From contig CAKZLL010000230.1 in the NCBI GenBank assembly GCA_937125475.1, forward strand, positions 1-64,000: a DNA stretch of 64,000 bases, in the 5' to 3' direction. The DNA comes from an uncultured Saprospiraceae bacterium (GTDB lineage Bacteria > Bacteroidota > Bacteroidia > Chitinophagales > Saprospiraceae). Below, piece by piece: positions 1 to 64,000 of this stretch. The notes beneath the pieces are model-generated. The model worked only from the letters and a program-made list of their open reading frames with translations, searched no databases and was not told the DNA's origin. The position numbers and the translations under genes were made by a program. Every line of letters begins with the position of its first letter. Position 1 is the first letter of the stretch.

Positions 1-71
1 TTAGTCCAGCGGTGGCTTGCCCCGTTGTTTTTCAAGAAGTTAGAGCAACGGGCAAGCCACCGCTGGACTAA
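1..71. repeat. Large intergenic palindrome
   Basis: The left arm (1-27) and right arm (46-71) are reverse complements over 26 bp apart from one extra C in the left arm. The loop is about 18 bases. The stem is GC-rich in an AT-rich setting. It contains GGGCAAGCC, which resembles the GGGCAA core of the palindromes at 36719 and 62324. It may begin before the window. A REP-like or mobile palindromic element is the likeliest reading, though it could also end transcription of a gene to the left. Confidence 0.8.
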
Positions 72-116
72 AAGACAAAAATTATCAATGAAGCATTATT
101 TTTTATAATAAATAGT

Positions 117-1211
117 ATGGATAAGAATTTCTACCCGCTCAAAGTGAGCAGCGTAGTACAAGAAACTACAGATACTGTATCTCTGGTTTTTGATGTACCT
201 ACAGGTTTAAAAGAGACTTTCAAATATAAACAAGGACAATATCTAACACTTCGTTTCACTATAAAAGGGAAGGAGGAGCGACGCGCTTATTCAATGTCAA
301 GTAGTCCTATTGAGCCTCAATTGAAGGTTTCTGCTAAACGTGTCGAAAAAGGAATTGTCTCTAATCATATCGCAGATAAAATAAAAGTAGGAGATACGGT
401 AGATGTTATGCCGCCTCAAGGTCGATTTTTTACAAAACTAGCCGAATCTAATCGGAAAATTTATTATTTATTTGGTGCAGGAAGTGGTATAACGCCTTTG
501 ATATCTATTATCAAAACGACTTTGGAGGAAGAGCCGCAAAGTACAGTGCGCTTATTATATGGTAATAGAAATGAAGATACGATTATTTTTAAAACGGAAT
601 TAGACGCGCTCGAAGCCACATATAAAGGACAATTTGCTTACGAAAATATTCTAAGCCAACCGAAAAAGGAAAAAGTAAAGGGATTTGGTTCTTTTTTAAA
701 GAAAGGAAAAATTAGTTGGAGGGGAAAAATTGGTCGAATTGATGGTAAAACTATGAAAGCATTTATTGCTGAACACCCTAGTCAATATAAAGATCAAGAG
801 TATTTTGTGTGTGGTCCTAATGCAATGATGGATGTAGTACAAAGTACATTAGAAAATCAAAATGTCAAGAAAAGGAATATTCATATTGAACGATTTTCTT
901 CCACTAGTACAGGAGATGAAAGTACTTCTGCTGCAGGAAGTAAAGTGATTATTCATTTAGATGGTGAGACGCATGAAGCTATTCTGGAAGAAAAAGAATC
1001 TATTTTGGATGCAGCTATTCGCCTTAAAATTGATGCGCCTTACTCTTGTACAAACGGTTCATGCTCTACTTGTATGGCAAAAACATTGAAAGGAAGTGTG
1101 GAAATGGAGGTTTGTTTTGGCTTAGATGATGAGGAAGTTGAGGAAGGTTTTATCCTAACCTGTCAAGCAAGACCAACTACTCCTGATGCTGAAATTACTT
1201 TTAGTGTATAA
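117..1211 (+). CDS. PaaE-like ferredoxin/flavodoxin reductase with C-terminal 2Fe-2S domain
   Basis: This 364-residue cytoplasmic electron-transfer protein passes electrons from NAD(P)H through FAD to a plant-type 2Fe-2S cluster. The FAD-binding motif RAYSMSSSP lies at 56-64 and the nucleotide-binding motif GAGSGITP at 120-127. The C-terminal ferredoxin domain has ligands C311, C316, C319 and C349 in the spacing C-x4-C-x2-C-x29-C. The order FNR then ferredoxin and the length match the reductase subunit of phenylacetyl-CoA epoxidase (PaaE). No other paa genes are nearby, so the redox partner cannot be named from context. A bidirectional hairpin terminator at 1221-1272 separates it from purA. 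Family assignment is firm; the substrate pathway is open. Confidence 0.88.
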
Positions 1212-1220
1212 TTCAATTGC

Positions 1221-1272
1221 AAAAGAGCTAGATCTATAGGTTTTTGAAATCTATAGGGATCTAGCTCTTTTT
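1221..1272. terminator. Bidirectional terminator between the PaaE-like gene and purA
   Basis: An inverted repeat with arms beginning AAAAGAGCTAGAT and ending in CTCTTTTTATA lies between two convergent genes. A-run and T-run flanks on each side suit Rho-independent termination in both directions. Confidence 0.75.
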
Positions 1273-1291
1273 ATAAGTATGACAAACTCAA

Positions 1292-2566
<1,275 letters not shown>

Positions 2567-2710
2567 TTATTAATAAATTTTGAGAATAATAAATTTCAAA
2601 ATAAAGTACAAAGTACGGTTTTTAAAATGTCTATATCAAACTTTTGAAGGAAACTTTAGTATTAAAATGAATAATGATTGATAAGTAGGCTTAAACACTC
2701 AATTTTGGCT

Positions 2711-3079
2711 TTATTTTGCTGGAACTTGTTGATGATTGACTAAGTTTTGCATAGCTTCAATTCCTTCTTCTAAGTTAGAAGAAGCAATAAAGATGGATTT
2801 TAATTTAGTAATTGCCAGTAATTGAGCAATTTTTTCGGAAACTGAGGTAATAATAGTTTCTCCTCCCATGTTTCTAGATTTAGTCAATACTGCAATTAAA
2901 AAACTCAATCCGACGCTATTAATGAATTTTAATTGAGAAAGATCAATGATGAAATAACGAAACTCATCTTCAATTTTACTTTCAACGAGTCGAAGCAATT
3001 GCCTATTTTCATAATCAAGCATCAAATTGTCTACTTTCAAGATTTGAATTTCGTCTTTCTGGATAAATTCGTAGTTCAT
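2711..3079 (-). CDS. STAS-domain protein (anti-sigma factor antagonist-like)
   Basis: A single STAS domain of about 122 residues, taking the ATG at 3079 as start; an in-frame ATG at 3103 would add eight residues. The core reads FIIDLSQLKFINSVGLSFL, matching the beta-strand and helix N-cap of SpoIIAA-like proteins. In SpoIIAA the phosphorylated Ser immediately precedes GL; here that position is Val56, with Ser55 one place before. Phospho-control may therefore differ or be absent. It sits between a Fur-family gene and purA on the same strand. No kinase or phosphatase partner is adjacent. Likely cytoplasmic; its partner is unknown. Confidence 0.8.
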   Translation of the reverse strand: MNYEFIQKDEIQILKVDNLMLDYENRQLLRLVESKIEDEFRYFIIDLSQLKFINSVGLSFLIAVLTKSRNMGGETIITSVSEKIAQLLAITKLKSIFIASSNLEEGIEAMQNLVNHQQVPAK

Positions 3080-3149
3080 TTTATAATTAATTGAAGCAAG
3101 CATTTTAGATCACAAAGCACTATATTATTAATTCGACAATATTTTGTCG

Positions 3150-3629
3150 TTATTTTGCTGTTCTTTCGCACGCACCATCACAATTCCCATAGAGGTTGAG
3201 TGAGTGATGTGTAATTTTAAATTGTAATAATTCGCCCATCATAGATTTAATCTGTTGAATGCGCGGATCACAAAATTCTAGGACTTTTCCACAATTAACA
3301 CAAATCAAATGATCATGTTGTTTATAGCCATATGATTTTTCGTATTGAGCTAAATTTTTGCCAAACTGATGTTTAGTCACTAAATCACAAGAGACTAATA
3401 ATTCTAAAGTATTGTAAACCGTCGCTCGACTGACGCGATAGTTTTGATTTTTCATATGAATATACAAGGCTTCCGCGTCGAAATGATCTGTCCGTCGATA
3501 GATTTCTTCCAAAATAGCGTAACGCTCTGGCGTTTTGCGCAAATTGTTGGTTTCTAAATGAGCAGAAAAGATATTCAATACTTCTTTTATTGTGTCTTCT
3601 ATGGTTTTATTTTCTTGAGAAATTGCCAT
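3150..3629 (-). CDS. Fur-family metal-responsive repressor
   Basis: A winged-helix metalloregulator of about 159 residues. The start [13 protein letters not shown] at 3629 is preferred because it gives the usual family length; the frame stays open to 3680. The winged helix includes [18 protein letters not shown]. The dimerisation domain includes the metal-binding stretch [17 protein letters not shown], and a second Cys pair near the C terminus (CDGAC) can complete a structural zinc site. Whether it senses iron, peroxide or zinc cannot be told. It is the first gene of the run leading through the STAS gene to purA. Confidence 0.92.
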
Positions 3630-3986
3630 TGTTTTATTCTTTCTTAAAAAATGAAAGGCGATGCCTACAAATTTAAACAATAGTATTCACATTATGTTGT
3701 AATGCGTTGAATAATATGAGGCTTTATTATAAAAGTTGAAATCAGCATAGCACAGGTATTCCTATCTGTGTTTATCACAATTTTTATACAAGCAGAAATG
3801 CCTGTGCTACGATAAAAACTGATTTTATTTATCTTGAATATAAATAAAGGTATATTAAATGCTATTTTGATCAAAATCTAAACAAAACTCTCTTACTTTT
3901 GTGAAATATGATGAAATCATTTTAGAAAAATAAAATAATGATTTGTGTTCTGTCTTTTTTTAAAAAAATATCTAAAATATACAGTC
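3630..3986. other. Divergent intergenic region with an imperfect inverted repeat
   Basis: This region lies between the divergent Fur-family and ubiE genes. It contains an inverted repeat at about 3746-3815, whose best arms are TAGCACAGGTATT and AATGCCTGTGCTA, differing at one pair. A possible promoter for ubiE (TTG at 3867, TACTTTTG at 3894-3901) has a 24-base gap, longer than the usual 19-20. The short open frames here overlap the inverted repeat and have no protein-like features. Confidence 0.55.
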
Positions 3987-4721
3987 ATGGCAGTAGAAAA
4001 TACAGTAAAACCTTACGAGGTTGAAGGAAGTAAAAAACAACAAGTTTCTAAGATGTTTAATAACATCGCGCCTTATTACGATTTATTGAATCGGGTCTTA
4101 TCTTTAGGTATTGATAAGATTTGGCGCAAAAAAGCTATTCAATTATTAAAAGAGGATCAGCCAGCACACGTCCTAGATGTAGCAACGGGTACGGCTGATT
4201 TGGCAGTTGAAATTCATAAGCAAATTGGATCAAAAAAGATCGTTGGTTTAGATATTTCGAGTGAAATGTTAGTCATTGGGCGAGAGAAAATCAAGAAAAA
4301 AGGACTAGAAGGAATCATTACTTTACAAGAAGGAGATTCTGAAAACTTACCATTTCAAGACAATACTTTTGATGCAATTACCGTTGCTTTTGGGGTAAGA
4401 AATTTTGAAAATTTGGAAAAAGGACTAGCAGAAATGCTACGTGTTTTGAAGCCAGGAGGAAAAGTAGTGGTACTTGAATTTTCGAGACCAACAATATTTC
4501 CATTCAAACAGTTGTTTAATAGTTACTTCAAATATATTTTGCCAACTATTGGAAAATGGACTTCAAAAGATCCAAAAGCGTATAAATATTTGTACGAATC
4601 GGTGCAAGCTTTTCCAGATGGCAAAAAATTTGTAGATATATTAGATAACTTAGGGTTTCATTCAACCAAATCTATATCATTAAGTTTAGGAATATGCTCA
4701 ATATACTTGGGAAAAAAATAA
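3987..4721 (+). CDS. ubiE: Demethylmenaquinone methyltransferase (UbiE/MenG)
   Basis: This SAM-dependent C-methyltransferase makes menaquinone from demethylmenaquinone. The chosen start MAVENTVKPYE at 3987 gives 244 residues, the normal length; an in-frame ATG at 3945 would add an unlikely 14-residue leader. Signatures are NRVLSLGIDKIWRKK, the SAM motif VLDVATGTADLA, and AFGVRNFENLEKGL followed by RVLKPGGKVVVLEFS. In a Bacteroidota genome menaquinone is the expected quinone, so the MenG activity is favoured. The last 28 bases overlap the start of the porT-like gene, implying translational coupling. Confidence 0.96.
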   Translation: MAVENTVKPYEVEGSKKQQVSKMFNNIAPYYDLLNRVLSLGIDKIWRKKAIQLLKEDQPAHVLDVATGTADLAVEIHKQIGSKKIVGLDISSEMLVIGREKIKKKGLEGIITLQEGDSENLPFQDNTFDAITVAFGVRNFENLEKGLAEMLRVLKPGGKVVVLEFSRPTIFPFKQLFNSYFKYILPTIGKWTSKDPKAYKYLYESVQAFPDGKKFVDILDNLGFHSTKSISLSLGICSIYLGKK

Positions 4722-5401
4722 TTATTGTCGCTGCGGCGATCCTGCTCGTTACTAGTGTAAACGCTCAAATTAAAGGAACGTATAATTTCTTGGATTTTGC
4801 GCAAAAGCCATATTATTTTGGTATTACGCTGGCGGTGAATTCGGCTAGTTATCAAGTCGTTCACTCAGACGCGTTTATCCGAAATGAGAGTATTCGCATT
4901 GCGGAATCTCTGACTGGTTCTAGTTTTAATCTCGGAATGGTGACCAACCTGAAAATTGGACAGCATTTTGATTTTAGGTTTTTGCCAACGCTCTCTTTTA
5001 CAGATCGAAAGCTGCAATATTTCACGACTTACAATAGTCAAGTAGATAAAGCAATCTCGTCTGTTTTTGTAGAATTACCATTTCATTTGCGTTATAAATC
5101 AGAGCCTTATAAAGATTTTAGGCTTTTTGTGATCGCAGGTGCAAAGTATTCTTTCGATGTAGCGAGTAATTCACGATCACGCAATTCTAATGATTTAGTT
5201 CGGATTGCTCCTTCTGATTTTTCGATTGAATACGGAGTTGGGGTTCAAATATTTTTCCCATATTTTATTTTCTCTCCTGAAATTAAAATGTCGCATGGCT
5301 TGAGTAATGCCTTGATTTATGATGATCAATTGACCTATTCTTCGGTCTTAGAGAAATTATTATCACGTGCCTTTACATTGTCTTTTCACTTTGAAGGATA
5401 A
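4694..5401 (+). CDS. porT: PorT-like outer-membrane protein of the type IX secretion system
   Basis: A 235-residue exported protein with a signal peptide ending near VTSVNAQ and alternating beta-strand patterns of a small outer-membrane barrel (FRFLPTLSF, SVFVELPFHLRYK, FRLFVIAGAKYSFD, IEYGVGVQIFFPYFIFSPEIK). The terminal strand AFTLSFHF is typical of a barrel. Length, the PYYFGITLAVNSASY segment and the place directly after ubiE match PorT, which is needed for T9SS function. The gene starts inside ubiE; no later ATG would keep the signal peptide, so the overlap is real. T9SS cargo genes lie at 35795 and 62390. Assigned by motif and synteny. Confidence 0.82.
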   Translation: MLNILGKKIIIVAAAILLVTSVNAQIKGTYNFLDFAQKPYYFGITLAVNSASYQVVHSDAFIRNESIRIAESLTGSSFNLGMVTNLKIGQHFDFRFLPTLSFTDRKLQYFTTYNSQVDKAISSVFVELPFHLRYKSEPYKDFRLFVIAGAKYSFDVASNSRSRNSNDLVRIAPSDFSIEYGVGVQIFFPYFIFSPEIKMSHGLSNALIYDDQLTYSSVLEKLLSRAFTLSFHFEG

Positions 5402-5445
5402 TCGTCTTATAGCGTCCAAATAATGAACAATATCTTTTTTATTGG

Positions 5446-5479
5446 AATGGAAAGTTAGTGAATGCTAGCTTTCCATTTT
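5446..5479 (+). terminator. Terminator after porT
   Basis: The hairpin arms AATGGAAAG and CTTTCCATT with extra pairing at the loop are followed by a T run. It lies 45 bases past the porT stop codon. Confidence 0.75.
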
Positions 5480-5522
5480 TTATTTCCATCCATTTTTTTT
5501 TGTAAAAAATTAACGTGACCTC

Positions 5523-5553
5523 TTGCGTTGTATTAGTTTATTAATTAACTTTG
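5523..5553 (+). promoter_or_regulatory. Bacteroidota-type promoter upstream of the Coq4-like gene
   Basis: TTG at 5523-5525 and TAACTTTG at 5546-5553 are separated by exactly 20 bases, matching the known -33/-7 pattern of Bacteroidota housekeeping promoters. It could drive the Coq4-like gene and the membrane-protein array behind it. Confidence 0.65.
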
Positions 5554-5677
5554 TAATTCAAAGTACTTTTATTTATCTTGTACTTTGAATGTTGATCTGC
5601 CAAAGAAAATGAATAATTTATTAACCTTTTGAGTGCTTTCATTTCAAATGAAAAGTCTCAAATTAAATTTTTATACA

Positions 5678-6151
5678 ATGTTATTCAATTGGAGAAAACG
5701 AATGGTCACTAAAGCAGTTGATTTTGCGCCTACTTTAATTTCATGGTTTCAAGCTGAGAAAAAATGGACATTTACCATTGAGGATTATCGTCAAATGCCA
5801 GTCAATTCATTAGGGCGTTGTGTGGGAGATTACTTAGATGAGCATGGGTTTAGCTTTGTTTATAATGGGCATCATCATGATATACGGCACATTTTGCTAA
5901 ATTATGACATGAACCCAGAGGGCGAGATTAGAATGCAAGCTTTCATGGTCGGCAATAATTGGACATGGAACTATAAAGGATGGATAGCTTTTTTGTTTGG
6001 TATGATAATGTTACCTGAACTTTGGGTGACACTTGCAAAAGATTGGCAACGAGGAAAAAAAGCCCAAAAAATCAATCAAGTAAAGTGGATGAATTTTTTA
6101 AATGACCCGATTGATCAACTTAGACAACGATTTAACATTCAGCAATTATAA
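5678..6151 (+). CDS. Coq4-family protein
   Basis: About 157 residues from the ATG at 5678; the frame stays open upstream to 5633, so ATG 5648 is possible. The metal-binding Coq4 signature HD-x2-H-x11-E is complete as H67, D68, H71 and E83 (from HDIRHILLNYDMNPEGE). In eukaryotes and some bacteria Coq4 acts in ubiquinone synthesis, at the C1 decarboxylation/hydroxylation step. This organism appears to make menaquinone, so the substrate here is unclear. A hydrophobic segment (WIAFLFGMIMLPELWVTLA) suggests membrane association. Its 3' end is followed 13 bases later by the first of five paralogous membrane proteins. Confidence 0.8.
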   Translation: MLFNWRKRMVTKAVDFAPTLISWFQAEKKWTFTIEDYRQMPVNSLGRCVGDYLDEHGFSFVYNGHHHDIRHILLNYDMNPEGEIRMQAFMVGNNWTWNYKGWIAFLFGMIMLPELWVTLAKDWQRGKKAQKINQVKWMNFLNDPIDQLRQRFNIQQL

Positions 6152-6164
6152 ATTAAAAAAAGTC

Positions 6165-6611
6165 ATGGTAGAAAGGTATTCTAATTTAATATATGCCGTT
6201 AAAGTTTGGTTATTTAGTGTATTATGTTCGCCAATATTAGTGATGATATCTGGTGTTACAGGAGTAGAAAAAAATTTGCCTAAAATAATTGAAATATATG
6301 GATTAATGATTGTTTATGGCGGTTTATTGTCTTTGCCTTCTCTTTTTATTTTTATGATAATTGTGTATTTTTTTACTAGAGGTAAGAAGCCAAAAAATCG
6401 ACAAAAAATGAATGTTCAGATTGTAGCAATTATTCTTTGTATAGCGCCTATTTTTTTATTTTTTATGCAATTGGGTAGCGGTGGTTTAGATCCAGAGGTA
6501 ATGTTAATTGGTTGTTCTTACTTAGCGACGATTTCTTTTGGTATCTGGTTTTTTGATTATAAATCTTCGCATTTAATGGAAACGGAGGAAATTGATGACC
6601 TTTTGATTTAA
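6165..6611 (+). CDS. Array membrane protein 1 (unknown paralogous family)
   Basis: This 148-residue protein has about four hydrophobic helices (near 10-30, 43-68, 90-110 and 118-138) and a basic cytoplasmic-looking segment RGKKPKNRQKM between helices 2 and 3. The start MVERYSN is chosen by alignment with the four following genes. Shared motifs are KVWLFSVLCSPI near the N terminus, VQIVAIILCIAPIF, and SYLATISFGIWFFDYK near the C terminus, then an acidic tail ETEEIDDLLI. I do not recognise the family. It is closest to array protein 2. Confidence 0.85.
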   Translation: MVERYSNLIYAVKVWLFSVLCSPILVMISGVTGVEKNLPKIIEIYGLMIVYGGLLSLPSLFIFMIIVYFFTRGKKPKNRQKMNVQIVAIILCIAPIFLFFMQLGSGGLDPEVMLIGCSYLATISFGIWFFDYKSSHLMETEEIDDLLI

Positions 6612-6622
6612 AATATAAAACA

Positions 6623-7072
6623 ATGATAACGAAATATTCTAAATTATTATATGCCGCTAAAATCTGGTTATTTAGTGTGTTTGGTTCACCAATAATGATG
6701 TTGGGTTTAGGTGTTCCAAAGAGAATAGACAGTTTATCTGAAACCGTAGAAACATATCAATTGATGATTATTTTTGGTGGTTTATTTTCTTTGCCTTCTC
6801 TTCTTATTTTTATGATAGCCATTTATTTTTTTACTAGAAATCGTAAAAAGAATAAAGAAGAACAAAAGATGAGTATTCAAATTATAGCTGTTATTCTTTG
6901 TTTAGCACCAATTTTTATATTTTTCGCACTCTTGGAGAATTCTGGTATAGGTGCTGATGTAATGTTAATCAGCAGTTTTTACTTAGCGACGATTTCCTTC
7001 GGTATTTGGTTTTTTGATTATAAAATGTCACATTTAATAGAAACGGAGGAAATTGATGACCTTTTAATTTAA
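6623..7072 (+). CDS. Array membrane protein 2 (unknown paralogous family)
   Basis: This 149-residue four-helix membrane protein is closely similar to its upstream neighbour, with an identical C-terminal ETEEIDDLLI and the same FGIWFFDYK motif. The start MITKYSKLLYA is preceded by AAAACA and lies 11 bases after the previous stop codon. The same leader and first codons recur before array protein 3 at 7083, pointing to recent tandem duplication. The segment RNRKKNKEEQKM between helices 2 and 3 is strongly basic. The function is unknown. Confidence 0.85.
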   Translation: MITKYSKLLYAAKIWLFSVFGSPIMMLGLGVPKRIDSLSETVETYQLMIIFGGLFSLPSLLIFMIAIYFFTRNRKKNKEEQKMSIQIIAVILCLAPIFIFFALLENSGIGADVMLISSFYLATISFGIWFFDYKMSHLIETEEIDDLLI

Positions 7073-7082
7073 ACATAAAACA

Positions 7083-7541
7083 ATGATAACGAAATATTCT
7101 ACTATAATTTATGCAATCAAAGTTTGGTTATTTAGTGTATTAACTTCGCCAATATTGATGATAGTATTTGGTGTAGTTAAAAATGGTCAAAGTTTATCCG
7201 AAATGTTAGGAGTATATGCAAAATTTGCTATTTATGGAGGTATTCTTTCTCTGCTGTCGGTCTTTCTTTTTAGTATTGTTGTGCGCTTTTTTGCTAAAGA
7301 TAGAAAGCGGCGTAAAAATCAGCAAAAAGTGAATATTCAAATTGTAGCTACTATTCTTTGTATCGCACCGTTTTTTATGTTTCCTAAAGAATTTCGTTTT
7401 TTTAATTTAACTGAGGTTATAGAAATAATAGCCATTATTTATTTATCGACAATCTCCTTTGGTATTTGGTTTTTTGATTATAAAATGCCTCATCATTTGA
7501 ATGAGAAAGAACTTCTTGATCATTTGAAAAATATAAAATAA
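7083..7541 (+). CDS. Array membrane protein 3 (unknown paralogous family)
   Basis: This 152-residue paralogue starts MITKYSTIIYAIKVWLFSVL. It keeps VNIQIVATILCIAPFF and LSTISFGIWFFDYK, but its tail (NEKELLDHLKNIK) differs from proteins 1 and 2 and resembles that of protein 4. The basic loop is KDRKRRKNQQK. The stop codon TAA shares its last base with the ATG of the next gene, so the two are probably translationally coupled. Confidence 0.85.
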   Translation: MITKYSTIIYAIKVWLFSVLTSPILMIVFGVVKNGQSLSEMLGVYAKFAIYGGILSLLSVFLFSIVVRFFAKDRKRRKNQQKVNIQIVATILCIAPFFMFPKEFRFFNLTEVIEIIAIIYLSTISFGIWFFDYKMPHHLNEKELLDHLKNIK

Positions 7542-7996
7542 TGAAAAGTAAATCTTCTAATTTATTATATCCATTTAAAGTTTGGTTATTCAGTCTTTTG
7601 ATCTCTCCTGTACTTATTCTGTTGTTTAGTCTAGTAATTGAATCTCCTCAAGGAGTTACGTTATATGATTTTCTGACTGTTTATGTATCTATAATTCGTG
7701 ATATAGGTTTGTACTCTATTCCATCAGGACTTTTTTTTATGGCGGCAGTGAATATAATTACAAGGTCGAATACTAATCAAAAACGGAAAAAGATTAATAT
7801 TCAAATTGCAGGGATCATTCTTTTTTCACTACCTTTTTTTATATTATTTGCCCTTTTTGGCTTGGATCTAACAAGTATCCTTATTGCATCATCAGGTCTT
7901 TGTTTAGCAACAGTTTCTTTTTGGATTTGGTTTTTGGGGCGTAAAATTCCTGATCAATCGGATGAGAAAGAACTTTTTGAACATTTGGTAGAATAA
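7541..7996 (+). CDS. Array membrane protein 4 (unknown paralogous family)
   Basis: This 151-residue member is more diverged: KVWLFSLLISPVLIL and INIQIAGIILFSLPFF are recognisable, but the last motif reads TVSFWIWFLGRK instead of the usual FGIWFFDYK. The tail DEKELFEHLVE matches that of protein 3. The start overlaps the stop of protein 3 by one base. About four membrane helices are expected. The function is unknown. Confidence 0.82.
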   Translation: MKSKSSNLLYPFKVWLFSLLISPVLILLFSLVIESPQGVTLYDFLTVYVSIIRDIGLYSIPSGLFFMAAVNIITRSNTNQKRKKINIQIAGIILFSLPFFILFALFGLDLTSILIASSGLCLATVSFWIWFLGRKIPDQSDEKELFEHLVE

Positions 7997-8008
7997 AAAT
8001 ATATAATA

Positions 8009-8440
8009 ATGACAAAAGGATTTTCTGCTATATTGTATGCATTCAAAATTTGGTTATTTAGTGTCTTAGTTTCGCCAATCATATTAATTCTTCTTTCAAC
8101 TCCTGCTGCTTCAGGAGATGCTTTTAATGGAATATCTAAACTTTATTGGCTTATTGTATTTATTGGAGGGCTATGCTCTTTGCCCTCTTTAATTCTTTTT
8201 ATGGGAATAATTTATGTGGCTATTAGTTGGGAAGTGCGCAAATTTTTACAGAAAATAGCTATTCAAATCTTCGCTGTTTTGCTTTGTTCGATTTCTATTA
8301 TCTTATTTTTTAAGGAGATAGGAGAGAAGGAGTTTCCGATTGAAATAATAGGACTTTATTTATCGACGATTTCAGTTGGTATTTGGTTTTTTGATTATCA
8401 ATTGCCTACTATCGAAGAAGAAAATAAATTATCGTGTTAA
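8009..8440 (+). CDS. Array membrane protein 5 (unknown paralogous family)
   Basis: The last of five paralogues has 143 residues and starts MTKGFSAILYAFKIWLFSVL. It keeps YLSTISVGIWFFDYQ but has a shorter loop between helices 2 and 3 without the strong basic patch. The 3' end overlaps the 3' end of the convergent RDD gene by 12 bases, with no hairpin terminator between them. The function is unknown. Confidence 0.82.
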   Translation: MTKGFSAILYAFKIWLFSVLVSPIILILLSTPAASGDAFNGISKLYWLIVFIGGLCSLPSLILFMGIIYVAISWEVRKFLQKIAIQIFAVLLCSISIILFFKEIGEKEFPIEIIGLYLSTISVGIWFFDYQLPTIEEENKLSC

Positions 8441-9157
8441 AACGATATAATCCTTGATTAATGTTTTTAAAAATTCAATCTGATTTTTAGGTTTATCATC
8501 AATATCTAGCTTTAGTTTCAAATCTCTCACCAATTGCGATAAAACGGATAAATGAGCTTGATTACTATGCTTTTGAACACGACTAATAACGTTTTTTATC
8601 AATAACATATCTTCTTCATTCAATTGGCGAACCTGTGGATATAGTGGTTCATATTGGCTGAGCGTGCTAATGTTCTCGATGTCTTCTAACCTAAAACGCA
8701 AATGAAAACGTACTTTTATTAACGTCGTGCCAGCAGTCAAATCTCCTAATCGTTGCGCTTTATCGGACGAACTAACAAGCAAAGACGCAATACTTCCCAA
8801 TGATAAATAAACATCAACCGAGCGAAATGCCCAGCGCGTCATATAATCAGAAAAATTAGGTGCTTTTCCGTCCAGTTTTACAACCTTAATCCCCATGATC
8901 ATTTTGCCTAATGTTTGCCCATTATTGGCGTACTCCATGATTAAAGTATAAAAAATGACAAGTGGCCAAACCATCAGGTAAGTGAATAAATTTGTGTTTC
9001 CATAGCCAAATGCGCCATAATAGAATAGCGATAGGATCAAAATACCTGTACCAACAATGAAAAAATCCAACATATAAGCTAAGGCTCGATCTCTTAGACC
9101 AGCCAATTCATATTGGATTGTTACTTTTTGGGTAGTGGTTATATCTATTGTTCGCAT
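8429..9157 (-). CDS. RDD-family membrane protein
   Basis: This 242-residue protein has an N-terminal RDD domain: the hallmark Arg-Asp-Asp pattern is spread over LRDRALAYMLDFFIVGTG, followed by GQTLGKMIMGIKVVKLDGK and RLGDLTAGTTLIK. Two or three membrane helices lie within residues 25-140. The C-terminal 90 residues are soluble and helical. RDD genes commonly neighbour SpoIIM-like, DUF4129, MoxR and DUF58 genes; here the RDD gene is divergent from the rest (next at 9483). Its molecular role is not established; RDD proteins have been linked to ion transport. Confidence 0.9.
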   Translation of the reverse strand: MRTIDITTTQKVTIQYELAGLRDRALAYMLDFFIVGTGILILSLFYYGAFGYGNTNLFTYLMVWPLVIFYTLIMEYANNGQTLGKMIMGIKVVKLDGKAPNFSDYMTRWAFRSVDVYLSLGSIASLLVSSSDKAQRLGDLTAGTTLIKVRFHLRFRLEDIENISTLSQYEPLYPQVRQLNEEDMLLIKNVISRVQKHSNQAHLSVLSQLVRDLKLKLDIDDKPKNQIEFLKTLIKDYIVLTR

Positions 9158-9482
9158 AAAATTGAATTTATGATTACGCGGTCAAGCCTCGTGATTTTTA
9201 ATTATTTTTTGGAATAGTAATAAATATTTGATCAAAAAAAATGAACTTAAAATTTTAAAAAAAACATATATAAATAGTACAATTTGACCAATGCTCTCCT
9301 GTAAATTTAAGAATAAAAACAATGAGAAGCACAGGAACATCAATAAATATAAGATACTTGTTAATATTTTCTGAAATTATCTACATAATTACCAAAAAAA
9401 TTGTATTTTCAATTTTGTATGGTTCTTTTAATGCTTATAGCATTAAGCCATTTATTCATTCATCAATTTCTATTAGCGATTC
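9158..9482. other. Divergent intergenic region, no gene seen
   Basis: This AT-rich stretch separates the divergent RDD and SpoIIM-like genes and should hold both promoters. I see no full -33/-7 match and no strong hairpin. A 74-codon open frame starting at 9322 runs into the next gene and looks like chance. Confidence 0.5.
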
Positions 9483-11357
9483 ATGCGAGAGACAAACTTC
9501 ATCAAACAAAATAAAGAAAAATGGAGACGTTTTGAGAGAATGTTAAAATTCAAACAAAATGATCCTCAAAAACTAAGTAAGCTCTTCATTCAAATTACGG
9601 ATGACTTGTCCTATGCTCGCACTTTTTATCCTAATCGCTCCGTTCGAGTTTATCTCAATAATTTAGCACAACAGATTTTTTATAGTATTTATAAAAGTAA
9701 GAAAACCAAACGCGGTGGTTTATTTAAGTTTTGGACAGATGAATTGCCTCAACTAATGTATCACGCACGGAGAGAATTGCTTTTATCGTTCTTGATTTTT
9801 ATGGCGGCTATGCTCATCGGCGCATTTTCGACTTTGATGGATCCTGAATTTCCAAGAGTGATCTTGGGGGATAATTACGTAGAAACGACCATTTCGAATA
9901 TTCAAAATGGCGATCCTATGGCGGTTTATAAGCAAAGGAACGAAATTGATATGTCCTTTAGCATTACTTATAACAACCTCCGAGTGGGCTTTTTGTCCTT
10001 TATTAGCGGTTTGTTTGCTGGTCTTGGTACGATAGGTGTTTTGATTTATAATGGAATTATGGTCGGTGCGTTTCAGTACTTCTTCTATGAACAAGGACAA
10101 TTACGGGAGTCTTTCTTAACGATTTGGATACACGGAACATTAGAAATTTCTACAATTATATTGGCTGGTTGTGCTGGTTTGACATTGGGTAAAGGCTTGG
10201 TTTTTCCAGGAACTTATTCGCGCCTTCAATCCTTACAACGCTATGGGCTACGCGCTTTAAAAATCATGATTGGGATTATTCCAATTATCATTGCTGCGGG
10301 TTTTATTGAGGGATTTGTAACGCGTTATACCGATGCGCCAGATATTTTAAGACTAGGAATTATCTTAGCTTCTTTGTCATTTATCCTGTTATATTTTGTA
10401 TGGTATCCGCGCCAAAAAGCTAAAGAAGGAGTTAAAAAACCAGTAAAAGATACGAGAATTCCGCCTTCAAGACCATTGAATATTAATTACAAAGAAATCA
10501 AAACGAGTGCAAATATTTTCACTGAAACGTTTCGCCTTTACAGCCAATATTTCAGTAAAATTTTCTCAGCTGCTTTTTTATTGGCTTGCGCTTATACCCT
10601 AATATTACTATTTAAATATCAATTAAATATAGGTGAAGTCATTGCTTCCTATCGCGGTCATTCGTTTGAAGATTGGCTTTTTAATCAGCATTTTGCCAAT
10701 TTATTCCAGTTCTTCAATTACGAAAAAGTACCTATTTTAGGTGTGATTAATACCGTTGTTTTTGGAACGATGGTTTATATGGGGTGTTATTATTTTATAA
10801 GAAATTCAGAAAAGCACATTCGTCTTTCGACTGGTTTTCATATTATAGGTTGGTTAGGAGCTGTTGGTATTTGGGGCATGTTTAATGCTATGATTTGGCA
10901 AAGGATAGAAGTTGCTGTTTTAGGAATGCTTTTGTTTCCGCTCTTATTGCTTTGGCTTGTAGTGATGCTAAAAGAAAGCAAAAATCCGTTTTCTGCTATT
11001 GTTCGAACATTGTCGCTTTGGAGTAGTAATTTTAGTTCAGTCTATGGGGTTTTTCTGATTATGCTTTTGATTAGTTTCTTGTTTTCCTATATATTTAGTT
11101 CGCCAATATTATGGTTTTTAATGGATATTATTGGTTGGAATTTTTCTTTGCCAGAAGCTGAAATGTCTGCGATTTTTGCAGGTATTTTAACATTTATTTT
11201 TTCCATGTTTTTCTGTTTGATTTTTCCTGTTTTTATGATTAGCACAGGATTATTATATGCGAGTTTGAAAGAAGTGAGAGACGCAGATGGGCTTCGAGAA
11301 AAAATTGAAATGATTGGGGTTAAGAAACAAGCTTTCGGATTAGATCAAGAACGATAA
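9483..11357 (+). CDS. SpoIIM-family (DUF95) integral membrane protein
   Basis: A 624-residue protein. Residues about 1-330 form the SpoIIM/DUF95 domain: a cytoplasmic N terminus with YARTFYPNRSV, a helix near 98-118, the glycine-rich FISGLFAGLGTIGVLIYNG, and the characteristic HGTLEISTIILAGCAGLTLG. Residues about 350-600 add roughly six further helices. Non-sporulating Bacteroidota carry this family within the RDD/DUF4129/MoxR cluster, where it is thought to form a membrane complex. The start at 9483 is taken; an ATG at 9540 is an alternative. It is followed 18 bases later by the DUF4129 gene, so co-transcription is likely. Confidence 0.88.
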   Translation: MRETNFIKQNKEKWRRFERMLKFKQNDPQKLSKLFIQITDDLSYARTFYPNRSVRVYLNNLAQQIFYSIYKSKKTKRGGLFKFWTDELPQLMYHARRELLLSFLIFMAAMLIGAFSTLMDPEFPRVILGDNYVETTISNIQNGDPMAVYKQRNEIDMSFSITYNNLRVGFLSFISGLFAGLGTIGVLIYNGIMVGAFQYFFYEQGQLRESFLTIWIHGTLEISTIILAGCAGLTLGKGLVFPGTYSRLQSLQRYGLRALKIMIGIIPIIIAAGFIEGFVTRYTDAPDILRLGIILASLSFILLYFVWYPRQKAKEGVKKPVKDTRIPPSRPLNINYKEIKTSANIFTETFRLYSQYFSKIFSAAFLLACAYTLILLFKYQLNIGEVIASYRGHSFEDWLFNQHFANLFQFFNYEKVPILGVINTVVFGTMVYMGCYYFIRNSEKHIRLSTGFHIIGWLGAVGIWGMFNAMIWQRIEVAVLGMLLFPLLLLWLVVMLKESKNPFSAIVRTLSLWSSNFSSVYGVFLIMLLISFLFSYIFSSPILWFLMDIIGWNFSLPEAEMSAIFAGILTFIFSMFFCLIFPVFMISTGLLYASLKEVRDADGLREKIEMIGVKKQAFGLDQER

Positions 11358-11375
11358 GAAGATAAAAATATAAAT

Positions 11376-12134
11376 ATGAAGATAAAAGATACACTCCTGC
11401 TTTGTACTGCTCCTTTCTGGAGAATGGGCATACTGTGCGTGTTCTTTTGGTTGTGTGGTAATATGGCAAGCGCACAAGACGCTGGAAAAAGGGGATATAT
11501 GAAATCTTCTTTGCAAGAAAGTGAAACAGCAGCAGCTTCTTGGAGCAATGCCGTAGAAGGATTGGATTACACGCCTCGTAAGAAAAAAAAGAAAAAAGAT
11601 AAAGTAGATGATGATTCTGATTCTAGTCCAAATCTAGATTTTTTAAATAATTCTCTTTTTAGTGGTAATTGGTCGGCTATATTCAAAGTATTATTTTTTG
11701 TGTTAGTCATTGGGCTTTTGACTTTTCTCATTATTCGCATCATGGGCGGAACAGCCTTTTTATCTAATCGAAAAGTCGAAAAGGAAGAGATCAATTATTC
11801 TATTGAAACCGTAGAAGCAGATATTCATAAATCGGATATTGAAGGATTTGCTCAACATGCACTTCGAGAGAAAGATTATAAATTAGCCATTCGATTGTAT
11901 TATTTACAAGTACTTAAAGTCTTGTCTCAAAATAAATCTATTAAGTGGAAACGAGACAAAACGAATAATGAGTATATCCGAGAAATGCGTCAAAACGCTC
12001 ATTTTAAAGACTTTAGAAAAACAACGCGCTTATTTGAGCAAGCTTGGTATGGCGATGTACAAATACAGGAACAGGATTTTGAACGAGTAAAACCACAATT
12101 TGTAAATTTACTTGATGCTTTAGACAAAAAATAA
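11376..12134 (+). CDS. DUF4129-domain membrane protein
   Basis: A 252-residue protein with an N-terminal signal sequence (ending near NMASAQ), a highly charged linker with a run of Lys then DDDSDSS (about 69-85), one membrane helix (about 103-123) and a C-terminal cytoplasmic DUF4129 domain (about 165-252). That domain contains ALREKDYKLAIRLYYLQVL and RLFEQAWYGD. The domain resembles transglutaminase-associated and MoxR-cluster proteins. The gene sits directly after the SpoIIM-like gene and before the DUF4350 gene, in the usual cluster order. Confidence 0.85.
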   Translation: MKIKDTLLLCTAPFWRMGILCVFFWLCGNMASAQDAGKRGYMKSSLQESETAAASWSNAVEGLDYTPRKKKKKKDKVDDDSDSSPNLDFLNNSLFSGNWSAIFKVLFFVLVIGLLTFLIIRIMGGTAFLSNRKVEKEEINYSIETVEADIHKSDIEGFAQHALREKDYKLAIRLYYLQVLKVLSQNKSIKWKRDKTNNEYIREMRQNAHFKDFRKTTRLFEQAWYGDVQIQEQDFERVKPQFVNLLDALDKK

Positions 12135-12152
12135 TTCTATGAAATGAGGTAG

Positions 12153-12173
12153 AATCCTATTCATTATAGGATT
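12153..12173 (+). promoter_or_regulatory. Hairpin between the DUF4129 and DUF4350 genes
   Basis: AATCCTAT and ATAGGATT pair around a five-base loop, without a following T run. It could be an attenuator or RNA-processing site inside the operon; it is not a good terminator. Confidence 0.35.
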
Positions 12174-12246
12174 TAACTCTTGCAAGTAGCATTATTATTG
12201 TAGCAGAAAGCTATTTATTAAAAAGCAGCAAAGCGTAATTAAAGAT

Positions 12247-13542
12247 ATGTTCGATAAACGATCAATTATAATTTTGGCCATTATTTCGGCTGTTATTCTA
12301 TCACTTTTGATATACATCAATCGCCTCAATCGAAATGTGTATAACTGGAGTGAGACGTATAAGACCGAAAGTAAAGAGCCTTATGGTGCTTTCGCCTTTC
12401 ATGAGTTTCTCTATGATTATTTCCCTAATCATGGACTGACAGACATCTACAAACTAGAAGAAAACCTGCCCGAAGATCCAGAAGAAAAATCTAATTATGT
12501 CCTTCTAGGTTATGGAATGCATATGGATACCGCCCGAAGTGAAAAGTTATTAAAATTCGTTGAAAATGGAAATAATGCATTTATTATAGCGCGTTATATT
12601 CCAGCAGATTTTTTCGAGCGTTTTTTATATTTTAATGAATGTGATTTTGATTATAGGAAGAGTTATCTCGAAACCTATGACACAATAGGAACTCTATCTT
12701 TAATTCATCCTAAATTAAAAACCAAGACAAAATATACCTATACTTATAACCATAAAAGCGAAGGGAATTCTTGGCAATATATAGACTGGGCAAATCTTTG
12801 TTATGAAGAGCCTGATTTCTTAGAATTGGGTTATTTAAATGACGGTTTGCCCAATTTTGTTCGTGTTCCTCATGGTGAAGGTTATTTTTATTTTCACACT
12901 ACACCTTATGCTTTTACAAATTATCAATTGTTAAAAAAACGCAATCGAAAGTATGCGAGTAGGGTTTTAGCACATTTGGAAGAAGGGCCAATTTATTATG
13001 ATATTGAAAATAATATTCAAAGAATACCAGAAAGAATTGAAGACGCTGGACAGGATAATGATGATATGTTTGATGGTCAGAAAGCTGCATTTGATGATAA
13101 AACACCTTTGGAATTTATCTTGTCGCACCGTAGTTTGGCGTGGGCATGGTATTTAATGATAGGATTGAGTGTGTTTTATTTGTTCTTTAGAGCCAAACGC
13201 AAACAGCGAATTATTCCAGTTCTTGAACCGAATACAAATACATCATTGGAGTTTGTAGAAACGATTGGAATGCTTTATTGGCAACAAAATGATCATCGTC
13301 AATTAGCTTTACAGCAAATGAAACTGTTTATCAATCATGTCAATACACGCTATAATTTCTCTATTAAAAATGTAGATGACCGATTATTAAATCGCTTGTC
13401 CGTAATCACAGAAATTCCAGAAAAACACTTGAAGTCGATATTTGATAGTTATAAAAAAATTAAAAATTCAAATGCCGTTTCTGAAACAGAAATGATTGCA
13501 TTTCATCAATTGATAGATTATTTTTATAAAAATTGTAAGTAG
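12247..13542 (+). CDS. DUF4350-domain membrane protein
   Basis: A 431-residue protein. A membrane helix lies near 7-25, then an extracytoplasmic DUF4350 region in which EPYGAFAFHEFLYDYFP and NYVLLGYGMHMDTARSEKLLKFVENGN resemble the ThuA/GATase-like fold of this family. A second helix lies near 297-315, and the cytoplasmic C-terminal domain is helical. It is the fourth gene of the rightward cluster and precedes MoxR by 84 bases. The role of DUF4350 is unknown; the arrangement suggests a membrane complex serviced by MoxR. Confidence 0.82.
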   Translation: MFDKRSIIILAIISAVILSLLIYINRLNRNVYNWSETYKTESKEPYGAFAFHEFLYDYFPNHGLTDIYKLEENLPEDPEEKSNYVLLGYGMHMDTARSEKLLKFVENGNNAFIIARYIPADFFERFLYFNECDFDYRKSYLETYDTIGTLSLIHPKLKTKTKYTYTYNHKSEGNSWQYIDWANLCYEEPDFLELGYLNDGLPNFVRVPHGEGYFYFHTTPYAFTNYQLLKKRNRKYASRVLAHLEEGPIYYDIENNIQRIPERIEDAGQDNDDMFDGQKAAFDDKTPLEFILSHRSLAWAWYLMIGLSVFYLFFRAKRKQRIIPVLEPNTNTSLEFVETIGMLYWQQNDHRQLALQQMKLFINHVNTRYNFSIKNVDDRLLNRLSVITEIPEKHLKSIFDSYKKIKNSNAVSETEMIAFHQLIDYFYKNCK

Positions 13543-13626
13543 GTGTTTTGTAATAAAAGTTTTTAAATCAACTTTTAAAACAAAGTATCAAGTTTAATTA
13601 AAATTTATTATTCTAAAGAAGAAGTA

Positions 13627-14634
13627 ATGGACGAATTATTGGACAACCAACCAACGAATGATCCTATTTTAGGAAAAAGTAAATTGCCCCTTCACAAAAT
13701 TAGTGAAGCAGTCGATAAAGTCACTGATGAGATCCAAAAAGTTATCATTGGTCAAAGCGAAATGATTGAATTGATGTTGGCGGCATTGTTCACTAATGGT
13801 CATATTTTAATCGAAGGCGTGCCAGGAATTGCAAAAACCTTGACCGCTAAATTATTTGCGAAAGCGATTTCGGTCGAATTTAATCGAATTCAATTTACAC
13901 CCGATTTGATGCCAACAGACGTGATGGGAACGACTGTTTTCAATATGCAAAATTCTGAATTTACATTTAATAAAGGCCCTATTTTTTCTAATCTGGTCTT
14001 AATTGATGAAGTCAATCGTTCGCCTGCAAAAACGCAATCTGCGCTTTTTGAGGTGATGGAAGAAAGCCAAATAACAGTCGATGGGAATACCTATCCGATG
14101 GATTTTCCTTTCTTTGTCATTGCTACTCAAAACCCGATTGAGCAAGAAGGAACGTATAAATTACCAGAAGCACAACTGGATCGTTTCTTATTTAAAATTA
14201 ATTTGACTTATCCTTCTTTGGATGATGAGAAAGCGATTTTGATGAGATTTCGGGATGATTTTTCTATGCGTCAAGTGAAGGATGTACAAGCAGTTATTAG
14301 TGCATTAGAAATTAAAGAATGCCAAAATATCATCGAAAAAGTCTTTATTAAGGACGAGTTACTAGAATATATTAGTAAAATTGTAGTTGATACACGGAAT
14401 AATGGCGATTTGTATTTGGGCGCTTCTCCACGTGCATCATTAGCAATAATGAAAACTTCTAAAGCAATCGCTGCAATGAATGGGCGAGATTTTGTAACGC
14501 CTGATGATATTAAAACGGTCGCTTATCCTGTCCTTAATCACCGTGTTATCTTAATGCCAGAGCGAGAAATGGAAGGCTATACCGCACAAGATGTGATTAA
14601 CGATATTGTTAAAAAGATTGAAGTACCTAGATAG
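13627..14634 (+). CDS. MoxR-family AAA+ ATPase
   Basis: A 335-residue AAA+ ATPase of the MoxR class, thought to act as a chaperone for assembling membrane or metal-containing complexes. Walker A is GVPGIAKT at residues 64-71. Walker B is LVLIDEVNRSP, sensor 1 is ATQNPIEQEGTYKLPEAQLD, and sensor 2 lies in GASPRASLAIMKTSKA. The length is typical. It sits between DUF4350 and DUF58 genes, its standard neighbours, the latter usually bearing the binding partner. The spacer after it is built from 17-base repeats (14635-14743). Confidence 0.95.
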   Translation: MDELLDNQPTNDPILGKSKLPLHKISEAVDKVTDEIQKVIIGQSEMIELMLAALFTNGHILIEGVPGIAKTLTAKLFAKAISVEFNRIQFTPDLMPTDVMGTTVFNMQNSEFTFNKGPIFSNLVLIDEVNRSPAKTQSALFEVMEESQITVDGNTYPMDFPFFVIATQNPIEQEGTYKLPEAQLDRFLFKINLTYPSLDDEKAILMRFRDDFSMRQVKDVQAVISALEIKECQNIIEKVFIKDELLEYISKIVVDTRNNGDLYLGASPRASLAIMKTSKAIAAMNGRDFVTPDDIKTVAYPVLNHRVILMPEREMEGYTAQDVINDIVKKIEVPR

Positions 14635-14743
14635 GATTGAAATGATTGTGTGATTGAAATGATTGTTTGATTGTGTTGCTCCTTCGTCGCAATTGTATTT
14701 GTTACAATCAGTGAAGCGACACAATCAGCGAAGCGACACAATC
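14635..14743. repeat. 17-base tandem units and inverted repeats in the moxR-DUF58 spacer
   Basis: Starting right after the moxR stop codon there are two 17-base units beginning GATTGAAATGATTGT (14635, 14652) and a third diverged unit GATTGTGTTGCTCCTTC (14669). Two 17-base units, AGTGAAGCGACACAATC (14710-14726) and AGCGAAGCGACACAATC (14727-14743), then follow and are near reverse complements of the third. Transcripts could fold into a long hairpin. Either a regulatory or RNA-processing structure, or simple slippage expansion. Confidence 0.75.
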
Positions 14744-14758
14744 AAAAAAAACAACTCA

Positions 14759-16258
14759 ATGTTAGATTTTTTAGACGACATAGAATTATTTAGCACTCGA
14801 TTTTTCGTAGTGTTATTTGCTGTATTAATGGCGATCCTTGCGGTCTATTTGGGTTGGGGAGCGATGGCAGCAGCGGTAAAAGTAAGTGCTGTACTGGCTT
14901 TATTTGTCGGAATTTTTTTCCTGTTTCGCCGAGGTTTAAACAATGTATTTTTATCGGATCGATTCTTTTGGATCATGGGCGGAATTATTGTTTTATTCTG
15001 TGCGAGTTTTATGTGGGATATTCTTTTTTCAGTGGCGCAAACGGCATTGATTGTCTTCGGAGCGATTTTTTTAGTAGATAGTTTAATGCTTTTTAATCCG
15101 AATGTTACACCGAAATGTAAGCGAATTACACCCAAACGGATGTCGTTAGGTGATGATAATAAAATAGCAATTGAAGTTGAATCTTTTTATAGATTACCAT
15201 TGTCTTGTACGCTGATAGATGAAATTCCTGTACAGTTTCAAAAACGAGATTTTGCTTTAGAGTTCAATCTTAAACCGAATGAAGAAAAGTACCTCGAATA
15301 TGAATTAAAGCCCTTGTCGCGTGGCGAGTATCTTTTTGAAGATATTAACTTATTTATTCGCAATTCGATTGGGATTGTAGAACGACGTATTACTTATGAA
15401 TTGCAAGAGAGTGTTCCTGTTTTTCCGTCGATTTTGCAAATGAAACAATTCGAACTCAAATCCTTCCAAACTTTATCTGGTTATAAAGGTATTAAGAAAA
15501 TGCGCCGAATTGGTCATAGTTACGAATTTGAGCAAATCAAAAACTATGTGCGAGGCGATGATTATCGAAGTATCAATTGGAAGGCAACGAGTAGGAGAGG
15601 GCGTTTAATGGTCAATCAATTTCAAGATGAACGCGCTCAACAAGTTTATACAGTGATCGACAAAAGTCGTGCAATGAAAATGCCTTTTAATGGCTTGAGC
15701 TTGATGGATTATGCGATTAATACGGGCTTAGTTATTTCTAATGTTGCATTGCAAAAACACGATAAAGCGGGTTTACTAACGTTTTCTGACAAAATCGGAA
15801 GCGTCATCAAAGCGGATCGACAAGGCAATCACCTTAATAAAATTCTCAATGCCTTATACCGAGAGAAAGAACGGGATTTGGAAGCAAATTATGAATTATT
15901 GTATAGTTGTGTGAGGCGATTTATTCAAGGACGAAGCTTGGTTTTTGTGTACACTAACTTTGAAAGTATGTATGCAATGGAACGTGTTTTGCCTATTTTA
16001 AGAAAAATTAATAACTTGCATTTATTAGTTGTTGTTTTCTTTGAAAATACAGAAATGCGGGAATATTTGGATAAGGATGCCGTAGATACGCAAGAGGTTT
16101 ATTTTCAAACTACAGCCAGACAATTCCTGACCGAGAAACAGCAAATCGTTTATAAATTACGTCAATACGGCATTCAATCTATTCTAACTGCTCCAGAAGA
16201 TTTATCTATTAATACAGTTAATAAATATTTAGAATTGAAATCAAGAGGACTGATTTAA
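14759..16258 (+). CDS. DUF58-domain membrane protein
   Basis: The start MLDFLDDIELFSTRFF at 14759 gives 499 residues; the frame opens 96 bases earlier inside the repeat spacer, which is unlikely to be coding. The N terminus holds several membrane helices (about 15-100). The middle is beta-rich. The DUF58 signature RGDDYRSINWKATSRRG is followed by a von Willebrand A-like segment (VYTVIDKSRAM). DUF58 proteins pair with MoxR ATPases. It ends the cluster and is followed by a hairpin at 16286-16336. Confidence 0.92.
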   Translation: MLDFLDDIELFSTRFFVVLFAVLMAILAVYLGWGAMAAAVKVSAVLALFVGIFFLFRRGLNNVFLSDRFFWIMGGIIVLFCASFMWDILFSVAQTALIVFGAIFLVDSLMLFNPNVTPKCKRITPKRMSLGDDNKIAIEVESFYRLPLSCTLIDEIPVQFQKRDFALEFNLKPNEEKYLEYELKPLSRGEYLFEDINLFIRNSIGIVERRITYELQESVPVFPSILQMKQFELKSFQTLSGYKGIKKMRRIGHSYEFEQIKNYVRGDDYRSINWKATSRRGRLMVNQFQDERAQQVYTVIDKSRAMKMPFNGLSLMDYAINTGLVISNVALQKHDKAGLLTFSDKIGSVIKADRQGNHLNKILNALYREKERDLEANYELLYSCVRRFIQGRSLVFVYTNFESMYAMERVLPILRKINNLHLLVVVFFENTEMREYLDKDAVDTQEVYFQTTARQFLTEKQQIVYKLRQYGIQSILTAPEDLSINTVNKYLELKSRGLI

Positions 16259-16285
16259 TTCTAAATAAAAGTACCTTAACACTTC

Positions 16286-16336
16286 TTTTTTAACTTCCTT
16301 TGATTTCTCGAAAAGAGGAATTAAAGGAAGTTAAAA
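16286..16336. terminator. Hairpin after the DUF58 gene
   Basis: An imperfect but long inverted repeat with arms TTTTTAACTTCCTTT and AAAGGAAGTTAAAAA surrounds a CTC/GAG-closed loop. It lies in the 99-base gap between the MoxR cluster and the DUF1214 gene, so the next genes are probably a separate unit. Confidence 0.65.
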
Positions 16337-16357
16337 ATTACAATAAAGCTATCAACA

Positions 16358-16978
16358 ATGAAAAAAAATCGAAACTACTTTTACTATCTTATTCCTGTGA
16401 TTTTAGGTTTTATATTGGGATATTATAATCCAGAAGGAAAACTTGATTTCATAGTTCAGAAAAGCGCGGCACGTTCTGTTTCTAATTATGATGGTTGGAG
16501 AACGAATTTGAAATTGGCTAGAAACGATCAAGGCATGTTGATGCGTGGAATTGTGGCTCGAATTGGATTAGGAGCGAATACCAAGGAAGAGGCGATTTAT
16601 CTGTCGGCGAGAAAAGATTCAGAAGGGCAGCGTTTAAATTCCGCAAATGAATATAAAATCATTTTGGACGAAGCTATTCCTGTTGATGCATTTTGGAGCA
16701 TTACATTATATGGAGGCGATGATTATCTAATTAAAACGGATTATAATAAATATGGTGTGTCGAGTTTTCAAAACTTAGAAACACGAGGTGATGGTAGGAT
16801 TGTTTTGACTTTATCAAAAAACAAACCTGAAAACGATGCGAATTGGATTCCTTTGCCTAAAGATGATCAAGATCTAACGCTGACATTACGTTGTTACAAT
16901 CCACAAGAAAAAATGTTAAATGATCTTAATAATGTTAAATTACCTGTCGTTAAAAAAGTAATCAAAGGAGAAATTTAG
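16358..16978 (+). CDS. DUF1214-domain exported protein
   Basis: This 206-residue protein has a single N-terminal hydrophobic segment (YFYYLIPVILGFILGYY), likely a membrane anchor or signal. The rest matches the DUF1214 C-terminal half of the DUF1254/DUF1214 family: MRGIVARIGLGANTKEEAIYL, an AFWSITLYGGDDYL strand pair, YGVSSF, and the closing LRCYNPQ. The DUF1254 half is a separate gene 54 bases downstream. In many bacteria the two domains are fused with DUF1254 first. The biochemical role is unknown. Confidence 0.85.
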   Translation: MKKNRNYFYYLIPVILGFILGYYNPEGKLDFIVQKSAARSVSNYDGWRTNLKLARNDQGMLMRGIVARIGLGANTKEEAIYLSARKDSEGQRLNSANEYKIILDEAIPVDAFWSITLYGGDDYLIKTDYNKYGVSSFQNLETRGDGRIVLTLSKNKPENDANWIPLPKDDQDLTLTLRCYNPQEKMLNDLNNVKLPVVKKVIKGEI

Positions 16979-17032
16979 AGGATTGCACCCTTATTTATTC
17001 ATTTTTCATTCACCTAACTTATTACACATCAT

Positions 17033-17581
17033 ATGAAATATATAAAAATTACTGCGATTTCTCTTTTCTTGTTCCTGCTTTTTTTTGTAATTGGAACAGT
17101 TGCAAGTGTTGGTCAATACCCGAAAAGTGAATTTGATCGAATTGCTCAACGAAATATTGACTTCAACGGAGGCGCATGGATTTTGGGTCATAAACAAAAA
17201 ATAATTGATTCGGATTTCAAAACTATCGTGAAACCAGCGGTAGATTTTCTTTATTCTTTTGCTACTTTAGATGCTTCCGCTGGCGCTTATGTCTTATCGA
17301 TTCCACCTATTGACCGATATTTTGTATTTCAATTTATGGAAGATGACACCGATGTTTTTAATTATATTGGGAGCAGGACACATGGAAAAAATAAAGCATT
17401 AAACATTTTATTAACGCCTCCAAATTATAAAGGAGAAACACATGGGCTAGAAACGCTTGAACTAAAAACAGAGATGGTTTGGTTATTAGCTCGGTTTCAA
17501 TTACTTAATAAAGAAGATGCGCCGAATGTTCATGCAATCCAAAATCAAGTCAAATTTACGCCAATTAAGGATTGGAAATAA
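17033..17581 (+). CDS. DUF1254-domain exported protein
   Basis: A 182-residue protein with an N-terminal signal or anchor (ISLFLFLLFFVIGTVASVG) followed by a DUF1254 domain. The domain shows YVLSIPPIDRYFVFQFMEDDTDVFNYIGSRT and an LLTPPNYKGE segment. It complements the DUF1214 protein encoded just upstream, so the two probably interact to form what is one polypeptide elsewhere. The role is unknown. Confidence 0.85.
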   Translation: MKYIKITAISLFLFLLFFVIGTVASVGQYPKSEFDRIAQRNIDFNGGAWILGHKQKIIDSDFKTIVKPAVDFLYSFATLDASAGAYVLSIPPIDRYFVFQFMEDDTDVFNYIGSRTHGKNKALNILLTPPNYKGETHGLETLELKTEMVWLLARFQLLNKEDAPNVHAIQNQVKFTPIKDWK

Positions 17582-17621
17582 TGACCTGTTTTTTTAGAAT
17601 TTTTTTATTCAATTATTAAAA

Positions 17622-18662
17622 ATGAAGCGTCAGACCATTTTTAAGCTTATTTCTATTCTTATTGGATTATTATTTGGATTGATTATTACCGAAGTTGGTT
17701 TTAGGGTTTACCACAGAATTACCTATCAATCCTTAATGGATATTAATGAAAATCGCCCGCCTGTAGAGCGAAGTGAGGAAGAATTGAAATTAGGACAAGT
17801 CGTTCAAGTTTCTTCTAATAAAAAAATTATTTACGAACTTGTTCCTAATTCTAAATATAAGTTCAAAAATGTACTAGTTGAGACGAATGAACAGGGATTT
17901 AGAGATAAAAATTATCCAGTTAAAAAAGTTAAAAAAACGAGAAGAGTTATCGGATTAGGCGATTCAATTATGTTTGGTTGGGGAGTGGAGGAAAAAAAAT
18001 CCTATCTCACACGATTAGAAAACAAGCTTAATCAAGAAAAAGATTCCTTCCAATATGAAATCATCAATACAGCAGTTCCAGGGTATAATACGGTGATGGA
18101 AATCGAAACCTTTCAAGAAAAAATTGACGCTTCACAAGTTGATTTAGTGATTATTAACTATGTTCATAATGACCTTGATTTGCCTAATTTTATTAGAAAA
18201 AAACCAGTTTATTCTAATTTGAATGAATTGTTTATGATCAAATTTTTTAGTGATGATAATGGTTTTGATGAACGATTGAGAGGTGCGCCTTTTGATGGAA
18301 AAAACTGGAAATATCAAAGCGATACAACTAAAATTCCAGCTGAATATCATGATATGGTAGGTATGAAATCTTATCAGACAGCCATGAAAAAACTCCAAAA
18401 GTTAAGCGAAACTCATCAGTTTAAAGTGATTGTTTTATCACATCGCCCTACTGCTAATGCACCAGAAGCCATTAAAACAATTAGCGAAGAGTTAGGGTTT
18501 GAATTTGTGGTAGTTGGCCCGACTTGGTTAGAATTTAAGGCTAAAAATCCAGAAATAGAATGGAAAATAGCGCCTGATGATTTTCATCCTACACCAGCAG
18601 GGCATCAAATTATATCAGAAGTACTAGAGGAAAAAGTAATTGAATTGTTTGAAAAGAAATAG
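17622..18662 (+). CDS. SGNH/GDSL-family hydrolase, membrane-anchored
   Basis: A 346-residue protein with an N-terminal membrane helix (about 7-25) and an extracytoplasmic SGNH hydrolase domain. Block I is LGDSIMFGWG with nucleophile Ser115. Block II is NTAVPGYNT, block III is INYVHNDLD, and block V is DDFHPTPAGH with Asp319 and His322 completing the triad. The family deacylates or deacetylates lipids and polysaccharides; the substrate here is unknown. It starts 40 bases after the DUF1254 gene and may share its transcript. Confidence 0.9.
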   Translation: MKRQTIFKLISILIGLLFGLIITEVGFRVYHRITYQSLMDINENRPPVERSEEELKLGQVVQVSSNKKIIYELVPNSKYKFKNVLVETNEQGFRDKNYPVKKVKKTRRVIGLGDSIMFGWGVEEKKSYLTRLENKLNQEKDSFQYEIINTAVPGYNTVMEIETFQEKIDASQVDLVIINYVHNDLDLPNFIRKKPVYSNLNELFMIKFFSDDNGFDERLRGAPFDGKNWKYQSDTTKIPAEYHDMVGMKSYQTAMKKLQKLSETHQFKVIVLSHRPTANAPEAIKTISEELGFEFVVVGPTWLEFKAKNPEIEWKIAPDDFHPTPAGHQIISEVLEEKVIELFEKK

Positions 18663-18663
18663 T

Positions 18664-18706
18664 CTAAGGATCGGATCTATTCAATAGATCCAATCCTCGG
18701 ATTTTT
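18664..18706. terminator. Convergent terminator
   Basis: An imperfect hairpin made of GGATCGGATCTATT and its near complement, followed by GGATTTTT, lies between the convergent SGNH gene and the unknown secreted-protein gene at 18710. Confidence 0.6.
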
Positions 18707-18709
18707 CAT

Positions 18710-19354
18710 TTAATCCGTAAATTCAGCTAAATAAGAGATCCGAATTGTTTCTATTTTAACACCACTTTCTTTCATATTAAAACCAATTTCATTAACAGGA
18801 TCGGGCGGAAGAATTACTAAGATTAGATTTTTATTAACAAAAAACTGAACCTCTTTTTTTACTTTACGAATTGTGATTAATCGAGTGTCAGGAGCTTGAT
18901 CCGTTCTGATTTTCTTTAAATCTTTCACACCAATTAATATTTTATATAGTCGTTGTAAAACGTTGTAAATACCATCCGCCCACATATCAAATTGATATAA
19001 AATATCTTTTTCAGAATCGTCCTCTGGATTGGCAATATTAGGTCTGGCAGCGCCCCAAATATTTAACACACCTTTCTTTTTATTGATTTTAACCAAACAT
19101 TCGATTTCGAAATTTTTAGCCGTATCAATTGGAAATTTGAGTTCTCGTAGTCCTTTCCTTTTGGTGAAAGTTGGTTTTCGAAGTATTTTTTCATCTTGTT
19201 GATAACCAGAGATGTCAATATTGTTTTTTTTGACTTTTTGTTCTAATAGAACGATACGATTAGAGTCAGAAACCTCTAGATATTTCTTCTGAGCCGTAGC
19301 GGTGAAAGAAATAAAAACGAGTAAGAAGAGAGAGAGTAGATTGATTGCTTTCAT
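18710..19354 (-). CDS. Secreted protein of unknown function
   Basis: The start MKAINLLSLFLLVFISF at 19354 gives 214 residues with a clear signal peptide ending near TATAQ; the frame opens eight codons earlier. The mature part begins with acidic and basic stretches and then shows a beta-rich pattern (FEIECLVKINKKKGVLNIWGA, LITIRKVKKEVQFFVNKNLIL). This is reminiscent of concanavalin-like domains that bind or break down sugars, but no motif is firm. It is not in an obvious operon. Confidence 0.7.
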   Translation of the reverse strand: MKAINLLSLFLLVFISFTATAQKKYLEVSDSNRIVLLEQKVKKNNIDISGYQQDEKILRKPTFTKRKGLRELKFPIDTAKNFEIECLVKINKKKGVLNIWGAARPNIANPEDDSEKDILYQFDMWADGIYNVLQRLYKILIGVKDLKKIRTDQAPDTRLITIRKVKKEVQFFVNKNLILVILPPDPVNEIGFNMKESGVKIETIRISYLAEFTD

Positions 19355-19785
19355 TGCTTTTTTGCATTTTTTTAACAAAAAACACCTTTTGATTTACTAA
19401 GGGAATAATGAATAATAAGATGTGATTTGAAGAAGGGAGTTTAATATTTAGCACCAAAAACCTATCCAAATATTTAATGTTTTAGCAAGCGATTAGACAG
19501 GAATGTAAATGAATTCTTTATCGAACAATTTTTGATAAAAAAATAAATTAAAAGATTGTTAAATAGGAAGGTATTAAAAGATTATTATTTTTAATAAAAT
19601 ATTAGAATTATGTGTGATTTATTCATGAACTCTTCGTCTATACGATAAAAAGTTTTTTTATAAATGGCTATTTTTTGTGAAAAATAAGATAGTATAGTAT
19701 ATAAAAAGGACGCATTAATTATTTTGGAATATTTATTGCGAACATATTTGTAAAAAGCTAATGAATTAACAAAAACCAATTTAGC
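19355..19785. other. Divergent intergenic region, no gene seen
   Basis: Very AT-rich sequence between two divergent secreted-protein genes. It should contain both promoters, but I find no complete -33/-7 match. The short open frames here lack protein-like features. Confidence 0.5.
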
Positions 19786-21189
19786 ATGAAATTTATTATA
19801 TCAACCATATTCTTTATTGTGAGCCTAAGTCCTTATATGAATGGACAAGGTTGTGGTGCTGTACCATCAGCTGATCAAGTTAAAGCTATGGAAGATGCAC
19901 TTCCAAAAACAAGAAGTTTTAATGGAACAATAACTAGAGGAATTGTTGATGTTCCTATTCAAATCCATGTTGTACGAAATAGTAAAGGGAAAAAAGGCAT
20001 TCGTCCTTATCGAATCAAAGAAGCAATTGATGATTTGAATGGTCATTTTATATCGGCTAATATTCGTTTTGTTCAACTTAAAAACATTAATTATATTGAT
20101 AATGATATTCATTTTGATTTCAATGTGAAGAATGAAGCAGAATTAGGGCGTAAGCACGATATTAGTAAAGTTGTTAATCTTTATATCGTTAATAGTATTT
20201 CTAGTGGTCAAGTCTCTTTGTGTGGTTATGCTTATTTTCCTCCTGGGAATGATCGAGTAATGATGTCTAAAAGTTGTATTAATAATGGTAGTACACTTCC
20301 GCACGAATTAGGACATTATTTCATGTTGTATCACACGCATGGAATTTCTAATAATGGTACAACAGACGAATTAGTGAAACGAGATAATTGTCATATTGCT
20401 GGAGATCGAGTATGTGATACAGAAGCTGATCCGAATATTGCAGGTTTGGTAGATGCTAATTGCGTATATATTGGAAGAAAGCGAGATAAAAAAGGAAGGG
20501 TTTTTAAACCAGACCCATATAATATGATGTCTTATTCAACGAAGGCTTGCCGTCAAAAATTTACTAAGGGGCAGTTTAAGCGGATGAATTATGCGATACT
20601 GAATCATAGAGATTATTTAAGGTTTCCACCTACAAAAGTAACAAACCCTACTCCTTTAGCCCAAAAGGCCGCGAGCATGTCAGGAAGTTTAATGTTGGAA
20701 ATTGCAGAAAAAAGTTTGCCGACTTCTTTGGATCAAAATTTATTTAAATCAAAAGACGGCTATTATAAAGGAACAAATTATCAATTATTTATTTCTAATG
20801 AACAAACCGCCTATGTTTATGTGATTGGCTCAAATTTGAAAAATGAAATGAATGTTTTATTCCCACTCGAAAATCAAAGCGCTTTAATCTTTAAAGGAAA
20901 AGAGAAACTAGCTTTGCCAGGAGCAGGATATATGTATCAAATGGATAATGTAAAAGGACAGGATTATGTTTGTGTTTTATATTCGAAACGTCCATTGAGG
21001 ATAGAGGAAGTAGTAGGGGATATGAAGCAATCTTCTGGTAATTTTATGCAACGCTTATATAAGGTGTTAGGTGAAAATGTAGTGCCGCTCAATGAGGTGA
21101 AATATGAGCAAAAAGAAAAAATTCTTTTTTCGGCAACTACTCAGAACGCTTATATCGTTCCAGTTGTAGTAGAAATAAAGCACTTATAA
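19786..21189 (+). CDS. Secreted M43-like zinc metalloprotease with DUF4384-like C terminus
   Basis: A 467-residue exported protein with a signal peptide ending near YMNGQG. Residues 50-290 resemble pappalysin/cytophagalysin (M43) proteases: VPIQIHVV, the zinc site HELGHYFMLYH (H173, E174, H177, H183) and the Met-turn NMMSYS. The usual Gly in HExxHxxGxxH is replaced by Met180. Several Cys pairs could form disulfides. Residues about 300-467 look like a DUF4384 domain (YVYVIGSN, LPGAGYMYQM, DYVCVLYSKRPL), a module I associate with caspase-family proteins. The next gene, 78 bases on, is a caspase-fold protein, so the two probably work together. Confidence 0.85.
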   Translation: MKFIISTIFFIVSLSPYMNGQGCGAVPSADQVKAMEDALPKTRSFNGTITRGIVDVPIQIHVVRNSKGKKGIRPYRIKEAIDDLNGHFISANIRFVQLKNINYIDNDIHFDFNVKNEAELGRKHDISKVVNLYIVNSISSGQVSLCGYAYFPPGNDRVMMSKSCINNGSTLPHELGHYFMLYHTHGISNNGTTDELVKRDNCHIAGDRVCDTEADPNIAGLVDANCVYIGRKRDKKGRVFKPDPYNMMSYSTKACRQKFTKGQFKRMNYAILNHRDYLRFPPTKVTNPTPLAQKAASMSGSLMLEIAEKSLPTSLDQNLFKSKDGYYKGTNYQLFISNEQTAYVYVIGSNLKNEMNVLFPLENQSALIFKGKEKLALPGAGYMYQMDNVKGQDYVCVLYSKRPLRIEEVVGDMKQSSGNFMQRLYKVLGENVVPLNEVKYEQKEKILFSATTQNAYIVPVVVEIKHL

Positions 21190-21267
21190 ATATTAAGAAT
21201 ATCTTTAGAAAAAATAGAATAAACAATTAAACAAACAATTAAGATCTACACTCGAAAACCAGTAATT

Positions 21268-23082
21268 ATGGAAGTATTAAAATTAAAAAAAATTACTCAT
21301 ATCATTTTTGCAATAGTTACTTTATTGCTAATTTCAACAAACATGCAAGCTCAAAAGCGAAGCAGTTGCATGTCGGGAGACTGCAAAAATGGTCCTGGCT
21401 TGCAAGTTTGGGAAAATGGAGAACGATATGAAGGATGGTTCAAAAATGGCATGAGAGATGGCTATGGTTTTATGACTTATGAAAATGGGAATACCTATAT
21501 AGGAGAATGGTCTGAAAATCTACGTTATGGTCATGGTGGTATTACTTTTAAGGATCATGAGGTCAAAGTCAAATATGTAGGAGAATGGAAAGCTAATAAT
21601 ATTCAAGGATACGGTTCTTTGCATTTGAAAAGAAATAAATATCAAATTGGTTATTGGAATAAAAATCAATTTAATGCTATTGATAAAGTCAATGTCTGTT
21701 TGGAAGGAGATTGTGAAAATGGTTGGGGAACATTTATTTTTAAAGACCAAAGTTTATACATAGGAGAGTTTAAAGAAGGTTTGAGACACGGACAAGGTAC
21801 TCAAATTTATAAAATGGGGTCAAAATATAAAGGAACACACAAAGATGGAAAAAGAAATGGCTTTGGTATTTATTATTATTTAAATGGAAATAAATACGAA
21901 GGAGAATGGAAAAATGATAAGAAATTTGGTGGAGGGAAATTATATAAACAAGGTAAATTAGATCATGGTGGTGTTTGGGAAAATAACATTTTGATCACTA
22001 AAATAAAGCCGAATGATGTTAAAATGAATAATTTGCCTTCTGCTGATAAAAAAGCTCCAACAATAGAAATTATAGAACCATCTGTCTCTAGAGGACCAAT
22101 CGTAGTTTCAAAGAAAAAAAGAGTAAGGATATTTGGTAAAGTAACTGATCAAAGCGGGGTATCTCAAGTCAGAGTAAGTGGAGCAGTTGCTACATTGAGC
22201 CAAGAAGTGGGTGATACTAGAGAATTTGAAGCTTATGTTTTGTTAGCTGAAAAGCAAAATGATTTTTGGGTAGAAGCAACAGATACAAAAGGTAATGTGA
22301 TTAAGATTGATTTTACTATTGTATATGAGAAAGAGAATGAAACGATTCCTTCAGATCTTTCTGATAAGCCGCCTATCATTAATTCTAATGATAAAGCACC
22401 AAGAACGGCCTTAGTGATTGGAAATAGTACTTATTCTGATGCGCCTTTGCGTAATCCAATGAATGATGCGAACTCAATGGCGAAGAAATTAACCAAGTTA
22501 GGTTTTGATGTTACATTGGAATTGAATATCAAGCAAAGGGATTTGAAAACAGTCATCCGTGATTTTGGTAAAAAATTAAAAGCTAAAGGCGGAGTAGGGT
22601 TGTTTTATTATGCAGGACATGGAATCCAATTCAATGGAGATAATTATTTAGTACCTGTTAATGCAGATATTGAAAAACAATTGGATGTCGAAGTCGAAGC
22701 GGTTAAATTACAACGAGTTTTGAATGAATTAGAACATGCTAATAATCAAATGAATATTGTTATTTTGGATGCTTGTAGAGACAATCCTTATGCTAACTTG
22801 CGATCTGCAAGCGGTAAGGGGTTAGCGCCTGTTTATGGTGCGCCTTTAGGTACTTTTATTGCTTATGCAACGTCTCCAGGACAAGCAGCATCTGATGGAA
22901 ATGGTAATCATGGGCTTTATACACAAGAATTATTAGGTGCATTAGATAAATCATCAGGAATGAAAATTGAAGATCTTTTTAAGGTTGTTCGTGCTCAGGT
23001 TCGTCAAAAATCTGATGGTAAACAAATTCCTTGGGAAAACTCTTCTTTAGAAGGTAATTTTATTATCAATCCTAAAAAATAG
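21268..23082 (+). CDS. Secreted MORN-repeat / caspase-fold (C14) protease
   Basis: A 604-residue protein with a signal peptide ending near NMQAQ. Residues about 30-240 carry MORN repeats (YEGWFKNGMRDGYG, YIGEWSENLRYGHG, YIGEFKEGLRHGQG, YEGEWKNDKKFGGG) with two CxxGDCxNGxG caps. Residues about 265-350 form an Ig-like domain (VRIFGKVTDQSGVSQVRVSG). Residues about 379-600 are a caspase-like p20 domain with catalytic His451 (YYAGHG) and Cys503 (LDACRDNP). MORN repeats often bind lipids or proteins. It lies between the M43-like protease and, 14 bases downstream, an EcoRI-type methyltransferase. Substrate and activation signal are unknown. Confidence 0.93.
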   Translation: MEVLKLKKITHIIFAIVTLLLISTNMQAQKRSSCMSGDCKNGPGLQVWENGERYEGWFKNGMRDGYGFMTYENGNTYIGEWSENLRYGHGGITFKDHEVKVKYVGEWKANNIQGYGSLHLKRNKYQIGYWNKNQFNAIDKVNVCLEGDCENGWGTFIFKDQSLYIGEFKEGLRHGQGTQIYKMGSKYKGTHKDGKRNGFGIYYYLNGNKYEGEWKNDKKFGGGKLYKQGKLDHGGVWENNILITKIKPNDVKMNNLPSADKKAPTIEIIEPSVSRGPIVVSKKKRVRIFGKVTDQSGVSQVRVSGAVATLSQEVGDTREFEAYVLLAEKQNDFWVEATDTKGNVIKIDFTIVYEKENETIPSDLSDKPPIINSNDKAPRTALVIGNSTYSDAPLRNPMNDANSMAKKLTKLGFDVTLELNIKQRDLKTVIRDFGKKLKAKGGVGLFYYAGHGIQFNGDNYLVPVNADIEKQLDVEVEAVKLQRVLNELEHANNQMNIVILDACRDNPYANLRSASGKGLAPVYGAPLGTFIAYATSPGQAASDGNGNHGLYTQELLGALDKSSGMKIEDLFKVVRAQVRQKSDGKQIPWENSSLEGNFIINPKK

Positions 23083-23096
23083 CATAGAGGTTAACA

Positions 23097-24095
23097 ATGG
23101 CAAGAAAAGCATCTAATAAATTACTACAAAAAGCTAAAAAATTAAAAAGTGATGAATTTTATACACAACTTTCAGATATTGAAAGTGAGCTAAAACATTA
23201 TAAAAATCACTTTAAAGACAAAGTAGTTTATTGTAATTGTGATGATCCAAGAGTTAGTAATTTTTTTAAATATTTTTCCTCGAATTTCAAAGAATTAGGA
23301 TTAAAAAAATTAATATCAGCTTGTTATAGAAATCAAGAGATAGATTTATTCAGTAGTAAAAAGACTGAAAATGGATTTTACTCTGAATACGAAGGCGAGA
23401 AAGTAAAAAAAGATGTAATTAATAATGATAAAATTGATATAATTCGTTTCAAGGGAGATGGCGATTTTAGAAGTAAGGAGAGTATCGAGCTTTTAAAACA
23501 ATCTGATATTGTTGTGACGAATCCACCATTTTCATTATTTCGGGAATATGTTGCTCAATTGATAAAATATGATAAGAAGTTTTTGATAATTGGGAATATA
23601 AATGCGATAACTTATAAAGAGATATTCAAATTAATTAAAGGGAATAGGGCTTGGTTAGGAATAAATTTGGGAAGAGGTATTTCTGGCTTTATAGTTCCTG
23701 AACATTATGAACTTTATGGTACAGAAGCGCGTATAGATAACTTGGGTAATAGAATAATTTCTCCAAATAATTGTTTATGGCTAACAAATTTAGATACATC
23801 TAAACGACATGAAGATATAGTTCTTTCAAAAGTATATTATGGGAACGAAAGCCAATATCTTAAATATGATAACTATGATGGTATTAATGTGAATAAGACC
23901 AAAGATATACCAATGGACTATAAAGGATTTATGGGAGTTCCAATAACATTCTTACATAAATTTAACCCTGATCAATTTGAAATAATAAAATTTAGAAAAG
24001 GAAATGATGAAAAGGATTTATCAATTAATGGTAAATGTCCATACTTTAGAATTTTAATCAAAAACAGAAGATTACAGCAAAGCCAAATAACATAA
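23097..24095 (+). CDS. EcoRI-family adenine-specific DNA methyltransferase
   Basis: A 332-residue cytoplasmic protein resembling M.EcoRI along its length: KSDEFYTQLSDIESELKHY, VYCNCDDPRVSNFFKYF, and the catalytic motif IV NPPF starting at Asn142, followed by SLFREYVAQLI. M.EcoRI methylates the inner adenine of GAATTC; the target here is not certain. No restriction endonuclease gene is adjacent, so it may be an orphan. It starts 14 bases after the MORN-caspase gene and is closed by a perfect palindromic terminator, suggesting the two share a transcript even though one product is exported and the other is not. Confidence 0.92.
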   Translation: MARKASNKLLQKAKKLKSDEFYTQLSDIESELKHYKNHFKDKVVYCNCDDPRVSNFFKYFSSNFKELGLKKLISACYRNQEIDLFSSKKTENGFYSEYEGEKVKKDVINNDKIDIIRFKGDGDFRSKESIELLKQSDIVVTNPPFSLFREYVAQLIKYDKKFLIIGNINAITYKEIFKLIKGNRAWLGINLGRGISGFIVPEHYELYGTEARIDNLGNRIISPNNCLWLTNLDTSKRHEDIVLSKVYYGNESQYLKYDNYDGINVNKTKDIPMDYKGFMGVPITFLHKFNPDQFEIIKFRKGNDEKDLSINGKCPYFRILIKNRRLQQSQIT

Positions 24096-24137
24096 ACGAA
24101 TAACAATAAAAGCCGTCAGGGCATTATCGTGAAACGT

Positions 24138-24195
24138 AAAAACCCGTTGAGGCTAAATTTATTATTAATAATAAATTTAGCCTCAACGGGTTTTT
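24138..24195. terminator. Perfect 58-base palindromic terminator
   Basis: Two 29-base arms are exact reverse complements with no spacer. Each outer end is AAAAACCCGTTGAGGC or its complement, and the right arm ends GGGTTTTT. It follows the methyltransferase gene and would stop transcription from either side. Confidence 0.85.
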
Positions 24196-24777
24196 ATATT
24201 ATTTCTATTCAAAAAACTAGATAGAATTTAAATAATTCTATTCCTATCATTTATCATTGATAAAAATCTAGTGACCGACAAAAAAAAGTAATATTGTTGA
24301 AAATACAAATATTACTATTGTTTAATATTATTGACTTTGAAGCTAGTTGATTGATTAACAGTGTTTTAAGTTTATATGTTTTGTTTATTGAAATGTCACA
24401 TTAAAGTGTATTTAAGATGTTTTAAAGTCTTTTTTAGAGCTTTTATTGTTTTTAATCATGTCTCATAATTGAAATTTATTGATCTGTGTTTTTTTTATAT
24501 GAAAATATCATATTTGTGACACTGGTTTTAATTATATGATTTAATATCTATATTTTAGTTATTTGGAATATTATTCCGAATAATGTGTTTTTTGTTATTT
24601 AATTAAGAATTAAATTTTGATAATAATTGTTTTTTTAAAATATTAAACTTTGGTGCTTGCGTTTTTATCTTGGAATATAAAACTACTTCATTCATTATTG
24701 TGATAAAGTTGGCATGGTTTTGTCAATATAGTAAGTATCCAAACAAATAATACAATAAACTAACTAATACTAACGAC
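24196..24777. other. AT-rich intergenic region, no gene seen
   Basis: Nearly 580 bases of highly AT-rich sequence. No open frame of note, tRNA-like fold or strong hairpin was recognised. The promoter of the SPOR-like gene should be near the right end, but no full consensus is present. Confidence 0.5.
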
Positions 24778-25281
24778 ATGAAAAACTTAATCATCAATTT
24801 CGCACTTATAACAGCAATCATCTTAATTGCTAATACTGCACAAGCATCTAATTTAAATAATCCAGTAGATACAGCAGATGTAGAAATGATGTTCGGATCA
24901 AGCAAACAACAAGTAACTACTACGGGCGCATTTGGTGAAGTAGTAGGTGCATCAAAATCAGCTTTTTTCATGGACTTAGCAGAAGGAGAAATCACTCCAG
25001 AAATGGTTAGAAAACCTAGAGCTTTAGCAGATAATTTCACAGGATATACGATTGAGTTAGTTACTGTTTTCAATAAGCCTTTAGCAACAGATGATGCTTT
25101 ATTCCAAACTTTTGGAGGTATCAAAGTAGTTCAGCGCACTGAAAATAGCTTTACTTACATGATCGGAAATTTTGATAATAAGAAAGCATTAGAAAAATAC
25201 TTAAATCAAATCATCTTACCTAAGTATGCGAAAGCTCACGGTGTTAAATACAAGAAAGGAAATGTAGTTAAATACAAATAA
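24778..25281 (+). CDS. Exported protein with SPOR-like C-terminal domain
   Basis: A 167-residue protein with a signal peptide ending near ANTAQAS. The C-terminal half (GYTIELVTVFNKPLATDDALF, then FTYMIGNFDNKKALEKYL and a final KYKKGNVVKYK) has the strand-helix pattern of SPOR domains, which bind denuded peptidoglycan. The position after a long AT-rich leader and the strong terminator behind it suggest a well-expressed single gene. The SPOR assignment rests on pattern, not alignment. Confidence 0.75.
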   Translation: MKNLIINFALITAIILIANTAQASNLNNPVDTADVEMMFGSSKQQVTTTGAFGEVVGASKSAFFMDLAEGEITPEMVRKPRALADNFTGYTIELVTVFNKPLATDDALFQTFGGIKVVQRTENSFTYMIGNFDNKKALEKYLNQIILPKYAKAHGVKYKKGNVVKYK

Positions 25282-25323
25282 ATAATAGTAAGGTTTAGTT
25301 AAAAAATGTTAGATAGTAGTTAG

Positions 25324-25351
25324 AAAAATCCATCAGTAATGATGGATTTTT
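25324..25351 (+). terminator. Terminator after the SPOR-like gene
   Basis: AAAAATCCATCA pairs perfectly with TGATGGATTTTT around a four-base loop, followed by more T residues. Confidence 0.88.
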
Positions 25352-25375
25352 TTTGTATTTAAGGATGTTGAAAAA

Positions 25376-25417
25376 GTAAAAACGCGAATTGATTTCTTTA
25401 TCAATTCGCGTTTTTAC
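25376..25417. terminator. Second, convergent terminator hairpin
   Basis: The 18-base arms GTAAAAACGCGAATTGAT and ATCAATTCGCGTTTTTAC pair perfectly around a six-base loop. It lies just past the 3' end of the leftward DinB-like gene and probably serves it. Confidence 0.85.
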
Positions 25418-25438
25418 TTCTAGTTAAATCTAATTTTA

Positions 25439-25966
25439 TTAATTACTATTAACTGTAGCTATCTTTTCTTTTCTATACTTGATTGTAGAAGGTGCAACAC
25501 CTAAATTTTTATCAATAGACATATTAGGAAAATGAATTTTTATCCCTATTTTAACCATCGCCAAATGATGAATAGCATGATCGTATGCATACATTAATTC
25601 GCGACCAATAGAAGAAGGAATTTGGGAATTACCTTCTTCTTCATAATCAGTAAAACTTGAATTAACTTTTACTATCGCATGAATATCAAGGGGTTGTATC
25701 GCAATTGATATATTCTTTAGCTCTTCGATGGCTACTCTAGTATCTTTTTCGATCAATGGATTGCGAATGCGTTTATCATAATCAATAGAAGTTCCGTCAC
25801 AACCCTTGATTAAGCAAAGATAAAAATCAATAACATGACGAACATGTTGCCCAACCGAAGACCCATTGAAAGTCGTCAATGGTTGACAAAAAACATCATT
25901 ATCCATTTTAGATAATAGATCTTGAATTTGATTAGTGATGATTTGAGTTCCAGCTTTTGGATTCAT
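25439..25966 (-). CDS. DinB/YfiT-superfamily protein
   Basis: A 175-residue four-helix-bundle protein of the DinB-like superfamily. Likely metal-ligand histidines occur in SVGQHVRHVIDF and in YAYDHAIHHLAMVKIG near the C terminus, as in thiol-transferase or hydrolase-like members. The cytoplasmic substrate is unknown. It is a single gene, with its own terminator at 25376-25417. Confidence 0.8.
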   Translation of the reverse strand: MNPKAGTQIITNQIQDLLSKMDNDVFCQPLTTFNGSSVGQHVRHVIDFYLCLIKGCDGTSIDYDKRIRNPLIEKDTRVAIEELKNISIAIQPLDIHAIVKVNSSFTDYEEEGNSQIPSSIGRELMYAYDHAIHHLAMVKIGIKIHFPNMSIDKNLGVAPSTIKYRKEKIATVNSN

Positions 25967-26120
25967 ACCTTATTAAGTTTTGTAACACTTACACTGTTGA
26001 TCTATCATCATTGATTATAGCTTTAAGAACAATTTAATTTCAAAAAAAAACGCTCAATCAAAACAGCAAGAAGCATTAGGTTTTAGTGATTTCTCTAAAT
26101 AGTCTTTGAATATAAGTCTA

Positions 26121-27002
26121 TTACTTATAGACTTCTTTTCTACATGCTTTTAGGGTATTCATCAAAAGAGAAGTTACAGTCATTGGACCAACTCCTCCTG
26201 GAACAGGCGTAATAAAACTAGATTTTGGTGCGACGTTCTCAAAATCGACATCACCAACTAAACGATAACCTCGTTTTCTAGAAGTGTCTTCTACTCGATT
26301 GATACCAACATCTAGAATTACAGCACCTTCTTTTACCATATCAGCCGTAACAAAATTAGGCATTCCGATAGCTGCAACAATAATATCCGCTCGTCTAACT
26401 TCTGCGGCTAAGTCTTTGGTGCGACTGTGCGTTAAAGTGACCGTACAATTCCCTGTTTTCATTTTTCGAGACATCAAAAGACTCATTGGCGTACCAACAA
26501 TATTACTTCGACCAATCACAACACAGTGTTTTCCTGATGTTTCAATGTTGTACCTATCGAGCATTTGCACCATGCCAAACGGCGTAGCAGGCAAATAAGT
26601 TTCCAAGCCTAAAGCCATTCGACCAATATTCATTGGATGAAAACCGTCCACATCTTTTTCGGGAGCAATCGCTAAATTAATTGCCTCTTCATCAATGTGT
26701 TTTGGTAATGGTAATTGCACAATATAACCATCAATATCTGGATTTTCGTTCAATTCCTTCACGACTTCGAGCAATTCTTCTTGAGTGATTGATGCTTCTT
26801 TTCTAACTAAAGTAGAGTGAAAGCCAACTTGATCACAAGATCTTACTTTATTACGGACATAAACTGCACTCGCAGGATTATCACCAACTAATATAGCTGC
26901 AAGATGAGGCGTTTTTCCGCCAGAGGCTATAAGTTGTTTGACTTCTATTGCGATTTCTGCCTTTATTGTTTTCGCAAGCGACTTACCGTCAATTAATTGC
27001 AT
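26121..27002 (-). CDS. folD: Bifunctional methylenetetrahydrofolate dehydrogenase / cyclohydrolase
   Basis: This enzyme interconverts 5,10-methylene-, methenyl- and 10-formyl-tetrahydrofolate using NADP. The catalytic YVxxK is Tyr48/Lys52 in SAVYVRNK. Other signatures are VQLPLPKHID, VIGRSNIVGTPMSLLM and PGGVGPMTVTSLLMNT. Its 293 residues are the usual length. A good promoter match lies 172 bases upstream of the start (27174-27203). A small hairpin (AAGTCTAT/ATAGACTT, 26114-26134) overlaps the stop codon. Confidence 0.98.
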   Translation of the reverse strand: MQLIDGKSLAKTIKAEIAIEVKQLIASGGKTPHLAAILVGDNPASAVYVRNKVRSCDQVGFHSTLVRKEASITQEELLEVVKELNENPDIDGYIVQLPLPKHIDEEAINLAIAPEKDVDGFHPMNIGRMALGLETYLPATPFGMVQMLDRYNIETSGKHCVVIGRSNIVGTPMSLLMSRKMKTGNCTVTLTHSRTKDLAAEVRRADIIVAAIGMPNFVTADMVKEGAVILDVGINRVEDTSRKRGYRLVGDVDFENVAPKSSFITPVPGGVGPMTVTSLLMNTLKACRKEVYK

Positions 27003-27173
27003 GAAACTTTAAATTTTAAAGAAAAAAATTCCTAGTTATAAAATATTTATAAACCAATATCATATTTAATTTTTGCGAAAATTCTGCGATATGTATCAAA
27101 AGAAATAGGAACAACCTTTTGAAATCAAACCTATTTCACAAAAAATTAAAAAAGAGTGTTTATAGTATAAGCG

Positions 27174-27203
27174 CAAAAATAACGTATTATTTTTTTTATT
27201 CAA
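27174..27203 (-). promoter_or_regulatory. Bacteroidota-type promoter upstream of folD
   Basis: Read on the minus strand, TTG (27203-27201) and TATTTTTG (27181-27174) are separated by 19 bases. This implies a 5' leader of about 165 bases before folD. I see no recognised riboswitch in it. Confidence 0.55.
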
Positions 27204-27385
27204 CATTTATATACCCTGATAGCTATGATACTTTTGTCAAAAACCGTCATTTAATATTTAAAATCTGTTAATAAGCACTGATTTATTTTTTAAATCTAGT
27301 AAATTTAAAAGCAGATCGGTGAGGATTTCCTTTTTTTAAGAAAATGATATGAGTTTAATAAAACAATAGATCGTTTGGTCGGTTA

Positions 27386-27415
27386 TTGATATTTGAAGAA
27401 AACACGTTACATTTG
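27386..27415 (+). promoter_or_regulatory. Bacteroidota-type promoter upstream of lpdA
   Basis: TTG at 27386-27388 and TACATTTG at 27408-27415 are separated by 19 bases. The start codon is about 140 bases downstream at 27557. Confidence 0.65.
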
Positions 27416-27556
27416 CAAAAAATTACATCATTCTTGAAATTAAACTATTGGAAGTTAGTCTGTATTGATAAACTCTTTTTGTAGGCACATTTATTATCAA
27501 TAAAGACTATTAGTTACAAAGCTAATTATTTCATTAGAGTAAATAATATAAAAGTT

Positions 27557-28951
27557 ATGAATTACGATTTGATTGTTGTAGGAAGTGGACCTGGCGGTTA
27601 TGTAGCGGCTATTCGTGGCGCTCAACTTGGGCTGAAAGTAGCAGTAGTAGAAAAAGAATCGCTTGGTGGTATTTGCTTAAATTGGGGATGTATCCCAACG
27701 AAAGCCTTACTGAAATCAGCGCAAGTTTTTGAATATATTAAACATGCAAGTGATTATGGTATTGAGGTTTCTGATGCAAAAGCGAATTTTAGCAGCATCA
27801 TTAAGCGCAGTCGTAATGTAGCAAATGGTATGTCAAAAGGAATTAACTTTTTGTTTAGAAAAAATAAAATCGAAGTCTTAAATGGTTTTGGTAAATTACA
27901 AAAAGGTAAGAAAGTAGAGGTTACTGACGATAAAGGCAATAAAAAAGTATATTCAGCTAATCATATTATATTAGCAACTGGCGGACGCGCTCGCGAATTA
28001 CCATTTTTGAAGATTGATAATGAAAAGGTCATTGGTTACCGCAAGGCAATGAGCATGGAAGAACAGCCTAAAAGCATCGTCGTGATTGGCGCGGGTGCGA
28101 TTGGTGTGGAGTTCGCTTATTTTTATAATTCGATTGGTACAAAAGTAACAATCATTGAATATATGCACGGATTAGTGCCACGCGAAGACAAGGATATTTC
28201 TAAGGAATTAGAAAAAACATATAAGAAAGCAGGCATGAAAATCTTAGGAAATACGGCTGTTCAGGCGGTAGATACTTCGGGTAATGGCTGTAAAGTAACC
28301 TATAAAAGTAACAAAACAGGGAAAGTAACTACCATCGAATGTGATGTGGTTCTTTCTGCAACAGGCGTTGCACCAAATACAGAAAACATTGGTTTAGAGG
28401 AAGTTGGCGTTGAAACGAATAGAGGAATGGTCAATGTAGATGCGTATTACCGCACGAATGTTGAAGGCGTTTATGCTATTGGTGATATTGTCGCTGGTCC
28501 AGCTTTGGCACACGTTGCAAGTGCAGAAGGCATTACTTGTGTAGAAGCTATCGTAGGACACAAACCTGAGCCAATTGATTATGGTAATATTCCAGGTTGT
28601 ACGTATTGTAGTCCTGAAATCGCATCAGTCGGTTATACCGAAACAGCGGCAAAAGAAGCAGGTTATGAGATTAAGGTAGGTAACTTTCCCTTTTCAGCTT
28701 CTGGTACAGCAAGTGCCTCAGGCGCGCAAAGTGGTTTTGTGAAAGTGATTTTTGATGCTAAATATGGCGAATGGCTTGGAGCGCATTTCATTGGAAATAA
28801 CGTTACAGAAATGATCGCTGAAGTGGTTGTCGCTCGTAAATTAGAGACAACAGGACACGAGATTATTAAAAGTATTCACCCACATCCGACTATGAGTGAG
28901 GCAATTATGGAAGCAACAGCAGCAGCTTACGGAGAAGTTATCCATTTATAA
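27557..28951 (+). CDS. lpdA: Dihydrolipoyl dehydrogenase
   Basis: The E3 component of pyruvate/2-oxoglutarate dehydrogenase or glycine cleavage complexes, a flavoprotein that reoxidises lipoamide with NAD. The FAD motif GSGPGGYVAA is at the N terminus. The redox-active disulfide is Cys40/Cys45 in GGICLNWGCIPTK. The NAD motif is VIGAGAIGVEF, and the C-terminal catalytic HPHPTMSE is at 441-448. The length of 464 residues is normal. It stands alone between its own promoter and terminator; E1/E2 genes are not in the window. Confidence 0.97.
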   Translation: MNYDLIVVGSGPGGYVAAIRGAQLGLKVAVVEKESLGGICLNWGCIPTKALLKSAQVFEYIKHASDYGIEVSDAKANFSSIIKRSRNVANGMSKGINFLFRKNKIEVLNGFGKLQKGKKVEVTDDKGNKKVYSANHIILATGGRARELPFLKIDNEKVIGYRKAMSMEEQPKSIVVIGAGAIGVEFAYFYNSIGTKVTIIEYMHGLVPREDKDISKELEKTYKKAGMKILGNTAVQAVDTSGNGCKVTYKSNKTGKVTTIECDVVLSATGVAPNTENIGLEEVGVETNRGMVNVDAYYRTNVEGVYAIGDIVAGPALAHVASAEGITCVEAIVGHKPEPIDYGNIPGCTYCSPEIASVGYTETAAKEAGYEIKVGNFPFSASGTASASGAQSGFVKVIFDAKYGEWLGAHFIGNNVTEMIAEVVVARKLETTGHEIIKSIHPHPTMSEAIMEATAAAYGEVIHL

Positions 28952-28980
28952 AATGATGAATAGTTTATAAAAAATGATTG

Positions 28981-29017
28981 AAAAGGGATAAAACGATTTT
29001 GCGTTTTATCCCTTTTT
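28981..29017 (+). terminator. Terminator after lpdA
   Basis: AAAAGGGATAAAACG pairs with CGTTTTATCCCTTTT around a six-base loop and is followed by T residues. Confidence 0.88.
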
Positions 29018-29093
29018 AAATTAAAAAACACATACTTATTCTGATTTCATTCGTTATATAATCAAATTGAATTTTAATCAAAAACATAAAATT

Positions 29094-29609
29094 ATGAAAA
29101 TCAAATTTGGCGTTTTTTTATTGGTATTTTGTTTTGCTCAAACCGCTTTTTCGCAAAGAAATAGTCAAGAAAAAGAAGATTTTTCGATGAATTTTGTATT
29201 TAAGTATAAATCAGAGAAAAGTTATATGATTCATTTGATTAAATCAGATGAAGGAGGAAAAATTACTTATTCTAATTTATCATGTGACGCATTGCAAAGT
29301 AATGAAGTCATAGCAGATGCTTATTATTTAAATCAATTGGATAATTACCTAAAGGAAATTGATATTTTGACCTTTAAACCTAGTAATAATAATCATGATT
29401 TAAATGCGAATCTTTATGTAAGGTGCTTTTATTCAGATAACGAAACAAGGCAAAGTAATGATTTTACTTTTACTTTTAATCCTGATAATATAGGAGAGGA
29501 AAATAAAATACTGGAATATTTAGTGGATGTATTAGACGCAAATACTAGTCGGAGCTGTAATCGGGATGTTTTGGCTAAATTGAAAAAACAGGTGGAAGAG
29601 GAAGAGTAA
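29094..29609 (+). CDS. Small exported protein of unknown function
   Basis: The start MKIKFGVFLLVFCFAQ at 29094 is chosen because it begins a clean signal peptide ending near TAFSQ; the frame opens nine codons earlier. The mature part of about 150 residues is acidic and polar with two Cys (CDAL, SRSCNR) and an acidic C terminus EEEE. I do not recognise the family. It has its own terminator at 29656-29698. Confidence 0.7.
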   Translation: MKIKFGVFLLVFCFAQTAFSQRNSQEKEDFSMNFVFKYKSEKSYMIHLIKSDEGGKITYSNLSCDALQSNEVIADAYYLNQLDNYLKEIDILTFKPSNNNHDLNANLYVRCFYSDNETRQSNDFTFTFNPDNIGEENKILEYLVDVLDANTSRSCNRDVLAKLKKQVEEEE

Positions 29610-29655
29610 ATAAATTTATGAAGTATATTTTTTTGATGAAAAATCTAGCGAAAAA

Positions 29656-29698
29656 GCTATAAGGAATGTGGATTAATTCATTCTTTATAGCTTTTTTT
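29656..29698 (+). terminator. Terminator after the 29094 gene
   Basis: AAAAAGCTATAAGGAATG pairs with CATTCTTTATAGCTTTTT, with small mismatches, and ends in a T run. Confidence 0.8.
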
Positions 29699-29917
29699 CG
29701 TTAAAAAGACATTAACGAACTCTAGCAATATTTTATAAAATCAAGTTAAAGTGAATCGCCTGTACAAAAATTAAAACTATTATGTTAAATTTGCAGGTAG
29801 TTGTGTTTTTATAAAATAAAAATTCAACTATTCATTACTTTAAATAGTAAAGTACCTTTTAAAATTACTTAATAAGAATTAGGATTTCCTCTTAGTTTTT
29901 GATTAATAATAAGATAA

Positions 29918-30328
29918 ATGAGCAAAAGAAAAAGAAAACCGCCTGTAAGAAGGGCAACGGAGCAAAAAACGTCAAGAAGAGAAGAAACATCAGAAAGAAA
30001 ATCGGCTTCTGCAAATCGTAAGAGCGCGACTTCACCGAAAACAAGAAAAAAGCCTAAGAAGAATATTTACACAGCAAAAGACTTGCTTTTTGGTAAAGAC
30101 AACTATGTTTTAATGATTGGCGGTTTAGTCCTTATTATCATCGGTATGATGTTGATGAATGGAGGAGGAATGGCTGATGAGAATACTTGGAACTCAGATA
30201 GTATTTATAGTTTCAGACGAATTACTTTAGCTCCTCTAGTTATTCTTTTAGGATTAGGTTTAGAAATCGTTGCGATTTTTAAGCAACCAAAAGAAGAAAC
30301 AGTAGTAACTACAACAACAGAAGAATAA
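29918..30328 (+). CDS. DUF3098-domain membrane protein
   Basis: A 136-residue protein with a strongly basic N terminus (first 55 residues rich in Lys and Arg) and a DUF3098 domain: FGKDNYVLMIGGLVLIIIGMM, a short periplasmic loop with ENTWNSDSIYSFRRITLAP, then a second helix and IVAIFKQ. In Bacteroidota this small gene is usually found between ftsX and uppP. Here it precedes uppP, truB and rlmH. It is thought to be an inner-membrane protein tied to cell-envelope work; the exact role is unknown. Confidence 0.9.
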   Translation: MSKRKRKPPVRRATEQKTSRREETSERKSASANRKSATSPKTRKKPKKNIYTAKDLLFGKDNYVLMIGGLVLIIIGMMLMNGGGMADENTWNSDSIYSFRRITLAPLVILLGLGLEIVAIFKQPKEETVVTTTTEE

Positions 30329-30475
30329 ATTTAAATTGTTGTTATTGTTTCATTGCTAAATTTTTCTATCAACAATAGAAAATTTTAGAATGCAACACTA
30401 TTAAATGAGTACTAATTGGATAACGAATGATCTATTCATTATCCATTCTCAATTATCAATTCTCAATTAATTAAA

Positions 30476-31285
30476 ATGGATATTCTTAAAGCTATTATAC
30501 TTGGATTAATTCAAGGATTAGCGGAATTTTTGCCAATCAGTAGCAGCGGACACATTGAGTTAGGCAAAGTTTTATTGAACTTTGACCCAGGAGACGAAAA
30601 GGCGAATTTGTTATTTACAGTGGTCGTGCATTTCGCAACGGTATTGAGTACAATTGTTGTATTCAGAAAAGATATTGTTGATTTATTGAAAGGACTTTTT
30701 CAATTCAAATGGAATGATGAAACGAAGTTCGTTTCTATGATTTTGTTATCAATTATTCCGGTAGGAATAGTTTATGTGGCGTTCAAAGAGCAGTTAGAGC
30801 AGCTTTTTAATGGCAATATTGTCTTAGTTGGCGCAATGCTTTTGGTCACTGGTGCTTTATTATACCTGACTAAATATGCTGAAAAACGCTTAGAAAGTGG
30901 TCGTTCGGTCAATTTTAAAGATGCAATTATCATTGGTATTGCTCAAGCAGTTGCTGTTTTGCCAGGAATTTCTCGTTCTGGTAGTACAATTTCTACGGGA
31001 TTGTTATTAGGTATTGATAAAAGTAAAATAGCCAAATTTTCTTTCTTGATGGTTTTGCCTCCGATTATTGGCGCGACGCTACTGGATGTTAAGGATGTGA
31101 TAGAAGGAGAAGCACTACCTGTTGCTATGGAATTATTAGTTGCTGGCTTTTTAGCGGCATTTGTTTCTGGTGTATTGGCGTGTACTTGGATGATTAATTT
31201 AGTTAAAAAAGGAAAATTAACCTACTTTGCTATCTACTGTTTCATAGTAGGTACGATTGCAATATTATTTGGATTATGGACATAA
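30476..31285 (+). CDS. uppP: Undecaprenyl-diphosphate phosphatase
   Basis: This integral membrane phosphatase recycles the lipid carrier for peptidoglycan synthesis and gives some bacitracin resistance. The two active-site motifs are present: GLIQGLAEFLPISSSGH near the N terminus and LPGISRSGSTISTGLLLG in the middle. About eight membrane helices fill its 269 residues. The last 10 bases overlap the start of truB. Confidence 0.97.
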   Translation: MDILKAIILGLIQGLAEFLPISSSGHIELGKVLLNFDPGDEKANLLFTVVVHFATVLSTIVVFRKDIVDLLKGLFQFKWNDETKFVSMILLSIIPVGIVYVAFKEQLEQLFNGNIVLVGAMLLVTGALLYLTKYAEKRLESGRSVNFKDAIIIGIAQAVAVLPGISRSGSTISTGLLLGIDKSKIAKFSFLMVLPPIIGATLLDVKDVIEGEALPVAMELLVAGFLAAFVSGVLACTWMINLVKKGKLTYFAIYCFIVGTIAILFGLWT

Positions 31286-32010
31286 AATCGAGCCCGCCCT
31301 ATAATTTTAAGGAAGGCACGCTGTTGTTAATAGATAAACCGCTAGACTGGACATCGTTTGATGTAGTGAATAAAGTTCGCTATAAACTCAAACATAAATT
31401 ACAAGTTAAAAAAATAAAAGTAGGGCATTCGGGGACATTAGATCCGAGAGCTACTGGTTTATTGATGATTTGTACAGGAAGATTTACCAAAAAGTTGAAT
31501 CAGCTTCAAGGGCTTTCTAAAACCTACACTGGTACAATTATGCTTGGCGCGACTACGCCTTCATACGATTCCGAGATGGAAGTGGATGAGCGTTTTCCGA
31601 CTGATCATATTACGCCAGAGATTTTGGAAGCGGCTAGACAAAAATTTATTGGTGAAATAGATCAACTACCTCCGATTTTTTCAGCGATTAAAGTAGATGG
31701 AAAACCATTATACAAAAGAGCTAGAAAAGGGGAAAAAGTAAAAGTTGAACCAAGAAAAATCACGATTAATGATTTTGAAATAACCAGAATACAATTGCCT
31801 GAAATTGATTTTAAGGTCAGTTGTAGTAAAGGTACTTATATTCGTTCATTAGCCTATGATTTTGGAAAGGCTTGTGGAAGTGGCGGTTATTTAACGTCAT
31901 TGAGACGAACAAAAATCGGAGAATATTCGATCAAAAATGCATGGACATTAGATGATCTTCTTCAACATGTTGAAGATAATCATTATGATGAAATTCTAGA
32001 AAAGCAGTAG
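31276..32010 (+). CDS. truB: tRNA pseudouridine(55) synthase
   Basis: This enzyme makes pseudouridine 55 in the T loop of tRNAs. The catalytic Asp56 lies in GHSGTLDPRATGLL. KPLDWTSFDVVNKV, KTYTGTIMLGATTPSYD and the C-terminal GTYIRSLAYDFG and LRRTKIGEYS motifs are typical. At 244 residues it is short and lacks a full PUA domain, as in many Bacteroidota. It overlaps uppP by 10 bases, indicating coupling. Confidence 0.97.
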   Translation: MDIKSSPPYNFKEGTLLLIDKPLDWTSFDVVNKVRYKLKHKLQVKKIKVGHSGTLDPRATGLLMICTGRFTKKLNQLQGLSKTYTGTIMLGATTPSYDSEMEVDERFPTDHITPEILEAARQKFIGEIDQLPPIFSAIKVDGKPLYKRARKGEKVKVEPRKITINDFEITRIQLPEIDFKVSCSKGTYIRSLAYDFGKACGSGGYLTSLRRTKIGEYSIKNAWTLDDLLQHVEDNHYDEILEKQ

Positions 32011-32016
32011 GAATTT

Positions 32017-32490
32017 ATGAAAATCGAACTTTGGGTGATCGGAAAAACAAGTTTTGGCTATTTGAAAGAAGGTATTGAACTTTATCAAAAACGCTTGAAA
32101 CATTATACTAAATTTGAATTGTTGGTCATCCCCGATTTAAAAAACCGAAAAAAGCTTAATGAAGAACAAATCAAAACAAAGGAAGGCGAAATTTTATTAA
32201 AAAAACTCCAAAATAGTGATTTTCTGATCCTATTGGATGAAAATGGTAAATCGCTTTCCTCTGTTAAGTTTTCAAAATACCTTGATCAATTGACTTTGCA
32301 ACGCCACAAACGAGTTATTTTTGTAATTGGCGGTGCTTATGGTTTTTCGCAAGCTATTTATCAAAAAAGTCGGGCTAAAATTTCCCTTTCTGCCATGACG
32401 TTCTCTCATCAAATGGTTCGATTATTTTTTGTCGAACAGCTCTATCGAGCGTTTACCATCTCTAATAATGAGCCTTATCACCATCAATAA
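32017..32490 (+). CDS. rlmH: 23S rRNA (pseudouridine1915-N3)-methyltransferase
   Basis: A SPOUT-class methyltransferase of 157 residues acting on helix 69 of 23S rRNA. Signatures are LLDENGKSLSS, VIFVIGGAYGFS and the C-terminal RLFFVEQLYRAFTISNNEPYHH. It begins six bases after truB and ends the uppP operon. Confidence 0.96.
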   Translation: MKIELWVIGKTSFGYLKEGIELYQKRLKHYTKFELLVIPDLKNRKKLNEEQIKTKEGEILLKKLQNSDFLILLDENGKSLSSVKFSKYLDQLTLQRHKRVIFVIGGAYGFSQAIYQKSRAKISLSAMTFSHQMVRLFFVEQLYRAFTISNNEPYHHQ

Positions 32491-32659
32491 TTAATCTAAT
32501 TATGCTCGTTGACTACTGTATAGAGCGCATTCACACCTCCTTTTGACTTATTCATTTATTCTTACTCTAATACTCGTCTTCACTGTTTTTTATTTAAATG
32601 AAAATGTTATATTTTTATAATGGTCAACCCATTTATAATCTAAATAACACTAACGCAAT

Positions 32660-32902
32660 ATGAAACTTTTACCAAGAACAAAATCTCAAATGGCGCATGA
32701 AATGGGTATTTGTTTGCGCACTTTTCAAAGAAAACTTAAAAAAGCCAATTTGAATATTCCTAGAGGCTTAATTTCGCCTAGTTGTCAATTAAAAATTTAT
32801 CAAGCTTTACAATGGTTTCCTATCAGTACGGAACTGAATGTGGATGTCATGAAGAGTCACATCGAGGCGCGAAATGCTCCGAAAAGACCTAAACGCGTGT
32901 AA
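32660..32902 (+). CDS. Small helix-turn-helix protein
   Basis: An 80-residue basic protein. KSQMAHEMGICLRTFQRKLKKANLNIPRGLISP has the length and spacing of a helix-turn-helix, resembling Fis/AraC-type recognition helices. The C-terminal tail NAPKRPKRV is strongly basic. It precedes a degraded gene cluster and may be a leftover regulator. Likely DNA-binding; the target is unknown. Confidence 0.6.
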   Translation: MKLLPRTKSQMAHEMGICLRTFQRKLKKANLNIPRGLISPSCQLKIYQALQWFPISTELNVDVMKSHIEARNAPKRPKRV

Positions 32903-32960
32903 TGTTTTTATCTAAATTGCTATCGTAGCTTTTTTATTTAAAAATGTAAAACACAAAGAA

Positions 32961-33811
32961 ATGAAATAATTTATTTTTTTACTAGCTCTCCTTTTAAGTT
33001 CTAATGTACTTATTGCACAAAATGGATGGGATTTATCGAATACATCGGGTAATAATTAAATCAATGGTGCAATTTCGAGGTCAGGTAATATTTTGTTTTC
33101 TCAAAACAATGCAAATACTAATAGTATAATTGGTGGAATTCAATCGTCTGTTGGAAACATTGCACAGGGACAGATATTATTTAGGCACACCAATATTGCA
33201 CCCATTTTGATTAATCCACCCTTACCTCCATTAGATATTAATGGTGCAAGTACGAAGATAGGAACAAGTATTGAGTTTTGGAATTACAGTAGGACTTCAA
33301 GAACTGGGGGGATTTTGTAACAACGTATCAAAAAAACATGACAATTGATCAATTTGGTAATGTTGGTATTGGTTCTTTTGATTCTAATTATAAATTAGAT
33401 GTTAATGGTACGGCTCATTTTACAGGTAAAGTAAATATTGGTTCTACATCCAATTTTAGCGTGACTAATGGAAATGGTGCTGCTTATTATTTAGCAGTTG
33501 AAGGCGGTATTTTGTCCCAAGAACTTACAGTGGAACTTAGTGTAGGGAATTGGCCAGATTTTGTTTTTGAGGAAGATTATGATTTAATGACACTTCCCAA
33601 ATTGAAAACATACTTAGGAACATACAAACACTTACCTAATACCTCTAGTGCTGCAAAAATAGAGCAAGAAGGTTTAGAACTTAAATCAATGACTATTGCT
33701 CAACAACAAAATATCGAAGATATTTATCTTCACCTTATACAACTCAATGAGCGTATCACTCAATTGGAAACTGAAAATAAAACACTAAAAAAAGTATTAA
33801 ATAAAAAATAA
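32961..33811 (+). pseudogene. Broken surface protein with endosialidase-type C-terminal region
   Basis: Reading from the ATG at 32961 gives a signal peptide (FIFLLALLLSSNVLIAQ) interrupted by TAA as the third codon, then another in-frame TAA at 33057. A one-base frameshift follows in the G6 run near 33306-33311. After it the frame continues as GDFVTTYQKNMTIDQFGNVGIG, a common Bacteroidota tail-fibre-like motif. The C terminus has WPDFVFEEDYDL, HLPNTSSAAKIEQEGLEL and a coiled coil ending LKKVLNKK. The last 157 codons are intact from 33338 and could still be translated. In sum a dead or dying secreted coiled-coil protein. Confidence 0.8.
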
Positions 33812-33817
33812 ATCATT

Positions 33818-34210
33818 ATGAGAAATAAGTTGATAATCTTTATTGGTCTGATAGTCTTTACTTTTTTATTCGGCTGTAAAGAAGAGGATCCGTTTTGTGA
33901 AGCCAAACAAGGTTTAACCGGTACATGGTATGAGACTTCGCCTTGTATTTCTGGTTCTTTATTTTGCGATACGATCACTTTTTTTCAAAATAATAGAGTG
34001 GAAAGAAAATTTTTCTACGCAGATGATACCGTCGATTATGGTTTTGTAACCATAGATACATTGCTTTTTTATAAAGCAGGCGAAAAAATTCTGTTAAAGA
34101 AATATTATGAGCTTAACGACACTAAAGATGAACTTATTATAGAGTCTTTTAGAGAGCGTTATATTGGAATTGGAGTAAGAGATGACGTGACTTTTGTTAA
34201 AAAACAATAA
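33818..34210 (+). CDS. Lipoprotein of unknown function
   Basis: A 130-residue lipoprotein: signal peptide and lipobox FLFGC with Cys20 as the lipidated residue. The mature part resembles small lipocalin-like lipoproteins of Bacteroidota (LTGTWYET, ITFFQNNRVERKFF), with three further Cys. It starts six bases after the broken gene before it and is followed by the subtilase remnant. The function is unknown. Confidence 0.72.
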   Translation: MRNKLIIFIGLIVFTFLFGCKEEDPFCEAKQGLTGTWYETSPCISGSLFCDTITFFQNNRVERKFFYADDTVDYGFVTIDTLLFYKAGEKILLKKYYELNDTKDELIIESFRERYIGIGVRDDVTFVKKQ

Positions 34211-34253
34211 GAACAGGCTCTTAATTGTTGGCAAAAATTGAGGTTTCAAGGAT

Positions 34254-35251
34254 TGGATTTCTTTTAGAGGTTCAGCTAATAATTCGGGAACAATAGGTGT
34301 AGGCGTAATGGATAAAAATGGGGTTCGGATTGGGGAAGTAATTTTGGAAATGGATTAGATGTCATTGCTCTTGGTGTGGATATTGCTACGACCGATGCCA
34401 CAGGAAATGGCTTGCTCGGCCCAAACAATAATTACCAATATTTTAATAGAACCTCCGCTGCTACGCCACATGTAGCTGCCGTAGCGGCTTTGATGCTCTC
34501 CAAAAATCCTTGTTTAAGATGGAGTGATGTCAAGAGAATCATTAATGAAAGTGCTTATGAAATAACTTATTATGATTTTAGTGAAAATAAGGAAAATGGT
34601 AGATGGGATGAAGAGGTAGGTTATGGTTTAGTGAATGCCTATAATGCGGTATTTGCAGCAGTATCTCAGCAATATTTTCTTCAAAATAAAACGGAATATG
34701 GAACTGAGGAATATCCATTTATTGGAATAATAGAAACAGGAAGAGCGGTTGATGACAATGTATTCAGTAATGATTATATTATCAATCCTACTGCAATTAT
34801 TACTTTAAAAGCAACGAATAAGATTATCCTAAAAGAAGGTTTTAAAGCCGAAGCTAGAAGTCACTTCAAAGGATATACTAGTGCTTTTGGTGGGAATTGT
34901 TTTGATTGGATAAGAGCTAGAAAATTGTCTTCTAATAGTAATGACAATAATAATTTGACCATTCCAGAAACATCTACTGATCTTATGAGAACAGGTAGTT
35001 TTTCTGCACAAGTTAGTCCTAATCCAGTACAAATAGATTTTAATCTTCAATTAAGTAATTTAAGAGGAAATGATCTTAGTATTACGATTTATGATTTGAC
35101 GGGTCGGTTAATTTATAAAAATGAAGAACAGATAAATACGCCTCACATCAATAAAAGAATTGTGCTTCCTAAAGTGACTAGTACTGTTTTATTATTAAAA
35201 ATACGCTGTGGAGAAGATCAACAGCAACAAAAGTTAATTCGTTATGAATAA
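34254..35251 (+). pseudogene. Truncated, frameshifted subtilase (S8) with T9SS sorting domain
   Basis: Only the 3' part of a subtilisin-like protease remains. From 34254 one frame reads WISFRGSANNSGTIGVGVMD and continues to KNGVRIG; the frame shifts near 34335 to SNFGNGLDVIALGVDIATTD. The Ser-active-site segment is RTSAATPHVAAVAALMLS, where the Gly of GTS is Arg. The catalytic Asp and His regions are missing. The tail (VSPNPVQIDFNLQL through KLIRYE) is a type A sorting domain of the type IX secretion system. The piece from 34376 is still open but would lack a signal peptide. Overlaps the next gene by eight bases. Confidence 0.82.
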
Positions 35252-35690
35252 GTATATAATATATCTATTATTGATAGCTGCTTTATTGTCGAGTTGTGAT
35301 GAGGAGTCGTGTGATCCAGTTATCATAGATCCATATAACTTCTATATAGAACCAATTGATTCTAGTTTACTTGATCCTTGTGGAACAATCAATAAAGTAG
35401 CTTGTAGCATTGAGTTTCGAGCAGGTAAGTGGCTAGAAATTCAAGATTCCTTGAATCCACAAATACCTGATACAATTATTTTTGTTACAGATTCAATTGC
35501 TTATTGGTCTCCATCAGGTAATCCTTATTTAACCAGTAAAACTTTTTTTGATGGCAACCATATTTATATGGAATGGTCTTGGGGGCTTCAAGGTCCTTTC
35601 AGTACTTCCTACGATACCTCAACACAATTATTTGATATAGGTTTTGGAGCAGGAGGTACTCAAGCACAAAATTATCTAAAAATAGAATAG
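35244..35690 (+). CDS. Lipoprotein of unknown function
   Basis: A 148-residue lipoprotein with signal peptide and lipobox LLSSC (Cys18), followed by an acidic, Cys-containing region (CDEESCDPVI, LDPCGTINKVACSIEF) and a beta-rich C terminus. The start overlaps the end of the subtilase remnant by eight bases. It resembles the 33818 lipoprotein in layout only. The function is unknown. Confidence 0.7.
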   Translation: MNKYIIYLLLIAALLSSCDEESCDPVIIDPYNFYIEPIDSSLLDPCGTINKVACSIEFRAGKWLEIQDSLNPQIPDTIIFVTDSIAYWSPSGNPYLTSKTFFDGNHIYMEWSWGLQGPFSTSYDTSTQLFDIGFGAGGTQAQNYLKIE

Positions 35691-35697
35691 AGGCTAT

Positions 35698-35775
35698 TGT
35701 TATGAATAAGTATATGATGAGAATTACCTCTGAACAGGACAAGAAGTTGGTGTAAAAAAAATATTGATTGAATAA
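35698..35775 (+). repeat. Duplicated fragment of a T9SS C-terminal tail
   Basis: This 78-base stretch begins with GTTATGAATAAGTATA, identical to 35235-35250 at the start of the lipoprotein gene. It then continues with a near copy of the last 60 bases of the 35795 gene (tail MRITSEQ and VKKILIE, compare 36645-36700) with a few differences and an indel. It is a recombination scar or remnant of a duplicated cargo gene. Confidence 0.8.
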
Positions 35776-35794
35776 TTCTAAAAAGAAAAAACAC

Positions 35795-36700
35795 ATGAAA
35801 ATAAGATCATTAATTACCTTATTCCTATTTTTTTCTATCGTGGCAATAGGGCAAATCAAAAATACTAATTTTGAAAATTGGCATACCATTCCTAATATTC
35901 CTAATGCAGAAGATCCCGATTTTTGGACTTCGACGAATATTATGCCTCCTAATACAGGTTTCAATCTTGGAATTACTAAATCTACCGATGCTTATGAAGG
36001 GAATTACGCGCTTAAAATCATGCCTAAGAGATTTCAACCTAGTCATTTTTGGCTGGGAGATACTACTGGAAGTGTTATTAGTTATGGAATAAGTAATCCA
36101 ACAGCATTATTACATGATGGTGGTTTTTATATCAAAGATACAGTTGTTTTTATTCCAAGTAAGTTAACAGGGTATTATAAACGAATTAAAACGAATTATA
36201 CTTCCATTGATACGGCTTATATTAAGATTTTATTGAATAATATAGGTACTGTTTTTGGCTTTTCACGTTATGGAGAATCAGGTTTCTCACCTACTACTAC
36301 TTACCAATATTTTGAAGTAGATATTTTAGGAGATCCTAGAGCTGATAGCATAGGCATTTCAATATTCTATGAAAGCAATGATACTTCCTCAACGAATGGT
36401 GGTTATTTATTAATAGATGATCTAGGAATAGAGCCGCTGGTCAGCACTGATGATTTGAAGGATGTTTCTATCAAAGTATATCCTAATCCGAGCAGTGATT
36501 ATTTGTATATAGAACAAGGCGAAAACAAACGGATTGAGCGAATAGAATTATTCGACTTGCAAGGGAGGCTCATGAAATCGGTCGATAATATTCAACAAAG
36601 CCAACAAAAAATAGATATTAGAGCATTAGAACGAGGCTATTATATGATGAGAATTACCTCCGAACAGGGAATTGGTGTGAAAAAAATATTGATAGAATAA
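35795..36700 (+). CDS. T9SS-exported protein with type A sorting domain
   Basis: The start MKIRSLITLFLFFSIVAIG at 35795 gives 301 residues; an upstream TTG would add nine. A signal peptide ends near IGQIK. The mature domain starts NTNFENWHTIPNIPNAEDPDFW, a common opening of Bacteroidota secreted carbohydrate-related beta-sandwich proteins (PCMD-like), and has no clear catalytic motif. Residues about 230-301 form a type IX secretion sorting domain: IKVYPNPSSDYLYIE, ELFDLQGRLM, ALERGYYMMRITS, then VKKILIE. It should pass through the T9SS to the surface. Confidence 0.82.
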   Translation: MKIRSLITLFLFFSIVAIGQIKNTNFENWHTIPNIPNAEDPDFWTSTNIMPPNTGFNLGITKSTDAYEGNYALKIMPKRFQPSHFWLGDTTGSVISYGISNPTALLHDGGFYIKDTVVFIPSKLTGYYKRIKTNYTSIDTAYIKILLNNIGTVFGFSRYGESGFSPTTTYQYFEVDILGDPRADSIGISIFYESNDTSSTNGGYLLIDDLGIEPLVSTDDLKDVSIKVYPNPSSDYLYIEQGENKRIERIELFDLQGRLMKSVDNIQQSQQKIDIRALERGYYMMRITSEQGIGVKKILIE

Positions 36701-36718
36701 TATTCAACGTAGAGCGGT

Positions 36719-36746
36719 GTAGGGCAAAGGCATGCCTTTGCCCTAC
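36719..36746. repeat. Perfect 28-base palindrome
   Basis: GTAGGGCAAAGGCA is followed directly by its exact reverse complement. It lies between the convergent genes 35795 and CotH. The GGGCAAAGGC arm resembles the palindromes at 1-71 and 62324. Likely a member of a dispersed palindromic family, which may also end transcription. Confidence 0.8.
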
Positions 36747-36749
36747 ATG

Positions 36750-39050
36750 TTACGTGGATTTTACAAATCTAAAATAACCAAAAATCCCAATCAATAAAAC
36801 AGCCAACGAAATACCTGCAATCATCCACCATTTTTTTTGTTGAATGGCATTAAGCTGCTCTTGATAACCAGGATTAGCTTTGGCAGGTGTACCAATTCCA
36901 GATTTGATATCCCAACTCTTAATCTCATTATTATTAATATCTGGAAAAGGCAAGCTCATTACAAAAATAGAATCTAGTGGCTCAATCTCATAAGCAACAC
37001 TATCAATCAAAGCGCCATTACTGGCAAATAATCGAAGCGTTTCTTTTTTCTTGCTTACGCCAAAAGGCAAGTCTCCTAATAAATTTTTAACCTTAGGGAA
37101 AACATTTTTAAAAGAAGTTGAATCTTCACAAACCACCAAATAGCCATTACCCGCAATCTCAATATTAGGAAAAGTAAAACTGCGTTTAGTATCTCTCAAC
37201 GTCCATTTATTCAAATTAACTGGCGCTTCCGAAAGATTATACAACTCGATCCAATCACCTGTGCTTTTATTATTCGGCGCGATTTCATTAAAAACTAATT
37301 GACCATCAAAACGGCTATTCATTTTCTTGAAAACAGCTTTGATTGTATTAATTTCTGATTTTTTTAAAGAAATAGTTATGCTCGACTGTTTCTTCTTTCC
37401 ATCGGATAATTGCCAATGAGAAAATTGATGACCATAATTCGGTATTGCACTAAGCGTAATCGGTACTTTCTCAAAATACTTCCCTTTTAGTGTCGTCGTG
37501 ACCTCTACATTATTATTAATCTTGACTAATCCACTGCCTTCGACTTCCATTTCAAAACTAACCGCCTCCCCAACATCAACCTTTTTTTGAATAACCTTTC
37601 GCATAACAGCAGGTCGTTCTCGAGCAAAAGTTTTCATGCGATTGATATGGGTTTTCCAAATTAAGCGGCTATAATTCCAGCGTTGAGCATGCTTATTATA
37701 TACAGGTTCGAGCAAGGTTTCAAATTCATTAATACGTTTCGTAACAAATGCAGGCTCAAAAATGCTATTCATGTAATCACAAAAACGATTAACAAAAGCC
37801 TTTTCAAAATCTTTATTTTCTAATAAATTTCTCAAAATAAGGGTACTCCAAGTTGGATTAGGCCAAACAAGACTATTATCCGCAGTATGCAAATCCAGTG
37901 TATTAAATTGATAAGCTAATTCATTCTGTAAACCAAAACCCCAATCGGTATCATATAAGACCCAACGCCAACGACCACTAGGGATTTGTGGTCGCCAAAA
38001 TTTAATATTTCCCCCTGCATCATGATTATCAATGTAGATTTGAGTAGTTTGGAGGATTAAAAAATTATTGACATCCATTTGAGTTTTGATATAATCAAAA
38101 TGTTTTTTCTCGCCCAAATCATTTTTATTCATATACGCCAACATCTTATTATAATGGCTAATACTACCAAATTTTACTCGATTTTGATGCTCAATTAAAT
38201 CCAAACTATCATCATCAAATTCGGTTGAATATTCAATGAAATGGCGATTTACTTTGTCCCTAATGTAATAAATGCCCCAATAATCGCCATTGACATAAAG
38301 AATGCAAGGACGAACGGATTGCTTTTCTATATCTTGCCCATCGAGTAAACTCGTGATAAAAGCATCTCGAAAATGGGATTTTTCACAATCACTTCCCGAG
38401 TTTCGGATTACTAAATGCTTGTAGGATTTATGTTTTTTATCTTTAAATATTTGATATTGAATGCGTTTTGCGCCACCATAGATAGAACGTGTCGCAATGG
38501 CAAAAGACTTTTGATTAAAGCTTCGGCTCATTCCTCCAAACAATTTCAAACCTATTTTATCATCAAAAACACGAGAACCATCCGATTCAAACATCTCAAT
38601 TTCAGCGGTTACTTCTTGTCGAGACCAATAATTAGCATTGAGGTAGGGATAAACCGTATCAGCATTTGGACCTAAAAATAACCAACCTTTCGTAGGATCA
38701 AACAGCACTGAAGGCGCAACAGTCAACGAAAGGAGCATAAAATCACTATCTTCATTGATAAAATAAGTATTTGTATAAATTTTGCTAGATTTGCCATTTT
38801 TTAACGCAATAGCTCGGATAACGGTAGTTTTGCTAGAAATAATCGGTTTAGCATATCGATTGCTTTTTCTGGTTGGTTGATTGCCGTTTGTAGTATAATA
38901 AATCGCTGCGCCTACTTCACTTTCTAGTGAAATACGCTGGGGAGAATTGTATTTTCCGCTTTCTTTGCTAAATTGTATGGTCAATTTATTTTGGGTAAAA
39001 CCATATAAAGCGAAAAACATGATTAAGATGGTCGAGAAAATTGGTCTCAT
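36750..39050 (-). CDS. CotH-type protein with lamin-tail domain and C-terminal membrane anchor
   Basis: A 766-residue exported protein with a signal peptide (MRPIFSTILIMFFALYGFTQ). An N-terminal chitobiase-like strand set follows (AAIYYTTNGNQPTRKS). The CotH region spans about 110-450: FDDKIGLKLFGGMSRSFNQKSFAI, DYWGIYYIRDKVN, and WRWVLYDTDWGFGL with metal-binding acidic residues. A repeat-like beta domain (HQFSHWQLSDGK) and a lamin-tail domain (FNEIAPNNKSTGDWIELYNLS) come next. A C-terminal helix (ISLAVLLIGIFGYFRF) probably anchors it. CotH-like proteins are atypical protein kinases in some bacteria; activity here is inferred. The start codon overlaps that of the divergent GHMP kinase. Confidence 0.9.
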   Translation of the reverse strand: MRPIFSTILIMFFALYGFTQNKLTIQFSKESGKYNSPQRISLESEVGAAIYYTTNGNQPTRKSNRYAKPIISSKTTVIRAIALKNGKSSKIYTNTYFINEDSDFMLLSLTVAPSVLFDPTKGWLFLGPNADTVYPYLNANYWSRQEVTAEIEMFESDGSRVFDDKIGLKLFGGMSRSFNQKSFAIATRSIYGGAKRIQYQIFKDKKHKSYKHLVIRNSGSDCEKSHFRDAFITSLLDGQDIEKQSVRPCILYVNGDYWGIYYIRDKVNRHFIEYSTEFDDDSLDLIEHQNRVKFGSISHYNKMLAYMNKNDLGEKKHFDYIKTQMDVNNFLILQTTQIYIDNHDAGGNIKFWRPQIPSGRWRWVLYDTDWGFGLQNELAYQFNTLDLHTADNSLVWPNPTWSTLILRNLLENKDFEKAFVNRFCDYMNSIFEPAFVTKRINEFETLLEPVYNKHAQRWNYSRLIWKTHINRMKTFARERPAVMRKVIQKKVDVGEAVSFEMEVEGSGLVKINNNVEVTTTLKGKYFEKVPITLSAIPNYGHQFSHWQLSDGKKKQSSITISLKKSEINTIKAVFKKMNSRFDGQLVFNEIAPNNKSTGDWIELYNLSEAPVNLNKWTLRDTKRSFTFPNIEIAGNGYLVVCEDSTSFKNVFPKVKNLLGDLPFGVSKKKETLRLFASNGALIDSVAYEIEPLDSIFVMSLPFPDINNNEIKSWDIKSGIGTPAKANPGYQEQLNAIQQKKWWMIAGISLAVLLIGIFGYFRFVKST

Positions 39051-39951
39051 GAAAGAATTTTATTCCAAACTCCTATTATTTGGAGAATATACTGTTATAA
39101 AAGGCTCTGCTGCATTAGCAATTCCATATCAAAGATATAGCGGACAATGGAGATTTGCTAAAGAAAAGACTAAATCTAATAAAATATTAGGAGAATGGCT
39201 AGTCTATTTACAGCAACAAACGCTTGATTTTGACTTTCAGTTTGACAGATTTGCAGCAGATTTGGCAAATGGATTAACTTTCGATTCTGATATTCCGCAA
39301 GGATATGGAGTCGGTAGTTCGGGAGCATTATGCGCAGCACTGTTACATGAATATGTGACAGTTTTTTATAGTAAAAAAAAGGATATATTTTATTTAAAAA
39401 AGTGCTTTATTCAACTAGAAGATTTTTTTCATGGAAAAGGCTCTGGCATTGATCCGTTGATTTGTTATTTTAATCGTCCAATGACTTTTCAAACTACAGG
39501 AATTACTTTACAAAACAATTGGATCACTACTGAAAACACTCCAACAAATCAGGTTTGTTTCTTAATTAATACTCATATTGAACGACAAACAGAGCCGTTA
39601 GTGACTGCTTTTTTGGAGCAATGTGAAAAGGATAATTATAGTGAAAAATTAACGAAAGAACTTGTTCAATATAACAATAATGCAATAGAGGCAATCCTTA
39701 AAAAGGATTATAATACATTATTTAATACCTTACCACAAATTGCTCAATTTCAGTTTGAGGCATTTCAAAAAATGATTCCGCCAAGTTTTAATGAGCTTTG
39801 GAGGAGAAGTTTGGATGAAGAAGCGTATGATCTGAAATTATGTGGCGCTGGCGGTGGAGGTTTTATATTAGGGTTTGCGAAAGATTGGACAGCTACACAG
39901 GCTATTTTAAACGAGTATGATTTAGAACTAGTATTTTATTTAAATGATTAA
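39049..39951 (+). CDS. GHMP-family kinase, probably mevalonate-pathway
   Basis: A 300-residue cytoplasmic kinase. The chosen start MKEFYSKLLLFGEYTVIKG matches the usual family N terminus; the frame opens 34 codons earlier inside the CotH gene. The ATP-binding GHMP loop PQGYGVGSSGA is at 83-93, HGKGSGIDP contributes to the substrate site, and CGAGGGGF is near 265-272. It resembles Bacteroidota mevalonate-kinase-like proteins, and the window also encodes HMG-CoA reductase (50690), so a role in isoprenoid synthesis is likely. Its ATG overlaps the CotH start codon in the palindrome CATG. A GNAT gene starts three bases after it. Confidence 0.85.
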   Translation: MKEFYSKLLLFGEYTVIKGSAALAIPYQRYSGQWRFAKEKTKSNKILGEWLVYLQQQTLDFDFQFDRFAADLANGLTFDSDIPQGYGVGSSGALCAALLHEYVTVFYSKKKDIFYLKKCFIQLEDFFHGKGSGIDPLICYFNRPMTFQTTGITLQNNWITTENTPTNQVCFLINTHIERQTEPLVTAFLEQCEKDNYSEKLTKELVQYNNNAIEAILKKDYNTLFNTLPQIAQFQFEAFQKMIPPSFNELWRRSLDEEAYDLKLCGAGGGGFILGFAKDWTATQAILNEYDLELVFYLND

Positions 39952-39954
39952 ACA

Positions 39955-40392
39955 ATGGATTTTATAATTAAGGAAACGACAATCTCAGAAATTCATCCAA
40001 TGACGAAGCAAATCCCTGAATTTATAAATCCTTATCCTGCCGAAGAATACAAAAAACGACTTTCTAGCGTTCCAAGCCTAGTTTTAGGAGCATTTCATGG
40101 AAATAAACTAATAGGTTTTAAAGTTGGGTATGAGCGAGAAGAAGGCATTTTTTATAGTTGGATGGGGGCAGTTTTGCCTAATTATAGAAAGTTAGGTGTA
40201 GCAAAAGTCCTAGCAAAGCGACAAGAAGAATGGGCGTTAAGGTATAATTATCAAAAAATACAATTTAAGACCCGCAATAAATTACGTTCAATGTTGCTCT
40301 TTGCAATCAAAAATAATTTTAATATTATAGGTGTTATTGAAAAGGAAACAATAGGAGAATATCGGATTGTAATGGAGAAAAACTTGAAATAA
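39955..40392 (+). CDS. GNAT-family N-acetyltransferase
   Basis: A 145-residue GNAT-fold acyltransferase. LVLGAFHGNKLIGFKVGY forms the central strands, and PNYRKLGVAKVLAKRQEEWA is the acetyl-CoA-binding motif A, with RKLGVAKVL replacing the usual RGxGxGxxL. The final strand is EYRIVMEKNL. The substrate is unknown. It is three bases from the GHMP kinase gene and almost certainly co-transcribed with it. Confidence 0.88.
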   Translation: MDFIIKETTISEIHPMTKQIPEFINPYPAEEYKKRLSSVPSLVLGAFHGNKLIGFKVGYEREEGIFYSWMGAVLPNYRKLGVAKVLAKRQEEWALRYNYQKIQFKTRNKLRSMLLFAIKNNFNIIGVIEKETIGEYRIVMEKNLK

Positions 40393-40440
40393 TGAGTAAG
40401 AATTGGAATGAAAAATTGAACTTTGTCTAGAAAAAAAAGC

Positions 40441-40464
40441 AGTGGGCATCAATCGATACCCACT
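40441..40464. terminator. Hairpin after the GNAT gene
   Basis: AGTGGGCATC pairs with GATACCCACT with one mismatch around a four-base loop. It lies between the GNAT gene and the convergent small gene at 40505. It has no long T run on the plus strand, but on the minus strand the A8 run before it would read as T8. Confidence 0.55.
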
Positions 40465-40504
40465 CCAACCTCTCTCAAAAGCAAAGTAAATTATTCTTAT
40501 ATAT

Positions 40505-40744
40505 CTAAGCTGATTGAATCAGCTGATTATTATTATTTTGAATGTAAATATCTTGGTTATGATCTTTGGCATCTAATAATTCTTGGAAGGTTGATCTATA
40601 CTGTGAGTAATCATTATATTCGCTATGGAATACTTGTTCTTCTTCTCGTTGAAGAATAATTTGAAAAAACAATTCTTGCTGTTTGTAATAAAATCGAGTT
40701 ATGATATTGTCTAGCTGACTGCCCTTAAAAGTAGTTCGCTGCAT
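40505..40744 (-). CDS. Possible small protein of unknown function
   Basis: A 79-residue frame rich in Gln, Asn, Glu and Asp with a helical pattern (LDNIITRFYYKQQELFFQIILQ). It is followed on its own strand by the hairpin and U-run at 40441-40464, which favours a real gene. The opposite-strand frame at 40423-40659 has less natural composition. No family was recognised; coding status is uncertain. Confidence 0.45.
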   Translation of the reverse strand: MQRTTFKGSQLDNIITRFYYKQQELFFQIILQREEEQVFHSEYNDYSQYRSTFQELLDAKDHNQDIYIQNNNNQLIQSA

Positions 40745-41023
40745 TCCTATATATTAAATGTTTATTATCATTGTATCTTGTTTTCATGTACAATATTACA
40801 GGAGTATGAACGGTTAAAGTTTTTAAAATTTTACATTTTGTGACGTGATAAAAGGTGTTTTTTTGTAAAAGTAACTATTAATACTGTCACATATTTATTT
40901 ATTGAATATAGAATAACAGGAAATAACAAACCGACAATTTGTCAGAAAAAGATGGAATGGCATATACTTTGGCATTTGGAGAGGGAAGATAAACTATTAA
41001 ACCAAAAAAAAATCAAGTGAATT

Positions 41024-42820
41024 ATGCAAAAAGGTAATATTTCGGTACAAACTGAAAATATATTTCCGATCATTAAGAAGTTTTTGTATTCAGACCAAGA
41101 AATTTTTTTAAGAGAATTAATTTCTAATGCAGTCGATGCAACTTCTAAATTGCGCACTTTAGCAAATAGGGGAGAGGTTGAAGGAGAATTAGGTGATACG
41201 CATATTGATATTATCATTAATGCAGAAGAAAGTACACTGACAATTAGAGATAGAGGTATTGGGATGACTAGCGAAGAAGTTCAAAAGTATCTTAACCAAG
41301 TCGCATTTTCTAGTGCACAGGAATTTTTAGAAAAATACAAGGAAGGTAGTATTATAGGACATTTTGGGCTAGGATTTTATTCTGCCTTTATGGTTGCGGA
41401 TCATGTTGATGTGATCACAAAATCTTATAAGGATGCTGCGCCAGTAAAATGGAGCTGTAATGGTGATCCTGAATATACATTGGAAGATGCTGAAAGAGAT
41501 TTCAGAGGAACGGACATTGTGCTTCATGTAGAGGAGGAAAGTAAAGAATACTTAGAAGAAGCTAAAATTAAAGGCTTGTTAGATAAGTATTGTAAATTTT
41601 TGCCTATTGAAATTCGTTTCAAAGACGAGGCAATCAATAATACTAATCCTGCTTGGAAAAAATTACCAACAGAATTAACGGATGAGGATTATTTAGCATT
41701 CTATGAAGAATTGCATCCTTTTAGTGAAAAACCGTTATTTTGGATACACTTAAATATCGATTTTCCTTTCAACTTGACAGGAATTCTTTATTTCCCAAAA
41801 TTGACCAATCAGTTAGAAGTTCAGAAAAACAAAATTCAACTTTACAGCAATCAAGTTTATGTAACGGATGATGTGAAGGAAATTGTACCTGAATTTTTGA
41901 TGTTGTTGCATGGTGTGATCGATTCCCCAGATATTCCTTTAAATGTATCGAGAAGTTATTTGCAAAGTGATAGGAATGTGAAAAAAATCACTTCTTATAT
42001 CACTCGTAAAGTAGCTGATAAATTACATGATTTGTTCAAAGCAGATCGAGCTGCATTTGAGGCAAAATGGGATGATATTGGTACTTTTGTGAAATATGGT
42101 ATGATTACCGAAGAAAAATTCTACGATAGAACGAAAAAATTCGCACTATTGAAGAATACGGAAAAAGCCTATTTTACAATAGAAGAATATCAAGAAAAAA
42201 TCAAAGAAAATCAAACAGATAAGAATAATAAAACAGTGATTTTATATTCTAATAATCCAATTGATCATGATAGTTTCATCCAATCTGCAAAAGGTTATGG
42301 CTATGATGTTGTAGAGTTCGATGTGGTTTTGGATAATCATTTTATGCAGCATGTTGAGCAAAAATTTGCAGACCTAACTTTCAAACGAGTTGATGCAGAT
42401 ACAGTCAATAAGTTGATTGATACTGATAAAGTACAAGAGTCTGTGCTTTCTGATGATATTCAAGATGAGGTCAAAGCGGTATTTGCGACACAAATTGGCA
42501 ATGATAAGATTACGATTGAGATGGGCGCTTTATCGCCAGATGATTTACCAGTTGTGATCACGAAGCCAGAATTCATGCGTAGAATGCAAGAAATGTCAAG
42601 ATTACAAAATATGGGCTTAGGCGAAATGCCAGAATCATATAATGTAGTTGTTAATACAAACCATCATTTGATTAATGATAAATTAACTGGACTTGAAACA
42701 GCAGAAGAAAAAGGCGAATTAGTTGATTATTTATACAATCTAGCTCGCTTAAATCAGAATATGTTGAAAGGAAGCGAATTGACTTCATTTATTAAAAAGA
42801 GTGTAGGTTTTTTAAAATAA
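41024..42820 (+). CDS. htpG: Hsp90-family chaperone
   Basis: A 598-residue bacterial Hsp90. The N-terminal ATPase has FLRELISNAVDA, IRDRGIGMTSEEV and GHFGLGFYSAFMV. The middle domain contains PLNVSRSYLQSDRNVKKI with the conserved catalytic-loop Arg. The C-terminal dimerisation segment includes SRLQNMGL. It assists folding of client proteins in the cytoplasm, often under heat stress. It is a single gene with an almost perfect palindromic terminator. No CIRCE-type element was seen upstream. Confidence 0.97.
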   Translation: MQKGNISVQTENIFPIIKKFLYSDQEIFLRELISNAVDATSKLRTLANRGEVEGELGDTHIDIIINAEESTLTIRDRGIGMTSEEVQKYLNQVAFSSAQEFLEKYKEGSIIGHFGLGFYSAFMVADHVDVITKSYKDAAPVKWSCNGDPEYTLEDAERDFRGTDIVLHVEEESKEYLEEAKIKGLLDKYCKFLPIEIRFKDEAINNTNPAWKKLPTELTDEDYLAFYEELHPFSEKPLFWIHLNIDFPFNLTGILYFPKLTNQLEVQKNKIQLYSNQVYVTDDVKEIVPEFLMLLHGVIDSPDIPLNVSRSYLQSDRNVKKITSYITRKVADKLHDLFKADRAAFEAKWDDIGTFVKYGMITEEKFYDRTKKFALLKNTEKAYFTIEEYQEKIKENQTDKNNKTVILYSNNPIDHDSFIQSAKGYGYDVVEFDVVLDNHFMQHVEQKFADLTFKRVDADTVNKLIDTDKVQESVLSDDIQDEVKAVFATQIGNDKITIEMGALSPDDLPVVITKPEFMRRMQEMSRLQNMGLGEMPESYNVVVNTNHHLINDKLTGLETAEEKGELVDYLYNLARLNQNMLKGSELTSFIKKSVGFLK

Positions 42821-42850
42821 ATAGGTTTTAAAATCTGATTTGATCATTAT

Positions 42851-42890
42851 AAAGGCGATTTTGTTTGAAATTTCAAACAAAATCGCCTTT
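42851..42890 (+). terminator. Perfect 40-base palindromic terminator after htpG
   Basis: AAAGGCGATTTTGTTTGAAA is followed directly by its exact reverse complement and then TTGTTTTTG. It begins 30 bases past the htpG stop codon. Confidence 0.88.
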
Positions 42891-43233
42891 TGTTTTTGTT
42901 TTCATCTTTTTTATTAAAATAAATAGTGACTTTCTATAATTAAATACTGTCACAATATTTAATATATTAAAAAATAAAATCTAAAGTATGTAGATTTTCA
43001 ATGGAAAAGATCTAATAATCCCTTTTTAAATAAATCTATATTTAGAATAGCCTAAGTGTATAATTGATACTTAGATTAAGTTTGAAAAGGTGTTTAAACA
43101 TTAAAATTAGATATTTTATATTATTAAATAAATAATATATATCTATGTCACATAAATTGAAAAATGGGAAAAATAAAGAAATAGAAATGTAAGATTTTAG
43201 TGATTAATAAACATAGAACAAACTCTATATTAG
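42891..43233. other. AT-rich intergenic region, no gene seen
   Basis: About 340 bases between htpG and the second MORN-caspase gene. No open frame, tRNA-like fold or full promoter consensus was recognised. Confidence 0.5.
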
Positions 43234-44307
43234 ATGAATACAAGATTACTACTATTATTTTTAATTATATCCAACAACCTAATAGCACAGTGTATTTCTG
43301 GGGATTGTGACAATGGGGAAGGTACTTATATTTACCAAGATAAAAGCACTTACACAGGAGATTTTGTAGGTGGTCTTGCTGAAGGTTATGGTATCTGTCA
43401 ATATACAAATGGAAATCGCTATATGGGACATTGGAAAAAACACAAATTTCATGGCGAGGGTGTTTTTTATAAAAAAGAAGATGACAACGTTAAAGGGTTA
43501 TGGGAAGATGGAAAATTGACTAAGCTGTTAAAGATTGAGAATGATAATGCTATACCAAAAGTTTGGGCAATTGTAGTTGGTGTCGCGTCATATAATCATC
43601 TACGTCGATTGAAGTTCACGGATGATGATGCTTATAAAATGTATGCTTTCTTGAAAAGCCCTGAAGGTGGAGCGATAACAGACAAACAGGCTAAAATACT
43701 AATAGACGAAAGCGCAACGAAACAAAATATCATTCAAACGATGCGTTCTATTGCTAAAAAAGCGAGTTATAATGATGTAATTATTTTTTACTTTTCAGGT
43801 CATGGTGATCAAGATAGTTTTTTGCCATATGATTTTGATGGAGATGATATTAATAAATTGACTTTCAATGAAGTCAATACTATCTTAGGATTGTCTAAAG
43901 CTAGTCGTAAAATATGCATCGCTGATGCTTGTCATTCGGGTGGTTTGGTAACCGCAAAAGGAAAAGGATTTGATGGAAATGTAGCAAAGAATTACTTTTC
44001 TCTCTCTAAAAAAAATGCTAAAACAGCGATTTTAGTTTCTTCACAAGCTGGAGAAGTTTCAATGGAGAATGCAACATTGCGCCAAGGAACATTCAGTTAT
44101 TTTTTATTAAAAGGATTGAAAGGAAACGCAGATAGAGATCGTGATAATGTTGTAACGATTACAGAGCTATATAATTATGTGAGCCGTCAAGTGAAATCAT
44201 ATTCTCGAAATGACCAAAACCCAGCTCTTTTTGGAACATATGATAAGGATATGCCGATCGCTAAGGTCAGAGGGCATGGAAGGTTATTAACTAAAAAAAG
44301 CCCTTAA
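43234..44307 (+). CDS. Secreted MORN-repeat / caspase-fold protease, second copy
   Basis: A 357-residue exported protein with a signal peptide ending near SNNLIAQ. The mature N terminus starts with CISGDCDNGEG, then MORN repeats (YTGDFVGGLAEGYG, YMGHWKKHKFHGEG) to about residue 95. The C14 caspase-like domain spans about 108-330: WAIVVGVASYNHL, FTDDDAYKMYAFLKSPEGG, catalytic His190 (FYFSGHG) and Cys233 (IADACHSGG), SSQAGEVS and LRQGTFSYFLLKGL. It is closer to the copy at 45467 than to the one at 21268. No interaction partner is adjacent. Confidence 0.93.
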   Translation: MNTRLLLLFLIISNNLIAQCISGDCDNGEGTYIYQDKSTYTGDFVGGLAEGYGICQYTNGNRYMGHWKKHKFHGEGVFYKKEDDNVKGLWEDGKLTKLLKIENDNAIPKVWAIVVGVASYNHLRRLKFTDDDAYKMYAFLKSPEGGAITDKQAKILIDESATKQNIIQTMRSIAKKASYNDVIIFYFSGHGDQDSFLPYDFDGDDINKLTFNEVNTILGLSKASRKICIADACHSGGLVTAKGKGFDGNVAKNYFSLSKKNAKTAILVSSQAGEVSMENATLRQGTFSYFLLKGLKGNADRDRDNVVTITELYNYVSRQVKSYSRNDQNPALFGTYDKDMPIAKVRGHGRLLTKKSP

Positions 44308-44337
44308 TAATTAATTTGTATTTGATCTAGTATTCAG

Positions 44338-44376
44338 AAAATCGGTTCACTCAATTTAAGTGAACCGATTTTTTTA
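44338..44376. terminator. Convergent terminator
   Basis: AAATCGGTTCACT pairs with AGTGAACCGATTT around a seven-base loop, followed by a T run. It lies between the caspase gene and the convergent CatA-like gene and can serve both. Confidence 0.85.
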
Positions 44377-44389
44377 TTGACTAATTAGT

Positions 44390-45019
44390 CTAAGTCAATT
44401 GTTCCATTTCTTTTTCCCACATCTGATAATATTGCCCAAGATGATAACCGTCCATAATCGCATGATGAACTTCAACTGAAATAGGTATTTTCCATTTATT
44501 TCCCTCTTGAAATCGTTTACCAATCGTAATTTTAGGAATTGAATCGCCAGTTTTGAAGCGTTTCGCATGTTTAAAAGTAGTAAATTGTAGCCAAGGTAAT
44601 ACCGAATAATGGATAGTGTTCAATAAATCGGCTTTCCCATCTAATTTTTTCTGTTCTAATTCTTGAACAATTTTCGCTTGTCCAATTGCAATGAATTGTT
44701 CAAGGTTGGCATCAAAATCTATATAGCAAAAAGTAAATGTATTATCCTGATGCAAAACCGTGACACTGACATTGATTTTTTCATATAACACCAATTCATC
44801 ATCTTTTAAACGCATTCGAAATTCAGGAATATTATTTAGTATTTTGTTAGAAAAATAGAGCATCCCCAATGTGAAAGGAAGTGATTCGTCTTGGGATTTT
44901 TTATACAAATTGGTAATGTCAACATTAACAGAAACATTAAAGAATGGGTCATCAAAGTCTTTAAAAAACAAAAAAGCATCTTTTCTTTTCCAATCTTCAA
45001 TATTGATAATTTTGTGCAT
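44390..45019 (-). CDS. Chloramphenicol acetyltransferase-like protein (CatA family)
   Basis: A 209-residue acetyl-CoA-dependent acyltransferase of the CatA fold. The active site reads VEVHHAIMDGYHLGQ with catalytic His186 and Asp190. FRMRLKDDELVLYEKINVSVTV and SVLPWLQFTTFKHA are family segments. Many Bacteroidota carry chromosomal homologues whose natural substrate is unknown, so actual chloramphenicol resistance is only possible. It is inverted between the two paralogous caspase genes. Confidence 0.9.
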   Translation of the reverse strand: MHKIINIEDWKRKDAFLFFKDFDDPFFNVSVNVDITNLYKKSQDESLPFTLGMLYFSNKILNNIPEFRMRLKDDELVLYEKINVSVTVLHQDNTFTFCYIDFDANLEQFIAIGQAKIVQELEQKKLDGKADLLNTIHYSVLPWLQFTTFKHAKRFKTGDSIPKITIGKRFQEGNKWKIPISVEVHHAIMDGYHLGQYYQMWEKEMEQLT

Positions 45020-45466
45020 TCATTTTAATTTTATGGTCATATAATTTTGTGCAAAAAAAGGCATATCGTCTCAAAGACGTAGATTTTTGTAAAAAAAGTG
45101 AAAAATAGCTTGATAATTAGTGGCTTATATAATAAAAACTACTAAGTTGTTCTTATTATAACTTAATATTATATCTAAAATGATTTATGTTTTATTCTTA
45201 AATATTAAAATAACTTGAAATTATTAAAAAGACATCTCGATTTATTTGAAATAAAAATAGAGAAAAAAATAATTAGGCTTCATTTTTGTATTTCATAGAT
45301 TAGATAATTATATTATATATTTTAGCTATACATTAGAATAAAGTCTATTATCAAAATAATCCTCAAAAGATTAGAATCAAAGATTATTTGCTACAATAAA
45401 TTTCAGAGGAATAGGAATAGAAATTTAAAATAATTTCATTTCCTGAACATCAAACAAGAAACCAAT
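45020..45466. other. AT-rich intergenic region, no gene seen
   Basis: About 450 bases between divergent genes. An imperfect hairpin near 45065-45085 (CGTCTCAAAGACG) is the only structure noted. No gene was recognised. Confidence 0.5.
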
Positions 45467-46582
45467 ATGAAGTACTTTACATTGACTTTTGCCTTTTTTA
45501 CTATGACAATAATGCTTTCTGCGCAGTGTGTCAGCGGTGATTGTGATAATGGTGAAGGGACTTATGTTTACAAAGATGGTACAAAATACATAGGTGCATT
45601 TAAAAGTGGTAAGGCACACGGAACAGGTACTTGCTATTACTCTAATGGAGATAAATATACTGGTCAATGGGCTGGTCATGATTTTAATGGTAAGGGAACT
45701 TTAAAGAAGAAAAGCGGTAAAGTCTTAGCAGGAGTGTGGCAAAGAGGTAAGTTGATTGCACGAGAAGGCACTAAATCGGTTAGACAATCGAAATTAACGG
45801 CATCGAAAGGAGGAAAGAAAATATTAAAAAAACCTAAGGTTTGGGCAGTTATTGTTGGTGTCGCAAGGTATATGCATATGCAAAGTTTGAATTTTACGGA
45901 TGATGATGCCTATAGAATGTATGCTTTTTTGAAAAGCCCTGAAGGTGGTGCATTACCTGACGAACAAGTCAAAATCCTTGTAGATGAAAGTGCTACTAAA
46001 AAGAAGATTGAACAAACTTTAACAGAAGTTTTTGCGAAAGCAGAAAAAGAGGATATGATTATTTTTTATTTTTCTGGTCATGGCGAAAAAGAAGGCTTAC
46101 TACCTATTGACTATGATGGTTATGATAATGTATTAGAACATGGGAAAATAAAAGATTTGCTTAATCAGTCAAAAGCAAAATATAAATTGTGTATCGCTGA
46201 TGCTTGTTACGCTGGTACAATGGAAGAAACATTGACAGAGACAAAATCAGAGGCAGAGAAAAAACGAATCAATAAGTTATATTCTGATCCAATGAAGGAT
46301 TTTAATAATACTTCTCTTGCTTTATTTATGTCTTCTCAGGCTAAGGAAACATCGGTTGAAAATGCAGGCTTGCGCCAAGGGATTTTTAGTCATTTTCTAT
46401 TAAGAGCCTTGAAAGGTGAAGCAGATTTGAATAAAGATGGAGGCGTAACATTATTGGAAACATTCAATTTTGTAAAGAAGCATGTCGTTTTCTATACGAA
46501 TGATTATCAAACACCAATTATGGTCGGAAATAATGTTAAAAAAGATTTGATCCTTAGTATTACTAGAGAAGAACGTCCTTAA
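45467..46582 (+). CDS. Secreted MORN-repeat / caspase-fold protease, third copy
   Basis: A 371-residue exported protein with a signal peptide ending near IMLSAQ. It opens with CVSGDCDNGEG and MORN repeats (YIGAFKSGKAHGTG, YTGQWAGHDFNGKG), then a basic linker (SKGGKKILKKPK). The caspase-like domain has WAVIVGVARYMHM, FTDDDAYRMYAFLKSPEGG, catalytic His205 (FYFSGHG) and Cys247 (IADACYAGT). An acidic/basic insert of about 30 residues (ETLTETKSEAEKKR) follows the Cys; the position fits a processing loop. It then has LRQGIFSHFLLRALKGEADLN. Clearly a paralogue of the 43234 gene. Confidence 0.93.
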   Translation: MKYFTLTFAFFTMTIMLSAQCVSGDCDNGEGTYVYKDGTKYIGAFKSGKAHGTGTCYYSNGDKYTGQWAGHDFNGKGTLKKKSGKVLAGVWQRGKLIAREGTKSVRQSKLTASKGGKKILKKPKVWAVIVGVARYMHMQSLNFTDDDAYRMYAFLKSPEGGALPDEQVKILVDESATKKKIEQTLTEVFAKAEKEDMIIFYFSGHGEKEGLLPIDYDGYDNVLEHGKIKDLLNQSKAKYKLCIADACYAGTMEETLTETKSEAEKKRINKLYSDPMKDFNNTSLALFMSSQAKETSVENAGLRQGIFSHFLLRALKGEADLNKDGGVTLLETFNFVKKHVVFYTNDYQTPIMVGNNVKKDLILSITREERP

Positions 46583-46674
46583 TTTAAGGAAAAAAATCTT
46601 CTTGATAATTAATGCAAACTCTAGATAATGGATGAACTGTGTTCAAATCCAAACAAAAAAGTGATTAACTTTAA

Positions 46675-46990
46675 TTATTTAGTTTCAATATCCTTTTTTA
46701 GATGATATTCATTGTCAAAAAGGACTTCGTTTCTGACACAAGAGAAAAGTTGTCTAACAAGTTTATGCATCACAGCAACCATGGCTACTTTATATGGTTT
46801 TCCATTTTTTCGCATTCTATCAAAAAGTTCTTTACAAGCTAAATTATGTTTTATAGCACTTACAGCACACATGAATAATAGGCTTCGAACTTCATGGCTG
46901 CCTTTTTAGTAATTCTTCCTTTAACTCTAACAGATGTACCTGATTCTTGAGAGTAAGGAGTAATTAAAAAAAGGGGAAATAACTTAATTA
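46675..46990 (-). pseudogene. Remnant of an IS110-family transposase
   Basis: On the minus strand, SGTSVRVKGRITKKAAMKF shifts frame near 46895 to RSLLFMCAVSAIKHNLACK and then ELFDRMRKNGKPYKVAMVAV. This is the C-terminal domain of IS110/IS116/IS902 transposases. The N-terminal catalytic DEDD domain is absent and there is at least one frameshift, so it is inactive. No element ends were identified. Confidence 0.85.
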
Positions 46991-47106
46991 TGTTGATTTG
47001 TATTAGATTGTATAGATCAAATATAGAGCATCTAACCTTCTTTTTTACCTTTAAGTGATAGTTTTGAATGTATAAATTAAAACTGAAAATTGTCAAGACA
47101 AACAAA

Positions 47107-47142
47107 TAAAAAACGCCATACACTGTTTTAGTGCATGGCGTT
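47107..47142. terminator. Hairpin terminator downstream of the BI-1 family gene
   Basis: AAAACGCCATACACT pairs with AGTGCATGGCGTTTT with one mismatch around a short loop. It lies about 25 bases past the 3' end of the leftward 47168 gene. Confidence 0.8.
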
Positions 47143-47167
47143 TTGATTTTTATGTATAATTTAAAAT

Positions 47168-47875
47168 CTAATCTCCAGACATGAAGATTTGTAAAACATA
47201 CCAAAACATGGTCATCAATGAAGCAAATAAACCAATTGAAGCACCAACATATTGCTCTTTATGGCAATGTAACATCATACTTGAAGTTTGGTATAAAATA
47301 GCTGCCGCAGTCAAACCAATCATTGCAACTGAAAACCATAAGCCCAAATTAAAGCCAAAGATCATACCAGCGACTATAAGTCCTAGGGCAATAAAAATAC
47401 CCATTGTAACCATAGAACGCAAGAAAGAGAAGTCTTTTCCAGTAATAAAAACAACAGCAGTTAAACCACTGAATAAAAATAAGGTCATTAATGCCGCTTG
47501 ATTTACTACTTCAAGAGAGCCTGTTTGTGCAATAGCAATATAGATTAATGGCACAAAAATAAAGGCTTCTAACATGACAACACCAATTAAAGCTAGATAT
47601 TGTTGTTGTTTATTTGCTGATTGCATTGCCCAGCCTTCTAAGTAATTAATGGCAAACATGAATGCAATCATTACAAGGAGAAAAGTCCATCCTCCTGTTA
47701 TCATAGCAATTCCAGCATTGACAATAAATGGCGTATTCAAAAATAAAGTCTCCACTAATACAAATAATAAAACCGCTAATGCAACATGCATATAGGTTTT
47801 TCGGATAAAAGTAGCTTGTTCTGTGTCTCGTTCTTGAACGACAGGAATAGCCCTAGTTTGATAATTTCCTTCCAT
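47168..47875 (-). CDS. Bax inhibitor-1 / YccA-family membrane protein
   Basis: A 235-residue protein with a short polar N terminus, then about seven membrane helices and the family segment RKTYMHVALAVLLFVL. Members include E. coli YccA and YbhL, and a bacterial homologue (YetJ) conducts calcium. Here it is a single gene ended by the hairpin at 47107-47142. The eukaryotic name refers to cell-death control, but this bacterial family is widespread and need not be linked to the caspase genes nearby. Confidence 0.92.
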   Translation of the reverse strand: MEGNYQTRAIPVVQERDTEQATFIRKTYMHVALAVLLFVLVETLFLNTPFIVNAGIAMITGGWTFLLVMIAFMFAINYLEGWAMQSANKQQQYLALIGVVMLEAFIFVPLIYIAIAQTGSLEVVNQAALMTLFLFSGLTAVVFITGKDFSFLRSMVTMGIFIALGLIVAGMIFGFNLGLWFSVAMIGLTAAAILYQTSSMMLHCHKEQYVGASIGLFASLMTMFWYVLQIFMSGD

Positions 47876-47960
47876 ATTTCTTTTTATATGTTAAAGATGA
47901 GATAATAATACTAAGATAACAAAACTAAACCTTTTTCTATATAAAAAATGTATCAAATAT

Positions 47961-49196
47961 TTATTCATACCTTAATGCTTCGATTGGATCAAGTCGAGAA
48001 GCTTTTAAGGCAGGGTAAATTCCCGATGCCAAACCTACAACCAAGCAAATAATAAAAGCTAAAGTGACCCAGCCCCAAGGAATGATAAATGTACCTTCGG
48101 CAGCAGACGCAACACCATTTCCAGCCAAAATTCCAAAAATTACCCCGAAGAAACCACCTAATTGACAAATAACAATCGCTTCGATAAGAAATTGTGTGAG
48201 GATGTTTTTACTTGTCGCACCTAAAGCTTTTCTTACTCCGATTTCGCGAGTCCGTTCTGTAACAGAAACTAACATAATATTCATTAATCCAACCGATGCA
48301 CCCAAAAGCGTAATCAAGCCAATAATGATAGCTGCGACGCGTAAATAGCCTTGTTGTTCTTCTAATACTTCAATCAGACCATCGCTTTTGCTAGTTTCAA
48401 AATTATCTTCCTCACTGAGCTTCAAGCGTCGGATATTTCTAAAAACGGGTGTTGCCTCCGCAATAGCTGCATCCAAATCTTGGGCATCTTTAGTGGAGAT
48501 TTTAATATTATAAGAGCGATTTTTAATACCATAAACGATCTTGGCATTGATTAATGGTATAAGAACTACTCGATCACCACTATTATCAAAACCAGAGCCT
48601 TTTTTCTTCAATACTCCAACAACTTTATATTTGAGACTGCCAACAGAGATCATTTTTCCTAATGCTTTATCTGCTTTCTTATCAAATACAGCATCAACAA
48701 TATCTTGACCTATAATCGCAATATTTCGACCATTTTCCGATTCTGATCTTGTGATATATCGCCCAACTTCAATTTCGTAGCCCTCTAAACTTAGATAGTT
48801 TTCATCTACACCAATCACCCTAACATTAGGATTACTTTTTTCTTCCTCAAATTTGACTGTACCTAAACCTGTACCTACAAAAGATAAGGACATTGTACAA
48901 GGAAAACTAAATTTATTTTTAAAAGCTGCGGCTTGACGATAAGTAATATGAGGACCCATTTTTCGATTACGACCACCTCTTCGACCTCCATTTTGACCGC
49001 TTCTAACAATGTCAAATGAATTAGCTCCAATACTTGAAAAATCCTTAGAAATAGTTGCTGCGACACTATCAATTGCAGTCAAAATTGCAATTAGCGACAT
49101 AATACCGATTGCAATAATGAAAAGAGTTAGAATGGTACGTAAGAGGTTAGAACGTACAGAACGCAGTGCAATTCTAATATTTTCCATTAGTCCCAT
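47961..49196 (-). CDS. MacB-type ABC transporter permease
   Basis: A 411-residue FtsX/MacB-family permease. An N-terminal helix (LLRTILTLFIIAIGIMSLIAI) is followed by a periplasmic MacB domain of about 230 residues and three C-terminal helices with RTREIGVRKALGATSKNIL between the first two, which contacts the ATPase. The C terminus SRLDPIEALRYE is typical. No ATP-binding gene is adjacent. A Gly/Arg-rich stretch (NGGRRGGRNRKMGP) lies in the periplasmic loop. Substrate unknown; lipoprotein or small-molecule export is possible. Confidence 0.92.
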   Translation of the reverse strand: MGLMENIRIALRSVRSNLLRTILTLFIIAIGIMSLIAILTAIDSVAATISKDFSSIGANSFDIVRSGQNGGRRGGRNRKMGPHITYRQAAAFKNKFSFPCTMSLSFVGTGLGTVKFEEEKSNPNVRVIGVDENYLSLEGYEIEVGRYITRSESENGRNIAIIGQDIVDAVFDKKADKALGKMISVGSLKYKVVGVLKKKGSGFDNSGDRVVLIPLINAKIVYGIKNRSYNIKISTKDAQDLDAAIAEATPVFRNIRRLKLSEEDNFETSKSDGLIEVLEEQQGYLRVAAIIIGLITLLGASVGLMNIMLVSVTERTREIGVRKALGATSKNILTQFLIEAIVICQLGGFFGVIFGILAGNGVASAAEGTFIIPWGWVTLAFIICLVVGLASGIYPALKASRLDPIEALRYE

Positions 49197-49474
49197 GATC
49201 TGATATTTTCTTGTTATTAAGTAGGAGCGAGGTTATTTACTAATTCATAGCTAGAATTGGAAAAATAACTTCATTAATCGAAGCTAAAGTAAAAATTTGT
49301 AGTCAGACCACCGTTTTTATTAGAAGCACATCCATTATATTTCGATGAATGGATTTTTTATTAGAAAAAATATGATTTTATCCGTCTTTCTAGTCAACCT
49401 TATTTTGCGAAATAGACAAATAGGAGCTAATTGAATTGATTGTAATTCATTCTTTTAATAAATAAAATAATGGT

Positions 49475-49720
49475 TTAAATATCCTTCTCATCAACCAAAT
49501 GTGCCATCTCAGAATTTAGGTATTCCATACGTTCAGCACATTTATTGCAAGTGCTCAAATGCTCTATAATTCGGTTATATTCAGGCGAGCGAGGCATAAA
49601 ATATCGAGGTGTCATCAAATCCTCATCGGTCAAATGAGCTTGTTGTTTGAAGATTTTATAAATCTTTCGAAGAACACCGACAAAAGTAACAATGGCAAGA
49701 ATAGTTAACAAATTACCCAT
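49475..49720 (-). CDS. Small membrane protein with HxxxCxxC motif
   Basis: About 81 residues from MGNLLTILAIVTFVGVLRK; an in-frame ATG at 49741 would add seven. One N-terminal membrane helix is followed by a soluble tail with HLSTCNKCAERM. This HxxxCxxC spacing is seen in zinc-binding anti-sigma factors, but no sigma gene is adjacent. The 5' end overlaps the 3' end of rnpA by eight bases, indicating coupling with rnpA. The function is unknown. Confidence 0.7.
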   Translation of the reverse strand: MGNLLTILAIVTFVGVLRKIYKIFKQQAHLTDEDLMTPRYFMPRSPEYNRIIEHLSTCNKCAERMEYLNSEMAHLVDEKDI

Positions 49721-50105
49721 TTTTTTTGATTGAATGTACAAAACGCTTTAGTAGCAGATTCATTTTTTTTTCTATCTCAATATAAGGAATTTTTTCCTTT
49801 CCTGTATACAAAATCATGAAAGCTACTTGCTGTTCTTTCTTTTCTAAATATTCATAAGCGGGCAATTTATTCAATCGGTATGCCTCTCGAATTTGGCGTT
49901 TGAGGTGATTTCTATCCACGGCTTTCTTAAAACGACGTTTAGGAACGCTTACCGCAAATTGCATAGGAAACGAAGAATCAAGTGTCGTTTTCAGCCAAAC
50001 TACACGCAAAGGATAAATAGCAAAAGATTGTCCTTCTTTGTTAAAAAGTTGACCAATAACTTTTTTGCTCTTTAAGCGCTCTTGTTTGCCTAAGGTGAAT
50101 GACAT
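49713..50105 (-). CDS. rnpA: Ribonuclease P protein component
   Basis: A 130-residue basic protein that assists the RNase P RNA in maturing tRNA 5' ends. The conserved RNR-type segment is KRRFKKAVDRNHLKRQIREAYR, and the N terminus has LGKQERLKSKKVIGQLF. It follows rpmH on the same strand, the classic arrangement, although 185 bases of spacer with a small palindrome separate them. Confidence 0.95.
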   Translation of the reverse strand: MSFTLGKQERLKSKKVIGQLFNKEGQSFAIYPLRVVWLKTTLDSSFPMQFAVSVPKRRFKKAVDRNHLKRQIREAYRLNKLPAYEYLEKKEQQVAFMILYTGKEKIPYIEIEKKMNLLLKRFVHSIKKNG

Positions 50106-50219
50106 TGAATTGTTAGTTGTAAAAGAAATCAGATGCTAGTTTTTTTATTTAAAATTCTTACTTAACAGATTTCTTAATAATGTTTTCTTAAAGAAAGACG
50201 AGACTATTAGATACACGAA

Positions 50220-50248
50220 TAGAGATGACCACAAAGCAGTCATCTCTA
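50220..50248. repeat. Small intergenic palindrome
   Basis: TAGAGATGAC and GTCATCTCTA are perfect complements around a nine-base loop, in the rpmH-rnpA spacer. Similar palindromes occur dispersed in other Bacteroidota genomes. It could also act as an RNA-processing hairpin within the transcript. Confidence 0.7.
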
Positions 50249-50290
50249 CTACAAAAAAATCAAAAATATTAATAAGTTCGACTTATCTCA

Positions 50291-50446
50291 TTATTTTAAA
50301 CGAGACTCATCAGAAACTGTCAATTTTTTTCTACCTTTCTTTCTACGAGCCGCCAACACCTTTCTACCACTAACGGAACTCATGCGTGTTTTAAAGCCAT
50401 GCTTATTCTTTCTCTTTCTTCTCGACGGTTGATACGTTCTTTTCAT
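50291..50446 (-). CDS. rpmH: 50S ribosomal protein L34
   Basis: A 51-residue ribosomal protein found by translating the minus strand. It starts [18 protein letters not shown] and contains the family core [20 protein letters not shown], with a short C-terminal extension. The length is near the family norm. A strong promoter match lies 38 bases upstream (50484-50512). It leads into rnpA. Confidence 0.97.
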
Positions 50447-50483
50447 GATTTTATTATTTCAAATCGGTTTCAAAAAGCGAGTG

Positions 50484-50512
50484 CAAATATAGTTTTTTTA
50501 ATGGATAATCAA
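50484..50512 (-). promoter_or_regulatory. Bacteroidota-type promoter of rpmH
   Basis: On the minus strand TTG (50512-50510) and TATATTTG (50491-50484) are separated by 18 bases, close upstream of rpmH. Confidence 0.7.
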
Positions 50513-50689
50513 TGTACAAAAGCACTTTTTTTTGAAAAATCTAATGTAAAGTGAAATTAAGATTAATTTAAAATCAGATAATAAGTTATTTTTTATTAAA
50601 AACTAGGAACTAAATCATTAAAAAACAATGAAATAAGCTTGTTTTTTTAAAACATAAAATAAATAACCTATTATCTGACTATTTCTAAA

Positions 50690-52234
50690 TTAACGATTGC
50701 GTCCATACTGCTCATGACTAGAAACCCAGTCAGAAGAAGAAATAGCAGAAGCCAACGATAATTCTCCAGCTAAAACGACAGAAGCTATAATTTCTGCAAA
50801 TTTTCGCACTCGATCCTTTCCATAGCACTCCATCATTTCCAAACATTCTCGCTGTGTCGGTAGGCTTGTTCCACCTCCATAAGTAGCTACAATTAAAGAA
50901 GGAATGGTGATTGAAGTATATAAATCGCCTTCAGGTGTGAGTTCACAATAGAAAATACCAGCACTTGATTCCGAGACATTAGCTACATCTTGCCCTGTTG
51001 CCATGAAAATAGCAGTGATGGCATTGGCAGAATGCAAACCATTATTATTCGCACCAGAAAGAATTGCTCCTACATTCGCAACTTGAAAATGATACGCTAA
51101 ATTCTTAGGATCAACACGCATATTTTGTATTAAAACATCCTTAGGAATCGTACATTCAGCAGTTACACGTTTTCCTCTTGTGTGCATGATATTGACTTGA
51201 GAAGCCTTTTTATCTGTTGCTAAATTTGACTCTAAGTAAAATTTAACAATCTTAGGTCCTTTGTAATTATCAATAATCCAACTACAAGCTGCAAAAGTTG
51301 CTCTACCAACCATATTTTGACCAGCCGCATCACCTGTGTAATAATTAAAACGCAAGTAAGCAAACTTGTTAGAAAGATAAGGATCAATATATTTTAAACG
51401 TCCAACTCTTGTAGTTGCTTCTGCTTCATTAGCAATTCTACTAAAGTTTTCCTTTATCCATTTTGTAAAGTTTCTTGCTCCACGAGCATCCTCAAAAACA
51501 AATACAGGCGCGCGTTGCATCGCATCATCAACAACTGTTGCTTTTACACCACCAGCCAAGTTTAATAACTTAATACCACGATTATAAGATGCAACTAGTG
51601 TACCTTCCGTTGTTGCTAATGGAATAATGAAATCGCCTTTTGCATATTCGCCATTTACAGTAATCGGGCCAGCAATTCCCATTGGAACTTGTGCAACACC
51701 TGTAAAGTGTTCACAATTTCCAGATAGAATATGTGGATCAAAAGAATATTTTGTAACGTGATGAAGCTCGGTATCTGCTAATTTCTCAACAAATTTTTGA
51801 CGTGTCTTGATACTTGCCTCACTATAATCATCTTTTGGATCTCTAGGGATGCGAATAAGGTCATTATTGCCTTCTGCAATAGCAGCATCGACTTTTAAAG
51901 ATAATTTCCCAAAAGGTTTGGCTCTAAAATTGAGTTTAATTTGATGTTTGCCTTCCGTTAAGTTGGGCATTTCAGCATAAATATCAATAACTTGACGTAA
52001 TGGAAATTCAGCAGGTGTAGTAGTCGAAATATTTTTCGGTGAAAAAGTCTCTCCTTCTATGACCAATTTTACTTGATCCATTGAAACCTTATGATTACCA
52101 ATAGATAAGCCACTGACTTGCGTGACTTTAGCATCACTTAAACGATTTTTAAGTGAAAATTTAACACCATTAGCAGTATTTTCTAAACTGCCAAAAGTAT
52201 AAAGTTGTTTTAGTATTAAACTAGGAACAATCAT
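50690..52234 (-). CDS. Hydroxymethylglutaryl-CoA reductase, class I type, with N-terminal extension
   Basis: This enzyme makes mevalonate from HMG-CoA with NAD(P)H. The 514 residues have an N-terminal region of about 145 residues of beta-rich sequence (SGLSIGNHKVSMDQVKLVIEG) before the catalytic part. Catalytic residues are Glu210 (ATTEGTLVASYNRG), the Lys pair 342-343 (LATDKKASQVN), Asp in GQDVANVSESS and His507 near the C terminus (SSHEQYGRNR). TGDAAGQNMVGRAT is the substrate motif. The DKK motif and C-terminal His fit class I enzymes. It supports a mevalonate route to isoprenoids together with the GHMP kinase at 39049. Confidence 0.95.
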   Translation of the reverse strand: MIVPSLILKQLYTFGSLENTANGVKFSLKNRLSDAKVTQVSGLSIGNHKVSMDQVKLVIEGETFSPKNISTTTPAEFPLRQVIDIYAEMPNLTEGKHQIKLNFRAKPFGKLSLKVDAAIAEGNNDLIRIPRDPKDDYSEASIKTRQKFVEKLADTELHHVTKYSFDPHILSGNCEHFTGVAQVPMGIAGPITVNGEYAKGDFIIPLATTEGTLVASYNRGIKLLNLAGGVKATVVDDAMQRAPVFVFEDARGARNFTKWIKENFSRIANEAEATTRVGRLKYIDPYLSNKFAYLRFNYYTGDAAGQNMVGRATFAACSWIIDNYKGPKIVKFYLESNLATDKKASQVNIMHTRGKRVTAECTIPKDVLIQNMRVDPKNLAYHFQVANVGAILSGANNNGLHSANAITAIFMATGQDVANVSESSAGIFYCELTPEGDLYTSITIPSLIVATYGGGTSLPTQRECLEMMECYGKDRVRKFAEIIASVVLAGELSLASAISSSDWVSSHEQYGRNR

Positions 52235-52550
52235 GATATTTTTTTAAAATGGTTGAATAATTAGGTGTTTGGAACAATATTGTTTAAAATTAATAAAAGA
52301 AATGGTTATTTGGATATAAATTCCTTTATTGTTTTTCTTACTATGAATAGTTTAGAACTACATTAAAAGATACTAAACTACTATTTTACCAAATAAAAAT
52401 AAAATTTAAAGGCTAGAATGAGGTTTTTTGTTATTAAAAAGAGCAAACTATTTAATATAAATTTGGAATAAAAATAAATCAAAAAATAGGAATTTTTTAT
52501 TAATTCCTTAGCTGTTGAATATCATAATTACGGAGAGAAAATTAATCAAA
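52235..52550. other. AT-rich divergent intergenic region, no gene seen
   Basis: About 315 bases between the HMG-CoA reductase gene and the lipoprotein gene. No hairpin or full promoter consensus was recognised. Confidence 0.5.
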
Positions 52551-53012
52551 ATGAGAAGAAAATTTAAATTATCCTTGCTAGGAATGGGAATATTATGTCT
52601 AGTAAGTTGTGTTGCTACTCAAAATAAATCAAAAGAAGCACTTGAATTTATTGATCCAAATACTTACCAATTATACGAAGTTGCTAAAAATGCGAGCTAT
52701 GCCTACACTTCGAAATATCCTGTCAAAGTAGGAGGTCAAGCCAAAAACGAAGGTCGATTGAATGCTCGAAGGTATTTGAATGCGCTTCTGGGAACTGATG
52801 GTAAAAAAGTAACTTATAAGTTACTGAAAAGTTGTTGTTATGAAAAGACAAAAAACAATGAAGGTGCGAAAAAACTGACTTTCTTAGATAAATATGAATT
52901 AGAGATTGAGGGAACAAATCGTCGTTCTATTATCTTTATTTCTACTTTTGAAAAAGCTGATATGCTTGCTCCTAAAGGTTTTTCTTTTAGAATAAAAAAA
53001 GAGGAAGAGTAA
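52551..53012 (+). CDS. Conserved Bacteroidota lipoprotein
   Basis: The start MRRKFKLSLLGMGILCLVSC at 52551 gives a 153-residue lipoprotein with Cys20 as the lipidation site; the frame opens 12 codons earlier. The mature part has PVKVGGQAKNEGRLNARRYL, ALLGTDGKKVTYK and SCCYEKT, a pattern common to a small Bacteroidota family. I recall members of this family being labelled as a KDO-8-phosphate-type aldolase in databases; nothing in the sequence supports that activity. It is likely periplasmic or outer-membrane; function unknown. Confidence 0.82.
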   Translation: MRRKFKLSLLGMGILCLVSCVATQNKSKEALEFIDPNTYQLYEVAKNASYAYTSKYPVKVGGQAKNEGRLNARRYLNALLGTDGKKVTYKLLKSCCYEKTKNNEGAKKLTFLDKYELEIEGTNRRSIIFISTFEKADMLAPKGFSFRIKKEEE

Positions 53013-53208
53013 AAGAATTGATAATTGGTATAACTCGACCTTCTTTGTCATAAGAATATCTTTATTATGTATGAGTAAAATCATCATTATCAAATCATCA
53101 AGTAGAGTGAAGGAAATCAATAGCTCTTTTAGTGGAATTTTCATAAATTTGATTTACTTTTAATAAATATTTAAAAAAGCTATTCAATTTAGCCTAAAAA
53201 TTAGAACA

Positions 53209-54390
53209 ATGGCAAGAACTGATCGTTTTCAAGGTCATGATTATTATAATATTGACGAGTTATTAAGCGAGGAACATTTATTGGCTAGAGACGCAGTAAG
53301 AAGCTGGGTTTCGCAAGAAGTTACACCAATTATTGAGGATTATGCAGATAAAGCAGAATATCCCAAACATTTAGTCAAAGGATTGGCTGAAATTGGTGCT
53401 TTTGGTCCAAGTCTTCCTGCTGAGTATGGTTGTGGTGGAATGGATGAAATTTCTTATGGTATTATTATGCAAGAGTTGGAGCGCGGAGATTCTGCGGTTC
53501 GTTCTGCGGCATCTGTTCAAGGTTCTTTAGTGATGTATCCGATTTATAAATTTGGATCTGAGGAGCAACGAAGAAAATATTTACCTAAATTAGCATCAGG
53601 AGAAATGATAGGTTGTTTTGGATTAACTGAGCCAGATCATGGTTCTAATCCAGGCGGAATGATTACCAATATTAAAGATGATGGTGATTGCTATATTTTG
53701 AATGGTGCAAAAATGTGGATTACCAATTCACCTATTGCTGATGTAGCGGTAGTTTGGGCAAAAGATGAGGATGGGAAAGTACGTGGATTAATCCTAGAAA
53801 AAGGGATGAAAGGCTTTTCTGCACCAGAAATTCATGGAAAATGGTCGTTGCGTGCATCTTGTACAGGCGAATTAGTTTTTGAGGACGTTCGAGTGCCTAA
53901 ATCTAATGTTTTGCCTAATGTAAAAGACTTGAGAGGGCCGTTGTCTTGTTTGTCAAAAGCACGATACGGGATTGCATGGGGCGTGATTGGCGCTGCAATG
54001 GATTGTTATGATTCTGCATTGCGTTATTCGCAAGAAAGAATACAATTCGGCAAACCAATCGGTGGATTTCAATTGACACAGAAAAAATTGGCAGAAATGA
54101 TTACGGAAATCACTAAAGCTCAATTATTAGCGTGGAGATTGGGAACGTTGGCAAATGTTGGAAAAGCAACCTCGGCTCAGATCTCAATGGCAAAGCGAAA
54201 TAATGTCATGATGGCATTAGAAATTGCACGAGAAGCGCGTCAAATTCATGGTGGAATGGGGATTACAAACGAATATCCTTGTATGCGTCATATGATGAAT
54301 CTCGAAACGGTTTTAACTTATGAAGGAACACATGACATTCATTTATTAATTACTGGAATGGATGTTACAGGTTTTAATGCTTTTAAATAG
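53209..54390 (+). CDS. Glutaryl-CoA dehydrogenase-like acyl-CoA dehydrogenase
   Basis: A 393-residue FAD enzyme that oxidises and decarboxylates glutaryl-CoA to crotonyl-CoA in lysine and tryptophan breakdown. FGLTEPDHGSNPGGM and MWITNSPIADV are acyl-CoA dehydrogenase signatures. The catalytic base is Glu372 in LTYEGTHDIH. The Arg-containing RSAASVQGSLVMYPIYKFG matches the glutaryl-specific pocket. The C-terminal RQIHGGMGITNEYP is conserved. It is a single gene followed by a hairpin at 54407. Confidence 0.93.
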   Translation: MARTDRFQGHDYYNIDELLSEEHLLARDAVRSWVSQEVTPIIEDYADKAEYPKHLVKGLAEIGAFGPSLPAEYGCGGMDEISYGIIMQELERGDSAVRSAASVQGSLVMYPIYKFGSEEQRRKYLPKLASGEMIGCFGLTEPDHGSNPGGMITNIKDDGDCYILNGAKMWITNSPIADVAVVWAKDEDGKVRGLILEKGMKGFSAPEIHGKWSLRASCTGELVFEDVRVPKSNVLPNVKDLRGPLSCLSKARYGIAWGVIGAAMDCYDSALRYSQERIQFGKPIGGFQLTQKKLAEMITEITKAQLLAWRLGTLANVGKATSAQISMAKRNNVMMALEIAREARQIHGGMGITNEYPCMRHMMNLETVLTYEGTHDIHLLITGMDVTGFNAFK

Positions 54391-54406
54391 TATTTTTTGG
54401 GTGGTG

Positions 54407-54428
54407 GGGAAAGAGCAAGCTCTTTCCC
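54407..54428. terminator. Hairpin after the glutaryl-CoA dehydrogenase gene
   Basis: GGGAAAGAGC and GCTCTTTCCC are perfect complements with a two-base loop. There is no T run behind it, so it may be another palindromic repeat as much as a terminator. Confidence 0.6.
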
Positions 54429-54634
54429 TACTGTGCCAAACATTCCAAGTCTGTTGGACTTCTATAATTGGCTTTTTACTTTCCTCTGAAATTAATTTAA
54501 TAGTCGCAACAACCTAGTTATTGGCACGACCCACAATACATCACTTCTATCTTTTTCCCTAATAATACGACAGGGGGAATTTAAAAACGTAAGTAGTCAG
54601 ACAAAAATAATAGCATTTTTTTTATTTTGCTTTT

Positions 54635-54770
54635 CAATTGCACCGCTACTTTACAGGTTGGACGGGAATAACGAAACTTCAAGGATCTGATCCCTTCAAG
54701 GGATCAGATCCTTAGATTTTAAGATGAAAAAACTCATTCCCGTCTAGCCTGTAAAGTAGCGGTGCAATTG
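54635..54770. repeat. Nested palindromic element with CAATTG ends
   Basis: The outer arms start CAATTGCACCGCTACTTTAC and end in the exact complement of that segment. Together they span about 35 paired bases with two mismatches. Inside sits a second perfect hairpin, AAGGATCTGATCCCTT and its complement (54681-54713). It shares the terminal CAATTGCACCGCT with the element at 61269-61407. It carries no open frame and is probably a non-autonomous mobile or REP-like element. Confidence 0.88.
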
Positions 54771-54835
54771 TTCGTTTAAATTTGTCGTACTACTTATAAG
54801 TATAAAAAATGCGAATATATGCAAAATGGCAACGC

Positions 54836-54870
54836 AAAAAGCTCCTTGTAATTATATTACAGGAGCTTTA
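54836..54870. terminator. Terminator downstream of rpmF
   Basis: AAAAAGCTCCTTGTAAT pairs with ATTACAGGAGCTTT with one bulge around a short loop; on the minus strand the stem is followed by a U run. It lies past the 3' end of rpmF. Confidence 0.75.
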
Positions 54871-54931
54871 CGATTATTAATCATCAAAATCTATGAAAAA
54901 TCTTTAGATTAGTTTTTTTAAAAACTAATGG

Positions 54932-55126
54932 CTATTCTTCACCTTCATCGCCTTTGATAACTACTTTACCTTTATAGTACAAATCACCTTCATGGTAATA
55001 TGCATGATGTCTAAGATGTGCTTCGCCAGTTGTTTTACAAGTCAAAATATTTGGCGTTTCTGCTTTATAGTGCGTACGACGTTTACGTTTACGCATCTTT
55101 GATATCCTACTCTTTGGATGTGCCAT
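54932..55126 (-). CDS. rpmF: 50S ribosomal protein L32
   Basis: A 64-residue ribosomal protein starting [20 protein letters not shown], with the L32 core [19 protein letters not shown]. The usual zinc-type Cys pairs are reduced to a single Cys. The acidic C terminus GDEGEE is a small extension. It follows the DUF177 gene, the standard arrangement. Confidence 0.96.
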
Positions 55127-55240
55127 ATCAATTTATTTTTATTATTCTTTATTTATTCTAAAAAACAAGATAATCATTGTAGTCTTTTCATGTCTGCTGT
55201 TACACGCTGCACGTCTACAAGTATCTTATTGAAATTACTT

Positions 55241-55771
55241 TTATTGTTTCAATTTATTTAATTCGTCCCAAATGCTAGTCGGTTTTTCTGCCTCTTCGTC
55301 ATTTGTTGCGATATTCTTATTCAGTTCGCTCAAAATATCAAATTCACAATTGCTTGGAATTTCATCACATTCAGATTTCACTTTTCGGATTGGTACATTT
55401 AAATGAACTACTTCAGAAATGTATTTAGCCACATTCAACTCTGATGCTAAAGGATTGATATAAGAAACATCATCTATTTCTTCACGTTCTTCCTCACTGA
55501 ATTTTATAATAAATTGCTGTTCGCCGTTTATTTGCAAATCAATTTCTTCTGAACATCTATCACATTCCTCTTTTACTGTTCCTTCTACTTCAAAATCTAA
55601 AACGAACATACTATATCGTTTGTCAAAATGAAGCTTTACATCAATATTACCATCTTTGATAGCACTATTTTCAAAAGAATCAAAAAAAGAACGTTTGACT
55701 TCAAATTCAAACTGATGAACGCCTATTGTCAATCCTTGAATAAGGATTTTAAATGTTTTTAATATATCCAT
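55241..55771 (-). CDS. DUF177/YceD-family protein
   Basis: A 176-residue protein of the YceD family, usually encoded directly before rpmF and linked to 23S rRNA or ribosome assembly. CDRCSEEIDLQI provides the conserved CxxC, and a second Cys pair occurs in CDEIPSNC. The acidic stretch FSEEEREEIDDV is typical. A strong promoter match precedes it at 55810-55839, so it heads the rpmF operon. Confidence 0.9.
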   Translation of the reverse strand: MDILKTFKILIQGLTIGVHQFEFEVKRSFFDSFENSAIKDGNIDVKLHFDKRYSMFVLDFEVEGTVKEECDRCSEEIDLQINGEQQFIIKFSEEEREEIDDVSYINPLASELNVAKYISEVVHLNVPIRKVKSECDEIPSNCEFDILSELNKNIATNDEEAEKPTSIWDELNKLKQ

Positions 55772-55809
55772 TATATACTAATATATATAGCGGTTTTTGA
55801 AACGCTGGG

Positions 55810-55839
55810 CAAAGGTACTGAAAAAATCATTCCTTGCAA
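55810..55839 (-). promoter_or_regulatory. Bacteroidota-type promoter of the DUF177-rpmF operon
   Basis: On the minus strand TTG (55839-55837) and TACCTTTG (55817-55810) are separated by 19 bases, about 40 bases before the DUF177 start codon. Confidence 0.72.
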
Positions 55840-56032
55840 ACTGTACTTTCAATAAAAATGATAAATGCATTTTTTTATTCCATAACGAATAAAAAAAAAG
55901 AGGCAAGCAAACAAAATAATAGAACTTTCGTAAAACAATGATATAAAACATCTTGAATAATTACGGTGTTTTATTTTTTCAATACCTTTAACAATAGAAG
56001 GCGAGGTTTATTTGCTTCGCCTTATTTTTATT

Positions 56033-56620
56033 TTACCAACCATATTTTTTCCAGTCTTCTTCATAATCAATATCTGACAAAGTGGGTAAAAGCGAATAAG
56101 TGTTATCTAAAACTTTAATTCTGTTAATTGTTTGTGTAAAAACTTGTGGCGTGCTCCATTCTATATTCTCAAAAAGACTGGGCGAAAAAATGCGCATACC
56201 TAATAAATAATAACCACCATCTTCGGCTGGACCGATCACAAAATCAGTTTTTTCTAATGCTTTAAAAGCATTTTCAACAATATCGGTAGTCAAAGAAGCA
56301 CAATCACTACCAATAATAATGACCTTTTCTAATTGATTATTGAATGCTTCTTGAAACCCTGCTGCCATTTTTTGACCTAAATCTCCATCAATTTGTAGTT
56401 TTTTATTAAAAGAATCATTTGACCACTCATCATTATTATCAATGAAATGACTATAAAACAAATAACGTTGTGTAGTGGTTTTTTGAGCGATTTGACGTGT
56501 ATGTCGAAGTAATTCTTTATAAATGCGCAAAGCCTCTTCATCACCGACTGTTGCAGCTAGTCGAGTTTTTGCCTGTCCTTTGATCGGATTTTTTATAAAA
56601 ATAAGTAGAGCATTCTTCAT
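56033..56620 (-). CDS. TIGR04282-family (DUF2064) nucleotide-sugar-type transferase
   Basis: About 195 residues from MKNALLIFIKNPIKGQAKTR; an in-frame ATG at 56638 would add six. The GT-A-like fold is seen in IFIKNPIKGQAKTRLA, VIIGSDCASLTTDIVENAF and FVIGPAEDGGYYLLGM. The family is annotated as arsenosugar-biosynthesis glycosyltransferase; arsM in this window (61480) may be related in theme but is 5 kb away. The substrate is unproven. Confidence 0.88.
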   Translation of the reverse strand: MKNALLIFIKNPIKGQAKTRLAATVGDEEALRIYKELLRHTRQIAQKTTTQRYLFYSHFIDNNDEWSNDSFNKKLQIDGDLGQKMAAGFQEAFNNQLEKVIIIGSDCASLTTDIVENAFKALEKTDFVIGPAEDGGYYLLGMRIFSPSLFENIEWSTPQVFTQTINRIKVLDNTYSLLPTLSDIDYEEDWKKYGW

Positions 56621-56652
56621 TGTAATATGGATATTCATAAATTAGAATCAAA

Positions 56653-56682
56653 AACCTCATAAGCCAAACAGCTTATGAGGTT
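56653..56682 (-). terminator. Terminator after the MscS-type gene
   Basis: AACCTCATAAGC pairs exactly with GCTTATGAGGTT around a six-base loop, with A residues before it that read as U on the minus strand. It follows the 3' end of the 56708 gene. Confidence 0.8.
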
Positions 56683-56707
56683 CTGATTTTACAAAAATAT
56701 TGAAAAT

Positions 56708-57547
56708 CTAAGACTTATTCTCTTCGATTAATGTCCCGTCTTCCCACTTTTCAAAAATTTCAACTTCTTCCTGTGTTAATAAACTTAAAGGAATAACAAC
56801 GCGTCGGGCATCGCCTGTACGCAAGATTAAAGAGGTATTATCCATTCCAATAATTTTGCCTTTTGTCGTTTTTACTCGAATGATTTCTCCTACTCTAAAT
56901 TTAGGTTTACTATAAAGAGATCCTAAGAAATTCGCCATTACATTGCGAGAAGCATAACCATAACCAATCGCAAATGCCAGCATAATACCACTAATGATAA
57001 TTGTCAAATTATTTTCGATAAATCCTGTTTCAACCAATGCTTGTTTTAAAGCACTTAGAGCGATTGAAATAAATAGGAAATAAAAAATAATATTACTAAT
57101 AAGCGAACCAGAATTCATTCCGATTGAGCGAAAAGTAGTTGCGACCAGCTCTTTGACCATATTAGAAAGCAATAATCCCATGACCATAATTAACCCTGCA
57201 GTAATTAATTTAGGTACATAATCTATTAAACCTTCTACTTGCGTTGACAAAATCTTGAGGGCTAAAAAGTCCGCAGAAACTGCAATTACAATCAACATAA
57301 TGATATAGTAAACAACTCTACTAATCACTATACTGGGTTTAATTTTGATTTCTGCCCCCTGAAGAATATCTATATCGTTCACCTTTTCCGCTAAAGCATC
57401 TAATTTGATGGCTTTAAAAAGACGTTCTATTATTCTACTAGTTAATTTGGCAATAAGCCATCCAATAAATAATACTGCTAAAGCAGCTATAACATTAGGC
57501 AATACTTTAAGTAGATCACCTAAGACTTCAATTAGTTTATCCTTCAT
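56708..57547 (-). CDS. Mechanosensitive channel-like (MscS/CmpX-type) membrane protein
   Basis: A 279-residue protein with about five membrane helices. FIGWLIAKLTSRIIERLFKAI is the first conserved segment, and AIGYGYASRNVMANFLGSLY is a pore-helix-like segment. The C-terminal beta domain (RVGEIIRVKTTKGKIIGMDNTSLILRT) matches the MscS beta domain. It probably releases solutes on osmotic downshift. It is a single gene with its own terminator. Confidence 0.9.
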   Translation of the reverse strand: MKDKLIEVLGDLLKVLPNVIAALAVLFIGWLIAKLTSRIIERLFKAIKLDALAEKVNDIDILQGAEIKIKPSIVISRVVYYIIMLIVIAVSADFLALKILSTQVEGLIDYVPKLITAGLIMVMGLLLSNMVKELVATTFRSIGMNSGSLISNIIFYFLFISIALSALKQALVETGFIENNLTIIISGIMLAFAIGYGYASRNVMANFLGSLYSKPKFRVGEIIRVKTTKGKIIGMDNTSLILRTGDARRVVIPLSLLTQEEVEIFEKWEDGTLIEENKS

Positions 57548-57825
57548 AACCCTTCGTTCGTTGTCCTGTGTAGGAGAATTATTAGACTTGCAAGGCGGCT
57601 AGTGATTTAGCAAAACGGCAGCAAATTAAGTAGTCGCTGTACAAGTCTATTATGCAGTGCTAGTACTATAAATGTTTATTTTTATAGCATCCGAGCGTAA
57701 AATCATAAAACAATTCTGTAAAACTAAAACAGTTTTTTATCATAAAATAATATTTCTTATTGTTCTATTTTATTAATAATAAATGTTTAAATCATTAATT
57801 ATCAAATAAATAACGATAAAAAATA
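57548..57825. other. Intergenic region, no gene seen
   Basis: About 280 bases. It contains TAGACTTG and its complement CAAGTCTA about 60 bases apart (57580-57650); a related AAGTCTATTA occurs near 61460. No gene was recognised. Confidence 0.45.
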
Positions 57826-58077
57826 TTACGCTTGTTCTTCTGGTTTAGAAGCATTAGAAGCTAATAGTGGTTGATCTGGTGGATCAACTTCATCTTTCTC
57901 TTCAAATGTTCCAAGCATTTCTGTAACGACACGCCCTGCATTACCGATATATAATTCAAACATATTTCCAACAAACTTGACGATACTTAAGTTGGTCTGT
58001 ACGTTTTTTCTAACTTTTTTCTTCAATTCAGGCGGTGCTTCATGAGCTTCTTCTAAGTTTTTTAAATTATTCACCAT
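57826..58077 (-). CDS. Small protein downstream of an ECF sigma factor
   Basis: An 83-residue soluble-looking protein: NLEEAHEAPPELKKKVRKNV, then a hydrophobic segment (LSIVKFVGNMFELYIGNAGRVVTEML) and an acidic, Pro-rich tail. It starts three bases after the sigma-factor stop codon. That position suggests an anti-sigma or accessory role, but it lacks a zinc HxxxCxxC motif and a clear membrane helix. The PELKKKV segment is reminiscent of anti-sigma N termini in Bacteroidota. Function unproven. Confidence 0.7.
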   Translation of the reverse strand: MVNNLKNLEEAHEAPPELKKKVRKNVQTNLSIVKFVGNMFELYIGNAGRVVTEMLGTFEEKDEVDPPDQPLLASNASKPEEQA

Positions 58078-58080
58078 TGT

Positions 58081-58665
58081 TTAACCGTATTCTAAGTCTT
58101 CTGAGAAAACTTGTTGATAAATTTTTTGAGACTTGTGCTTGGCGCGTTTAATTTTCATTTTTACAGCGCTTTCAGACTTGCCTATAACCTCACTGATTTC
58201 CCTAATGGATAGTTCCTCCTGATATTTCATGATTAAGACGGCTTTATCGTCTACAGGTAACTCATTCAGTACAACTTTTAATCGACTGACCTCCATTTCG
58301 AGTAAGGTTCTATCCTCAACTTCTTCAATAATGTCTTTTCCTTCGTGTTCGTCAGAGGTGAATAATTTTTTAGATTTTTTTGATTTACGAAGAAAATCTA
58401 TGCAAAAATTGTAGGAGATAGAATAGACCCAAGTAGAAAACTTAGATTTTTTGTTGAAGCGACCTAGGTTTAAAAATATCTTTAGAAAAATCTCTTGTGT
58501 AGCATCTTGTGCTAAACCTTCGTCTTTAAGCAAAGATATACACTTACTATATATTTTACTTATATAGCGGCTATAGAGTTGATCGAAATACTGACTACCT
58601 TGTGTAGAAAGATAAGCATCTATCAACTCTTCATCTGATATTTTCTTCTTTACACGATTCCTCAA
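58081..58665 (-). CDS. ECF-type RNA polymerase sigma factor
   Basis: A 194-residue sigma-70 family ECF factor. Region 2 includes DEGLAQDATQEIFLKIF and FSTWVYSISYNFCIDFLRKSKK. Region 4 includes LPVDDKAVLIMKYQEELSIREISEVIGKSESAVKMKIKRAKHK, the recognition helix-turn-helix. Start MRNRVKKKISDEEL. It forms a two-gene unit with the small gene three bases after it. The regulon is unknown. Confidence 0.95.
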   Translation of the reverse strand: MRNRVKKKISDEELIDAYLSTQGSQYFDQLYSRYISKIYSKCISLLKDEGLAQDATQEIFLKIFLNLGRFNKKSKFSTWVYSISYNFCIDFLRKSKKSKKLFTSDEHEGKDIIEEVEDRTLLEMEVSRLKVVLNELPVDDKAVLIMKYQEELSIREISEVIGKSESAVKMKIKRAKHKSQKIYQQVFSEDLEYG

Positions 58666-59042
58666 TCTAAGTTCTTCTTATCTGTTGTCTAATTGATGTC
58701 TTGTACTTGTTTTTATTCAAAACAATAATTGTGAATAAAAACTATAATGAATAAGTTATTTCTTACTCATTCCTCTCCTAATATTTATTGCAATACGCTA
58801 TTATACCATAATTTTACTTTAAAACAAAGATATTAAAAATATTTTAATATATCATTTGTAGGTTTTATAACAGCTATAAAATATTTTTAAAAAGAATTAG
58901 CATTTATTGCAAGTTTGATCAAAGTCCTATCGTCTTACCTTTATTATCAGCAAAATTGCTATCGTTTTTATTTCAAAAAAAAATTCATATGATTAAAAAT
59001 TACACTTTGGATTAGAATTAATGACCATTCAAATTTAAGTGT
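58666..59042. other. AT-rich divergent intergenic region, no gene seen
   Basis: About 377 bases. A -7-like TATCTTTG is present on the minus strand near 58825, without a -33 partner. No gene or strong hairpin was recognised. Confidence 0.45.
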
Positions 59043-59648
59043 ATGAATAACTACCATTTGCTTTGCACATTATTATGTATCTCGCTGTTTTTTACAGCTT
59101 GTGTTCAAGAAGAAATCCTTGATGACGACGATATTACGATTATCAATGAGGAAGTTGGCGATGATATTATTTTAGCGCAGACGCTCAACTTACCAGACGT
59201 AAACTTTGACTATCGTGTCACATTACCGCCTCATTTGGATGTTCAGGATGTCAGAAATGAGGACAATCAACCGAACAATAATCAAATTACCAATGCTGGC
59301 GCGGCTCTAGGATACGTTCTTTTTTATGATACTAAGCTTTCCGCAAATAACACAGTGGCGTGTGTGTCTTGTCATGCGCAAGAAAATAGTTTTGCCGATC
59401 CTGCAATTTTAAGCGTGGGCTTCGAGGGCGGATTGACTGGGCGGAACTCTATGGGGTTAGCGAATGCTCGCTATTATAGAAATGGGCGTTTTTTCTGGGA
59501 TGAACGCGCGAATACCTTAGAAACGCAGGTTTTACTACCGATTCAAGATCATATCGAAATGGGCATGACGCTCGAAGAACTTGTTCATTTCCCTATGTTT
59601 CAATATTTTGTTATCAAATGTTTTTTGTTTATTTTTAATTTGATTTGA
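59043..59648 (+). pseudogene. Truncated di-haem cytochrome c peroxidase (MauG/CcpA type)
   Basis: The 5' part of a haem peroxidase lipoprotein. The lipobox is FFTAC (Cys20), then an acidic segment, then the first haem site CVSCH (107-111) in NNTVACVSCHAQENSFADP. GLTGRNSMGLANARYYRNGRFFWD follows, then a segment ending LEELV near residue 185. Homology stops there; the remaining codons (QYFVIKCFLFIFNLI) look like chance. Full-length proteins have about 350 residues and a second haem. The remaining 3' half is replaced by the DinB-like gene 14 bases later. Confidence 0.8.
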
Positions 59649-59661
59649 AAATCAAAATAAT

Positions 59662-60132
59662 ATGAGCAAAAGTAAATTTATTTCATCAAGATTGAGAGAA
59701 GTCCTTTTAGAAGGTCATTGGATAGCAAATACGAATATTAAAAAACAAATCGAAAGCCTAACCAAGGAAGAAGCCCTTCAAAAAATAGGCAAACACAACT
59801 CTATTGCAGAATTAACTTTTCATATTAATTATTTTTTAGGTGGAATTTTAAATGTATTAAAAGGCGGTGAATTGGAGATACGAGATAAGTACAGCTTCGA
59901 TATGCCATTAATTAAGACCGAAAAAGATTGGCAAAATCTAATTGATAATTATTTGTCTAATGCAATTGAGTTTATCCAGCAAGTCGAATTGATGAATGAT
60001 GAAATGTTTGAAGCAACTTTTGTAAAAGAAATGTATGGTTCGTATGAAAGAAACATCGAAGGTTTGATTGAGCATAGTTATTATCATTTAGGGCAAATAT
60101 CTCTGATCAAAAAACTTTTGCGGACTAGATAA
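59662..60132 (+). CDS. DinB-superfamily protein
   Basis: A 156-residue four-helix-bundle protein of the DinB/DUF1572-like type. Conserved His residues occur in EGHWI, IAELTFHINYFLGGIL and HSYYHLGQISLIKKLL, the last being a hallmark of the family. A likely metal-dependent enzyme of unknown substrate. It sits beside the breakpoint of the truncated peroxidase and may have arrived with that rearrangement. Confidence 0.85.
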   Translation: MSKSKFISSRLREVLLEGHWIANTNIKKQIESLTKEEALQKIGKHNSIAELTFHINYFLGGILNVLKGGELEIRDKYSFDMPLIKTEKDWQNLIDNYLSNAIEFIQQVELMNDEMFEATFVKEMYGSYERNIEGLIEHSYYHLGQISLIKKLLRTR

Positions 60133-60361
60133 TACAATCAATAACGATGTATCAACTAAAAAATTCAAATAAAATCAAAAAAATAGGCTGATTTTATTTA
60201 TTTTGAACTTAAACTTATATATTTTTACGTCACAGATTTATCCCTGTAAAAAAGTTCTTTAAAAAAGGGGAGGGCAATAGGAATGTCGAAAAACGCCATT
60301 TTGAAATACAAGCAAACACATTGTTATGTGCTGATTATCAGTATAGGAAGCCAAATAGGGG
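60133..60361. other. Intergenic region beside the CRISPR relic
   Basis: AT-rich at first, then a purine-rich stretch directly before the first CRISPR repeat. It could be the remains of a leader or flank. No cas gene or open frame was seen. Confidence 0.4.
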
Positions 60362-60540
60362 GTAGGAATGAGTAGACCACACGCAAGAGGATTAAGACGC
60401 ATTAGAAATTTGCTTCTTCATAATTTTCAACTGGTCAGAAAGACCAGACCACGCGCAAGAGGATTAAGACAAAAGAGCGTGTAATTAATTATTGATTTTT
60501 TCATCGTCAGAAAGACCAGACCACACGCAAGAGGATAAAA
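60362..60540. CRISPR. Short CRISPR array relic (three repeats, two spacers)
   Basis: A 37-base repeat occurs at 60362-60398, 60434-60470 and 60506-60540. The middle copy starts GTCAGAAAGACCAGACCACG and ends GAGGATTAAGAC. The first copy is diverged in its 5' half; the third has a diverged 3' end. The two spacers (60399-60433 and 60471-60505) are both exactly 35 bases and unrelated. Regular spacing and equal spacer length support a true array. Both ends are decayed and no cas gene is in the window, so it is orphan or dead. Orientation is uncertain; sequence GATTAAGAC at a repeat 3' end is common in other arrays. Confidence 0.88.
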
Positions 60541-60550
60541 ATGCTCTATT

Positions 60551-61156
60551 TTGACTACCTTTGCAGCAAGAAAAAGCAAGACATTGGAAAAATTCAATCA
60601 ATATTTACAGCAATTCCCTCATTATACGCCGAGTATCTTTCAAGACGTACAGCCATATCTTTTTGAAAAAACGCTGAAAACAGGAGAATTTTTATTACAA
60701 GAGGGGAGAACCTGCCGCAATATTGCCTTTATTGAAAAAGGCTTAATCAGACTTTATTATTTGAATGATGGGAAGGAAACGACGCTTTGTTTTTGTAAAG
60801 AAAATAATATCACGACTTCCTACAGCAGCTTAATCACACAACAAGCGAGCGAAACCGCGATACAAGCCGTCGAACCTACCAAATTGATCATGTTATCCTA
60901 TCATACCTTACAAAAATTATATGGACAAGGATTATTTTGGCAGCAAGTCGGGCGATTAGAAACCGAACAAGAATATATCAGAGTAGAAAATCATCATCGT
61001 TTTTTAAGAAATTTATCCGCAAAGGATAGGTATTTGCAAGTATTAGAAAATGATCCAACATTGTTACAGCGCGTTCCATTGAATTATTTAGCGACTTACC
61101 TACAAATGGCTCCCGAGACTTTAAGCCGAATTCGTAAAAAAATAACTCGAACTTGA
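60551..61156 (+). CDS. Crp/Fnr-family transcriptional regulator
   Basis: About 201 residues from a TTG start at 60551; an in-frame stop at 60536 and no upstream ATG leave TTG as the likely start, with a TTG at 60584 also possible. The cyclic-nucleotide-type beta barrel contains GEFLLQEGRTCRNIAFIEKGLIRLYY and the C-terminal winged helix VPLNYLATYLQMAPETLSRIRKK. The usual Fnr Cys cluster is absent. The start lies 11 bases after the CRISPR relic. An arsM gene follows, but past a large palindrome. Confidence 0.9.
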   Translation: MTTFAARKSKTLEKFNQYLQQFPHYTPSIFQDVQPYLFEKTLKTGEFLLQEGRTCRNIAFIEKGLIRLYYLNDGKETTLCFCKENNITTSYSSLITQQASETAIQAVEPTKLIMLSYHTLQKLYGQGLFWQQVGRLETEQEYIRVENHHRFLRNLSAKDRYLQVLENDPTLLQRVPLNYLATYLQMAPETLSRIRKKITRT

Positions 61157-61479
61157 TCTAAGTCAATTGATCTGGTTTTTTTATCCTGCAATTTTATGTC
61201 ATTACTTAATATTAGATTTATTCGGCAAGAATTTAGTACACTATTTATTTCAAAATAATTTGATATTTCAATTGCACCGCTGCTTTAGCGCGGTGATAAA
61301 AAGGAGATGTAAATTGCGGTTTTAACCGCCACATTATCAAGATGTTCGGCTAAAGCCAGTATTTTAAAATCTTCATAAAACACCGCACTGAAGTAGCGGT
61401 GCAATTGATTAAATAATTTTTGAAACCACAATATCTATTAGTAACGCAATAAGCCGTATAAGTCTATTAATACAAAAAG
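61157..61479. other. Intergenic region holding a large palindrome
   Basis: A 323-base gap between the Crp-family and arsM genes, mostly occupied by the inverted repeat at 61269-61407. No additional gene was recognised. Confidence 0.5.
61269..61407. repeat. Palindromic element with CAATTG ends, second copy
   Basis: The arms begin CAATTGCACCGCTGCTTTAG and end in a near complement (CTGAAGTAGCGGTGCAATTG), extended by GCGGTG/CACCGC. An internal hairpin GCGGTTTTAACCGC lies near 61316. It shares its terminal CAATTGCACCGCT with the element at 54635-54770, but the inner part differs. Likely the same non-autonomous element family. Confidence 0.85.
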
Positions 61480-62313
61480 ATGACAACGAGTTCAGTTAAA
61501 AAAGCAGTAGTAGAGAGTTATGGAAATTTAGCGAAAGCGACCAAAAAAAGTTTTTTACCCAAATTATTTGGGTGCTGTGATCTAGGAGAAAGCGCGAATC
61601 AAATCGGGGAAATTATCGGCTATTCCAAAGAAGAATTAAACTCCGTACCGAAAGGCGCGAATCTAGGTGTAGGCTGTGGAAATCCGACCGCATTAACGAC
61701 AATGAAAGAAGGCGAAACGGTTGTTGATTTAGGTTCGGGAGCTGGTTTTGATGCGTTTATTGTTTCGCGGATTGTTGGGGAAACGGGCAAAGTAATCGGC
61801 GTTGATTTATCCGATGAAATGCTGAAATTAGGGAATAGAAATATTAAAAAAGGCAATTATACCAATGTTGAATTTGTAAAAGGAGATATTGAAGACTTGC
61901 CAATTAATGAAAATACGGCGGATCATATCATTTCAAATTGCGTGATTAATTTGTCTTTAAACAAAGGATTAGTTTATAAAGAAGCGTTTAGAGTACTCAA
62001 AAAAGGTGGAAAATTATCCGTCAGTGATATTGTTTTAGAAAAGGAATTACCTGATTTTATTAAAAATTCATTAACAGGTCATGTTGCTTGTGTTTCGGGG
62101 GCAGAGCCATTGACTGATTATTTGCAATATATCCAAGACGCTGGTTTTCAAGATATTAAAATCGAAGCTAAAGCTAATTTTCCACTAGAATTAATGCTAA
62201 CTGATCCGCAAATCATGAAAATTGCTAAACAAATGGATTTTAATTTGGATAGCGAAAAAGCAAAAGATATTGCATCAAGAGTGAGCAGCATTTCGATTAG
62301 CGCACGAAAATAA
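61480..62313 (+). CDS. arsM: Arsenite methyltransferase
   Basis: A 277-residue SAM-dependent methyltransferase that methylates arsenite. The start MTTSSVKKAVVESYGNLAK fits the family. The SAM motif is VVDLGSGAGFDAF. The conserved arsenic-binding Cys are Cys66 (NLGVGCGNP), Cys154 (ISNCVINL) and Cys204 (GHVACVSGA); an extra CC pair lies at 32-33. In bacteria arsM confers arsenic tolerance. The gene is a single unit here, ended by the palindromic structures at 62319-62378. No arsR or arsenite pump is adjacent. Confidence 0.95.
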   Translation: MTTSSVKKAVVESYGNLAKATKKSFLPKLFGCCDLGESANQIGEIIGYSKEELNSVPKGANLGVGCGNPTALTTMKEGETVVDLGSGAGFDAFIVSRIVGETGKVIGVDLSDEMLKLGNRNIKKGNYTNVEFVKGDIEDLPINENTADHIISNCVINLSLNKGLVYKEAFRVLKKGGKLSVSDIVLEKELPDFIKNSLTGHVACVSGAEPLTDYLQYIQDAGFQDIKIEAKANFPLELMLTDPQIMKIAKQMDFNLDSEKAKDIASRVSSISISARK

Positions 62314-62318
62314 AAATG

Positions 62319-62378
62319 TTATCGTGGGGCAAACGCATCCGTTTGCCCCACGCCCATTTTGCCCCACAATAACATACA
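62319..62378. repeat. Palindromic element with two alternative stems
   Basis: GTGGGGCAAACG (62324-62335) pairs with CGTTTGCCCCAC (62340-62351). A third arm, TTTTGCCCCACAATAACA, downstream can instead pair with TGTTATCGTGGGGCAAA at the left edge. It lies between the convergent arsM and adhesin genes. The GGGCAA arm resembles those at 1 and 36719. Confidence 0.75.
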
Positions 62379-62389
62379 CATCATAGATT

Positions 62390-64000
62390 TTAATTCATTT
62401 TAATAACCCGTTTATTAATTGTCCCATTGATCCGAAAAATATAAATTCCATTAGGCAAATCATTCAAATAAATCGTTGTTTGCGTTTGATTATTGAAATG
62501 ATATTGTTGAACAAGCTGCCCATTAGCACTAAAAATATCAACGGTTTCTAACCCATTAGAATTACCTTGATAATCAATCGTAACTTGTCCTAACGTCGGA
62601 TTAGGATATATTTTAAAAGACTGATTTTCAATTGCTTCATTGGTATTTGTATTAATAATAACAATCGTTTGAATGACGGAAACCGAACCACAAGGATTTG
62701 TAACCGTCAAAGTCACTTGATATGAACCAGACGAAGCATAAATATGTGTTGGATGAATTTGAGAAGAAGTATTTCCATCGCCAAAATCCCAGCTATGGCT
62801 TTGGACATCGGTCGATAAATTCGTAAAAGAAACAGTCAATCCCGTGTCTTGATAATTGAAATCGCCCGTCGGTGATCCGTAAACTTCGGCACTATCTATT
62901 CTAGTACAGCCATTCGCATCAGTCGCAGTCACTACATAATTATTCGGTGCTAAATTGGAAATAGTCGAGGTTGTCGCATTATTATTCCAAGCGTATTGAA
63001 TGGGCGGTGTACCATTGCCAACACTGGCGGTCAACGTACCATTATTAGCAAAACAAGCATGAGTAATATTAGAAAAATTAACATTACTCAGCGCTAAAGG
63101 CGAGGCAATTATTGTGTCCAAAATTTCAACACAGCCATTATTATTTGTGACCGTTACACTGTAATTTCCTGCTGTAAGATTGTTTCGATTTTGGCTCGTA
63201 TCACCATCATTCCAAACACAAGTAAACGGAATAGTTTCATTTGAAAAAAGTTGAATTGCGCCATTTGCATCACCAAAACAAGCCAAATCAACGGTCTGAC
63301 CCGTAATTTCAAACGTATCTACAGACAATATCTGAGCAGATTGTATTGCTTGACAACCCATCGTGTCAGTGACTGTAACCCAGTAAGTATTAGATACAAG
63401 ATTGCTAATTTGATTAGTCGAATCGCCTGTATCCCATTGATAACTAAACGGCGCAACGCCTCCAATCGGAGTAGCAATAATATCTCCTGTTGGCATATTA
63501 CAATCGACATGCTGAGTAGCAAAAGACAGCGTGATAAAATTAGTCGCTCCAATCATAAAAGTATCAATATTGGAACAGCCATTCACATCTGTAACCGTGA
63601 CGCTATAATTCCCACCATAGAGATTTGCCAAAGCTGAAGCCGTTGTATTATCATTCCATTGATAGGAATAAGGCGGAGTTCCACCTGTAGGATTTAGCGT
63701 GATACTACCGTTTTGATATTGTTCGCAAGTTGGGTTAACTACTTGTGGATTAAGCATTTGGACAGTATCTATAACCGCAATGCAATGCTTTGTATAACAG
63801 CCATTTGTAGAAAGAAAAGTTTGGCAATACGTTCCAGCCGAATTGACCGAATTTCCAAAAATATTGAGTGAACCGCCTTGACAAAGTGTTTGAGTTTCAT
63901 TGATATAAAAAGTATCTGCGACTGTGACAGTGATGCTATCTTGCGAGCCATCAGGCATTAATGTGGCGTAATAAGTTGTGGTTTGATTGGGCGCGACGGT
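62390..64000 (-). CDS. T9SS-exported adhesin-like protein with SprB/PKD repeats (partial)
   Basis: The reading frame is open to the right edge of the window, so the start lies outside. At least 536 residues are present. Repeated modules of about 75 residues each hold YSVTVTDVNGCSN-type endings and YQWNDN/YAWNNN starts, typical of SprB-like repeats, followed by a PKD domain (SHSWDFGDGNTSSQIHPTHIY). The C terminus is a type A sorting domain (FKIYPNPTLGQVTIDYQ, VDIFSANGQLVQ, LPNGIYIFRI, INKRVIKMN). It should be a large surface protein carried by the type IX system. The number of upstream repeats is unknown. Confidence 0.92.
   Translation of the reverse strand, partial: TVAPNQTTTYYATLMPDGSQDSITVTVADTFYINETQTLCQGGSLNIFGNSVNSAGTYCQTFLSTNGCYTKHCIAVIDTVQMLNPQVVNPTCEQYQNGSITLNPTGGTPPYSYQWNDNTTASALANLYGGNYSVTVTDVNGCSNIDTFMIGATNFITLSFATQHVDCNMPTGDIIATPIGGVAPFSYQWDTGDSTNQISNLVSNTYWVTVTDTMGCQAIQSAQILSVDTFEITGQTVDLACFGDANGAIQLFSNETIPFTCVWNDGDTSQNRNNLTAGNYSVTVTNNNGCVEILDTIIASPLALSNVNFSNITHACFANNGTLTASVGNGTPPIQYAWNNNATTSTISNLAPNNYVVTATDANGCTRIDSAEVYGSPTGDFNYQDTGLTVSFTNLSTDVQSHSWDFGDGNTSSQIHPTHIYASSGSYQVTLTVTNPCGSVSVIQTIVIINTNTNEAIENQSFKIYPNPTLGQVTIDYQGNSNGLETVDIFSANGQLVQQYHFNNQTQTTIYLNDLPNGIYIFRINGTINKRVIKMN

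Follow-up and report, generated by a model that had tools for sequence, protein, structure and literature searches.

An uncatalogued family of four-helix membrane proteins forms a lineage-specific tandem array in an uncultured Saprospiraceae bacterium

What purpose is served by five consecutive genes for small, divergent membrane proteins in an uncultured Saprospiraceae bacterium, and are their products to be read as immunity proteins, as sensors or as something else? This question is raised by an array within a stretch of 64,000 nucleotides from one contig of this organism (hereafter the window), where an earlier note, made from the letters of the DNA, had described five tandem paralogues. 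Five consecutive paralogous genes are indeed present at the place described, all on the forward strand (Table 1), and the length range of 145–152 codons assigned to them holds for c1–c4, c5 being just below it. Using c2 as query against the whole genome from which the window is taken (G000; 5.76 Mb, 559 contigs, 92% complete), we retrieved the other four copies at E-values of 2.0e-55, 4.1e-41, 1.9e-24 and 1.4e-18, a match far beyond chance. The stop-to-start spacers measure 11, 10, −1 and 12 bp; with no spacer above 12 bp, no gene fits between the copies, and the array itself holds no toxin gene, so that both the tandem duplication and the absence of a visible toxin gene stand as they had been reported.

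Table 1. Coordinates of the array, of its acidic tail and of the adjoining features in the window
Feature	Position	Strand	Remarks
Terminator-like hairpin	5444..5479	+	between OMP beta-barrel gene and Coq4-like gene
Coq4-like gene	5678..6151	+	PF05019, E 4.9e-9, 36.2 bits (cut-off 22.9)
Family copy c1	6165..6611	+	148 aa
Acidic tail of c1, ETEEIDDLLI	6579..6608	+	same tail in c2 at 7040-7069
Family copy c2	6623..7072	+	149 aa; modelled with AlphaFold2
Family copy c3	7083..7541	+	152 aa; stop overlaps start of c4 by one base
Family copy c4	7541..7996	+	151 aa
Family copy c5	8009..8440	+	143 aa; without the tail type of c1-c4
RDD-family gene	8429..9157	-	PF06271, E 1.2e-18; bounds the array

The copies have diverged considerably from one another. 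In pairwise comparison they share 33–62% of their amino acids, with 25 invariant columns, and 52–76% of their DNA; dS ranges from 0.50 to 1.22 and dN from 0.25 to 0.66, with dN below dS in all 10 pairs (dN/dS about 0.5 to 0.7). Two of the common motifs pointed out beforehand, in the forms K[VI]WLFS[VL]xxSP and QIx[AG]x[IL]L, are found in all five copies, and the third, FGIWFFDYK, is exact in c1–c3 only and reads FWIWFLGRK in c4 and VGIWFFDYQ in c5. The closest pair is c1/c2 (76% DNA identity, dS 0.50), which reaches 95% identity over the last 40 bp. The elevated identity around the starts of c2 and c3, which had been taken as the mark of a recent duplication, is real and local: it amounts to 80% in the 20 bp before the ATG and to 95% in the first 20 bp, and then drops to 55%, the whole genes being 65% identical with a dS of 0.72. 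As the similarity at this junction is only local, the duplications are not very recent; the dS of about 0.5 for c1/c2 rules out a recent duplication of array copies, and "recent" was an overstatement.

None of the five window copies matched an entry of Pfam or NCBIfam, and no match above a curated cut-off was obtained there for 32 members of the family (best E-values 0.0027 and 0.0022). The scores of a few members against DUF4293, the ATP synthase I chain and other small helical membrane families of Pfam all remain below the curated cut-offs (best E-value 0.0027, for one member), and comparison with PDB sequences yielded nothing convincing. A known family with an ordinary function, which the earlier note had proposed to look for by profile search, therefore did not turn up, nor was the family described in the literature listings retrieved on immunity arrays, lineage-specific expansion, Saprospiraceae tandem membrane paralogues, Coq4 in Bacteroidetes or DUF1361.

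Members were nevertheless recovered well beyond the window. A profile combining the five window copies with three from the other genome in the genus gave hits at E ≤ 1e-8 in at least 13 of 398 Saprospiraceae genomes; at E ≤ 0.01 there were at least 32 genomes, of which only the 13 are counted, and several weaker matches were dropped owing to internal stops or to a position within long ORFs. A wider profile reached at least 20 of 298 genomes of the order at E ≤ 0.001, the three weakest of which (G557, G567, G489) are probably spurious, and a subgroup profile reached, within family f20, at least 25 of 394 genomes at E ≤ 1e-5; these genome counts are lower bounds, the best 9–13 candidates per genome having been scored. 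The genome of the window carries two more copies, at G000:C185:8574-9020 (E 4.4e-28) and G000:C99:2263-2715 (E 2.6e-11). In a tree of 50 members, restricted to sequences of at least 100 aa found at E 1e-5 or better (1e-3 for the two arrays of genus g100) and omitting the duplicate locus L101, the five window copies group together (support 92/97), and most of the deeper branching lacks resolution. This is an uncatalogued family of four-helix membrane proteins of about 145 residues, scattered through Saprospiraceae and related families. A broken copy with a stop inside was also seen in G406 (L062:5659-5871).

The number of copies at matching chromosomal loci was compared among relatives. Directly after the Coq4-like gene, there are five copies in the window versus two in G001. 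Between a START_2 gene and an ECF sigma gene in genus g100, five copies are present in G190, four in G289 and three in G248 (flanks Pfam-scanned in G190 and assigned by resemblance in the other genomes), and beside a der-like gene, recognised by its sequence, there are two copies in G586 versus one in G594. A copy number fixed in all relatives, which had been named as the outcome that would speak against a variable array, does not hold, given these differences at the Coq4, ECF-sigma and der-like loci. The array is a lineage-specific tandem expansion, gaining and losing copies at fixed chromosomal sites. If right, this account adds to Saprospiraceae and their order a membrane protein family that is in no catalogue and varies in copy number from one related species to another.

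The four transmembrane helices proposed earlier are backed by an AlphaFold2 model of c2 (12 sequences; mean pLDDT 76.8, pTM 0.68), which consists of four long helices followed by a short low-confidence helix formed by the tail. Lysine and arginine residues number 3–7 between helices 2 and 3 and are few in the predicted periplasmic loops; with this concentration of charge, both ends should face the cytoplasm, and charge distribution and model together thus suggest an N-in/C-in topology. Foldseek searches of PDB and BFVD returned no match at E ≤ 0.001. The best Z obtained with VIA was 7.3, which lies within the range that helical bundles reach without kinship, and SecDF and the other candidate fold relatives, at 7.3 or less, were not used. 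Among 32 members, the columns conserved at 45% or more hold W, P, S, G, Y, K, A and aliphatic residues or F, and none of them holds D, E, H or C, an absence that speaks against an enzymatic role and against a charge-lined channel. The W, P, S-x-P and K positions are kept across taxonomic families. By comparison, conservation is lowest in the two predicted periplasmic loops (mean identity 0.23 and 0.13 versus 0.32 to 0.64 elsewhere). In these loops pN exceeded pS in five of the seven pairs tested, and the comparison of loops versus rest was not significant in any of the seven (Fisher P 0.16–0.68); positive selection is therefore not claimed, and relaxed constraint explains the loop variation as well.

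The most distinctive common element lies at the C-terminus. The two tail types recognised before could be traced in c1/c2 (ending in EEIDDLLI) and in c3/c4 (KEL(L/F)(D/E)HL), and c5 has neither; they turned out to be part of a wider pattern, a C-terminal motif common to most members within a genus. Within the genus of the window the tails are different yet related, as illustrated by EEIDDLLI in c1/c2 and DEKELFEHLVE in c4, and the members at C99, C185 and on contig C728 of G001 end in IDHL[IV][ED]-stop (IDHLI[DE] in each of C99 and C185). In genus g100, the pattern [ILVM][LI]D[DE] falls within the C-terminal 25 residues in 17 of 18 members (e.g. ILDDDLDF, LEDILDDENY) and nowhere else in them, whereas of the 62 further ORFs at these loci with a length of at least 120 aa none has it there; this contrast is descriptive, as the expression was drawn up with the tails already in view and the 18 members include orthologues of one another. 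The median identity among the 12 g100 array copies is 20%, and the tail motif is still recognisable in them. A looser motif was found in 21 of 37 Saprospiraceae members versus one of 13 members from other taxonomic families; the tail motif is missing from c5 and from one copy of G289. Between copies, the tail codons differ synonymously, indicative of selection rather than of recent conversion.

Is this tail peculiar to the family or a general tag of the proteome? In G000, a looser degenerate pattern placed at stops gave six matches versus six for the reversed control, three of the six being family members (C99, C185 and c4 of the window), and in G001 it gave three matches, one of them a family member, versus one for the control; the tail as a general proteome tag was rejected for both genomes. 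The g100 pattern was found at 11 places in three genomes versus four for the control: six in known arrays, two on contig C466 of G289 and three elsewhere. It was through the two matches on C466 that the G289 array was found, and near the three places elsewhere a family ORF was not found. If the reading set out below is right, the tail peptide would be a concrete handle for finding the partner of the family. Overall, the firm part of these findings is a repeatedly duplicated, fast-diverging family with a short tail conserved in much of Saprospiraceae.

The conserved tail and the conserved membrane motifs contrast with the variable loops, and for this reason we tentatively favour, as a possible explanation held with reserve, that the copies may be interchangeable, non-enzymatic membrane sensors or adaptors with one common cytosolic partner. 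Each protein would be a membrane-embedded sensor or adaptor and not an enzyme; its variable periplasmic loops would meet different inputs, its short acidic cytoplasmic C-terminal peptide would let the majority of the copies in a genome dock on a single cytosolic partner, and tandem duplication would add new inputs to one output. A more specific proposal, which we hold to be unlikely as it stands, would be an expandable receptor set, in which membrane parts that are nearly unrelated and carry the same genus-specific tail may pass different periplasmic signals to one cytosolic partner, duplication at a fixed site adding or removing inputs. The Coq4-like, HTH_34 and ECF-sigma neighbours hint faintly at envelope or membrane homeostasis as the setting.

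Several other readings have to be weighed against a set of sensors or adaptors, and the neighbours of the family bear on most of them; 55 distinct loci outside the window were read by eye on ORF lists and 30 neighbours there were Pfam-scanned. In a homogeneous polyimmunity locus, each copy would bind, from the membrane, a different membrane-acting toxin. Of the arrangements described so far, polyimmunity comes closest (PMC3482391, PMC12247911): Zhang et al. 2012 (PMC3482391) describe such loci as several tandem paralogues of a single type, and distant tandem paralogues without a toxin gene among them fit this description. The low conservation of the periplasmic loops would suit it as well, and in G545 a member follows directly on a 1571-aa DUF6443/RHS-repeat gene (L110:5034-10213; the member's first possible start codon comes 26 bp later), the usual place of an immunity gene, so that the two resemble a toxin-immunity pair in layout. 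However, an RHS-type neighbour directly upstream occurs at this one of the 55 loci only, whereas recurrent pairing with toxins would be the key feature, and the G545 gene is the sole polymorphic-toxin-like protein among the 30 scanned neighbours; other loci adjoin housekeeping-type genes (a der-like GTPase and an aspartokinase-like gene, both recognised by sequence). Moreover, all but a few immunity proteins are cytoplasmic and globular according to PMC3482391, whereas this array consists of four-helix membrane proteins of no curated family. Plasmids, phages and viral contigs were without a family match, and it is not obvious why an immunity protein should need a common cytosolic tail. The recombinase-associated interbacterial defence arrays of PMC12247911, whose orphan immunity genes are relatives of T6SS-cognate ones, are likewise arrays of fast-evolving small proteins in Bacteroidota; in contrast, the present array sits between ordinary-looking chromosomal genes. 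No recombinase was found among its Pfam-scanned neighbours. An immunity array is thus weakly supported and, in our estimation, unlikely. If the reading as sensors or adaptors is right, small divergent membrane proteins can stand in tandem arrays without accompanying toxins, a point relevant to how "orphan immunity" arrays are annotated.

The copies might alternatively have little or no specialised function and be the outcome of birth-and-death duplication in a small membrane protein that is weakly constrained and dispensable, a somewhat improbable account to which the sparse spread of the family in Saprospiraceae, the broken copy in G406 and the dN/dS values lend themselves; yet all five window copies are open, dN is below dS in every pair, the W, P, S-x-P and K positions persist across families and the tail is kept through synonymous change. 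A partnership with the Coq4-like protein, in which small membrane subunits would help to handle, for example, an isoprenoid lipid or quinone, appears quite unlikely. Upstream of the array, the gene order is UbiE-type methyltransferase, OMP beta-barrel protein, Coq4-like gene and c1, and the hairpin, a consensus match (two sites found in the region versus 1.2 expected by chance), would separate a Coq4-array unit from the preceding gene. With its start set at the ATG matching the G001 orthologue, the Coq4-like gene ends 13 bp before c1, and it keeps HDxxH-x11-E, with invariant H, D, H and E columns, a pattern that we take to be the metal site of Coq4; these bacteria use menaquinone and are not known to use ubiquinone. 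In the two genomes of genus g1 the gene precedes the family by 11–13 bp, and in g100 it lies two genes upstream of a member; of the six genomes with both a family hit (E ≤ 1e-8) and a Coq4-like hit (E ≤ 1e-6), five have the two within about 3 kb, by a Coq4 profile which was built from the family neighbours and favours them. On the other hand, Coq4-like genes occur in 68 of the 398 Saprospiraceae genomes, mostly without a detected member, and most members are far from Coq4: it adjoins the family in two genera only, and neighbours are not constant. The lack of conserved D, E, H and C in the membrane part speaks against such a role, too. In g100 and g62, members are preceded by DUF1361 genes and by HTH_34 regulators (Pfam confirmed three of the former and one of the latter, the others being assigned by resemblance), and in g100 members also stand beside an ECF sigma factor; a DUF1361 search of G000 and G001 gave no match, which does not amount to absence, as the control genomes gave none either. 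Next to a DUF1361/family cluster of g100, a member precedes a gene with an HD domain fused to PycTM (L056:6789-8048), which would suit a role within a membrane effector system of anti-phage or cyclic-nucleotide (Pycsar-like) type. This we regard as highly improbable: PADLOC matched one of 32 members (E 0.011), PF18967 (PycTM) was not among the matches listed for these 32, no HD-PycTM gene lies beside the window array, and kinship to PycTM was rejected at an hhalign probability of 0.2 against HD-PycTM proteins.

With regard to the wider surroundings, neither tRNAs nor Rfam families were found within the window. The RDD-family gene is convergent with c5 and overlaps its 3' end by 12 bp; it opens a row of genes at 8429-16258 comprising RDD, SpoIIM, DUF4129, DUF4350, MoxR-type AAA and DUF58, and further on, at 16358-17581, a DUF1214 and a DUF1254 gene are adjacent to each other.

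Follow-up and report, generated by a model that had tools for sequence, protein, structure and literature searches.

This locus raises the question of whether three closely spaced genes, coding for a metalloprotease, a caspase-fold protease and a DNA methyltransferase, make up one composite system or are separate things that happen to lie in a row. The window analysed (the whole stretch of 64,000 nucleotides, contig C230) belongs to a genome of 5.76 Mb in 559 contigs that is 92.4% complete. The original prediction of three same-direction genes with gaps of 78 bp (gene A to gene B) and 14 bp (gene B to methylase), ending in a strong palindromic terminator, was confirmed by the coordinates and by the inverted repeat. 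Also, Pfam gave the same names as had been predicted for the M43-DUF4384 protein, the MORN-caspase and the EcoRI-type methylase. The features used below are as follows.

19786..21189, + strand: gene A, M43 (pappalysin-like) metalloprotease with C-terminal DUF4384 (467 aa; Pfam)
19852..19857, + strand: Cys23-Gly24 codons of gene A, predicted cysteine switch (conservation; same motif as mirolysin Cys23-Gly24)
19912..19920, + strand: Arg43-Ser44-Phe45 codons of gene A, candidate cleavage site of the partner caspase (invariant in 9/9 paired orthologues)
19933..19938, + strand: Thr50-Arg51 codons of gene A, aligned with the mirolysin/ulilysin autoactivation bond (phmmer alignment to ulilysin)
20302..20334, + strand: zinc site HELGHYFMLYH of gene A (His173, His177, His183; sequence)
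21268..23082, + strand: gene B, MORN / Ig-like / caspase-fold (C14) protease (604 aa; Pfam)
23097..24095, + strand: EcoRI-type DNA adenine methyltransferase, solitary (332 aa; PF13651, EcoRI_methylase, 448 bits)
24137..24196, + strand: perfect 30+30 inverted repeat, bidirectional intrinsic terminator (sequence and folding energy)

The inverted repeat has a folding energy of -41.4 kcal/mol; with A and T tracts on either side, it can be read as a terminator on both strands. A dispersed repeat or an integron attC site was ruled out, as the palindrome is perfectly symmetrical and occurs once in the genome. An Rfam scan of the window gave zero matches, and promoter consensus scans were uninformative, with fewer sites than in shuffled sequence. 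Signal peptides of the Sec type were seen by eye at the N-termini of genes A and B and none at the methylase, which would place the two proteases outside the cytoplasm.

We conclude that the three genes are two separate things and not one composite system. Taken together, the reading we favour, with modest confidence, is that of an extracytoplasmic two-protease module in which the caspase unlocks the gene A zymogen, followed by an unrelated orphan M.EcoRI. The partnership of the proteases is recurrent and real. Orthologues of genes A and B are adjacent in a congener (G001; 66-67% and 65-66% identity), and the same pair is found in two genomes of other genera (G004 and G006) and at five more loci (in G131, G207, G206, G256 and G130), giving three Saprospiraceae genera in total. 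In a fourth genus (G087, locus L103) the neighbour of an M43-DUF4384 gene codes for a MORN protein whose caspase domain is divergent. The window's own genome holds a second pair on contig C193 (L075), where a C1 papain-like protease-DUF4384 gene is followed by a caspase gene. Some close relatives of gene B, in a form of ~410 aa, are unpaired (L073 was inspected). It may be noted that the window has two further short MORN and C14 caspase genes at 43234-44307 and 45467-46582 (357 and 371 aa, with DACHSGG and DACYAGT, respectively), neither with an adjoining DUF4384 gene.

The link of DUF4384 to caspases was surveyed in the family (298 genomes searched for DUF4384, 79 neighbourhoods fetched) and in the phylum (395 Bacteroidota genomes searched, 40 neighbourhoods fetched). 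In the class counts a protein was taken as linked if a C14 gene was present on the same strand within 1.5 kb. By this definition 11 of the 14 distinct M43-DUF4384 cases sampled in the family were linked, along with 29 of 49 C1-DUF4384 proteins without a membrane anchor, 7 of 8 DUF4384-only proteins and 0 of 32 membrane-anchored C1-DUF4384 proteins. Combining the non-anchored proteases, a group that takes in some lipoprotein-like and truncated proteins, the counts are 40/63 versus 0/32 for the anchored ones (Fisher p ~1e-10, for sequences that are not phylogenetically independent). In the other 23 of the 63 cases a caspase was not found within 1.5 kb, some of these being at contig ends. The caspase proximity of other genes at the same loci (40 near, 329 not) was tried as a background rate, but it is biased by how the loci were picked and the anchored subfamily was therefore taken as the control. 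Members of that subfamily have a cytoplasmic N-terminus rich in glycine and a single membrane anchor (L086, L093, L104, L115 and similar loci).

In the phylum sample, a C14 gene was present within 3 kb at 28 of the 40 DUF4384 loci (27 on the same strand), and the DUF4384-caspase partnership is phylum-wide in Bacteroidota. The front part of the caspase varies (MORN, DUF1036 with MORN, WD40, or TPR with DUF7477), the gene order varies too, and the protease head on DUF4384 is either M43 or C1 papain-like. C14 and DUF4384 are also fused in a single chain (L079, L082, G016 and G018); cyanobacterial caspases with DUF4384 are known (PMC7475262), and alphaproteobacterial pseudo-orthocaspases bear a trypsin-like domain together with DUF4384 (PMC6426788). 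Fusion and neighbourhood in so many arrangements are good evidence of a functional link, for loci that are not phylogenetically independent. The 28 loci of the phylum sample with a nearby C14 gene take in six secreted DUF4384-only proteins of ~230 aa that abut it directly (L180, L181, L183, L186, L187 and L215), the caspase at L180 carrying WD40 repeats.

The methylase tells a different story. It has an NPPF motif at 142-145, and its nearest Bacteroidota relatives (79.9, 79.5 and 77.4% identity) all three lie directly behind R.EcoRI. Enterobacterial plasmid copies are ~74-75% identical, and the two that were inspected each lie behind a gene of R.EcoRI size, one annotated as a restriction endonuclease. 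AGAGGT, the leader ahead of the methylase start, is similar to those of the R.EcoRI-linked genes, which are purine-rich. Yet R.EcoRI (PF02963) was not found in the window's own genome. The methylase is thus an orphan M.EcoRI standing where R would be expected, and solitary methylases are a well-known class (PMC4176335). Most likely its endonuclease was lost and the gene came to lie behind that of the caspase, whose transcript it may share. Its present role, if any, is likely to be the protection of GAATTC sites from EcoRI-type restriction.

In a composite defence system, the methylase would mark self DNA and the proteases would act as executioners. The 14-bp gap, the shared direction and the common terminator are in keeping with this, and PADLOC models for the caspase and for a Type II MTase match. 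But the methylase is missing beside the pair in other genomes wherever the gene after the caspase is readable, and a caspase neighbour was found at 0 of 23 other EcoRI-type methylase loci. Also, the proteases appear to be exported while the methylase is cytoplasmic, and the nearest methylases belong to R.EcoRI pairs. We therefore regard such a system as very improbable. In the congener (88% complete) the methylase was not found; there the contig breaks off within the caspase gene, so that the methylase side and the exact empty site are unreadable. Thus, of the order that the original prediction expected to recur in related genomes, the protease part was found again in the same order in three genera, which bears out the view that the two protease types are matched, and the methylase-caspase part was not (0/23 loci). 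Of the two options that it had offered, capture of the methylase by an unrelated transcript fits better than a composite system.

Alternatively, the methylase may keep a partner, R.EcoRI or some other endonuclease, encoded on a plasmid left out of the bin or in the 8% of the genome that the assembly lacks. The R.EcoRI gene could be missing from an assembly that is 92% complete, and GAATTC is about threefold under-represented (11 sites versus 30.7 expected in the window; 829 sites in the whole genome). However, the three R.EcoRI-linked relatives each have R directly next to M, and both neighbours of the methylase are known here: a 167-aa ORF and the caspase gene. A shortage of GAATTC was likewise seen in G004 and in G001, a genome in which no copy of the methylase turned up; the depletion was therefore set aside as a sign of EcoRI pressure and not used as evidence. 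On these grounds a hidden partner seems quite unlikely.

The EcoRI-type methylase family was present in 4 of 41 relatives (own genome counted), with R.EcoRI in one of them (G036), and in 20 of 395 genomes of the phylum; in the 3 carriers among the 40 other relatives the gene lies away from the protease pair. Only 3 of the 23 methylase neighbourhoods examined have an adjoining R.EcoRI. At several others the methylase gene is closely trailed, often overlapping by about 4 bp, by a gene of ~360-390 aa (L120, L121, L122, L129 and similar). Four of these trailing genes were run through Pfam and all four gave GmrSD_N (DUF262) with HNH, so that the two genes apparently form a restriction-modification system that relies on another endonuclease. 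At another locus (L071, G004 contig C17, 9765-12402) an EcoRI-type methylase lies beside an NgoFVII-like PLD nuclease.

Coming back to the proteases, gene A matches Peptidase_M43 with 40.7 bits (cut-off 23) and DUF4384 (PF14326) with 41.5 bits (cut-off 27). Its Met-turn NMMSY spans residues 246-250, and its best PDB match is ulilysin (phmmer E 5.7e-7); by analogy with ulilysin-like relatives it is predicted to cut before Arg. An AlphaFold2 model of gene A made from two sequences only had a mean pLDDT of 29, too low for use. In mirolysin the 34-residue pro-segment carries a Cys-Gly motif whose Cys23 keeps the enzyme latent until self-activation at Ser54-Arg55 (PMC6949598). In the nine paired gene A orthologues, Cys23 is kept in all and Gly24 in seven. 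Autoactivation of mirolysin is slow, taking about two weeks (PMC8259862), which leaves room for a dedicated activator. Gene B matches Peptidase_C14 with 145 bits over positions 2-232 of the 233 in the model and MORN with 59.5 bits, with a weak Ig-like Glucodextran_B match under the cut-off (20.9 bits). Its catalytic dyad, His451 and Cys503, is present. So are the S1-pocket residues Asp400 and Asp501, which match Asp95 and Asp211 of TbMC2 by motif alignment. Two such aspartates accommodate basic P1 residues in metacaspases (PMC6426788), and they predict that gene B cleaves after Arg.

Between Cys23 and Thr50, the sole invariant residues in the nine paired orthologues are Arg43-Ser44-Phe45 (RSF). 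All nine are paired with a MORN/DACRDN caspase; they represent one lineage of three genera, and common descent may account for some of the conservation. The position reads DSF in L103, beside the divergent caspase, and EQF in three M43-DUF4384 proteins of one genus that have no caspase neighbour (L111, L159 and L168), and RSF is absent from the unpaired M43 proteins in the alignment. C1 heads whose neighbour is a DACR[DN]N caspase also show an Arg immediately ahead of the junction aromatic (TRAY, ARSY, QRNY, KRNY, TRGLY). A strict link of the junction Arg to the DACRDN subtype was considered, and was weakened by the phylum-wide sample. The M43 protein at L110 lacks RSF beside a DACRDN caspase without MORN, and some C1 heads next to caspases of other subtypes likewise carry a junction Arg (MRGDY in L201, L202 and L208; TRS in L157 and L088), so that motif and caspase subtype do not strictly go together. 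From the invariant RSF, the Arg of the C1 heads and both pocket aspartates, we propose that gene B cleaves gene A after Arg43.

The pair probably works as an activation cascade. Gene A would be made as a latent M43 zymogen, with Cys23 of a pro-segment of ~28 residues plugging the zinc site. The MORN repeats may sense for, or scaffold, gene B to give an active Arg-specific caspase-like protease, which would cut after Arg43 (KTR|SFN) so that the Cys-switch segment is removed or loosened. The freed metalloprotease would then trim itself at Thr50|Arg51 and go on to degrade its targets, while DUF4384 may dock or tether the protease to its caspase partners. Separately, the M gene of an EcoRI-type system, without its endonuclease, would have inserted, bringing along a leader and a terminator of its own, at a site 14 bp past the caspase gene, where it could be expressed by read-through.

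The direction of the cascade could also be reversed, with the ulilysin-like M43 protease, cutting before Arg, activating the caspase, or the activation could be mutual. Basic-residue specificity is known for relatives of both proteases (PMC6949598, PMC7475262), adjacency has no direction, and the linkers of the caspase chain also contain Arg and Lys. However, the RSF site sits in gene A, and most pairs have a C1 papain-like head instead of M43. The caspase is the constant part while the heads are swapped, which favours it as the activator common to these pairs and makes a reversed direction unlikely. We also doubt a reading in which both proteases serve as co-regulated effectors in a single secreted complex, for instance for protein degradation or as a contact-dependent weapon, with DUF4384 only as a tether and neither processing the other. 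The headless DUF4384-only proteins beside caspases mean that a partner with DUF4384 is not necessarily a zymogen, but a mere complex leaves the invariant RSF in an otherwise variable pro-segment unexplained. We keep to activation of gene A by the caspase.

A wider form of this reading is possible and is offered tentatively: DUF4384 may be a general partner domain of bacterial caspases, in a switch whose caspase bears the sensor (MORN, WD40 or TPR) and whose zymogens, unlocked by that caspase outside the cytoplasm, are interchangeable (M43, C1, trypsin-like). If true, this modular exported two-protease switch would be a bacterial counterpart of the caspase cascade, placed outside the cytoplasm. 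Bacterial caspases are common and their known substrates few, so an adjoining zymogen with a candidate cleavage site is a concrete substrate candidate. Also DUF4384, mentioned in only five of the open-access papers searched, gains its first functional hypothesis.

Compared with the EcoRI restriction-modification system, the methylase is 73-80% identical to those of R.EcoRI pairs and has a similar start and purine-rich leader, but the endonuclease was not found and the gene lies behind a caspase gene. Gene A has in common with the pappalysin family M43B (mirolysin, ulilysin) the zinc motif, the Met-turn, a Cys-Gly switch directly behind the signal peptide and an X-Arg activation bond in the same place. 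It differs in the DUF4384 tail, the additional invariant RSF, the adjoining gene for a partner caspase, the lack of a T9SS C-terminal domain recognised by Pfam, and Met180, a position taken by Asp in mirolysin and by Gly in most metzincins. Gene B shares the His-Cys dyad and the two acidic S1-pocket aspartates with bacterial orthocaspases (Peptidase_C14), and differs in its predicted export, its MORN and Ig front and the partner protease gene next door. The alphaproteobacterial pseudo-orthocaspase (PMC6426788) likewise unites a caspase fold, a second protease and DUF4384, but in one chain with a degenerate QC dyad, whereas here they are divided over two genes, with an intact dyad and an M43 or C1 head.
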